From Chloroflexota bacterium (GTDB lineage: Bacteria; Chloroflexota; Dehalococcoidia; Lucifugimonadales; Lucifugimonadaceae), in NCBI GenBank assembly GCA_022564545.1, contig JADFLG010000012.1, positions 1 through 39,918 of the forward strand: 39,918 nt of DNA, read 5' to 3'. Both the position numbers and the translations under genes were made by a program. Below are positions 1 to 39,918 of this stretch, piece after piece; the first letter of the stretch is position 1; each line of letters begins with the position of its first letter. A model generated the notes under the pieces. The model saw nothing but the letters and a program-made list of their open reading frames with translations. It was not told where the DNA came from and made no database searches.

Positions 1-2
1 AT

Positions 3-212
3 GAGCAGTGCGGACGCATCCTGGAAGGTTCGGCCTGGTTTTATGTTGGCGACGACGAGAAGTTACTGGTTACCGGCGATCACTACGTCATTCCGGGCAA
101 TGTCCCGCACAGGGTCGTCGCGACCGAAAAAGGTTGCGTTGCCCTCGACATATGGTCGCCCATTCGCGAGGAATACATCAGCGACGACGTCGGGTTTTTC
201 GGGCGGGATTGA
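3..212 (+). CDS. Cupin-domain protein, C-terminal part (5' end outside window)
   Basis: An open frame enters from the left edge and stops with TGA at 210-212, leaving 69 residues. The translation reads like the second half of a small cupin barrel: a glycine turn (ILEGSAWFYVGDD), then GDHYVIPGNVPHRV, which matches cupin motif 2 (G-D-x-x-x-I-P-x-x-x-P-H) with its metal-ligand histidine. It ends with a short DIWSPIREEYI tail. Cupins of this size bind a metal and are often sensors or small enzymes; the substrate cannot be told from this fragment. No internal start codon is needed, since the gene begins outside the window. A repeat-rich gap follows the stop. The fold call is fairly secure and the function is unknown. 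Confidence 0.75.
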   Translation, partial: EQCGRILEGSAWFYVGDDEKLLVTGDHYVIPGNVPHRVVATEKGCVALDIWSPIREEYISDDVGFFGRD

Positions 213-474
213 GGGCTCGGTGCGGCGAAGTCGATTTTGGCGATTTGCGATTCGACCCACCCTCCAACTCCCTCCTGGCGAGCGAGGGAGGGAGGAACCC
301 GTGTCGTCCTGATTCAAGTTCAAATGACGCTGTCAAAGTTTCGCCCGTTGCGCCCACAAGTGGGCACCCGCCTCCGCTGCGGACGGGAAATCGAGGAGTG
401 GCTAGTTTTTTTGCCACTGAGGTCCCTCCGCAGGGGTCGGGAAGTCAAGTAATATCGCCGCGCCAAGAAGCAGG
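213..474. other. Non-coding gap with three different palindromic repeats
   Basis: No credible gene lies between the cupin stop and the sodN stop. The gap holds a CTCCCTC...GAGGGAG hairpin near 266-292, a degenerate copy of a CCTGAATCAAGTTCAGG-type palindrome at 308-328, and a GCCCAC-AA-GTGGGC hairpin at 352-365. The last is followed by ACCCGCCTCC, as in the longer intergenic element at 35.8 kb. The gap is a collecting point for short repeats and probably also carries transcription termination for the converging cupin and sodN genes. Confidence 0.6.
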
Positions 475-903
475 TTACTTCTTGGTTTCTGCGAAGGCCT
501 CGCCTATCTGTTCCAGTGCTGCTTTGAACTCCAGGGCCTTCGCCATGTCGACATTCTGTTTCACGTATGATGCGAGCTTGCAGGCCTCCCAAACTTTAGT
601 GTGCAGGTCGGGGTGTGCCGCGAGGTGCTCCGGCTTGAAGTAGTCGGTCCAGATGATCAGGATGTCGTGCTTGGCCTTTTCGGCGTGCTCTTCCTTGACC
701 TGGACGTATCGCACGAACGAGTTGTGGTCGGCGACGCTTGAGGGCGCACCCAGTCCCTCGATCAACTCGGTCATCCGGATGACTGTCTGGGCGGCCTGAA
801 TGGCGTCACGGGGGTCGTAGATGCCGCATGGGATGTCACAATGGGCGTGAACGACGCGGGTGGGGAGGACCCGACCGGCAAATTGAGTAATAGTTCGAAG
901 CAT
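475..903 (-). CDS. sodN: Nickel superoxide dismutase precursor (SodN)
   Basis: Disproportionates superoxide to oxygen and hydrogen peroxide with a nickel centre. The diagnostic nickel hook HCDIPCGIYDP is present: His21, Cys22 and Cys26 would be His1, Cys2 and Cys6 of the mature enzyme. The 20-residue leader ending in HA must be cleaved to free the His1 amino group. The 142-residue length is normal for a SodN precursor. The start is the ATG at 903, because AGGAGA lies about 6 nt upstream; a longer reading from 918 would put that ribosome site inside the gene. It diverges from sodX, which encodes the expected leader peptidase, with 148 bp between them including a dyad at 964-989. NiSOD is common in marine bacteria and actinomycetes and is often repressed through Fur-family Nur when nickel is scarce. 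Confidence 0.96.
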   Translation of the reverse strand: MLRTITQFAGRVLPTRVVHAHCDIPCGIYDPRDAIQAAQTVIRMTELIEGLGAPSSVADHNSFVRYVQVKEEHAEKAKHDILIIWTDYFKPEHLAAHPDLHTKVWEACKLASYVKQNVDMAKALEFKAALEQIGEAFAETKK

Positions 904-963
904 GTGCATTCTCCTCATTTTTGGGGTGTGCTCGCATGTTGGCAGCTCTGGCGGTATGAAAGC

Positions 964-989
964 AGGTTGCCACTGAATGTGGGCAACCT
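964..989. promoter_or_regulatory. Inverted repeat between sodN and sodX, possible Nur-type operator
   Basis: AGGTTGCC (964-971) and GGCAACCT (982-989) form a perfect 8-bp dyad with a 10-nt spacer. Its core TTGCCAC-N5-GTGGGCAA resembles the TTGC-N-GCAA layout of Nur/Fur-family boxes. It sits mid-way in the divergent promoter region, as an operator controlling both genes would. A weak TTGCCA/TATCTA promoter reading toward sodX would overlap it. A few T residues follow, so a terminator is conceivable, but the divergent context argues against that. The regulator is inferred, not shown. Confidence 0.4.
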
Positions 990-1051
990 TTTATCTACTG
1001 GCCACTGTCGATTAGCCCGACAAACTTACCACGAAGATTCGCGATCTACGG

Positions 1052-1486
1052 TTGAAATCCATAATTAACACGCTAATCGAGTGGTTGTCGTTCTATCCGT
1101 TCAAAGTAGCTGGCCGGAGCATGGAACCTGCGATTAGCGAGAACACATGGGTCGCGGTGTTCAAAGCCGGGTTCCGAAAGCGCGAGCCGCTGCGCTTTGA
1201 CGTTGTGCGGCTCGAAGATCCTCGTGAGCCGAATCACTGGATACTCAAACGCATTGTTGGGCTGCCCGGCGAAGCAGTTGCGCTAAAGGCCGGAGAGCTA
1301 TTCGTCAACGGAGAGCAGGTCACAGACCCGTACGCATACTGTCCAGATCCTCCAACCGATAACATTGAATGGTGGCCGCGGGACGACGAGTTTGTGGTGC
1401 TGGGTGACAACCGCACCCGGTCGACCGACAGCAGGAAATTCGGTCCTGTAAAACGGTCGAGTATTCGTGGTCGTGTACGGGGTTGA
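1052..1486 (+). CDS. sodX: S26-family signal peptidase, nickel-type SOD maturation protease (SodX)
   Basis: Predicted Ser/Lys peptidase that removes the SodN leader so the nickel hook can form. Motif GRSMEPAI carries the catalytic Ser23, and LKRIVGLPGE carries the general-base Lys66, both typical of S26/LexA-fold leader peptidases. The later VLGDNRTRSTDSRKFGPV box is the conserved GDN...SxDSR region of signal peptidase I. At 144 residues it is a short version with no clear transmembrane anchor; only an amphipathic stretch (residues 4-18) precedes the active site. The start is TTG at 1052, since no ATG or GTG lies upstream of the conserved domain; the ribosome site is weak. Its divergent position next to sodN is the classical sodN-sodX pairing and is the main reason for the specific name. 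Confidence 0.9.
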   Translation: MKSIINTLIEWLSFYPFKVAGRSMEPAISENTWVAVFKAGFRKREPLRFDVVRLEDPREPNHWILKRIVGLPGEAVALKAGELFVNGEQVTDPYAYCPDPPTDNIEWWPRDDEFVVLGDNRTRSTDSRKFGPVKRSSIRGRVRG

Positions 1487-1606
1487 CCTGGGCGTTAGTC
1501 ACCGGGCGGGCGAGGCGCACTTGGGCGACCACAGGAAGCTCCGTGGGGCACACCAGGGCCGGGCCGGTCGGCCTGCAGCATCCCATCTGCACAGAGTCCC
1601 GTTTAC

Positions 1607-2932
1607 TCAGCGTGCCGGTCGTCCCTTCTGCACAGCATCGAGAATTCTTTTCGCCCCTTTTGTCAGGTCCTCGATAACGGGCAACTGGAAGTTTGAATTG
1701 GGATTCCTGGACGAGTCGACTTCGTTTGCCATTACCACGATTATTATTCCCGGGCCTGAACCCGATTCGGGCCAGTACGTAAACTGCGCCGAGAACGGGT
1801 AGAGGAATCCAAACTGGCCGACCACCTGTTTTCCATTTTCTGTCCAGACGAACACTCCAGCCCCGGAATCGACACGTACCGGGCCTGATTCCTGTGCCGG
1901 ATGATCGGCAATTCGAAGCATTTCCTGTGCGACCCCTTCCAGTTCTGGGAACTCTGGAAATTCCTGCGGCTCGAAGATGGCCTGCACAAGTCTGGTTATG
2001 TCACGGGGAGTCGACACCAGTGCGCCCGACGCCCATTCTGCGCTTATGACCGAGATCGCGGGCGTTTGCGGCACGTGACCATCGACTGCCGTCGGGGCGT
2101 TTGTGCCCGGTCCTGCGTACTCGTAACCCAGCGGTGTGCTGCCCGGTATGTTTTCCCGGCCCGCAAGATATGTGTTGTCCAGGCCCAACGGCTCAAAGAA
2201 GCTGTCCCGAAGTTCCGCTTCAAGTGGTTGCCCGGTGACCATTTCGATAACGCGCCCGAGAATTAAAAAATTCGTCTTCGAATATCCATACTGGGTCCCG
2301 GGCGAAAAATACGAACCACCGGATGCAGCAGCGGCCACGGCGATTACATCATCGGGCGACTGCGCGAGGTTTGGTTCCTGTTCGTAGAGGACGTCGAGGA
2401 AATCTTCGGTGTAGAACACCGGGATTCCGCTGGTGTGTTCGAGCAGGTTTCGGACGGTGATCCGACTGGCCTGCTCGATCTCCGGGAACCACTCCGCGAT
2501 TGGCGAATCAAGAGTTAGCGCGCCTTGCCGGGCAAGTTGAATCACCAGGGCGGCAACCAGTGTGTGGGTCAGGTCTCCAGCGAACATCGGTCGATCGACG
2601 GTCAGGATTTCATCGGGAAACCGATCGGGATCGATCGACCGCTTCGCAACCCCGCTCGCCAGGTCGAGTTGCCCGGTCGCGGCAGAAAAGACCGACATGG
2701 ATGCGCCGGTTATCCGTTCGTTTTCCCGCCACGAATCGAGGGCGACCTGCAAATCGTTCAGTGTTGCCGCGATCTCAGCTTTCGAGGCGACGTTTTCGCG
2801 GCTGCTGTCACTGCTGCCGCCACCGCTGCCAAAAGAGCAAGCCGTGAACACAGATGCAACCAGTGCGAATATCGGCAGCACAACGATTGCCGCAAAGATC
2901 GGGTTCTTGGTTATTTGGGCTACGCGAATCAT
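1607..2932 (-). CDS. Lipoprotein with beta-lactamase/DD-peptidase (class C) fold, catalytic motifs degraded
   Basis: A 441-residue protein of the serine hydrolase family that includes class C beta-lactamases and alkaline D-peptidases. The ATG at 2932 is preferred over an upstream start at 3016 because it gives a proper lipoprotein signal: positive N-terminus, hydrophobic core and lipobox VFTAC with Cys32. A Ser/Gly/Asp-rich linker follows. Family landmarks are recognisable: TGASMSVF, LARQGALTLDSP, ITVRNLLEHTSGIP, YGYSKTNFLILGRVIE. However, the nucleophile motif SxxK reads D120-L-T-H123, the YxN motif reads Y217-S-K, and the HxG region reads VVGQFG. All three catalytic motifs are altered, so it is probably a non-catalytic, surface-anchored binding protein. 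It follows hemB after a 289-bp gap with nothing recognisable in it, so it may have its own promoter. Confidence 0.82.
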   Translation of the reverse strand: MIRVAQITKNPIFAAIVVLPIFALVASVFTACSFGSGGGSSDSSRENVASKAEIAATLNDLQVALDSWRENERITGASMSVFSAATGQLDLASGVAKRSIDPDRFPDEILTVDRPMFAGDLTHTLVAALVIQLARQGALTLDSPIAEWFPEIEQASRITVRNLLEHTSGIPVFYTEDFLDVLYEQEPNLAQSPDDVIAVAAAASGGSYFSPGTQYGYSKTNFLILGRVIEMVTGQPLEAELRDSFFEPLGLDNTYLAGRENIPGSTPLGYEYAGPGTNAPTAVDGHVPQTPAISVISAEWASGALVSTPRDITRLVQAIFEPQEFPEFPELEGVAQEMLRIADHPAQESGPVRVDSGAGVFVWTENGKQVVGQFGFLYPFSAQFTYWPESGSGPGIIIVVMANEVDSSRNPNSNFQLPVIEDLTKGAKRILDAVQKGRPAR

Positions 2933-3221
2933 GCTCCCGAAACCATACAGCCCCGCGGAAAGCGAATTTTTGTCTTGACTGAAATTTGGCCGGGACTGTT
3001 CACTTGATTCCAGCACAGATCACGAGTCCGTGGACGTGAGCGTTTATCACCGGCTCCGCACTTCAAAATGGCAATTGGCAAAGGGCATTTCTACCGTCAA
3101 CGCTGCGCCAACCACGCTGCCGCGCGCCAGAAAAACACCCTCAGGGCCAGCCGACCACACGGCGGCATCAACGGGGCAGTACCCGCCGCAAGACTGTAAA
3201 CAACGTCCGTGGGAGGTACGA

Positions 3222-4202
3222 CTAGCCCTTCGCCAGCAGCCCTGCCGCTTCGATGGCGCTGTAGGTGATGATCAGACTGGCCCCGGCTCGCTTGATGGAG
3301 GTGAGGACTTCCAGTGTTGCGCGCTCACGATCGAGCCAGCCCGCGTTGCCCGCGGCTGCGATCATCGAGTACTCGCCGCTTACGTTGTAGGCAACAATTG
3401 GCGTGTCGAACCGCATTGACGCCTCTTTGACTACGTCGAGATACGCGAGGGCCGGTTTGACCATGATCAGGTCGGCGCCCTCATCAATGTCTGCCTCGAT
3501 CTCCCGCATGGCTTCCCGGCTCTGGGTCGGGGCCATCTGGTAGTCGCGCCTGTCGCCGAACTGCGGTGTCGAACCGGCAGCTATACGGAACGGTCCGTAG
3601 AACACCGAGGCGTACTTCGCGGAGTAGCCCATAATCGGGGTATTTGTGAACCCGTTGTCGTTCAGAGCAGCACGTATGGCAGCGACCTGTCCGTCCATCA
3701 TTGCCGAGGGTGCCACCATGTCGGCACCGGCCCTTGCGTGTGACACTGCGGTTTCGGCAAGCAGGGGCAGGGTGGCGTCGTTATCTACGACGTTGCCCGT
3801 GACGATTCCGCAGTGACCGTGATCGGTGTATTCGCACAGGCAGACGTCGGTGATTACATACGTTTCTGGGGACGCTTTTTTGATCGCGGCTGCTGCCTGT
3901 TGGACCGCCTCTTCAGGAGAACTGGACCTTGACCCTGTTGCGTCCTTTTCGTCGGGAATGCCAAAGAGCAGGACCGATTTGATGCCAGCATCGAACGCTT
4001 TCTGAGCTTCTTCGACCGCGACATCGACCGACATCTGGTCGATGCCAGGCATTGGTTCGATCGGAGTACGGACTCCCGTGCCGTTCACGACGAACATCGG
4101 GTAGATGAAGTCAGAGGCCGACAGACGAGTTTCGGAGAGCATTTCGCGCAGCGTGGAGTTGCGACGAAGTCGTCTGAGGCGGGAAAACTGGTCGCTGGTC
4201 AT
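3222..4202 (-). CDS. hemB: Porphobilinogen synthase (delta-aminolevulinate dehydratase)
   Basis: Condenses two 5-aminolevulinate molecules to porphobilinogen, the first common step of tetrapyrrole synthesis. The 326-residue length is typical. The zinc-binding site DVCLCEYTDHGHCG supplies Cys121, Cys123 and Cys131, marking the zinc-dependent bacterial type. The two active-site lysines are in GYSAKYASVFYGPFR (Lys196) and MVKPALAYLD (Lys249, the Schiff base). The gene starts with ATG only 7 bp after the stop of the cobA-hemD fusion and is the last tetrapyrrole gene of a minus-strand run that includes hemC and the siroheme genes. It is therefore probably co-transcribed and supplies the same siroheme/heme pathway. 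Confidence 0.97.
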   Translation of the reverse strand: MTSDQFSRLRRLRRNSTLREMLSETRLSASDFIYPMFVVNGTGVRTPIEPMPGIDQMSVDVAVEEAQKAFDAGIKSVLLFGIPDEKDATGSRSSSPEEAVQQAAAAIKKASPETYVITDVCLCEYTDHGHCGIVTGNVVDNDATLPLLAETAVSHARAGADMVAPSAMMDGQVAAIRAALNDNGFTNTPIMGYSAKYASVFYGPFRIAAGSTPQFGDRRDYQMAPTQSREAMREIEADIDEGADLIMVKPALAYLDVVKEASMRFDTPIVAYNVSGEYSMIAAAGNAGWLDRERATLEVLTSIKRAGASLIITYSAIEAAGLLAKG

Positions 4203-4209
4203 GTGCTTA

Positions 4210-5751
4210 TTATGACCCGGCGGCGAGCAGGGTTATGGCGGTGACCAGGCCATCTATCGATTGCTCTCTGGCCCGGACATCGACATTCACTCCGAGCTCG
4301 ATAGCGGTTTCGGCAGTGACCGGGCCGATTATTATGGTTTTACTGGTGTTGATGAGATCGGGGCTGCCATCAAGCAGACCGACGAGGTTTCGGACCGTTG
4401 AAGAACTGGTGAAAGTGGTGAAATCGATGCCCTGTTCGTAGGCGTCACGGGCCAGGTCGCCGGTGTCACCGGGTGTTTCCGTCGAGTAGGCGATCACCTC
4501 ATCGACCTGCGAACCCAGTTCTCTCAAGCCTGTCGCCAGGGTCTCGCCACCAATGTCGGAACGTGGGAACAAAACATGGTCAGGGACGATGCCGTCTCGC
4601 CTGACCAGGTCGACCATAGCGCTGGCAATGTACTGGTCGGGCATGGCATCTGCCGTTATGCCAATAGCCGAAAGCGCCCTGGCGGTGGATGGTCCGACGA
4701 CGCCAAATTTGAGGTGTGCAAATGCCCTGGAGTCGATGCCGGTAGCCCGCATTCGGTCGGTCACGCCGCGGACGGCGTTCGAGCTGGTCAGCATCATCCA
4801 GTCGTAGCGTGAAATGTTGCGCAGCGCTTCGTCAAGCGGTGACGGGTCGCGCACCGGCACGATCTTGATAGCCGGGTATTCGAGCACCTCGGCACCGAGT
4901 TCCTCAAGCTTCTTGACCAACTGGCTGGCCTGGGAGCGCGCCCGTGTGACGAGCACCCGCTTGCCGAACAGCGGCCGGTTATCGAACCAGGCCATCGCGT
5001 CTCGCAGCCCTGCCACTTCGCCGATGACGAGGGCGACCGGTGCGCCGATTCCAGCTTCAACGCCCCTGGAAACGATTTCGCTAACAGGCCCCGTGACGGT
5101 CCGCTGTTTTGCCGTCGTTCCCCATTGAACGAGCGCCGCGGGCCGGTCGTCTGGAACGCCCCGCGAAACAAGGGCGTCGACAATATCGTTCATCCCCTGC
5201 CAGCCCATAACGAATACCAGGGTTCCCGAAAGGCCTGCCAGCGCGTCCCAGTTGATGGTCGAATCGGGTTTGTTCGGGTCTTCGCTGCCGGTAACGACCG
5301 TCAGTGAGGTCGCCATTCCCCTCTGGGTTACCGGAATGCCTGCGTAGGCAGGGGCGGCGATCACGGATGAAACGCCGGGAACGACTTCCCACTCGATGCC
5401 GGCCGCTGCCAGTTCCAGGGCTTCTTCCCCGCCCCTTCCGAAGACGAACGGGTCCCCGCCTTTGAGCCGGCACACCGTCTTCCCACGCAGGCTCAGTTCA
5501 ATGAGCAGGTCGTTGATCTCGGACTGGGTCATGCGGTGGTCGTCACGGCCTTTGCCCGCGTCATACATTTCGGCGTCGGGCCGGGCTTCAGCCAGCAGGC
5601 GCGGCGGGGCAAGGCGGTCGTACACGACAGCGTCGGCGGAGCGCAGGCGTTCGAGCCCTTTGACGGTGATCAGCCCGGGATCACCGGGGCCTGCACCGAC
5701 CAGAAAAACCTTACCCTGGGCGGTCTCCGGGTGGGGCTTGCGTTCTGGCAT
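4210..5751 (-). CDS. cobA-hemD: Fused uroporphyrinogen-III C-methyltransferase / uroporphyrinogen-III synthase
   Basis: A two-domain protein of 513 residues. Residues 14-250 are the SAM-dependent methyltransferase (CobA/SUMT) that makes precorrin-2: GKVFLVGAGPGDPGLITVKG at the N-terminus, then CRLKGGDPFVFGRGGEE and VPGVSSVIAAPAYAGIPVTQRG, which bind SAM and substrate. Residues 264-510 are HemD, beginning KRVLVTRARSQASQLVKKL and with the weakly conserved TFTSSSTVRNL near the end; it closes and inverts ring D to give uroporphyrinogen III. The fusion links two successive steps and is known in several Gram-positive and Chloroflexota lineages. It starts 3 bp after hemC ends and is followed 7 bp later by hemB, so one polycistronic message is very likely. 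Confidence 0.96.
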   Translation of the reverse strand: MPERKPHPETAQGKVFLVGAGPGDPGLITVKGLERLRSADAVVYDRLAPPRLLAEARPDAEMYDAGKGRDDHRMTQSEINDLLIELSLRGKTVCRLKGGDPFVFGRGGEEALELAAAGIEWEVVPGVSSVIAAPAYAGIPVTQRGMATSLTVVTGSEDPNKPDSTINWDALAGLSGTLVFVMGWQGMNDIVDALVSRGVPDDRPAALVQWGTTAKQRTVTGPVSEIVSRGVEAGIGAPVALVIGEVAGLRDAMAWFDNRPLFGKRVLVTRARSQASQLVKKLEELGAEVLEYPAIKIVPVRDPSPLDEALRNISRYDWMMLTSSNAVRGVTDRMRATGIDSRAFAHLKFGVVGPSTARALSAIGITADAMPDQYIASAMVDLVRRDGIVPDHVLFPRSDIGGETLATGLRELGSQVDEVIAYSTETPGDTGDLARDAYEQGIDFTTFTSSSTVRNLVGLLDGSPDLINTSKTIIIGPVTAETAIELGVNVDVRAREQSIDGLVTAITLLAAGS

Positions 5752-5754
5752 CGG

Positions 5755-6714
5755 CTATTCCGGTCCTCCAGATACGAGCTGCCTTGCGCCCTGTCGTACG
5801 AACGATTCACCAAGCCTGGCGCCCAGTTCCGCCGCGTCGGATGCATCGCCGTTCGAACGTTCCCGAATCATTTGCTGACCGTCGATTGACGAGGCAAACG
5901 CCGATATTTCGATCTGGTGTCCGGTTACTCTGGCGTGCGCCGAGACCGAAGATGAACAGCCGCCGCCAACGGCTTGCAGAAAGGCGCGTTCGGCGGTTAC
6001 GGCAAGTCGCGTGTCCCGATCATCCAGTTTCTCAGCCAGCCCAATTACCTGCGTGTCTTGAGCACGTGTTTCGATTGCAAGCGCACCCTGGCCCACGGCT
6101 GCCACAAATTCCATGCATGGCAGGTGCTGGGTGATCCGGTCTTGAAGTCCGAGCCGGTTGAGGCCCGCGGTCGCCAGGATTACGGCATCGGGCCCGCCGC
6201 TGTCGTCGAGTTGTGCAAGCCGGGTGGGCACGTTTCCACGTTGTGGCTCGACAATGAGATCCGGTCGCATTCCCATCACCAGAGCCTTGCGGCGTGCACT
6301 GCCGGTTGCCACACGTGAGCCCGCGGGCAGCGATTCGAGTGATGCGCCGTCGCGGCTCACCAGGGCGTCACGGGGGTCTTCCCGAGGTAGTACGGCGGCC
6401 AGGGCGAAATCACCTGGCAGCGATGACGGCATGTCCTTAAGGCTGTGCACGGCGAGGTCGATCCGTTCGTCCAGGAGAGCTGATTCGAGTTTCTTGACGA
6501 ACACCCCGACGCCGAGCGATGCGATGTCCAGCCTGCGGTCCATGTCGCCTGTGGACTTGATAACGACCACTTCAAATACGATGCCGGGATTCGCTTCCTT
6601 CAGCGCGTTTATCACAAGCCGTGTTTGAATCAGGGCAAGTTTGCTCCCACGCGTCCCTATTTTTATTTTGGCCCGAATGCCAGGGCCATCGGTTCGGACA
6701 ACGGGACTGGTCAT
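5755..6714 (-). CDS. hemC: Hydroxymethylbilane synthase (porphobilinogen deaminase)
   Basis: Polymerises four porphobilinogens to hydroxymethylbilane, the substrate of HemD encoded immediately downstream. The 319-residue protein shows the classic N-terminus IKIGTRGSKLALIQT, the catalytic aspartate in VHSLKDMP (Asp94), and ATGSARRKALV with the arginines that bind the growing chain. The cofactor-attachment loop reads AVGGGCSSSVSAHA, with Cys253 as the dipyrromethane anchor; the residues after the cysteine differ from the usual GGCQVPIG but the cysteine is kept. The gap to the precorrin-2 dehydrogenase gene upstream is 73 bp. The substrate channel hemC to cobA-hemD to methylation is encoded in order. 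Confidence 0.97.
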   Translation of the reverse strand: MTSPVVRTDGPGIRAKIKIGTRGSKLALIQTRLVINALKEANPGIVFEVVVIKSTGDMDRRLDIASLGVGVFVKKLESALLDERIDLAVHSLKDMPSSLPGDFALAAVLPREDPRDALVSRDGASLESLPAGSRVATGSARRKALVMGMRPDLIVEPQRGNVPTRLAQLDDSGGPDAVILATAGLNRLGLQDRITQHLPCMEFVAAVGQGALAIETRAQDTQVIGLAEKLDDRDTRLAVTAERAFLQAVGGGCSSSVSAHARVTGHQIEISAFASSIDGQQMIRERSNGDASDAAELGARLGESFVRQGARQLVSGGPE

Positions 6715-6787
6715 TGCAATTGTTGGTCCCCGGGGGTTCTACGAGGGCGCCTGGGAGGGCGCCAGGCGACATTATGACTGCGGGCCG

Positions 6788-7456
6788 TTACGCCCTGTTC
6801 GCGGCGTCGTGTGTTTCGAGTGCCTCGATAAGCATAGCGCGGGCCCTGCCGGTATCACCGCCCTCGAAGACGTCCAGCATTTTGTCGGTGATTGATTGCG
6901 CCCACTGGTCCGGGGTCACCTTGAGTTGTCGCGACCTCTGTTCAACCCGGGCGCCGGCAAGCATCGGTCCCATGTCGGCCCACCGCAGGCACTGGCAATA
7001 GTCGTGATCGCTCATGCGCTCTCGCAGCCTCCGGGCCAGGGCGGGGCTGGTACCGGCAGTTGAAACTGCAACGGTCACGTCGTTCCGCTGGATCAGCGAC
7101 GGTGCGATCCACGTGCACAGTGGGGTAACGTCCATGACGTTGAGCAGGATGTTCCGCTTTTTGGCCTCTTTAGAAATCGCCTCGTTAGTCTCTTGCGACG
7201 CGGTATCAGCGACAATTACGACCCAGCCGCCGGCGAGGTCGCCCGGCTGGTATTTGCGGTCTACCCATTCGATTTTGCCGCTGTCTGCCAGTTTGCGAAG
7301 AGCGTCGGATATTTCGGCGTCCGGGCTGAACAGTTTTACGTTTGCACCGCATTCGAGCAGGTATTTCACCTTGCGTTCGCCCTCGTGCGCGTCGCCTCCG
7401 AATACGATTCCGAGACGGGCTTTCACATCGAGGTAAATACCGTAATAGCGCGGCAC
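6788..7456 (-). CDS. Precorrin-2 dehydrogenase / sirohydrochlorin ferrochelatase-type protein (CysG-N/Met8p family)
   Basis: Oxidises precorrin-2 to sirohydrochlorin with NAD and may also insert iron to give siroheme. The start is GTG at 7456: GGAG lies 6 nt upstream and the protein then opens with PRYYGIYLDVKARLGIV, typical of the family. A longer reading from 7714 would add a Ser/Lys-rich stretch overlapping the next gene. The 222 residues include a nucleotide-binding segment GIVFGGDAHEGERKVKYLL, a divergent version of the usual GGGxVAxRK. NVMDVTPLCTWIAPSL carries the conserved aspartate, and VAVSTAGTSPALARRLRERM binds substrate. It lies between the siroheme decarboxylase gene (55 bp upstream) and hemC, which supports a siroheme role. 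Confidence 0.92.
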   Translation of the reverse strand: MPRYYGIYLDVKARLGIVFGGDAHEGERKVKYLLECGANVKLFSPDAEISDALRKLADSGKIEWVDRKYQPGDLAGGWVVIVADTASQETNEAISKEAKKRNILLNVMDVTPLCTWIAPSLIQRNDVTVAVSTAGTSPALARRLRERMSDHDYCQCLRWADMGPMLAGARVEQRSRQLKVTPDQWAQSITDKMLDVFEGGDTGRARAMLIEALETHDAANRA

Positions 7457-7511
7457 AGGATTCTCCGTTTCAGGATTGGGCGGTCTGGCTTGCTTGCTCG
7501 GGGAGCTTCGG

Positions 7512-8540
7512 TCAGCCGATAGGCTGGAGTTCTTCGATGACGAACTCGTCTTCGACGAAGTAGCGGACACGGGTTTTCTTATATTCGCGCCTGCTGTATA
7601 TGAGCTTGCGTTCTTCCAGGCCGGTCGCCTCGGCGATTTCACGGCCGAACTGCTCGCATTCTTCTTCAGAAACTCCGTGGACCATTGTGAAGTGTGAGTA
7701 CGGCCAGTCGTCATAAGTCGGTCGTTGATAACAGTGGGTTACGGCCGGGTGCTGCGCCATTATGTCGCCGACTTCCTGCGCCCGGTCTTCGGGAACTTTC
7801 CATACGATCATGGCGTTCGACGAGAACCCGGCCCGCCGGTGATGAAGCACGGCGCTGTAACGGCGCATGATCTTCTGTTCGGTGAGTTCGGCTGCTATTT
7901 CAAAGACTCTGGCGACCGACATTCCAAGTTGTTCCGCCATGCTGTCGAACGGCCGGGGAACCAGTTCGAGGTCATCCTGCATTACGCGGATGTAGTCGAT
8001 GGTGTCCTGTGTGACGGTGGGTGCAGGGGTCGTAGGGCTGTCGGGCACATAGGCCTCATTAGCCGCCGATTTGCCTGTCACCATGTCGAAGTTGACGCCG
8101 ATTTTGAAGAACCGGATTGTTGGCAGCAGGCGTGTGGACTCTGCTCCGGTCAACAGGCCGAGTTTTTCAACTTCGTCTTCAAGCGAGCGGCTGGGAGGCA
8201 CCGCGATGGTGAACCAGAGGTTGAAATATCCGTCGCGTTCGTAGTTGTGACTGATTCCCGGATGTCGATTGAGGAGCCGAGCGGCTTTGTCGAGCCTGTC
8301 CTCCGGGAACCGCATTGCCACCAGCATCGACTGGTAGCCGAGCTTTCGAGTGTCGAATATTGCCCCGATCTGGCGAACGACGTTCTTCGACCGCAGAACG
8401 ACAAGGCGGTCTATGACGTCCTGCTCGGTGGTGCCGACCTGGCTGGCGATTTCTCTGAACGGCTCGGCAACAAGCGGGAACGCTGACTGGACCTGGTTCA
8501 TGATCTTGCGGTCAATAGCGTCGAATTCGTCGAAGGTCAT
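7512..8540 (-). CDS. ahbAB: Siroheme decarboxylase, fused AhbA/AhbB-type (NirDL-like, Lrp/AsnC fold)
   Basis: A 342-residue protein made of two homologous Lrp/AsnC-like halves. Residues 1-165 contain SAFPLVAEPFREIA, IGAIFDTRKLGYQSMLVAMRFPE and HNYERDGYFNLWFT. Residues 180-342 contain ELVPRPFDSMAEQLG, MRRYSAVLHHRRAGFSSNAMIVWKVPED, HCYQRPTYDDWPYSHFTMVHG and REYKKTRVRYF. These match the AhbA and AhbB (NirD/G/H/L) subunits that remove two acetate carboxyls from siroheme to give 12,18-didecarboxysiroheme. That compound is the branch point to heme by the alternative pathway or to heme d1. In many organisms the subunits are separate; here one chain carries both. The ATG at 8540 is chosen because the family begins just there; upstream in-frame sequence is an Ala/Pro-rich stretch. 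It lies directly before the precorrin-2 dehydrogenase gene, in pathway logic. Confidence 0.92.
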   Translation of the reverse strand: MTFDEFDAIDRKIMNQVQSAFPLVAEPFREIASQVGTTEQDVIDRLVVLRSKNVVRQIGAIFDTRKLGYQSMLVAMRFPEDRLDKAARLLNRHPGISHNYERDGYFNLWFTIAVPPSRSLEDEVEKLGLLTGAESTRLLPTIRFFKIGVNFDMVTGKSAANEAYVPDSPTTPAPTVTQDTIDYIRVMQDDLELVPRPFDSMAEQLGMSVARVFEIAAELTEQKIMRRYSAVLHHRRAGFSSNAMIVWKVPEDRAQEVGDIMAQHPAVTHCYQRPTYDDWPYSHFTMVHGVSEEECEQFGREIAEATGLEERKLIYSRREYKKTRVRYFVEDEFVIEELQPIG

Positions 8541-8804
8541 GGTATTTGCTTGCTTATCCGCCGGTGCAATTCTAGTAGCCAGTGCGCCGCTCGCCGCAAA
8601 CGCAACCGCCGGCGCAAGCGCAATCCCTGGCGCCGGTTCACCGCCTGGCGAGTGCGTGAGAGAATTAGTGGACGCTCCAAGCATGGATTGTATCGCAGCG
8701 GAAGTTGGTTCTGTGACCGGCAAATGCGCAGAAAACCGTGAGCAGTGTTTCTGCCAGTCATCAGGGACAAATCCTGCCGTTCTGCGGGTGGAATCTGCCA
8801 CTGG

Positions 8805-9785
8805 CTACCGGCTGGCAGACCAGATTTCGACCGCCTGGCGTGATGTGAACTCTGGCTTCCACCCGAGAGCGACCAAAGCTCTTTCGGTCGAGGCCAGCCA
8901 CGGGTAGGTGATCAGGGCAAGCCCGGGACCGGGCGACTTGTTCTGGAGACGGAGCGCCCAGCCTGCACTGATGACCGACTTAAGGAGCGCAAGTGGGACC
9001 GGAATTCTTGTCGCTCCAGAAATACGTGCGAGTTCACTCCACCTGACGGTCCCCTCACCTGTGATGTTGAAAAGCCCGGCGGCGTTTTCGGCCTGCAGCA
9101 CCAGGACGATCGCAGCCAGAAGGTCGTCCAGGTGGATGAACTGCATATCGGGATCATGGCCCATCGGCACGGGCAGGAATTTCATTCCAAGCGATTCGGA
9201 AATGAAGTTCGACGCGCCTGGCGACATTACGGGGCAGGCGCGCAATACTGTGATTTTCACTCCGTCTGGCTCTGGATGATCGTTGGCGAACTGAGAAATA
9301 ATTCGTTCGGTTTCCACTTTGTGCCGCGAGTACTGAAAGCCGGGCGTCGGCAGGGTTCGGTCCGATTCACGAAACGGCCTGTTGTTGCTCGCGCTGGCGC
9401 CGTAGACCGTTGTGCTGCTCAGGTAGACGAAACGCTTGACGCCGGTTTCGGCAATCGCTTCGAGCAGTTGCCCGGTCGCCTCGACGTTTATCGAGTGTGC
9501 GTATGCCTCATCGCGGTGTGTCTGGAGCAGGAACACAAGGTGGATTACGGTATTGACGCTGTGTTCGCTAATGACCGCAGCGAGCGGCTCGCGTATATCT
9601 TGATCTATCGTGACCAGTTTTTTCGAGGCGTGCCGATCAAGCGCCTGGCGGTATGTCCTGGAGTGGGCCAGGTCGAGGGAAACGACCAGGTCGATCTCTT
9701 TCAGGCCCAGCAGTTTCGCGACCAGCGCCGCACCGATGTAGCCGGCGCCCCCGGTTACGAGAACGCGGGCGGGGCCTTCAGGCAC
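8805..9785 (-). CDS. NAD-dependent epimerase/dehydratase (extended SDR)
   Basis: A 326-residue Rossmann-fold protein of the extended short-chain dehydrogenase family. The N-terminal VLVTGGAGYIGAALV is the dinucleotide motif GxxGxxG. The active site is YLSSTTVYGAS (Ser around 124) with Y152-SRH-K156. The sequence HLDDLLAAIVLVLQ followed by GLFNITGEGTVRWSELARISG is typical of UDP-sugar epimerase-like members that use a nucleoside-sugar or isoprenoid-linked substrate; the exact substrate cannot be read. The start is GTG at 9785, overlapping by 8 bp the end of a small conserved gene upstream, so the two are probably translationally coupled. A 264-bp gap separates it from the siroheme decarboxylase gene. 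Confidence 0.88.
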   Translation of the reverse strand: MPEGPARVLVTGGAGYIGAALVAKLLGLKEIDLVVSLDLAHSRTYRQALDRHASKKLVTIDQDIREPLAAVISEHSVNTVIHLVFLLQTHRDEAYAHSINVEATGQLLEAIAETGVKRFVYLSSTTVYGASASNNRPFRESDRTLPTPGFQYSRHKVETERIISQFANDHPEPDGVKITVLRACPVMSPGASNFISESLGMKFLPVPMGHDPDMQFIHLDDLLAAIVLVLQAENAAGLFNITGEGTVRWSELARISGATRIPVPLALLKSVISAGWALRLQNKSPGPGLALITYPWLASTERALVALGWKPEFTSRQAVEIWSASR

Positions 9786-10152
9786 CGTCTACCTCATCGG
9801 TGAAGTCGAAGCCGATCTGACCGAGGCCCGGGATGATGCAGGCAAAGTCGATCCGGTGTGGGCCCCGCGTAAGTTGCTCGCCGACAACGCTGATAACGAT
9901 CGAGCGGTTCATCTGCAGCCCGAAGGTGTTTTCCTTGCTCACCTGGTCGAAGCCGATCGTTACGCCGTCGTTTTCGAACGATGTCTGGTCCATCGGGACT
10001 TCTTCGGACTCGTCGACCCGCAGCGGGACGAGGCCGTGTGCGTATCCGGAACCCAGCGAATTTTTCAGCGTGAAGCTCCAGCCGGTCGGCGTATTTTGCA
10101 GGCTACCCCTGACATAGAGCCGCCTCAGTATGAACGCTGGCACACCCGGCAT
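9778..10152 (-). CDS. Conserved-looking protein of unknown function, coupled to the epimerase gene
   Basis: A 124-residue soluble protein with no signal peptide or membrane segment. I do not assign it to a named family. It is rich in beta-strand-like alternations, with runs such as PAFILRRLYVRGSLQNTPTG, FTLKNSLGSGYAHGLVPL, GPHRIDFACIIPGLGQIGFDF and a closing DEV, suggesting a compact beta-sandwich. The start is ATG at 10152, preceded by a purine-rich GGGAAAGAG. Its last 8 bp overlap the first codons of the SDR epimerase, which makes a common transcript and a shared process likely. Codon use and composition match its neighbours, so it is a genuine coding gene, but no function is claimed. Confidence 0.72.
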   Translation of the reverse strand: MPGVPAFILRRLYVRGSLQNTPTGWSFTLKNSLGSGYAHGLVPLRVDESEEVPMDQTSFENDGVTIGFDQVSKENTFGLQMNRSIVISVVGEQLTRGPHRIDFACIIPGLGQIGFDFTDEVDGA

Positions 10153-10336
10153 CTAACGACTCTTTCCCGGTTTGGCGCTGCGTGGTTTCAGACGCTAAGT
10201 TTAGTTCCCCCGAAGCCTGGCGTGCATACGATAAATCCCCAGTTCGGCAGCAATCGCGCTTTTTGGGCAGCGCGCCAGCACCGTTCGTTATCTGTGCATG
10301 GCCGCAGATTTTCGCCTTATTCGCCCTGGTGGCCCG

Positions 10337-11908
10337 TCAAACCTCGAAGCTCGCCAGCAATCTTTCCCTGTGCCGCCACTCGTCGTACATACTCTCGTAA
10401 ACCCCGGCGTGGGCGGCGTCGGGTTCGTATTTCGATAGTTCGGTGGCCCGGATCACAGCATATTCGGCTATCGATGGACCGTTGCCAGTGCCTGCCGCAA
10501 TTTGCGATAGCGCGCCAAGCGATGTCGTTTCGCCAGATTCAGCGACTCCGATTTCGCAGTCGAGCACACCGGCCAAAATACTCCGGAAAGCCTTCGTCTT
10601 CACCATGCCGCCACCGATCGCGATGCTCAGAGCCGGTCCGCGGAAGCTGTCCAGCCTTTCCAGGTTGTGCCGAATGCCGAAGGCGAAGTTTTCCAGCGCC
10701 GCCCGGGCGATTCCAATTCTGTCAGGCGGCTCGAACGAGATTGGCACGGGGAACAGGAGACCGCCGGTCCGCATACCGACGTTTGCCATGTGAACGAAGG
10801 ACGGTCCGAGGAACGATGAGATTCCAGTCGCACCCGGCTCGATTTTCGCGATCGCGTCATCGATCGTGTCCATCACGTCAGCGGTGGTCAGTTTCGTGGT
10901 GCCGTGCTTTTTGTTGGGGCTGTTTTCTGCTGCGTTATCCGGTAGGCCGTGCAGCAGCGACAACAGCCACTGGTATGTGCGGCCTGTTTCGCCGGCATTG
11001 CCTTCAAGGACCCAGCGGTTCTCGATCACATGACGACCGGTCCACATGGCCCGCGTGTCGTCAAATACAGGTCGTTCCGTCACTCGCTGGCAGGCCGTAC
11101 TCCAGCCCGAGACGATTCCGACCGCATTCGGCAGCTGGGCTCCGAGCCCGAGTAGTCCCGACTGCGTGTCGGGGCCGCACGCCACGACCGGTATGCCAGT
11201 CGGAAGCCCAAGTCTCTTCGCGGTATTGCGCTTGAGCTTTCCAACGACCGTGCCAGCGGGGCAGGTTGCGGGCAGGGTGATGTCGCCGAGGTTCAGCGCC
11301 GGCGCCAGCGCCCGCGCGGGTTGGCCGCTGGCGACAAGGCCCAGGCCCGACTCGACCGCGAGCGATTGTTCCATCAGCAATTCGCCGGTCAGTTCGAGCA
11401 CGATCCAATCGGCAATTGCACATACGGTCCTGGTCCGCCCGTAAATATCTGGTGCGTTGGCCGCGAACCATTTCAAGCGCGCCCATGCAGTGAGCACCCC
11501 GGGTCCGTGGCCGGTCAGTTCCCATACGTCGACCATCGTGTTCGAGTCGATTTCCGCGCCCTCGAATACTGCACGCATGTCGCGGTCGGGCCCGCCGTAC
11601 AGCGGACGCCCTTCAAGATCGAGCAACACAATGCCCTGGTGCTGCGAAGTGACGCCGATTCCCGAAATGTCGACGGGGGCAAGACCCGATTCAGAAAGTG
11701 CAGATTTGATCGTCGAGACTATTCGTCTCAGGGCCAGCGCCGGGTCGAACTCGACCGCGGTGTCCGGGCCTCCCTCGGGTTTGAAATAGGCGACCGGCGA
11801 CCTGGCTATCGCCAGTGGTGCGCCCGTTGCGGGTCCAACTGCGACCTTTATGTGGCTTGATCTGAAATCGATCGCCAGATAGTGGCGTGTTTTTTTACGT
11901 GGCGCCAC
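10337..11908 (-). CDS. FGGY-family carbohydrate kinase (xylulokinase-like)
   Basis: A 523-residue sugar kinase of the actin/hexokinase ATPase superfamily. The N-terminal HYLAIDFRSSHIKVAVG is the phosphate-1 loop, SGIGVTSQHQGIVLLD is the conserved FGGY substrate segment, and VACGPDTQSGLLGLG holds the likely catalytic aspartate. The C-terminal IAIGGGMVKTKAFRSILAGVLDCEIGV is the adenosine-binding motif. It would phosphorylate a sugar or polyol; xylulose, gluconate and related substrates are all possible. The start is GTG at 11908 with GGGA upstream. A 184-bp gap with nothing recognisable separates it from the small unknown gene downstream. A metabolic link to the neighbouring squalene genes is not obvious; it may be an unrelated member of the minus-strand run. 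Confidence 0.88.
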   Translation of the reverse strand: MAPRKKTRHYLAIDFRSSHIKVAVGPATGAPLAIARSPVAYFKPEGGPDTAVEFDPALALRRIVSTIKSALSESGLAPVDISGIGVTSQHQGIVLLDLEGRPLYGGPDRDMRAVFEGAEIDSNTMVDVWELTGHGPGVLTAWARLKWFAANAPDIYGRTRTVCAIADWIVLELTGELLMEQSLAVESGLGLVASGQPARALAPALNLGDITLPATCPAGTVVGKLKRNTAKRLGLPTGIPVVACGPDTQSGLLGLGAQLPNAVGIVSGWSTACQRVTERPVFDDTRAMWTGRHVIENRWVLEGNAGETGRTYQWLLSLLHGLPDNAAENSPNKKHGTTKLTTADVMDTIDDAIAKIEPGATGISSFLGPSFVHMANVGMRTGGLLFPVPISFEPPDRIGIARAALENFAFGIRHNLERLDSFRGPALSIAIGGGMVKTKAFRSILAGVLDCEIGVAESGETTSLGALSQIAAGTGNGPSIAEYAVIRATELSKYEPDAAHAGVYESMYDEWRHRERLLASFEV

Positions 11909-12158
11909 GTCGAGTTCCCCATCCCGCTGATTTGACGAAATTATCTTGATTATCGCCTTGCGAGAACCGGAGCGGGTTTTCGCTCATCGCCTGTGAGTGG
12001 CGCTGTGCCGTTTCGGCAGTGTGACCGCCATTGTGCGGCGCGGGCATGACGTTTTCCAGTCTGATCAGCGATAAGCCTGGTTCGATGTGATGCGATGGCA
12101 ATATGTCGAAGGTGAGCAACGATTCGGCGTCGAATGGGGCAGGTATCGGGATCTTCAT
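11895..12158 (-). CDS. Possible small protein of unknown function between hpnE and the sugar kinase
   Basis: An 87-residue reading frame whose ATG overlaps the hpnE stop as ATGA and whose end overlaps the kinase start by 14 bp. That tight fit suggests translational coupling. The sequence (starting MKIPIPAPFDAESLLTFDIL, with a Gln/His/Asn-rich second half) has no signal peptide, membrane segment or motif I recognise. A second frame (11950-12183) overlaps it and is less well placed. It may be a genuine small gene, a decayed one, or chance, so it is kept with low confidence because of the neat junctions. Confidence 0.35.
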   Translation of the reverse strand: MKIPIPAPFDAESLLTFDILPSHHIEPGLSLIRLENVMPAPHNGGHTAETAQRHSQAMSENPLRFSQGDNQDNFVKSAGWGTRRGAT

Positions 12159-13543
12159 TGCCCATCTGCCCCCAATCTGGCACCCGCGCCCATGTCTTCG
12201 GCGATGTATTCCGCGGCGAGGTTGCCGCTGCGGACCGCCGACTCCATTGTTGAGGGCCAGCCGGTGTCGGTCCAGTCTCCAGCGAGGTAGAAGCCGGGCA
12301 GGGGAGTCCTCTGGGACAACCGGGATTTTTGTGATCCGGGGACTACACGGAACGTGGCCTCAAGCATTTTTACGACCGTGAATTTATGTATTTTTGCTCT
12401 TTGCGCCTCCGGGAACACCCGCGCCATTTCGGCGGTGAATATCGCGCGGAGCTCCTGTTTGGAGCGGTCTTTCCAGTCCCACGCCCCGCTCAACGAGATG
12501 ACGATGTGCTGACCACCGCCATCATCCCTCGACTTCAGGTCGGTGTCGTTGAACACCCACTGTAGCGGGCTGTCGAGCACGGCCACGTATTTTTCCCGCA
12601 ACACTGGCCGGTCGTACCAGATGTGAACAGCCACGATAGGGGCGGTTTTGATGGATTCTGCGGGAGTGAAGAAATCGTCCGGACTGTCAGGTCCTCCGGG
12701 TACTTTGGGAAGCAGCGGCGTCATTGCGGCTGCGGGGACACTTGATATTACTGCCTCTCCGTCGATGGATTCACCGCCAGTTGTCAGTACGCCCGTGATT
12801 CTGGCGTCGTCGATCTTCAGTGACGCTACATCGACACCGGTCCGTATCTCGCCACCGTGCAGTTCGATGAATTGGCGGGCGTTATCGCCGGCCAGCGTCG
12901 AAAGCCCGACCAGCGGAATGCCCATTGCCGGGTTTCGCGCCGGTCCGAGCAGGGCGATTTTAAAAAGCATGATGCCGGTATAGGCGCTGACGACCGAAAT
13001 GTTGTCGTTGAGGGAGGGCAGAATGATGAGGTTCCAGAAATTCTGGATGGTTTCGTCGTTCTGTCCGTGGTCTCGCAGCCAGTCATCGAAGGTCACGTGG
13101 TCGTGGACTGAGTCGGGATTCAGGCGGGTGAGCCTGATGCTCAGAAGTCCCCACAGAATCCGCATCTTGCCTCTGAGTCCCACATGTCTGTAACCGAGCA
13201 GGGCGGAAAGGTTTGCAAGTGGGCCCGGGAGTTTTCGCGCCCGCAGCTGGCTGAGGCGTCCGTGTTTCAGCACCGGCAGGGCCATGCGCTTTTCGAGCCT
13301 GACCTGGTCCCAGGCGCCGATGTCCCTTATGTATTGCTGGAACTGAACGCATGCTCCAACGAAAACATGCTGGCCATTGTCGATTTCGGCTCCGGTCTCT
13401 CTATCGGTAAACGAATAGGCCCGGCCACCGAGAAACGGGCGTTTCTCCAGGACGATCGGCTTCAGGCCCAGTTGAATCAGGCGTACCGAGGCGGCAAGCC
13501 CGGCGATACCGCCGCCTATGACGACTACGGTCCTTGTTGCCAT
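12155..13543 (-). CDS. hpnE: Hydroxysqualene dehydroxylase (squalene-associated FAD-dependent desaturase)
   Basis: A 462-residue flavoprotein of the phytoene desaturase/amine oxidase family. The N-terminal VVVIGGGIAGLAASVRLIQLG binds FAD, followed by LEKRPFLGGRAYSFTDRETG and IDNGQHVFVGAC, characteristic of HpnE. The C-terminal FYLAGDWTDTGWPSTMESAVRSGNLAAEYI is the second FAD motif. HpnE reduces hydroxysqualene to squalene, the last step of the HpnC-HpnD-HpnE route that replaces eukaryote-like squalene synthase. It starts 3 bp after the hpnD stop, and the order hpnC-hpnD-hpnE equals the order of the reactions. A carotenoid desaturase role is possible for this family, but the paired HpnC and HpnD make squalene the better reading. 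Confidence 0.92.
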   Translation of the reverse strand: MATRTVVVIGGGIAGLAASVRLIQLGLKPIVLEKRPFLGGRAYSFTDRETGAEIDNGQHVFVGACVQFQQYIRDIGAWDQVRLEKRMALPVLKHGRLSQLRARKLPGPLANLSALLGYRHVGLRGKMRILWGLLSIRLTRLNPDSVHDHVTFDDWLRDHGQNDETIQNFWNLIILPSLNDNISVVSAYTGIMLFKIALLGPARNPAMGIPLVGLSTLAGDNARQFIELHGGEIRTGVDVASLKIDDARITGVLTTGGESIDGEAVISSVPAAAMTPLLPKVPGGPDSPDDFFTPAESIKTAPIVAVHIWYDRPVLREKYVAVLDSPLQWVFNDTDLKSRDDGGGQHIVISLSGAWDWKDRSKQELRAIFTAEMARVFPEAQRAKIHKFTVVKMLEATFRVVPGSQKSRLSQRTPLPGFYLAGDWTDTGWPSTMESAVRSGNLAAEYIAEDMGAGARLGADGQ

Positions 13544-13546
13544 TGG

Positions 13547-14476
13547 TTACAGGAACCTGAACCCACGACCGCGGAGCCAGATAATTGCCAGCAGCCGGAA
13601 CTTCTGGAATTTTGAAAGCCCGACGCGGTTGTTCAGCACGTCGTAGTCGTTCTTTTCGATCTGGTCCAGCAGAGTTTGATAGACGCTGGTCATTGTTTGC
13701 GGGCAGGACCTGGACTGCCTGTCGAGGAGGGGGAAGAGACGAACGCCTGACGCGAGGTATTTTCGGGCCCGCTCGACCTGGAACCTCATAAACCGCCTGA
13801 ACTCGGGTGTGACCCGCTTGTTGCGAAGGTCGTCGACCGAAACACCGTATTCAGCCAACTCGTCGGCGGGCAGGTAGACCCGCCCGTTTTCCAGGTCTTC
13901 GGTAATGTCACGGAGGATGTTTGTCAGCTGCAGGGCGATGCCGAGATCGGTCGCGTATTTTACTGCCCGCTCGTCTTCGTACCCGAACACTTCGATGAGG
14001 GCCAGCCCTGTCGCACTGGCGACGAGTTTGCAGTATTTGACCAGGTCGTCGAACGTTTCGTACTTCGCACCGTCGAGGTCCATGAGGCAGCCGTCAAGTA
14101 CATCGAGCAGGTGTCTCTGGTCGATCGGGTAACGGTGCAGCGTGTCGCCAAGTGCGAGCCACATATCGCCATCGGCCCTGCCGTCGTAGGCATCGGCAAG
14201 TTTGACTCGCAACGAATCCAGCGCTTCCCCGGCGTCGTCGCCATATTCGCCATTATCGACTATGTCGTCTGCCAGCCGACAGAACGCGTAGCCAGCGTAG
14301 ACGGAATTTCTTTTGGCCGGCGGCAGGGTGACGAACGCATAGTAAAAGTTGGACGAGGCAGCTTTAGTGGCATCTGCCACCGCTCTGTAGGCGTGTGCGA
14401 TCTGCTCGGGTGTGGCGCCTGCCACTGGTATTACCGTTGTTCCCGTCGTTCCTGGCGTGGTGTTCATGGCGTTCAT
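13547..14476 (-). CDS. hpnD: Presqualene diphosphate synthase (HpnD)
   Basis: A trans-isoprenyl diphosphate synthase of the squalene/phytoene synthase family that condenses two farnesyl diphosphates to presqualene diphosphate. Both aspartate motifs are present: CRLADDIVDNGE (DDIVD), and LTNILRDITEDLENGRVYLP (DITED), which bind magnesium-diphosphate. The FQVERARKYLASGVRLFP segment is also typical. The start is uncertain among GTG 14485, ATG 14476 and ATG 14467, none with a good ribosome site; ATG 14476 is given. The gene begins within a few bases of the hpnC stop and ends 3 bp before hpnE, so it is read by tight coupling. Phytoene synthase is the main alternative. Confidence 0.92.
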   Translation of the reverse strand: MNAMNTTPGTTGTTVIPVAGATPEQIAHAYRAVADATKAASSNFYYAFVTLPPAKRNSVYAGYAFCRLADDIVDNGEYGDDAGEALDSLRVKLADAYDGRADGDMWLALGDTLHRYPIDQRHLLDVLDGCLMDLDGAKYETFDDLVKYCKLVASATGLALIEVFGYEDERAVKYATDLGIALQLTNILRDITEDLENGRVYLPADELAEYGVSVDDLRNKRVTPEFRRFMRFQVERARKYLASGVRLFPLLDRQSRSCPQTMTSVYQTLLDQIEKNDYDVLNNRVGLSKFQKFRLLAIIWLRGRGFRFL

Positions 14477-14486
14477 TTTTGGCACG

Positions 14487-15482
14487 TCAGTTGCCGGGCC
14501 TTGCTGAAGACTTGAAGGCGCTTGCCGGTATGAGGCTCAACCTGAGCCTTGATCGCAGCCATGTTGCAGCCAGGATTTTCGTCTTGTCGAGCTTTGACAG
14601 CGTTGGCCGAGTGCTCAAAACATCGTAGTCCTGGCGTTCGATCGCCTGCAGGACAGCAAGCCCTCCGCGGGTGAATAACGCGAGGTCGGACCCGAGGGAA
14701 CGTTCGAGGTGATCGCCCAGCGGGTGTCCGGCGACGAACAGTTTTCTCGCACGGTCGACCTGAAACCGCATTAGCGCCCTGAACCGGTCATCGGTTTTGC
14801 CTTCGGAAATCTGCTCTTCCGAAACCCCGAACCGGTCGAGGTCTTCAAGTGGAATGTAGATCCGGCCGATTTCGTAATCACGTTTTACGTCCTGCCAGAA
14901 GTTTGTGAGCTGCAGGGCAGTGCAAATGTGATCGGACATTTCCTGCAGGCCGGGTTCTCTAACGCCACCCAGGTAAAGGACCAGGCGCCCGACCGGATTT
15001 GCTGAATAGGTGCAGTAGTCGATCAGGTCGTCGTACGTTTCGTGCCGAATGATCTGTTGATCGCGTCTGTTGGCTTCAATCAGGCGCATTAGCGGGTCGG
15101 CCGGGATATCGAATATTCGAATGGTTTCGGATAGCGCTACGAAATACGGGTGTGTTGGAATTGTGTTGCTTCGCGAATCAGGCCTGCCGGAATCCGGGTA
15201 GCAGGCGTCGAGTTGTTGCCCCCACAGATCGAGCAATGCCAGCCTGTCGCCGTCAGCCTCGTCACCGAGGTCGTCGACCCCGCGCGAAAAGGCGTATATC
15301 GAGTAGAAGTGGCGGCGCAGACGTTTTGGGAGGAGACGAGAACCGACGCTGAAGTTCTCGTAGTGGGTCCGGGCCAGGTCTTCGCACAGGGCGAACGCTG
15401 CGTCCAGGTAATCTGGCGAGTCGGGCCCGACTTCCATGCTCGGGGCCGGGAGCTCGACAGCCGTTGTAGCTGACTGGGTCAT
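14487..15482 (-). CDS. hpnC: Hydroxysqualene synthase (HpnC)
   Basis: A 331-residue member of the squalene/phytoene synthase family, paralogous to the HpnD encoded just downstream. The aspartate motifs are FSRGVDDLGDE and LTNFWQDVKRDYEIGRIYIP, with YSIYAFSRGVDDLGDEADGD placing the first in the usual helix. HpnC converts presqualene diphosphate to hydroxysqualene. The N-terminus has about 25 extra residues (rich in Ala, Thr and Pro) before HYENFSVGSRLLPKRLRRHFYSIYAF, which is the usual start of the domain. A 49-bp gap separates it from the YjbQ-family gene upstream. Confidence 0.92.
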   Translation of the reverse strand: MTQSATTAVELPAPSMEVGPDSPDYLDAAFALCEDLARTHYENFSVGSRLLPKRLRRHFYSIYAFSRGVDDLGDEADGDRLALLDLWGQQLDACYPDSGRPDSRSNTIPTHPYFVALSETIRIFDIPADPLMRLIEANRRDQQIIRHETYDDLIDYCTYSANPVGRLVLYLGGVREPGLQEMSDHICTALQLTNFWQDVKRDYEIGRIYIPLEDLDRFGVSEEQISEGKTDDRFRALMRFQVDRARKLFVAGHPLGDHLERSLGSDLALFTRGGLAVLQAIERQDYDVLSTRPTLSKLDKTKILAATWLRSRLRLSLIPASAFKSSARPGN

Positions 15483-15531
15483 GGGCTGCCGCGGGTCTTC
15501 TGGCGGGCGTCCGGCGTGGCCCGGCTACGAG

Positions 15532-16074
15532 CTACAGCCCCATCACCTGAACGACGACCTGGCGGGGTTTGGGTTCGTCCAACTCAACCAGCAAAATACG
15601 CTGGAATTCGCCCAGCAGCGGGTTGCCGTCGATCACCGGCACGATTTCTGAAGTGCCGAGGATCATGTGCTGGCAGTGGGCGTGGCCGTTGGGGCACTCG
15701 TTCGGGCGCATGCTCACAGTGCGCTTTTCGAAGTCATTGTGTCCGTAGTAAATGTCTTTGGGGGCGCTTCGTTCGAGGAAGTGCTCCATGTCCTGCAGGA
15801 GCAGTGGCTCGCCCTCGTTGATTATCACCGAGAATGTGGTGTGGGTGCTGTAGACCGAGACCTGGCCGTGCTTTATTCCCGATTCAGTCACGAGTTGAAT
15901 CACGGTGTCAGTGAAGTCGATTATCTCAGGAGCGTCAGTCGATTCGACCTTTACGATCCTGCTGAACACTTTGTAGTCGGCGCCGGTCGTCAGCCCGCCG
16001 GGGGTGGTGCCGTTCAACACGCTAATTCTGCCAGCCTCAACTGCCGACAACCGACGTGCCTTTTCCGAATGCAA
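15532..16074 (-). CDS. YjbQ/UPF0047-family protein (secondary thiamine-phosphate synthase-like)
   Basis: A small single-domain protein of about 180 residues. The family signatures are clear: GQVSVYSTHTTFSVIINE, LLLQDMEHFLERSAP, then NGHAHCQHMILGTSEIVPVIDG and LGEFQRILLVELDEPKPR. The histidines of the HAH-xx-H cluster probably bind metal. Members have weak thiamine-phosphate synthase activity, but their true role is unclear. The start chosen is TTG at 16074, because AGGGGG lies about 8 nt upstream; a GTG at 16095 would place that site inside the gene. The first 25 residues before the conserved domain are not family-specific, so an even later start is possible. It sits between an HpnG-like gene and hpnC on the same strand; the link to squalene synthesis is only positional. 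Confidence 0.85.
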   Translation of the reverse strand: MHSEKARRLSAVEAGRISVLNGTTPGGLTTGADYKVFSRIVKVESTDAPEIIDFTDTVIQLVTESGIKHGQVSVYSTHTTFSVIINEGEPLLLQDMEHFLERSAPKDIYYGHNDFEKRTVSMRPNECPNGHAHCQHMILGTSEIVPVIDGNPLLGEFQRILLVELDEPKPRQVVVQVMGL

Positions 16075-16469
16075 ACTTATTTCCCCCTGACACACCAGAA
16101 CCGGCCAGCGCTCGGCCCAGTTCTCAGCGACGCTAACTTACAACAATCCCACGGAGAATACGCGCTTCAACGCTGTCGAATTTCAGCCAATTTCCCAGCC
16201 AAACTCCCGGCCAAACTCACGGCCATAGACATGGTACTTGAACATGTGCGGTTGGGCATCTGTCAAAACAACTACCAGTAACGCCTGTGCCTGCTACCCG
16301 GGCAATGCTGTGCTCAACGGTTTATTTCGACAAACCAGTATAGCGATTCTGCAGGGTGGTTCGACACGGAGGCGGTCGAAACCTGGTTTGAGATTGTTTG
16401 TCTGCGGCGTTGGCAGGTGGGGCGGAAACGGATTCCATGACCCGGCCCATGCTGTCGCCACGGGGTGAA
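16075..16469. other. Intergenic gap with a short tandem repeat
   Basis: About 395 bp between the YjbQ-family gene and the HpnG-like gene. I see no convincing reading frame, tRNA or riboswitch. The only structure is a 12-bp tandem repeat at 16185-16230. The gap could hold a separate promoter for the hpn genes, but no good -35/-10 pair on the minus strand stands out by eye. Confidence 0.5.
16185..16230. repeat. 12-bp tandem repeat, almost four units
   Basis: Successive units read AGCCAATTTCCC, AGCCAAACTCCC, GGCCAAACTCAC and a partial GGCCATAGAC, all built on RGCCAAACTCCC. The array is short and diverged, lies in a gap, and may be a simple slipped-strand expansion. Confidence 0.6.
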
Positions 16470-17297
16470 TCACACCGTCACGATGGACTGATCTTCGATA
16501 GTGAGCGCCGAATGAGCTTCCATGAACGCGGCCATGAATATCGTCAATGAAGCAGTCGCGCGTTTCGAAGACCGGCCCAGTTGCAACAGGGACGACAGGT
16601 TCAGCGGAGACCTCGAAAGGTGTTTGAGGTATGCGGTTACCCCACGCTGGCGCGGCCCCGACCCGGCGCGGTCGATGATCGTCGGAAGGTCGAAGTCCCA
16701 GGCGTCGAGCACGCTTAATACCGATATCCAGGGTATTCCAGCCGTACTGGCAACGGCCGCCACGGCGTGGGTTTCGGTATCGACTGCGACGGCGTTCATC
16801 GTTTCCCCGAGCCAGCGTTTCATTCCAGATGTTCTGGCAACTCTTGAGACTGTGACAACGGTCCCGTGGTGATAGTCAAGTCCTGCCACTTCGACAGCGG
16901 TGCGGGCTGCCAGCCGCAGGGTCCGGTCGGGGCCGAGCGATTCGGTTGTGTCGACCATCGACCACTCAAACGGTGTGCCGGGAAGGTCTACGACACGGGC
17001 TGCGATCACGATATCTCCAGATTGTTCATGGTCTCTCGTGGCGCCACAGAACCCGAAAGATATGAACGCTTCGGGGGAAAACTGTTCGATGGCCCACTGC
17101 GTTGCACGACTTGCCCGTTGGGTCCCAGACCCACTCAGCACGACAGCCGGTATGCGTTTGGCTTCATGATCGGCCGGGGGATCCAGGGATTTCGGGCGGT
17201 ACGCTATGAAATCTTCCGGTGCTTCGACCACGCTGTAATCTCCGGAACGGATGATTCCGGCTGCCTCGCGATACAGTGACCCAAGTGCGACGATCAT
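16470..17297 (-). CDS. Phosphorylase-superfamily protein (HpnG-like nucleosidase)
   Basis: A 275-residue protein of the purine nucleoside phosphorylase/MTA-SAH nucleosidase fold. Recognisable segments are the start MIVALGSLYREAAGI, VVLSGSGTQRASRATQWAIEQFSPEAFISFGFCGAT (glycine-rich, near the ribose site), SGDIVIAARVVDLPG, and NAVAVDTETHAVAAVASTAGIPWISVLSVLDAWDF, equivalent to the DMES region that contacts the ribose. In hopanoid clusters HpnG releases adenine from adenosylhopane. Its position beside hpnC, hpnD, hpnE and a polyprenyl synthase supports that role, but HpnH, which makes adenosylhopane, is not in the window. An ordinary nucleosidase therefore remains possible. The last 35 residues are less conserved-looking. 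The gap to the polyprenyl synthase gene is 106 bp. Confidence 0.78.
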   Translation of the reverse strand: MIVALGSLYREAAGIIRSGDYSVVEAPEDFIAYRPKSLDPPADHEAKRIPAVVLSGSGTQRASRATQWAIEQFSPEAFISFGFCGATRDHEQSGDIVIAARVVDLPGTPFEWSMVDTTESLGPDRTLRLAARTAVEVAGLDYHHGTVVTVSRVARTSGMKRWLGETMNAVAVDTETHAVAAVASTAGIPWISVLSVLDAWDFDLPTIIDRAGSGPRQRGVTAYLKHLSRSPLNLSSLLQLGRSSKRATASLTIFMAAFMEAHSALTIEDQSIVTV

Positions 17298-17403
17298 ATG
17301 AGTTGGCGTTTAGTTTTTGGCATCCGGCAACGGACCCGCGGGTCTTCTGACCCCGGCCAATTTTAGCTCCAGGGCCCTGGTCTCGGGCACAAAAATAACC
17401 CCT

Positions 17404-18495
17404 TTACGACTCCCGCACCAGTAAGAACTCGCCCAGTTCGATGAACTCTGCCGCTGCGCTGCCAGAAAGATCGAGCGACTCTATCATCCGCTTGCCTGCA
17501 ACCCACCTCTGTTCAGCCATGGACTGACAGTAGTCATGGGTGCCAAGTTGTTCCATGACTTCGAGGACAACGTGTACATCTTCTTCATGCAGGTCGCCCT
17601 CAGTCCGGAAAATCTCTTTCAGGCGTTTTGCACTGGCCCCTGTCGATGCGCTCAGGGCGTGAACGGCAGGGAGCGCCTTTTTCTTGCGTTTGATATCAGC
17701 GCCGACGGGCTTACCTGTTGCCACTCCGCCCCAGACTCCCAGCACATCGTCACGAATTTGAAATATGCGCCCGAACTCGTGTCCGATTGCCTTCAGGGCG
17801 TTAGCTTTCTGCCGGTCAGGTCCGGACCTGGGAGCCACGAGTCCGCCCAGGTACATCGAGGCCTCGAAGAGCGCCCCGGTCTTTCGCTCGATCATGTCGA
17901 GGTACTGCTCAACGGTCACGGACTCCTCGGTTTCAAAGAATATATCGAGGTATTGCCCTTCCATCATTTTCAAGTAATGGCCGGTCAGTACGGACTCGGC
18001 CTCAAGCGCCACGTATTCCTCTACCCCCGCCGAGCGCAGTTTCCAGGCGGCGGCATCGGCGATTTTCAACATTGCATTGCCTGAAACGATCGCTGCTGGT
18101 TGGCCCCAGACGGCCCATACGGTCGGCCTGTGGTGACGCACGCGGTCCATGTCTTCGAGGTCATCGTGGATCAGCGAGAAGTTATGGACATATTCGAGTG
18201 CCACGGCGATCGGCGTCGCCCGGTCCAGGTCGCCGCCAACAGCATCTGCCGCCAGCATCGCCAGCGTGGGGCGCATCCGCTTACCGCCGGTCGAATTGGT
18301 GTGCGTGCCGTCGATCTCCTGCCATCCCATGTAGTAACGGTGGATGTCGTAGATGCCGGGTCCGGGCCCAGTTCCGGGCCTGTCCGATTCGGGAAAACCA
18401 GACAACTCGGCTCGCAGCGCAGCGTCGATCCGGTACTGGTAACGAGCGAAGAAGGCGGGCAGGGAAGGGGGCTGTTGTGATTGGTCCGGGTTCAC
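17404..18495 (-). CDS. Polyprenyl diphosphate synthase (farnesyl/geranylgeranyl type)
   Basis: A trans-prenyltransferase of 363 residues that elongates allylic diphosphates with isopentenyl diphosphate. The first aspartate-rich motif is SLIHDDLEDMDRVRHHRPTVW (DDxxD) and the second is GRIFQIRDDVLGVWG (DDxxG). GGKRMRPTLAMLAADAVGG near residue 70 is the conserved isopentenyl-binding segment, and KTGALFEASMYLGG follows in the middle. Being next to HpnC/HpnD it most likely supplies C15 farnesyl diphosphate, but C20 product length cannot be excluded from sequence alone. It is the first gene of the minus-strand isoprenoid group. Its N-terminal 30 residues are variable. Confidence 0.93.
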   Translation of the reverse strand: MNPDQSQQPPSLPAFFARYQYRIDAALRAELSGFPESDRPGTGPGPGIYDIHRYYMGWQEIDGTHTNSTGGKRMRPTLAMLAADAVGGDLDRATPIAVALEYVHNFSLIHDDLEDMDRVRHHRPTVWAVWGQPAAIVSGNAMLKIADAAAWKLRSAGVEEYVALEAESVLTGHYLKMMEGQYLDIFFETEESVTVEQYLDMIERKTGALFEASMYLGGLVAPRSGPDRQKANALKAIGHEFGRIFQIRDDVLGVWGGVATGKPVGADIKRKKKALPAVHALSASTGASAKRLKEIFRTEGDLHEEDVHVVLEVMEQLGTHDYCQSMAEQRWVAGKRMIESLDLSGSAAAEFIELGEFLLVRES

Positions 18496-18610
18496 AGAGA
18501 TGTGGTTGTAAGTGTGGGGTCGAGAGCAACACAGGTTATCGCGTTGCCAGCTGCGCCGGGGTGGTCAGGGCAGCGGGCGGTCGTCCGCGCCGATGTCTGT
18601 TTAAACGAAA

Positions 18611-18636
18611 GACCGCCGGCCATGTGGCCGGCGGTC
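18611..18636. terminator. Perfect 11-bp GC-rich hairpin, terminator-like
   Basis: GACCGCCGGCC, loop ATGT, GGCCGGCGGTC is a flawless stem-loop, extended by one A-T pair. There is no run of T on either strand right after it, so it is not a textbook intrinsic terminator. Its place downstream of hsp20 and its strength still make it a likely transcription barrier or mRNA 3'-end stabiliser. Confidence 0.5.
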
Positions 18637-18660
18637 TGGTTCGAGCGGTTAGCTCCTACT

Positions 18661-18808
18661 CCCCGGGAGTAGCCCAGGTTGAGGGGAAGGTTTACGACAA
18701 TGGTGCAGGTGCTTTCGAACGGGTGTTGCCTGCCCAGTAACTCTCCCCTCACCCGCGCCCCGATACCATCGGGCCACCCGTCACCCCGCGGGGAGGGGGT
18801 TTTGAGAC
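18661..18808. repeat. Intergenic palindromic element, copy 1
   Basis: The left part has CCCCGGGAG and AGGTTGAGGGGAAGG; the right part has TCTCCCCTCACCCGCGCCC, ACCCGTCACCCC and GGGGAGGGGGTTTTGA. The two ends are roughly complementary, so the whole element can fold back on itself. The middle keeps CGACAA, GCAG and CGGGT in the same order as copy 2 at 35736-35884. The element has no coding potential and looks like a MITE- or REP-like repeat. Confidence 0.65.
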
Positions 18809-18839
18809 GACCTCTCAGATGTTTCGATTATTCGCAGTA

Positions 18840-19307
18840 TCAGGCTGCAGAGATTTCGAGTTTCCGCGCCTTATTCGCCTCAAGCTTTGGAAGTTTGATC
18901 GTCAGCACGCCATCCTTGAAGGTCGACTCAGCCTTGTCGTAGTCGACGGTCTCAGGAAGTCGCAGTGCCCGGTAGTAATTGCCGGTCCGTCGCTCACGGA
19001 TCAGGTAGCCGTCTGATTCCTCCAACGAGGAACCCTTCGCTTCCGCACGAATTGTCAGGACGTTGTCGTCGACGGAGACATCGATCTGGTCCCTGGTTGT
19101 ACCAGGCACTGAAGCGGTGACCACCAGTTCATCGTTGTTTTGAACGACGTCGAGCGGAATGTTCCAGGCTTCCGGGCCAGAGTTACTCACGGTGTTTCTC
19201 ACGAAGTTCCTCACGAGTGTGTTTCTGCCCGTAAAGAACCGGTCGAAGGGGTCGTCGAAAACTCGCAGGGGCCTGATCCCATAGGGATGCCATTTCACGA
19301 TTGCCAT
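18840..19307 (-). CDS. hsp20: Small heat-shock protein of the Hsp20/alpha-crystallin family
   Basis: An ATP-independent holdase chaperone of 155 residues. The alpha-crystallin domain spans roughly residues 45-145, from EAWNIPLDVVQNNDELVVTASVPGTTRDQIDVSVDDNVLTIRAE to YRALRLPETVDYDKAESTFKDGVLTIKLPK. The A-x-x-x-n-GVL and I/L-x-I motifs (GVLTIKLPK) are intact. The start is ATG at 19307 with AAGGAA 7 nt upstream; a longer frame from 19466 runs through the promoter and is not used. It diverges from dnaJ-hspR-clpC, so the 255-bp gap controls both arms of a heat-shock locus. A strong sigma-70 promoter lies about 130 bp upstream. Confidence 0.95.
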   Translation of the reverse strand: MAIVKWHPYGIRPLRVFDDPFDRFFTGRNTLVRNFVRNTVSNSGPEAWNIPLDVVQNNDELVVTASVPGTTRDQIDVSVDDNVLTIRAEAKGSSLEESDGYLIRERRTGNYYRALRLPETVDYDKAESTFKDGVLTIKLPKLEANKARKLEISAA

Positions 19308-19374
19308 TATTTGTTCCTTTTTTTCAGATAAGACACTGGCTTTATTGAAACCAGTCCTTGCTGTGTTCCTGCGT

Positions 19375-19393
19375 GCTGCCTGTTTGAGGCAGC
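19375..19393 (-). promoter_or_regulatory. Hairpin in the hsp20 leader RNA
   Basis: GCTGCCT-GTTTG-AGGCAGC is a perfect 7-bp stem with a 5-nt loop, lying between the promoter and the hsp20 start. A second weaker dyad (ACTGG...CCAGT, 19335-19355) is closer to the gene. Neither pairs with the AAGGAA ribosome site, so a classical RNA thermometer is not evident; they may stabilise the leader. Confidence 0.35.
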
Positions 19394-19436
19394 CGGCAGA
19401 GTTTCGCGGTATCGTCATCAAAACGTATACGGTACG

Positions 19437-19466
19437 ATTATAGAAATCTAATAGGCATCTTGTCAA
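19437..19466 (-). promoter_or_regulatory. Consensus sigma-70 promoter for hsp20
   Basis: On the minus strand TTGACA (19466-19461) and TATAAT (19442-19437) are separated by 18 bp, a perfect match to both boxes. Transcription would begin near 19430, giving a leader of about 120 nt before the hsp20 ATG. A housekeeping promoter this strong beside an hspR-containing operon implies repressor control; a clear HAIR box (CTTGAGT-N7-ACTCAAG) is not visible here. Confidence 0.7.
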
Positions 19467-19562
19467 ATCATATAACTGCTATCGAGTGAGATATGCTATC
19501 ATCTACTGGTTGCACTGCGTCGATTTGGAACCGAACGCACGTTTCTGCGAATCAAACGAGTT

Positions 19563-20531
19563 ATGACCCAGAACTACTACGACAGACTCGGAGTCACCAA
19601 AAACGCCTCCGACAAAGACATCAAAGCGGCTTACCGCAGGATGGCGCGCAAGCTTCACCCCGACGTGAACCCGAATGATGAACGCGCCCAGGAACAGTTC
19701 AAAAAGGTGAACGAGGCGTATGAGGTCGTTGGAAATCCGGCGCACCGGAAGGACTACGACCAGTTCGGTGACAACTGGAAGCACGCCGATGAGATGCGGA
19801 ACATGGGGGCTGGCCCCAGAGGCCACGCCGGTGGAGGTATGGGCTTCAACCTCGGCGACCTGATTGGTGCGGGTGCCGCCAACAGGGGCGGTGGCGGGTT
19901 TGGAAACTTTTACGACAACATGGGCGGGCATGCGGCGCGCCGGATGCGTCACGAGGGATCAATAGTCATCTCGCTGGACGAGGTTTACACCGGGGTCACG
20001 CGACAAATATCTATCGGATCTGACGGATCTGGCGGATATTCGGTGGCCGGCCGACGGGACCTCGAGGTCAAGATACCGAAGGGAGTGCCGGACGGCCGGC
20101 GCATCCGACTTCGCCCCGACGAAAACACCGAAATCACGCTTACCGTAAAAGTTCGCTCCGATAAGCGGTTCAGCCGCGATGGTGCGAACTTGCGTGCCGA
20201 TGTAGCTGTGCCGCTGCTCAGTGCGATTCTTGGCGGGGAAGTGGAGGTCCCGACCATGACAGGCCGGATCGCCCTTCAAATCCCGGCCGGCACCCAGAAC
20301 GGCAGGTCTTTCAAGATCAGGGGCAAGGGTTTGCCGAAGATGAACTCCGATGAATTTGGCGACCTTTTCGCCACGATCAAAATCCGGCTACCGGAATCGC
20401 TCACGGACCAGGAAAGAGACCTTTATATGGAATTGCGCGGCATCCGTTCAGGTGCGGCACACGTGTTCTCTGGCGACGCCGATGCCGTTGTTGACGCTGG
20501 CAGCGCCGGCGAAAGAGGGGGTGGCCAATGA
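19563..20531 (+). CDS. dnaJ: DnaJ-family co-chaperone, CbpA type (no zinc finger)
   Basis: A 322-residue J-domain protein that stimulates DnaK ATP hydrolysis. Residues 4-70 are the J domain, with YYDRLGVTKNASDKDIKAAY and the invariant HPD in LHPDVNPND (about residues 32-34). A Gly/Met/Phe-rich segment (residues 80-125) follows. The C-terminal substrate-binding domains are recognisable by VKIPKGVPDGRRIRLRP, VPLLSAILGGEVEVPTMTGRIALQIPAGTQNGRSFKIRGKGLP and DLFATIKIRLP. No CxxCxGxG repeats are present, so it is a type II (CbpA-like) protein rather than canonical DnaJ. It is the first gene of the dnaJ-hspR-clpC operon and overlaps hspR by 4 bp (ATGA). Confidence 0.94.
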   Translation: MTQNYYDRLGVTKNASDKDIKAAYRRMARKLHPDVNPNDERAQEQFKKVNEAYEVVGNPAHRKDYDQFGDNWKHADEMRNMGAGPRGHAGGGMGFNLGDLIGAGAANRGGGGFGNFYDNMGGHAARRMRHEGSIVISLDEVYTGVTRQISIGSDGSGGYSVAGRRDLEVKIPKGVPDGRRIRLRPDENTEITLTVKVRSDKRFSRDGANLRADVAVPLLSAILGGEVEVPTMTGRIALQIPAGTQNGRSFKIRGKGLPKMNSDEFGDLFATIKIRLPESLTDQERDLYMELRGIRSGAAHVFSGDADAVVDAGSAGERGGGQ

Positions 20532-20854
20532 CGATGGGACACAACGACCCGGTCTTCGCCATTGGAATCGTCGCCCGGATGGTCGGGTTGCACCAGCAGA
20601 CGCTCCGGAACTATGAGCGCTGCGAGCTGGTGGTGCCTCAGCGATCGAGCGGCGGGACCAGGCTCTATTCGAATCGAGACGTCGAGTTGATCCGCAAGAT
20701 TCTGGAATGGAAAGAGGAGTTCGGTCTGAACCTTGCCGGCGTCGAACTGATGTTGACACTGACGCAGCGGATCAATGAGTTAGACAGTCATGTGAGGAAC
20801 TTGACGGTCGAGGTGGTCAAGCTACGAGAAGGCCAGGTGAGACTGTCGGGTTAG
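20528..20854 (+). CDS. hspR: MerR-family heat-shock repressor HspR
   Basis: A 108-residue DNA-binding regulator. Residues 8-75 form the winged-helix MerR domain: PVFAIGIVARMVGLHQQTLRNYERCELVVPQRSSGGTRLYSNRDVELIRKI, with the HQQTLRNYE and GTRLYS segments typical of HspR. A short coiled coil (residues 85-105) follows and no effector domain is present. In actinomycetes HspR binds HAIR sites with DnaK as co-repressor and controls dnaK, clpB and hsp20-type genes. Here it is embedded between dnaJ and clpC and likely autoregulates this operon and the divergent hsp20. The start overlaps the dnaJ stop as ATGA. Confidence 0.93.
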   Translation: MTMGHNDPVFAIGIVARMVGLHQQTLRNYERCELVVPQRSSGGTRLYSNRDVELIRKILEWKEEFGLNLAGVELMLTLTQRINELDSHVRNLTVEVVKLREGQVRLSG

Positions 20855-20933
20855 GGACGCTCCAATTCGACCCGTTCGATGAAATGGCCGGAAACCAGGG
20901 CCATAAATGGCAGGAGAGTGAGAGATACAAGAA

Positions 20934-23480
<2,547 letters not shown>

Positions 23481-23504
23481 CTGTCCGAAACCGGATTGAA
23501 AACA

Positions 23505-23545
23505 GAATAGACCTCCCTCTTTAACTCGAGATGGGAGGTCTATTC
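23505..23545 (+). terminator. Strong hairpin after clpC, probable terminator
   Basis: GAATAGACCTCCC (23505-23517) and GGGAGGTCTATTC (23533-23545) form a perfect 13-bp stem with a 15-nt loop, 25 bp after the clpC stop. No T-tract follows, so it is not a canonical Rho-independent terminator, but the stem is strong enough to end or protect the heat-shock transcript. The next gene starts 18 bp after it. Confidence 0.65.
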
Positions 23546-23562
23546 GCGTCTGCTGCCTTACC

Positions 23563-24219
23563 ATGCGAGGCGTGGCTGACCAACCGACACCAGAAATCGT
23601 GCCCCCGCCAGAATCCGGCCCGGCGCCAGCTCACAGACCTTCCGCTGGAGTCGGGTTCGCCGGTTTTATTTTGCGACACCGGCGTGCTTATCAGATAGTC
23701 ATCTGGTCGGTAGTCGTGATCGCCATAGCCGGCGGGACGATATCCTGGCTGGTCGGCTGGCTCGATGTACAGGACGCTGGCTACTGGGGTGCGTTCGCAG
23801 TCAACCTTGTGGGCTCGGCTGCCGTGGTGGTGCCGATTCCCGGACTGTTTGCGGTGTGTGCGGCCGCGGCGCCAGAGCTCGGACTGAACTTCGTCTTGCT
23901 GGCGGCAGCCGGTGCCGTGGGTTCTACAATCGGGGAGTTGACCGGTTACCTGGCTGGATATGGAAGCCAGGGTGTCGTACAAAAATCGCGGTACTATTCG
24001 CGTATTAGCAACTGGGTAGCCAGGCGTGGCGGGTTCGCACTTTTCGTTCTCGCTGCGGTGCCCAACCCGCTGTTCGACATTGGCGGAATTGCGGCTGGTT
24101 CGCTGGGGTATCCGATTTCCAGATTTCTGCTGTGGGTCGGGCTCGGCAAATCAATCAAGTTCCTGGTGTTTGCCTACGCCTGCCGGCAGGGTATTTCGTG
24201 GCTCGCAGATCTTGTCTGA
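23563..24219 (+). CDS. VTT/DedA-like (SNARE-associated) membrane protein, copy 1
   Basis: A 218-residue inner-membrane protein with a Pro-rich cytoplasmic N-terminus (residues 1-30) and about five hydrophobic segments: approximately 45-68, 76-100, 107-130, 160-182 and 187-210. The core reads VPIPGLFAVCAAAAPELGLN, then GSTIGELTGYLAGYGSQG, the E-xx-GY-xx-G motif of the VTT/DedA family, and later AAVPNPLFDIGGIAAGSLGYPISRFL. DedA-family proteins act as lipid scramblases or transporters, including for undecaprenyl phosphate and phosphatidylethanolamine; the substrate here is unknown. The next gene encodes a close paralogue 16 bp downstream. The ATG at 23563 is near the clpC hairpin, so a separate promoter is likely but not obvious. 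Confidence 0.85.
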   Translation: MRGVADQPTPEIVPPPESGPAPAHRPSAGVGFAGFILRHRRAYQIVIWSVVVIAIAGGTISWLVGWLDVQDAGYWGAFAVNLVGSAAVVVPIPGLFAVCAAAAPELGLNFVLLAAAGAVGSTIGELTGYLAGYGSQGVVQKSRYYSRISNWVARRGGFALFVLAAVPNPLFDIGGIAAGSLGYPISRFLLWVGLGKSIKFLVFAYACRQGISWLADLV

Positions 24220-24235
24220 ACACCATAATTCCAGC

Positions 24236-24910
24236 ATGGCCGATTCTTCACAATCCGAGGTCCCAGAAGCGCAAGGTCCCACCGGGGCGCCAGGTGATGC
24301 GCCAGGCGCTGCGCCAGGGACCGCTATTCAGTTGGCCGGGTTCCAGCTGTGGCTGTCGAAAAACCGGGAGCGTGTATTCCGGCTCGGCCTGATCACGTTT
24401 GTTGTTGGCTTTGTGATCGTCGGCGTGACGCTGTGGTTGACCGGCAATTTGAACACGGAAAACATCGGTTACGGCGGCGTGTGGATTATTGGCTTTATTG
24501 CGGCGGGCTCGATAATCCTGCCCATACCCGGCCCTGCGGCTGTATGTATTGCTGCTGCACCGGACCTGGGACTTACCCCGCTGTATATCGGGGTTGTATC
24601 TGCGTCGGCTGAAGCCCTGGGCGAAATGACCGGCTACATGGCGGGACTGTCGGGCCGCTCCTTTCTTGAGCGAAACAAGTATTACCCGAAATTTCACTCG
24701 CTGCTGGTGCGCCGAGGGGGAATTATCCTGTTTGTTGGCGCAGCCATCCCGAACCCGTTGTTCGACGTTCTGGGGATCGCCGCGGGCAGTATCGGCTACC
24801 CGATCAAAAGGTTTCTGGGGGTTGTATTTATCGGCAAGGCAATCAAGTCAACGGGCATCGCCTATCTCTGCTTCTGGGGGATTGACTCGTTCGCCAGGTG
24901 GCTGGGATGA
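24236..24910 (+). CDS. VTT/DedA-like (SNARE-associated) membrane protein, copy 2
   Basis: A paralogue of the preceding gene, 224 residues, with the same layout. A Pro/Ala/Gly-rich head contains three short GAPG-type repeats; transmembrane segments follow, then LPIPGPAAVCIAAAPDLGLT, SAEALGEMTGYMAGLSG (E-xx-GY-xx-G) and AAIPNPLFDVLGIAAGSIGYPI. The start is ATG at 24236, 16 bp after the first copy ends; a longer frame from 24026 overlaps that gene and is not used. The stop overlaps the ispDF start as ATGA, so the pair is co-translated with an isoprenoid gene, suggesting (but not proving) a lipid-carrier transport link. Confidence 0.87.
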   Translation: MADSSQSEVPEAQGPTGAPGDAPGAAPGTAIQLAGFQLWLSKNRERVFRLGLITFVVGFVIVGVTLWLTGNLNTENIGYGGVWIIGFIAAGSIILPIPGPAAVCIAAAPDLGLTPLYIGVVSASAEALGEMTGYMAGLSGRSFLERNKYYPKFHSLLVRRGGIILFVGAAIPNPLFDVLGIAAGSIGYPIKRFLGVVFIGKAIKSTGIAYLCFWGIDSFARWLG

Positions 24911-26130
24911 GCGACGGCGCTGGACGATTAGCGGTTGTTCTCGTCGCCGCGGGCCAGAGTTCGCGCATGGATGGAGTGGACAAGCAAGTGACTCTGCTCC
25001 GTGGCGAGCCAGTTATTTCGCATTCCCTTCGTGTGTTCGAGGAGTCCGACCGTGTCGGGCCAGTTGTGCTCGTGATGTCGGCTGGCAACCTTGAGGCAGG
25101 GAAGGCCGCGGTTGCGGGGGGCAAGTTTGCGAAGGTTGTCGCGGTGGTCGCGGGTGGAGAGCGCAGGCAGGACTCGGTGAGGGTCGGCCTCGATGTTCTG
25201 GTCGGGCAAGACACAGGTCCTCCCGAGTTCGTTGCGGTCCACGATGGAGCCCGTCCCTTTATCGACTCTGAGATGCTGGAACGCGGCCTGAGCACGGCTG
25301 AGAAAATCGGAGCGGCAATAGCGGCTGTTCCTGTAAAGGACACGATAAAAGTCGCGCCCCACCGGCTGGTAACCAAGACTCCCGACCGTTCGGAAATGTG
25401 GGCCGTGCAAACTCCGCAAATTTTCCGGTTCGACGTGCTGGAAGCGGCCTATGAAACTGCGACTGAAGATGTGACCGACGATGCCTCGATGGTCGAAGCC
25501 GTTGGTGGTCTGGTGGCAGTCTTCGATGGGTCGAACGACAACATCAAGATCACCACACCCGAGGACCTTGAACTGGCGGGTCTGATTTTCGACCGGCGAG
25601 CGGGTGGTTCAGCGAGCAGTTCTTCGATGGGCGCGGCCCGTGGTGCAGGTTCGAGGTCTGGCGTAGGCTTCGATGGCCATCGCCTGGTCGAGGGAGGGCC
25701 GCTAAGGCTGGGCGGGGTCGACATCGAGTTCGACCGCCACCTCGAAGGTCATTCCGACGGCGACGTGCTGCTCCATGCGATAGCCAGTGCGATTCTCGGG
25801 GCGGCTGGTCTTGGCGACCTCGGTGGCATGTTCCCGTCTTCCGATCAGCGCTACGCGAACTACGACTCGACGCAATTTGTTAAAGAGTCGGCCCGGCAGG
25901 CCTTGAAAGCCGGATGGCTGGTCGATCACGTCGATGCTACGATCATTGCCCAGCGGCCCCGACTCGCTTCGGAGTTGCCCCGCATGATGGAACAACTTGG
26001 CGCTGTCGAGGGCATCGCAAGCTCCAGCATCAACATTAAAGTCACGTCGACCGATCATGTCGGCGCGATAGGTAACGGCGAGGGCATCGCGGCCCAGGCC
26101 GTCGTCACCCTGGTTCCCGCAACAGCCTGA
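24907..26130 (+). CDS. ispDF: Bifunctional IspD-IspF (MEP pathway)
   Basis: A 407-residue fusion of two MEP-pathway enzymes. Residues 1-230 are IspD, MEP cytidylyltransferase: VVLVAAGQSSRMDGVDKQ at the nucleotide site, AVHDGARPFID, VKDTIK and VQTPQIFRFDVL. A short Gly/Ser-rich linker leads to residues 250-407, IspF (MEcPP synthase). IspF shows GVGFDGHRL with the metal-binding Asp and His, EGHSDGDVLLHAIASAILGAAGLGDLGGMFPSSD, and VTSTDHVGAIGNGEGIAAQAV. IspF metal residues are kept. The ATG at 24907 (AGGTGG upstream) overlaps the stop of the preceding gene as ATGA, so a GTG at 24898 is less likely. The product feeds the isoprenoid genes in the same window. A fused IspDF is found in several proteobacterial and other lineages. 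Confidence 0.95.
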   Translation: MSDGAGRLAVVLVAAGQSSRMDGVDKQVTLLRGEPVISHSLRVFEESDRVGPVVLVMSAGNLEAGKAAVAGGKFAKVVAVVAGGERRQDSVRVGLDVLVGQDTGPPEFVAVHDGARPFIDSEMLERGLSTAEKIGAAIAAVPVKDTIKVAPHRLVTKTPDRSEMWAVQTPQIFRFDVLEAAYETATEDVTDDASMVEAVGGLVAVFDGSNDNIKITTPEDLELAGLIFDRRAGGSASSSSMGAARGAGSRSGVGFDGHRLVEGGPLRLGGVDIEFDRHLEGHSDGDVLLHAIASAILGAAGLGDLGGMFPSSDQRYANYDSTQFVKESARQALKAGWLVDHVDATIIAQRPRLASELPRMMEQLGAVEGIASSSINIKVTSTDHVGAIGNGEGIAAQAVVTLVPATA

Positions 26131-26159
26131 GCCTCCAACCGCCTTATTCTGGCAACTAC

Positions 26160-27521
26160 ATGATCAAGTTCTACAACTCGCTCACGCACACCAAAGAAGA
26201 GTTCGTCCCGATTGGCGACGAAGTGAAGATGTACGTGTGCGGGGTGACGGTATACGACGATTCGCACCTTGGACACGCTCTGAGCAGCATCGTGTTCGAC
26301 GTGCTTCACCGGTACCTTGAATTCCGCGGGTACAGGGTCCGCAGGGTCCATAACTTCACCGATGTCGACGACAAGATCATCAACCGGGCCAATGCAGACG
26401 GCGTCTCGACAGAAGAAATTACCGCCCAGTACATTGAATCGTTTTTCGAGTCGATGGACGGGCTGAATGTGCGGCGGGCGACGGTGCACCCGCGGGCGAC
26501 CGAGGACATGCCCGAGATCATCGGCCTGATTCAGCGGCTGGTTGACGGCGGAGCGGCCTACACACTGAACGGCTCGGTCTACTTCCGTGTCCGCAACGAC
26601 GACGATTATGGGAAGTTGAGCGGGCAAAACATCGAGCAAATGCTCGAATCTACCCGCCACGAGATGGAAGGTGGGAAGGAACATGCCGCCGACTTCGTCC
26701 TGTGGAAAGCCGCGAAGCCCGATGAACCCAGGTGGGACAGTCCATGGGGGCCGGGCCGGCCTGGCTGGCACATCGAGTGTTCGGCAATGGCGTTCAAGCA
26801 CCTGGGCGAGCAGATCGATATTCATGGCGGGGGACTTGACCTGATCTTCCCGCACCACGAGAACGAGATCGCCCAGAGTGAAACGGCGTCGGGTGCGGTG
26901 CCGTTCGCGCGGTTCTGGATCCACAACGGTTTGTTGCGTATCGCAGGCCAGGAAATGAGCAAATCGCTGGGCAATGCGTTCAACGTCAAATCTGCTTTAG
27001 AGGAGTTCAGTTCGGATGCTATCCGGCTGTGGATATTGCAGAGTCACTACCGGTCGAATCCGCTGCTCGATAAAGATCTGATCGCTTCCGCTGAGAGGTC
27101 GATGCGCCGGATTCGGCAGGCCGTCGAAATCGAGTCCACAGATTCTGATGATTCAGTTGATTTTCGGCCGTTCGAGAAACGCTTTGTCGAGGCGATGGAC
27201 GACGATCTCAACACGCCGCAGGCGATCGCTGCGATATTCGATCTCTGCCGCGAAGTGTTCCGGGGCCGCGACGCAGGCATCGACGTTTCAGATGCTGCCG
27301 AGGCTATACGCGACCTTACGGGCGTGCTGGGACTCACGCTGGAAGCGCCGCCCGATAAATCAGGACTTTCTGACGACGAAATCGAAGCGCTGATCGAGCA
27401 GCGAAAAGAGGCCCGTGACGCCCGGTGCTGGGGCGATGCGGATGCTGTTCGCGACCAGCTTGCGGAGTCGGGCATTTCGATTGCCGACGGTGCTGGCGGC
27501 ACTACCTGGTCTCGGGATTAG
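26160..27521 (+). CDS. cysS: Cysteine-tRNA ligase
   Basis: A class I aminoacyl-tRNA synthetase of 453 residues that charges tRNA-Cys. The zinc/cysteine-binding and HIGH-equivalent region is YVCGVTVYDDSHLGHALS (HLGH), followed by VHNFTDVDDKIINRA. WHIECSAMAFKHLG and IDIHGGGLDLIFPHHENEIAQSE carry the other zinc ligands (Cys, His) and substrate contacts. The KMSKS loop reads EMSKSLGN. The C-terminal anticodon-binding helices are shorter and more charged, ending with an Asp/Gly-rich tail. It starts at ATG 26160, 29 bp after ispDF, so it is probably in the same transcript. No unusual features. Confidence 0.97.
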   Translation: MIKFYNSLTHTKEEFVPIGDEVKMYVCGVTVYDDSHLGHALSSIVFDVLHRYLEFRGYRVRRVHNFTDVDDKIINRANADGVSTEEITAQYIESFFESMDGLNVRRATVHPRATEDMPEIIGLIQRLVDGGAAYTLNGSVYFRVRNDDDYGKLSGQNIEQMLESTRHEMEGGKEHAADFVLWKAAKPDEPRWDSPWGPGRPGWHIECSAMAFKHLGEQIDIHGGGLDLIFPHHENEIAQSETASGAVPFARFWIHNGLLRIAGQEMSKSLGNAFNVKSALEEFSSDAIRLWILQSHYRSNPLLDKDLIASAERSMRRIRQAVEIESTDSDDSVDFRPFEKRFVEAMDDDLNTPQAIAAIFDLCREVFRGRDAGIDVSDAAEAIRDLTGVLGLTLEAPPDKSGLSDDEIEALIEQRKEARDARCWGDADAVRDQLAESGISIADGAGGTTWSRD

Positions 27522-27653
27522 GGTGCCAGTGGCGCGTTTTCCCCGACAGGTATGGTATTGGCTGAATCGATAAGGCCGAGCCGGCGGACGCTGGTTCCCG
27601 CGTCGGCCTCCGGCCTCCCCGGAATTACATTTGCCGGCACGTTGCCCGGCCGG

Positions 27654-28496
27654 TTAGTCCCAGAGTGTCTGCAGCAGGTCCCGGCTCCTTACAACGGCAT
27701 CTTTGTTGTCGACTATGCGCGCTGAAGTTTCGAGCGCAACGATGAACGGTTTCGAATTGACCAGCTCGCCAACCGATTCCCAGTCGATTACTCCGGTCCC
27801 AACTTCCATGTGCTGGTCCCTGACGTTGCCCGCGCCCTCGGGTCCGCGGGCGTCGTGAACCTGGACATGCCGTATTCGATCACCGAAGGTTTTAATTCCG
27901 GCATCGACGCCGCCGGACCCCCACGCATGGCCGACATCGAATGTGATCCCGACCGCCGGGCTGTCAATTGCGTCGACCGACTCCGCCAGCTCCTGATGCG
28001 AACGGATCACCCAGCCCGGAATGTAGTGCATGTTTTCGAGTCCGATTACGACTCCTGAGTTCTCGGCAACCGGCGCTGCGGCCTTCACGAAATCGAGATA
28101 ATGCGACATCGACACGACGCGGTCGGCCTCAGAAATCACTTCCGGCTCAAGTCCGGGTATATGGAGTTTGCCGGGGTGAAGAACAATGATCTCGACCCCG
28201 AGTTCGCCCGCCACTTTGATCTCGCTAATAAGTTCCGCCAGATCGCGCTCCCGCGTCGCCCTGTCGTGCGAACCCGGCAGCGCCGCTGGCGGGAAATGGT
28301 GGGTGTACCGCATGCCATGTTCGCTCGCCATTGCCGAGAGGAATGCTCGATCGTCCGAACTCACGTCTGCGAGGCGAATGGGTCCGTTGAACTCGACACC
28401 GCCGAATCCGTGCTCGGCGGCCCACTCGACAGCGAGCCGTGCCGTAGATGGGCTTCCTATGGAAGATGTCGCGAAACTGAATGTGGTCATGGTCAT
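27654..28496 (-). CDS. Sugar-phosphate isomerase/epimerase family TIM-barrel protein
   Basis: A 280-residue AP-endonuclease-2-like barrel. Family hallmarks are FGGVEFNGPIRL, IIVLHPGKLHIPG (His ligand), VVIGLENMHYIPG (Glu ligand), VGITFDVGHAWGSGG (Asp and His ligands), HVQVHDARGPEG and FIVALETS. These give a divalent-metal site suited to keto-aldo isomerisation or epimerisation of a sugar or sugar-phosphate, but the substrate cannot be told. It converges with cysS across a 132-bp gap containing GC-rich partial repeats and no clear terminator. No obvious operon partner: the next minus-strand frame is an IS remnant. Confidence 0.85.
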   Translation of the reverse strand: MTMTTFSFATSSIGSPSTARLAVEWAAEHGFGGVEFNGPIRLADVSSDDRAFLSAMASEHGMRYTHHFPPAALPGSHDRATRERDLAELISEIKVAGELGVEIIVLHPGKLHIPGLEPEVISEADRVVSMSHYLDFVKAAAPVAENSGVVIGLENMHYIPGWVIRSHQELAESVDAIDSPAVGITFDVGHAWGSGGVDAGIKTFGDRIRHVQVHDARGPEGAGNVRDQHMEVGTGVIDWESVGELVNSKPFIVALETSARIVDNKDAVVRSRDLLQTLWD

Positions 28497-28639
28497 CCAA
28501 TTGTTTCGGTTTGGCGGGCAGGGAATATGGTTGGAGTCGTCCGGGTGAGGGTTGGACGAGGTTGGGAACCCGCTCGAAGAGGATACCGTTCGCCCAGCTC
28601 CAAAATCCTTGCTTTCGCCACACTATTCGAGCACAAGGG

Positions 28640-28852
28640 TCAGACTTTGCGGGGCCCAAGTGACAGTGGTCTGGTTGACCGGTTTTCGAGGCCAGCGTCC
28701 CCTTCAGCGCGGTACCTGTTGAGCCATTTATAGCCGGTCTTGCGGCTTATCCCGTACAGGCGGCAACTCTCAGCAAAGCTGTCCAGGCTGGTTTCGACAT
28801 GCTGTATGAAAGCTTTGCGTGACTCGATTAGGCTCATGGATTTCCAGGGCAT
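28640..28852 (-). pseudogene. IS481-family transposase remnant (N-terminal helix-turn-helix only)
   Basis: Seventy residues that match the start of IS481-type transposases: MPWKSMSLIESRKAFIQHVE followed by ESCRLYGISRKTGYKWLNRY and GLENRSTRPLS. That helix-turn-helix normally precedes a DDE catalytic domain, but here the frame stops after the RPLS segment and no rve-type domain follows. Upstream of the start, GTTACCTGTGTCCGGTACC on the plus strand at about 28898-28916 resembles the family's terminal repeat, so part of one end may survive. It is a decayed fragment without transposition function, and the catalytic part is missing from both flanks. Confidence 0.75.
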
Positions 28853-29137
28853 GACCGATACACCTTCGCGATACGGGTTGCTCCTTTCCCGGCAGTGTTA
28901 CCTGTGTCCGGTACCTGCACTGCGGGTTAGGGAGTTAGAGTATGGCTGATTTTTCCAATATTCTGGGGGAGGATTCGTGGATAGTACCGTCATCTCGTAG
29001 AGAAGCGACAGGCCAATCCACCCACTGGTTCCCGATTTGCACCGGGCGGACATGCGTCCTCAGGGGGCACGTCCGAACTCTGCGGCGACACCCAGAGCGC
29101 GCGGTCGCCGGAGCAGAGGAACGAGGACCTGGTAGCG

Positions 29138-31741
29138 CTACACCACCGGGTTCAGGTGGACTGTTCCGGCGCTGCCGTCGACCGCGATCACCTGGCCGTC
29201 GGCGATCAGCTTTGTGGCTTCCTTCGTTTGAATTACGCAGGGGATTCCGTACTCCCGGCATATCAGCGCGGCGTGCTGAAAATTGACTCCGCCGTCGAGG
29301 ATGAGCGCACCCAGCAACGGAAAGACCGGCACCCAGTCGGGGCCTGCGTTGTCGGTGACGAGGACCTCACCCCTTTTTACGTCTGGCGGCCGTGATGTTC
29401 TCGAAATCACGACCCGTGCCGTGCCGGTGAACGCACCCGGCGAGGAAGGTTCACCATGAAGCGTCGAGCCGTCTTCGCTGAGTCCTCGCAAGGGAGGTTC
29501 GCTTTTGTCCGCTGAATCGCCCTGATCTGCCGGCGGCTTCGTGCCGAGAAATTCCGGGGGTGAGAGTTTCGAGTTTTCAGCGAATTCGTCTTTCGCCTGG
29601 AGTACCAGAGAATACAGCCGCGAGTAATCGTCGGCATCAGCAGCGGTTTCGAGCTGGGCAAGTCGCAGGAAGAAAACATCGTCGGCAGCTTCAATCCACC
29701 CGTTTCGCGCAAGGGCGACCCCGAGCCGGTTGATCGATTCTCTGTACTCCCCGTTTGTGCATTGCTCGATCAGGAAATTGTGGTTTTCCATGAATTTGAC
29801 TCTTTGGGTCGCGCGAAACAGCTCGAAGTCGAATTTTCTCCTGAGTTTTTTATCGGGTCCGATATTTTTGCGCACCAATCGGATCAGCTTAGTTCGCGCC
29901 TGTTTGGAATCCAGTTGCGCATGATTCAGTGCGTCGAGGTCCTGCCGGACAAACGACCCGATAGAATCCAGTGGGATTTCAGGTTTCATGTTCCAGGTGG
30001 GGTCGGAAGGGAGCCACGCGGACCCGTAGCCAAGCCCGTTACGCCGCCCCCAGGTCTTCAGTAGCAGGCGGAACCTTGATCGGAACTTTCGTACGGCCGA
30101 TCGTTTGCCGGCACCGCGTTCGAATATGGCGTCGTAGCTGCGTTTCTCGAACGCGCCGGAAAGCCAGGGATCCGATTTTACGAGTGTGGCCAGCGCGATA
30201 AACCTCGCAACGAGCCTGGACGTCATGTGGTTGAGGCCGCGGGTCAGTCCGGCGGCTTCCACTTCTGGCCGACCGGTTATTGTGGCAAACATTTTCTCCA
30301 GCCTGCCGCTGTCCCCGAATCCCCTGGCCCCGCGCCAGTGGAGGTCTTGCATATGGTCGGCTGCCGTCTGCATCGTCGTTTGCAAATGCGCCAGTAGTTC
30401 AGGCAGTGGAGCTGTGTCACGCGGGCGGAGCTGATCCAGTTCAGCAAGTCGTTTGCGGAGCCGGGGTTCAATTATTTCGTGATAGTACGTCGTGCCCTTT
30501 TTGAGATATCGCTCACCTTTCCGCTCGTGCTTCATGAGCCGGGCGCTCCACTCTTGATCGTCATGCACAGGCTCGGCGGCGTAGACGAAGCCGTTGATGA
30601 TCTTCTTTAGATACGGCCTCGCCTGGGGACTGGCGGCATAATCGACCGAGCGTTTCTGTGATTTGCCGGAAATGAGCCGGTAATCGATGTCTAGCGGCAA
30701 TGTCGGCACCCGGTTGCGGGCGGAAAAACCGAAGACCGGTGTCCAGTGAAGCTCGGCTTCTGCGGGACCGTCCCATTCGACTGGAAAATCGGATTCTGCT
30801 TGCCTGCCGGTAGTAACAGGCCGGGACTGCAGGATATGAACAGTGTCGTCCTTGACGGCGAATTCGATATCTCTGTCATCGCCAGCCGCTGCCTTGATTG
30901 TTGAGGCTGCTCTTGCGACCGCAAGTAAGTGGGCGTCGGAAAGCGCGGGTCTGCTTCGTTTCGCTGCCGGGACCGGAACCCGATTGATCGAACCGGATTC
31001 GCCCGGAACGATCATCCATTGCTTGTCGATCACGTCCCTGCGGGTGATATCGAAGGAGTGGGAGTCGAGTGTGAACGAGTCGGCTTCCGCGCCCCCGGAG
31101 ACGACGCCCTCGCCGAGTCCAAGCGCCGCGCTAATCAGTATCTGTTCCGTCCCGTCACGAGGGTCGCGGGTGAAAACGACGCCTCCCGCATCCGCATCGA
31201 TCAGTTCCATTATCAGAACGGCCATTTGTCCTGATTCGTGGGGGATTTCCATGCGTTGGCGGTACGAAATCGCCCGGCCTGTGAAGTACGACGCCCAGAC
31301 GTCGCGAACACGTCTCAGCACGGATTCTGCATCCGTGGCATCGAGGAACGAGTCGTACATGCCGGCGAAAGACGCACCTTCGAGATCTTCGGCGGTTGCG
31401 GACGAACGCACGGCAAATATTCTGGAGCCGGAGTTAATTCGTCGGGCAATTTCTAATGCCAGGCCGTCGGGCAGTTTAAGGGGAGCCAGCAGTCCATTGA
31501 TCGAGTCCGAGGCATCGAACGACGACGATACATTGCCGGCATCCACGGAATTGAGGGTCTTCGCTATTTTGTCGGCAACGGGCCTGGTGAATTCGCCGAA
31601 AGTGGTGGCATGGATGGAGAACCCGGGCGGGACCGTGATGCCGTTTCCGATCAAGTCGGCTAACGATGCGGCTTTGCTTCCAACCACAGAGGGGTCGTGA
31701 GCTTGCGGGTCGCTGAATTCAACGATGTGGGTGTCTGGCAT
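29138..31741 (-). CDS. PEP-utilising dikinase-like protein, resembling rifampicin phosphotransferase
   Basis: An 867-residue protein with three parts. Residues 1-320 are the ATP-grasp nucleotide domain of the PEP synthase family: VGSKAASLADLIGNGITVPPGFS, RIFAVRSSATAEDLEGASFAGMYDSF, GGVVFTRDP, and DIEFAVKDDTVHILQSRPV. A long helical middle (about 330-735) is rich in charged residues and has no motif I recognise. Residues about 750-867 are the swivelling phosphohistidine domain, with GGVNFQHAALICREYGIPCV and His823 as the carrier. Length and layout match rifampicin phosphotransferase, which moves the beta-phosphate of ATP to the antibiotic. Other members with this layout include PEP synthase-like proteins of unknown substrate, and the motif reads FQH rather than SHA. 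The specific drug function is only a suggestion. Confidence 0.82.
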   Translation of the reverse strand: MPDTHIVEFSDPQAHDPSVVGSKAASLADLIGNGITVPPGFSIHATTFGEFTRPVADKIAKTLNSVDAGNVSSSFDASDSINGLLAPLKLPDGLALEIARRINSGSRIFAVRSSATAEDLEGASFAGMYDSFLDATDAESVLRRVRDVWASYFTGRAISYRQRMEIPHESGQMAVLIMELIDADAGGVVFTRDPRDGTEQILISAALGLGEGVVSGGAEADSFTLDSHSFDITRRDVIDKQWMIVPGESGSINRVPVPAAKRSRPALSDAHLLAVARAASTIKAAAGDDRDIEFAVKDDTVHILQSRPVTTGRQAESDFPVEWDGPAEAELHWTPVFGFSARNRVPTLPLDIDYRLISGKSQKRSVDYAASPQARPYLKKIINGFVYAAEPVHDDQEWSARLMKHERKGERYLKKGTTYYHEIIEPRLRKRLAELDQLRPRDTAPLPELLAHLQTTMQTAADHMQDLHWRGARGFGDSGRLEKMFATITGRPEVEAAGLTRGLNHMTSRLVARFIALATLVKSDPWLSGAFEKRSYDAIFERGAGKRSAVRKFRSRFRLLLKTWGRRNGLGYGSAWLPSDPTWNMKPEIPLDSIGSFVRQDLDALNHAQLDSKQARTKLIRLVRKNIGPDKKLRRKFDFELFRATQRVKFMENHNFLIEQCTNGEYRESINRLGVALARNGWIEAADDVFFLRLAQLETAADADDYSRLYSLVLQAKDEFAENSKLSPPEFLGTKPPADQGDSADKSEPPLRGLSEDGSTLHGEPSSPGAFTGTARVVISRTSRPPDVKRGEVLVTDNAGPDWVPVFPLLGALILDGGVNFQHAALICREYGIPCVIQTKEATKLIADGQVIAVDGSAGTVHLNPVV

Positions 31742-31864
31742 AGCGGTGGATGTTACACCCGCGCGCGGGGCACTGGCTGACTACGTGAAAGCGAAGGCAG
31801 GCGGTCGCAGAGGGGGTCCTGTAATCGCCGGTGCGTTTTCGAGTTGATGGTGGTCGAGAACGGT

Positions 31865-31881
31865 CCTGAATCAAGTTCAGG
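31865..31881. repeat. Short palindrome CCTGAA-N5-TTCAGG
   Basis: CCTGAATCAAGTTCAGG lies in the gap between secG and the PEP-utilising protein gene. A diverged copy is at 308-324. Such palindromes recur in some genomes as intergenic repeats; here only these two are visible. Confidence 0.45.
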
Positions 31882-31967
31882 GTGACAAAAACGAGGGGAA
31901 GCAGAGGGTGTCGGCAGGTGCGGCTAATGCCGTCTCCCAGAGAGAAGGGGGATATGCGAACGCAACA

Positions 31968-32183
31968 CTAGCTGAAGCGCACGTTGAGGATGGCGACGGC
32001 AACGAAGACTCCCGCGAGAACGATCGTCGACCGGAAAAGCAGCCGCTCGATACCGCGTCGCGATCGGAACGTGCTGGTCGCTTCGCCGAAGAGGGACGAG
32101 CCGGAACCGCGTACCTGCAGCAGCAATATGCCGATAAGCACGATCGCAATGAACATCAGTATCAGGCTAAAAACGGTTTCCAC
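31968..32183 (-). CDS. secG: Protein translocase subunit SecG
   Basis: A 71-residue membrane protein with two hydrophobic helices: about residues 3-22 (ETVFSLILMFIAIVLIGILLLQ) and about 48-66 (STIVLAGVFVAVAILNV), joined by a Gly/Ser/Phe-rich loop GSGSSLFGEATSTFRSR. This is the usual SecG pattern, where it stabilises SecYE during export. The start is GTG at 32183 with AGGAAA just upstream; a 13-residue longer reading from 32222 has no ribosome site. It lies alone on the minus strand between gatB and the PEP-utilising protein gene, with gaps of about 200 bp on each side and no tRNA visible. Confidence 0.9.
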   Translation of the reverse strand: METVFSLILMFIAIVLIGILLLQVRGSGSSLFGEATSTFRSRRGIERLLFRSTIVLAGVFVAVAILNVRFS

Positions 32184-32389
32184 GTGGTTTCCTGTGCGCC
32201 GTGCACCGGCATCCCTTCGCAACGGTTATCTATGTTAGGGCTGCGAGACCTGTAACGCCACTGTTACGCCCGCTGCGGCGAACGCGGCCTCCCGGGCATC
32301 GCCAGGCGATTTCCCAACCTGGTCCTCAATCGGAATGCCTGAACAAATCCATGCACCGCCGGGTCTGCGCATCGCACGTATGGTGATTA

Positions 32390-33868
32390 TTACTGGCGGC
32401 TCGCCAGTTTTTCTCTGATCATCTCGGTCGCCTGTGTGGCGTCGGCCTGTCCGCGTGTCGCCTTCATCACCTGGCCCATCAGGAACTTGAGCGATGCTTC
32501 TTTGCCGGCCAGGAAGTCGGTCGCGGCCTTTTCGTTATTTTCTATCACCCCATCGACGATTGGGCCGAGCGAATCGACACCGGAAACCACCGTGAGCCCC
32601 AGGTCTTTGATGACCGTTTCGGGGTCGGTGCCCTCGATGTACATTACCTCGAACACCTGCTTCGCCGAGTTGTTGTTGAGCTCTCGCTTCCGGAACTTCT
32701 CGACCAGCGTCGCGAGCGCTTCGGGTTTGACCTTCGTATCGGCCATATTCGATATTTCGTCGTTGTTCATCATGCGGGCCATCTCGCCATTGAGCCAGTT
32801 GGCGGCTTCCTTGGCGAAGGCTTTTTTCACATTGGGAGTCGACGCCACGACGCCGGCACAGACCTCTTCGAAGAAATCGGCTGTTGACCGGACGGCCGTC
32901 AGGAGGTCGGCGTCGTAGTCGTTGAGTCCCCATTCGTCGACGAACCGGTTTTTTCGAGCGATGGGCAGCTCGGGTATTTTGGCCTGGGTGCTGTCGATCC
33001 ATTCTTCGCTGATGAACAGCGGTGGAATGTCGGGTTCGGGGAAGAAGCGATAGTCGTGCGCCTCTTCCTTGCTGCGCTGTGGAATTGTTACGCCCTTTCC
33101 ATCGTCCCAGCCCCGTGTTTCCTGGATCACGCGCCCACCGCTTTCGACTACCGCGATCTGGCGTTCGATTTCATATTCGATCGCCCGGACTACCGCGCGA
33201 ACGCGGTTCATGTTTTTGACTTCGACCTTGGTCGTAAGCTCGGTTTGTCCGACGGGCCTGACACTGACGTTCGCGTCACACCGGAACGATCCCTCTTCCA
33301 TGTTGGCGGTGCCAACACCGAGGTACCGGATAATGTGCTGAAGACTGGTGATATACGACTCGACCTGCTCGGAGGTGCGCATGTCGGGCTCGGTCACGAC
33401 TTCCATCAGCGGAGTGCCGGCCCGGTTAATGTCGAGGAGCGAGTGGACCGTTCCGCCCTGTGGACCCTCGACGTGGATCAGCCGGGCGACATCCTCTTCC
33501 ATATGCACGCGGTTGATTCGGACCCGGAGCGGCGGGTCGACCGGCAGGTCGATGTACCCCTCGTAGCAGATCGGCTCGTCGAGCTGGGTGATCTGGTATC
33601 CCTTCATCAGGTCGGGGTACGTGTATTGCTTGCGGTCGAACCTGGTGACCCTGGCAATATTGCAGTTGATCGCCATGCCGATCATCATGGCGTATTCGAT
33701 GGCGGTCTCGTTTACGACCGGGAGCGTACCGGGCAACGCCATGCTTACGGCATCGACAACGGTGTTCGGTTCGGCATGCTGGTACTCGGCGCTCGATGTG
33801 CCAAACATCTTGCTGCGCGTCCTTAGCTGGACATGGGTTTCGAGACCAATTACCGCTTCGTACTCCAC
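32390..33868 (-). CDS. gatB: Aspartyl/glutamyl-tRNA(Asn/Gln) amidotransferase subunit B
   Basis: Part of the GatCAB complex that amidates mischarged Glu-tRNA-Gln or Asp-tRNA-Asn. The catalytic cradle is recognisable by EAVIGLETHVQLRTRSKMF, EPNTVVDAVSMALPGTLPVVNE, FDRKQYTYPDLMKGYQITQ and DINRAGTPLMEVVTEPDM. The C-terminal YqeY-like tail (about 420-492) ends in LAGKEASLKFLMGQVMKATRGQADA, which contacts tRNA. The start is GTG at 33868, giving 492 residues: AAAGG lies about 7 nt upstream and the family begins there. A reading from 34072 would add 68 unrelated residues. GatA and GatC are not in the window. Confidence 0.96.
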   Translation of the reverse strand: MEYEAVIGLETHVQLRTRSKMFGTSSAEYQHAEPNTVVDAVSMALPGTLPVVNETAIEYAMMIGMAINCNIARVTRFDRKQYTYPDLMKGYQITQLDEPICYEGYIDLPVDPPLRVRINRVHMEEDVARLIHVEGPQGGTVHSLLDINRAGTPLMEVVTEPDMRTSEQVESYITSLQHIIRYLGVGTANMEEGSFRCDANVSVRPVGQTELTTKVEVKNMNRVRAVVRAIEYEIERQIAVVESGGRVIQETRGWDDGKGVTIPQRSKEEAHDYRFFPEPDIPPLFISEEWIDSTQAKIPELPIARKNRFVDEWGLNDYDADLLTAVRSTADFFEEVCAGVVASTPNVKKAFAKEAANWLNGEMARMMNNDEISNMADTKVKPEALATLVEKFRKRELNNNSAKQVFEVMYIEGTDPETVIKDLGLTVVSGVDSLGPIVDGVIENNEKAATDFLAGKEASLKFLMGQVMKATRGQADATQATEMIREKLASRQ

Positions 33869-34247
33869 GAGTTGCCTTTCGTGATTGTTCTGTTTTTTTC
33901 CGGGCCGCCGCACGATCGTTGCGGCGCAATGATCGACGTTCGAATATAGCATTGACGGGCGTTTGCCGAACTGCACCGGGCGCTTTGAACCGAGGGCATT
34001 TCGGCGGGAAAAACGAGGCGATTTCAGCGTTGCCCGTATTAACCGGCCTCTTCGTACCTGCACCAGATTCACTTTGCAGTTGCGAAAATCGTTGACGGCG
34101 TATTCAACGAGTTTTAAACTAATACCTTACCGAATGAGTCAGGAATAGAAATTTCAGGGTATTCAACTCAAATCGAGTTCAATAACGGTTTTTTCTTGAT
34201 GGGTAGCGGTATTCAGCAGGGCCTAATTTCCCTAACGGAGCATTTAT
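33869..34247. other. Divergent gap between gatB and the suf operon
   Basis: A 379-bp region with a notably AT-rich section from about 34080 to 34245 against a GC-rich background. It contains the 25-bp dyad at 34160-34184, a related degenerate site at 34101-34124, and the suf ribosome site CGGAG at about 34236-34240. No credible gene is present. It should contain promoters for both gatB and sufB. Confidence 0.55.
34160..34184. promoter_or_regulatory. Inverted repeat upstream of sufB, candidate Fe-S or redox regulator operator
   Basis: TATTCAACTC (34160-34169), spacer AAATC, GAGTTCAATA (34175-34184): 9 of 10 positions pair. The 25-bp length and symmetry resemble IscR/Rrf2-type operators. The half-site TATTCAAC recurs at 34101-34108, where the sequence ends in AATA at 34124. 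Its place 63 bp before the sufB start fits repression of the suf operon. Which regulator binds is unknown, and no regulator gene is adjacent. Confidence 0.5.
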
Positions 34248-35711
34248 TTGACGAGCCAGAACACCATCTCGCGCACGTCCGACCTTTCCGGTCAGGAATA
34301 TCAATATGGATTTGTTACTGATATTGAGACCGACCTCGCCCCGAAGGGCCTGAACGAAGATATTGTTCGCCTGATTTCCTCAAAGAAACGCGAGCCCGAG
34401 TGGATGCTTGAGTGGCGGCTGAAGGCGTACCGGTACTGGGTCGAGTTGAACGAGTCTGAAAGCGAGCCCGAGTGGGCGAACGTCAAGTATCCAAAAATCG
34501 ACTACCAGGATATCTACTATTACGCCGCTCCGAAGTCGGTTACCGAGGCGCCCAAGAGCCTCGACGACGTCGACCCGGAAATGCTGGCTACTTTCGAGAA
34601 GCTCGGCATCCCGCTTCAGGAACGGGCAAAGCTGGCCGGCATAGCGGTTGACGCAGTGTTCGATTCGGTGTCGGTGGCAACCACGTTTGAGAAGCAGCTC
34701 GGTGAACTCGGCATCATCTTCTGTTCGTTCAGCGAGGCAGTGAGGAACCACCCCGACCTGGTGAAGAAATACCTGGGTTCTGTGGTGCCATACACAGACA
34801 ATTTCTTCGCCAGCCTGAATGCGGCCGTCTTCAGCGACGGCTCGTTCGCCTATATCCCCCCTGGAGTGCGGTGCCCGATCGAGCTGATGACCTATTTCCG
34901 CATCAATACGGCGGATACAGGCCAGTTCGAACGCACATTGATAATTGCCGACAAGGGCGCATACGTTTCTTATCTCGAAGGTTGTACGGCGCCGTTCCGG
35001 AAGACCCACCAGCTCCATGCCGCCGTAGTCGAACTGATTGCCCTTGACGATTCCCAGATCAAGTACTCGACTATCCAGAACTGGTTCCCCGGCACCCCCG
35101 AGGGCGAGGGTGGGGTATTCAACTTCGTCACCAAGCGGGGCAGGGCCGACAAGAACGCCAAGATTTCGTGGACGCAGGTCGAGACCGGATCGGCCATCAC
35201 ATGGAAGTACCCGAGCGTGATATTGAAGGGCGACAACTCGGTGGGCGAGTTCTTCTCGGTGGCGCTGACGAACAACTACCAGCAGGCCGATACCGGGACC
35301 AAGATGATCCACATTGGCAAGAACACCAAGTCGACCATCGTTGCGAAGGGCATTTCTGCCGGTCACGGCAACAACACCTACCGGGGCCAGGTGCTGATCA
35401 TGCCCAGTGCCGAAAATGCGGTGAACCATACGCAGTGCGACTCGCTGCTGATAGGTGATAAGTGCGGGGCTCACACGGTCCCTTATATCGAGGTCCGAAA
35501 CCCAACTGCACGGCTCGAACACGAGGCCTCGACCTCGAAGGTCAGCGACGATCAGCTTTTCTACCTGCGAGCGCGTGGGCTGTCTGAAGAAGAGGCACAC
35601 CACATGATCATCACCGGCTGGAGCCGCGAGGTGTTCCAGGAACTCCCGTTTGAGTTTGCTTTAGAGGCCAGTCAACTGCTGAAGATCTCGCTGGAAGGCG
35701 CAGTCGGGTAG
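34248..35711 (+). CDS. sufB: Fe-S cluster assembly protein SufB
   Basis: A 487-residue scaffold subunit of the SufBCD complex, where Fe-S clusters are assembled before transfer. The conserved sequences are recognisable: [16 protein letters not shown] near the N-terminus, [50 protein letters not shown] in the middle, and the C-terminal [50 protein letters not shown]. The Cys in the QCDS segment is the usual sulfur-accepting one. The start is TTG at 34248 with CGGAG 7 nt upstream. It is the first gene of a SufB-C-D-S-U operon; a 224-bp gap with a repeat element separates it from sufC. Confidence 0.97.
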
Positions 35712-35735
35712 GCGAGCGTCATTGCCGCGTTTGAT

Positions 35736-35884
35736 TCCTTCTCCCTGGGGGAGAAGGTTAGGTTGAGGGGGAACGCTGCCGACAACGGAGCAGAAGCCAT
35801 CGGAAACGGGTATCTGCTCAGCAACTTTCCCCTCACCCGCGCCCACGAGTGGGCACCCGTCTCCCCCAGGAGAGGGGGTTCTTG
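35736..35884. repeat. Intergenic palindromic element, copy 2 (inside the suf operon)
   Basis: It begins with CCTTCTCCC-TGGG-GGAGAAGG, itself a hairpin, then AGGTTGAGGGGGAA. It ends with TTTCCCCTCACCCGCGCCC, a GCCCAC-GA-GTGGGC hairpin, ACCCGTCTCCCCCAGG and AGAGGGGGTT. The two ends are complementary in blocks, so the element can fold into a long cruciform. The internal order matches copy 1 at 18661-18808, and the GCCCAC...GTGGGC part matches 350-380. It separates sufB from sufC by 224 bp where other suf junctions overlap, so it may be an insertion. Confidence 0.7.
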
Positions 35885-35935
35885 AAACAACGATAAAACC
35901 TTAGATTCGTTAGTAAGGCTTGAAGTAAAACAACA

Positions 35936-36700
35936 ATGCTTGAGATTCAAAACCTGCGGGTGTCCGTACTGGACATCGACGACTCCGAGATCCTCAAGGG
36001 GATCGACCTCAAGGTGAACAATGGCGAGGTGCACGCCATCATGGGACCGAACGGTTCCGGCAAAAGCACACTTGCCAACGTGCTTATGGGGCGACCCGAC
36101 TACGTGATTACCGAGGGCGACATCCTGTACGACGGCAAGTCGATCGTCGCTCTCCTCCCCGAACATCGCGCACACCTCGGAATGTTCCTCGCTTTCCAGT
36201 ACCCGGCTGAAATTCCGGGCGTGCGGCCGTGGCAGTTCCTGAAGGCCGCTCTCGATGCCAGGGCCGATGCCCGCGGCGAAGAGAAGATGTCGGTGCGCGA
36301 CTTCTCAAAGCTGTTCGACGAGAAAGTCGAGGCGGTTGGGATAAACCCGCAGCTGGTCAAGCGTTCGCTGAACGAAGGGTTTTCGGGCGGTGAGAAGAAG
36401 CGGCACGAGATGCTCCAGCTTGAAGTGTTGAAGCCTGAGCTGGCGATTCTTGACGAGACCGACTCGGGCCTCGACGTGGACGCGCTGCGAATCGTCGCCG
36501 AGGGTGTGAATTCGATGCGTTCACCAGACCGGTCGTTCATTATCGTCACCCACTACCAGCGTCTCCTGAACTACATCAAGCCCGATGTCGTCCACATCTT
36601 GATCGATGGCAGGATCGTGAAGACCGGCGGTCCTGAACTGGCGCTCAAGGTCGAAAAGGACGGGTACAAGCCATACACCTCGGTTGGAGCGACAGCATAG
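35936..36700 (+). CDS. sufC: Fe-S cluster assembly ATPase SufC
   Basis: A 254-residue ABC-type ATPase that drives the SufB-SufD scaffold. Walker A is GPNGSGKST (residues 39-47). The ABC signature is FSGGEKKRHEMLQLE and Walker B is LAILDETDSGLDVDALRIVAEGVN, exactly the form seen in SufC. Substrate-coupling parts such as ILKGIDLKVNNGEVHAIMG and the Q-loop AFQYPAEIPG are present. No strong ribosome site precedes ATG 35936; the upstream repeat element may affect its translation. The stop TAG shares its last base with the GTG start of sufD. Confidence 0.97.
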   Translation: MLEIQNLRVSVLDIDDSEILKGIDLKVNNGEVHAIMGPNGSGKSTLANVLMGRPDYVITEGDILYDGKSIVALLPEHRAHLGMFLAFQYPAEIPGVRPWQFLKAALDARADARGEEKMSVRDFSKLFDEKVEAVGINPQLVKRSLNEGFSGGEKKRHEMLQLEVLKPELAILDETDSGLDVDALRIVAEGVNSMRSPDRSFIIVTHYQRLLNYIKPDVVHILIDGRIVKTGGPELALKVEKDGYKPYTSVGATA

Positions 36701-38045
36701 TGACGACACTTACTGCTCCGCCAGCATCGGTCGAGAAGTATGCTTCCGCATTCGAATCGCTTGACGACTCGGATTTCCCTCAGTGGTTGATTACCACCCG
36801 TCTGCAGGCCTGGGCGAATTTTTCCGACCTGGGAATACCGATCAAGCGCCGCGGGAACGAGCTCTGGAAATACACGAACCTGAGGCCCCTGGCCGACGCT
36901 GAATTCGAGTACGGCACGATTGGCCTGGTATCGCTCGATGAGATCAGGTCGAACGGTCCGTGGGATGACGCCTGGGACACGGTTGTGGTAGTCGATGGCA
37001 ATTTCAGCGCACAGCTTTCGAATTTGCACGGGGCAGCCGGGCTCACCGCCGGGAGTCTCGCCGAGGCGATTTCTGCGGGGACAGATGATGTCGAATCACA
37101 GTTCGCAAGCCTTGCAGGTCGCGAGAGCTACGCCTTCACGGCCCTGAACACAGCATTTGCTGGCGACGGTGTATATCTCGGTGTTGCCGCCGGGGCGCAA
37201 CTGGAAACACCGGTGCATGTCGTGTTCGTGTCGTCGGACCTGGCGGCGAGCAGGGTGACATATCCACGACTGCTGGTAAGCGCCGGAGAGAACAGTTCGT
37301 TCACGATCATCGAGACATACATTAACCTTGCCGGGCCGGCCCAGTTGACCGTCCCCGTGGTCGAGTTCTTCGTCAGCCGGGGTGCCCGCATTCGTCACTA
37401 CAGGATCCAGATGGAGAACGAGAAATCGTTCCACATCGGCACGACGCGGGTGGACCAGAAGGGCGATTCGTCGTTCAGTTCGACGAGTTTTGCTGTTGGT
37501 GCGTTGATGGGCCGGAACGATATTCACACGCAGCTCGGTGAGCCGGGTGCCGAATGCACGCTGCATGGCCTGTACATGACGAGCGGCCGACAGCAGCAGG
37601 ACCAGGAAATAAGCACGACGCACGCCATGCCGAACTGCACGTCGAACCAGTTCTACAAGGGAATCCTGTCGGGCAAGTCACACGCCGTTTTCAGCGGCAA
37701 GGTGGTCGTTGAGCGGGACGCCCAGAAGTCGGTGGCGAACCAGAAGGACCTGAACCTGCTGCTTTCGCGAGGCGTGCGGATTGATGCCAAGCCGTCGCTT
37801 GAGATATTCGCTGACGACGTCAAGTGCGGACACGGTGCGACCGCGGGCCATGTCGATAGAGACACCCTTTTCTACCTGCGGTCCCGGGGTGTCGACGAAG
37901 ATGCAGCGAAGGCCATTCTCGTCCGCGGGTTTGCCGCGGAGATGCTCGACGAGTTCAAGCCCGCGGCGCTGAAAGAGTTTGTCGAGCGAATTACCGACGG
38001 GCGCATCGAGACCCTGCTGGCGGAATCGGACACGTTAGGCACGGT

Positions 38046-38049
<4 letters not shown>
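36700..38049 (+). CDS. sufD: Fe-S cluster assembly protein SufD
   Basis: A 449-residue paralogue of SufB that completes the SufBC2D complex and helps load iron. It shows the SufB/D beta-helix core: VYLGVAAGAQLETPVHVVFVS, FSSTSFAVGALMGRNDIHTQLGEPGAECTLHGLYMTSGRQ, SNQFYKGILSGKSHAVFSGKVVVERDAQKSVANQKDLNLLLS and the C-terminal EIFADDVKCGHGATAGHVDRDTLFYLRSRGV. The start is GTG at 36700, overlapping the sufC stop by one base. The ATGA overlap with sufS follows. The first 120 residues are weakly conserved, as usual for SufD. Confidence 0.96.
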
Positions 38050-39328
<1,279 letters not shown>

Positions 39329-39332
<4 letters not shown>

Positions 39333-39826
39333 TGGGTGACCGGTCTGGCTTTGGTGGCATTGGCGGCACCGGCAATGCTGGCGGTCTCGACGAGTTGAAC
39401 GACCTTTACGAGGCGATCATCCTCGATCACTACCGCAGCCCGCGCAACACTGCGCCCGTCGATTCCCCGGATATCGATCTCGAAGTAAACAACCCGTTTT
39501 GCGGTGACGAGTTTCACATACAGTTGAAGGTGGATGGCGACACGGTTTCGCAGGTCGGCATAACTGGCAGGGGATGCGCCATCAGCCAGGCATCTGCCTC
39601 GTTGCTGGCGGAACTGGTTGAGGGAAAGACTTCTTCCGAGGTCCGGGCTGCAGTGAGCGCATTTCGGCGACTGCTGAAGGGTGAGGAAGTATCGGACGAA
39701 GAGATGGAAAAGCTCGGCGATATCGAAGCGCTCAGTGGCGTGCGCAAGTTCCCGGTCCGCATCAAGTGTGCGCTGCTCAGCTGGGTCGGGCTGGGCGACG
39801 CCCTGGAAGAACACCTCGCGAAGTAA
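39329..39826 (+). CDS. sufU: SufU-type Fe-S cluster assembly / sulfur-relay protein
   Basis: A 165-residue NifU-like protein. Motifs LYEAIILDHYRSPRN, NPFCGDEFHIQL (Cys58, Asp60), GRGCAISQASASLLAEL (Cys83) and RIKCALLSWVGL (Cys147) are those of SufU, which binds zinc and accepts sulfur from SufS. The N-terminal 20 residues (Gly/Asp/Met-rich) are an extension before the conserved helix. It overlaps sufS by 4 bp. A GC-rich hairpin follows the stop. Confidence 0.96.
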
Positions 39827-39838
39827 GCGCGGCCTGTC

Positions 39839-39872
39839 CTCCCTCCCTCCTTCGGGAGGGACCGAGGGAGGG
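39839..39872. terminator. CT/GA-rich hairpin after sufU
   Basis: CCCTCC-TTCG-GGAGGG (39845-39860) nests inside outer CTCCC...GGGAG arms, giving a compact stem with a stable TTCG loop just 12 bp after the sufU stop. No T-tract follows. A related CT/GA-rich hairpin lies near 266-292. Probably an operon-end structure, possibly also a dispersed repeat. Confidence 0.5.
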
Positions 39873-39918
39873 TAGATTGCGACGCGCGACCAAGGACGCC
39901 TCGGACGCCCGGAGCTAA

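Follow-up and report, generated by a model that had tools for sequence, protein, structure and literature searches.

The gene ahbAB, located on the minus strand at positions 7512..8540 of a 39,918-nucleotide stretch of Chloroflexota DNA (hereafter the window), encodes a protein of 342 aa that HMM scans, PDB searches, an alignment and a structural model identify as a single-chain siroheme decarboxylase composed of an AhbA half and an AhbB half. We consider it probable, though well short of certain, that this protein is a functional decarboxylase inherited from an ancestral Ahb pathway and left stranded when AhbC and AhbD were lost, and that the organism obtains its heme in another way. This reading builds on the identity of the gene and its operon, on an assembly that contains no classical heme genes, and on AhbC and AhbD genes that are present in some relatives and decayed in others. 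The genome to which the window belongs (G000; 93.3% complete, 195 contigs) is a SAR202-type Chloroflexota, and named relatives retrieved with the AhbAB alignment belong to Chloroflexi/Dehalococcoidia, several of them carrying the label SAR202 cluster. For comparison 40 SAR202-order genomes were used, 19 of which belong to the genus of the window, its own genome included.

The minus-strand open frame spans 7512-8801 with a GTG start, but all homologues from the genus start with MPFDEFD or MTFDEFD in the homologue alignment, placing the start at the ATG at 8540. In scans of the long frame the AhbA model NF040708 scored 265.8 bits (residues 97-240) and the AhbB model NF040707 253 bits (residues 271-414), and both halves exceeded the NCBI curated cut-offs for siroheme decarboxylase domains of 140 and 125 bits, respectively. 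The AhbA half corresponds approximately to residues 10-153 and the AhbB half to residues 184-327 of the 342-aa protein. Pfam recognised two AsnC_trans_reg2 domains and two NirDL-like HTH stretches. An HXYXR motif is found in both halves (HNYER at 98-102 and HCYQR at 269-273), and its H, Y and R were invariant in both halves across an alignment of 22 AhbAB sequences; Palmer et al. (PMC4145669) placed this motif in the active site. The AlphaFold model, built from 22 relatives, reached a pLDDT of 88.5 and shows two paired Lrp/AsnC-like domains, with 4ch7 and 4czc, and also 4czd, as top structural matches in the PDB. A search for phage matches to AhbAB found none. Altogether, AhbAB is an active-looking decarboxylase, its activity being predicted from these features. 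A preliminary description of the window had assigned both halves to one gene, and the coordinates it gave turned out to be exact.

Among solved structures, the closest in sequence is 4ch7, the NirDL protein of Hydrogenobacter (E 7.5e-70). Like AhbAB, NirDL of Hydrogenobacter thermophilus (4ch7, 4czc) is a single chain with two Lrp/AsnC halves and both HXYXR motifs; it can be aligned to residues 99-418 of the long frame and was the top structural match as well. The AhbA and AhbB chains of Desulfovibrio desulfuricans (4czd, 4un1; PMC4145669) each match one half (E about 1e-30 and 2e-29, respectively) and share the HXYXR motif and the context of siroheme biosynthesis, but they are two separate chains, and the D. 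desulfuricans-type pathway is finished by AhbC and AhbD, neither of which was found in the window genome. The fusion of AhbA and AhbB, emphasised in the preliminary description, was confirmed. However, it is not new and therefore less remarkable, because single-chain AhbAB proteins occur in Thaumarchaeota, Rubrobacter and many SAR202 genomes; those of Thaumarchaeota and Rubrobacter are 46-54% identical to AhbAB and lie in gene neighbourhoods that differ from that of the window.

Since the Lrp/AsnC family fold comes with HTH domains, and AhbA/B of D. vulgaris and M. barkeri copurify with heme (PMC4145669), AhbAB might have come to regulate transcription of its own operon in response to siroheme or heme, acting through its Lrp/AsnC-type HTH halves. 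The HXYXR motif kept in both halves and scores far above the enzyme cut-offs make this very unlikely. Even less credible is a function in supplying a cytochrome cd1 nitrite reductase with heme d1. NirDL, a protein of the same type, belongs to a heme d1 context, and the first radical-SAM protein of the relative G013 scored 470.6 bits on NirJ1 against 457 bits on AhbC. Nevertheless, the window genome differs from that context in having no cytochrome cd1 gene: no match to the cytochrome cd1 family (PF02239: NirS, NirF, NirN) was detected, the 40 relatives yielded only weak propeller matches in 6/40, and the second radical-SAM protein of the relatives is AhbD-like. Because cytochrome cd1 family proteins are missing, a heme d1 role was rejected, and with no NirJ in the window genome either, the earlier suggestion of heme d1 synthesis in this host was not borne out.

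AhbAB heads a run of genes that all lie on the minus strand. It is followed by a precorrin-2 dehydrogenase of the siroheme synthase N-terminal type (6788..7456, 222 aa, probably starting with GTG at 7456; TIGR01470 110 bits, PF13241, PF14824), hemC for hydroxymethylbilane synthase (5755..6714; TIGR00212, 313 bits), a fused cobA-hemD for uroporphyrinogen-III C-methyltransferase and uroporphyrinogen-III synthase (4210..5751; TIGR01469 278 bits, PF02602 190.6 bits) and hemB for porphobilinogen synthase (3222..4202; NF006762, 473.6 bits). This order is kept across SAR202 genomes, with the precorrin-2 dehydrogenase gene beside ahbAB in relatives; the enzyme possibly inserts iron too. The four siroheme genes of a run described as complete were recovered by HMM, but hemA/hemL is absent from it, whereas in other SAR202 genomes hemA often lies within the corresponding run. 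Directly upstream of ahbAB an NAD-dependent epimerase/dehydratase is encoded (8805..9785, minus strand; PF01370). In several SAR202 genomes a homologue (40-44%) is likewise found ahead of ahbAB; the gene is unmatched in close genus members, and it appears only weakly linked and, as far as known, outside the pathway. The window genome also encodes a NIR_SIR protein (nitrite/sulfite reductase type), a family that uses siroheme.

In G037, a 464-aa frame (L079, 10829-12220) begins like a precorrin-2 dehydrogenase and has the match to the window enzyme in its second half, perhaps reflecting a duplicated domain. The NiSOD previously noted in the window is present at 475-918 on the minus strand; near it and divergently oriented lies a gene for a signal peptidase S26-type protein (1052-1486, plus strand).

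A heme-copper oxidase is encoded in 40/40 genomes. Its subunit I (COX1) requires heme, and the COX1 of the window genome is close to aa3-type structures. The idea of an oxygen-exposed host is therefore backed by an oxygen-reducing oxidase, but it is less remarkable than assumed, as Haloferax volcanii grows aerobically and has an Ahb pathway (PMC5746218).

Ferrochelatase (PF00762) was found neither in the window genome nor in the other 18 genomes of the genus. It is encoded by five relatives from outside the genus; AhbAB occurs in 0/5 of these, so that the two proteins co-occur in 0/40 genomes (p about 0.009, ignoring kinship). The sole URO-D protein of the window genome (214 bits) was considered as a HemE candidate and rejected: in the family scan it was MtaA-like with 252.6 bits against 66 bits on the hemE model, and its gene adjoins those of a corrinoid protein and a homocysteine methyltransferase, as expected for an MtaA/CmuA-type methyltransferase. 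By comparison, a URO-D protein of 406 bits in G027 adjoins ferrochelatase and is probably a real HemE; relatives' URO-D matches scoring like that of the window genome were assumed to be MtaA/CmuA-type as well. Because the assembly contains no ferrochelatase and no true HemE, the search proposed earlier for these proteins came out negative, and neither a classical nor a coproporphyrin heme route, both of which depend on them, is supported in the window genome. The methyltransferase belongs to a cluster (L063, 4805-10630, on contig C151 of G000) of a homocysteine methyltransferase, the MtaA/CmuA-type methyltransferase, a corrinoid protein and an AcsV/RamA-like activator, which suggests corrinoid-dependent demethylation.

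An AhbC/NirJ1-like radical-SAM gene with, immediately after it, a gene of the TIGR04053 family, whose next best match is AhbD, was detected in 8/40 genomes: G005, G007, G012, G013 and G014 within the genus and G021, G025 and G036 outside it. In the four genomes that were scanned (G013, G021, G025, G036) AhbC scores ranged over 457-603 bits and TIGR04053 scores over 432-455 bits. The curated cut-offs of AhbC and AhbD are not reached, and the proteins are named AhbC-like and AhbD-like for their best match, their pairing, their occurrence together with AhbAB and the missing cd1. By best match, all eight pair carriers hold the full set of AhbAB, AhbC-like and AhbD-like proteins, and the pair without AhbAB was seen in 0 of the 40 genomes. 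Its location differs: in G036 the pair is situated within the ahbAB run, between hemC and hemA, and in the genus of the window it occupies a separate conserved locus flanked by genes for an MFS transporter and DinB. G013, which is on a closed contig, and G036 have the same ahbAB operon as the window, with AhbAB 79% and 54% identical, respectively, and keep the AhbC-like and AhbD-like genes, whereas the window genome shows none. Because eight relatives carry the pair, heme synthesis by way of siroheme is probably an ancestral trait of this SAR202 group. The earlier proposal of heme made through siroheme is thus supported for relatives with AhbC-like and AhbD-like genes but not for the window organism.

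The ten radical-SAM matches of the window genome were MoaA, HemW, MiaB, MtaB, LipA, a sulfatase maturase, MqnE, MqnC, a Tes/TrsS-like protein and RlmN. AhbC, AhbD and NirJ were not among them, and scans with the AhbC and AhbD models added nothing; the search of the remaining genome for these partners, suggested beforehand, thus ended without a candidate in an assembly that is 93.3% complete. One of the ten (L008, 1132-2676 on contig C118 of G000) combines the radical-SAM domain with an HMPTM zinc ribbon and matched best to the models of TrsS and of the tetraether lipid synthase Tes, below the cut-offs of both.

The flanking genes were then used to locate the AhbC/AhbD site in other genomes. 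In the window genome its two flanks are on separate contigs. C122 ends 186 bases past the second DinB gene, near the expected AhbD start, and contains no AhbD-like sequence there; on C150, succinate dehydrogenase-like genes precede AspA in the place of MFS and AhbC. Among the genus members the site is intact in G005, G007, G012, G013 and G014. In G001 a mid-contig pseudogene fuses AhbC 2-55 to AhbD 286-402 and contains several stops and a frameshift, AhbD of G009 is truncated and contains a stop, that of G015 survives as a frameshifted remnant, and in G011 a deletion remnant is found close to the end of a contig. Clean deletions, with flanking genes adjoining without the pair, were found in G006, G017 and G018, and G004 has lost the pair and retains no more than a remnant of the MFS gene. 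Because these breakpoints differ between genomes, they argue for several separate losses of AhbC/D. A tree of operon proteins gave 4 label changes for AhbC/D, 2 of which are forced by well-supported branches, and leaves the number of losses unsettled.

The Ahb pathway could still be complete in the window organism if AhbC and AhbD lay in the unassembled 7% or elsewhere, and heme b would then be made from siroheme as proposed for G013 and G036. An assembly of 195 contigs that is 93.3% complete, the end of C122 near the site, the intact operon and AhbAB, and the presence of an oxidase would all agree with this. It is nonetheless rather unlikely, given that the 186 bases after the second DinB gene contain no AhbD, that AspA is preceded by succinate dehydrogenase genes, and that the two nearest relatives, G015 and G017, are also without an intact pair (a frameshifted AhbD remnant and a clean deletion, respectively). 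Moreover, intact AhbC is missing in 15/23 AhbAB genomes, compared with 2.3 expected from incompleteness on the assumption that genomes are independent and that genes go missing at random (P 7e-11). On this group-wide count assembly gaps were rejected as the general cause of the missing AhbC, but not as the cause in the single genome. For the window genome itself, the empty flanks support loss or rearrangement of AhbC/D, a real loss being the likely reading of a 93.3% complete assembly.

Returning to loss of AhbC/D with AhbAB left behind, the two Lrp/AsnC-like halves would fold together like the AhbA/AhbB heterodimer, and AhbAB would decarboxylate the acetate groups of siroheme at C12 and C18, yielding 12,18-didecarboxysiroheme. 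Ancestrally, this reaction was probably the committed step into heme b synthesis from siroheme, the first of the route, continued by the AhbC-like and then by the AhbD-like (TIGR04053) radical-SAM enzyme. In the window organism, where AhbC/D appear lost, the known route would halt at didecarboxysiroheme. The rest of the run would still be required to provide siroheme for the NIR_SIR protein, and the heme of the oxidase would probably be taken up from outside the cell. Heme auxotrophy was reported in surveys of Chloroflexota (PMC11139205), and surface SAR202, unlike deep SAR202, were reported to lack heme synthesis (PMC11245477); a report on Ahb genes of SAR202 was not found in the literature searched. 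What counts against this explanation is that AhbAB is intact, although one would expect it to decay in a heme auxotroph.

The retention of AhbAB in 15 genomes without intact AhbC, all 15 of which encode COX1 and so need heme, may instead mean that AhbAB feeds an unrecognised set of heme-making enzymes, or that didecarboxysiroheme is itself a cofactor or signal, with selection keeping AhbAB. Pairwise dN/dS of AhbAB was 0.06-0.09 between genomes without AhbC/D, compared with 0.035-0.04 between pair carriers, and no higher in the former than for cobA-hemD (0.07-0.09), so that purifying selection equals that on the neighbouring siroheme genes. We did not accept these ratios as proof that AhbAB works without AhbC/D, because several losses happened recently and the loci differ in dS; the remnant of G009, for example, has barely diverged (dN 0.022), too recently lost for selection on AhbAB to inform. 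The sole useful contrast is G001, where the AhbC/D remnants have decayed (dN about 0.19, 5 stops in about 118 codons) while AhbAB, with dN about 0.05 and free of stops, seems still constrained. AhbAB without intact AhbC is also found in other genera (G020, G030 and G031; 92-98% complete). On the other hand, inspection by eye of the ahbAB neighbourhoods in AhbC/D-less genera revealed no recognisable partner gene, and AhbAB was not found in the genus members G002, G003, G008, G010 and G016. We regard such an alternative fate of didecarboxysiroheme as improbable; in other genomes AhbAB is possibly a relic being lost.

Recognised genes do not account for the heme of the window organism, nor for that of 27/40 genomes in which COX1 is present while ferrochelatase and intact AhbC are both missing. 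SAR202 bacteria abound in the ocean, and the genomes examined here encode oxygen respiration. If the group makes heme through siroheme, the route extends beyond archaea and sulfate reducers. That AhbC/D decayed repeatedly while the decarboxylase remained intact raises the question of whether heme is obtained from neighbours or made by unknown finishing enzymes, and surveys of pathway completeness that call such cells heme auxotrophs may miscount the Ahb branch.

Two further observations concern other genes. Enzymes of the mandelate racemase/enolase superfamily gave 34 to 84 first-look candidates per genome in the genus. At 12155-15482 on the minus strand of the window, hpnE (HpnE model, 378 bits) and two adjacent squalene/phytoene synthase-like genes look like a squalene-forming set, which adjoins the heme run in many relatives.
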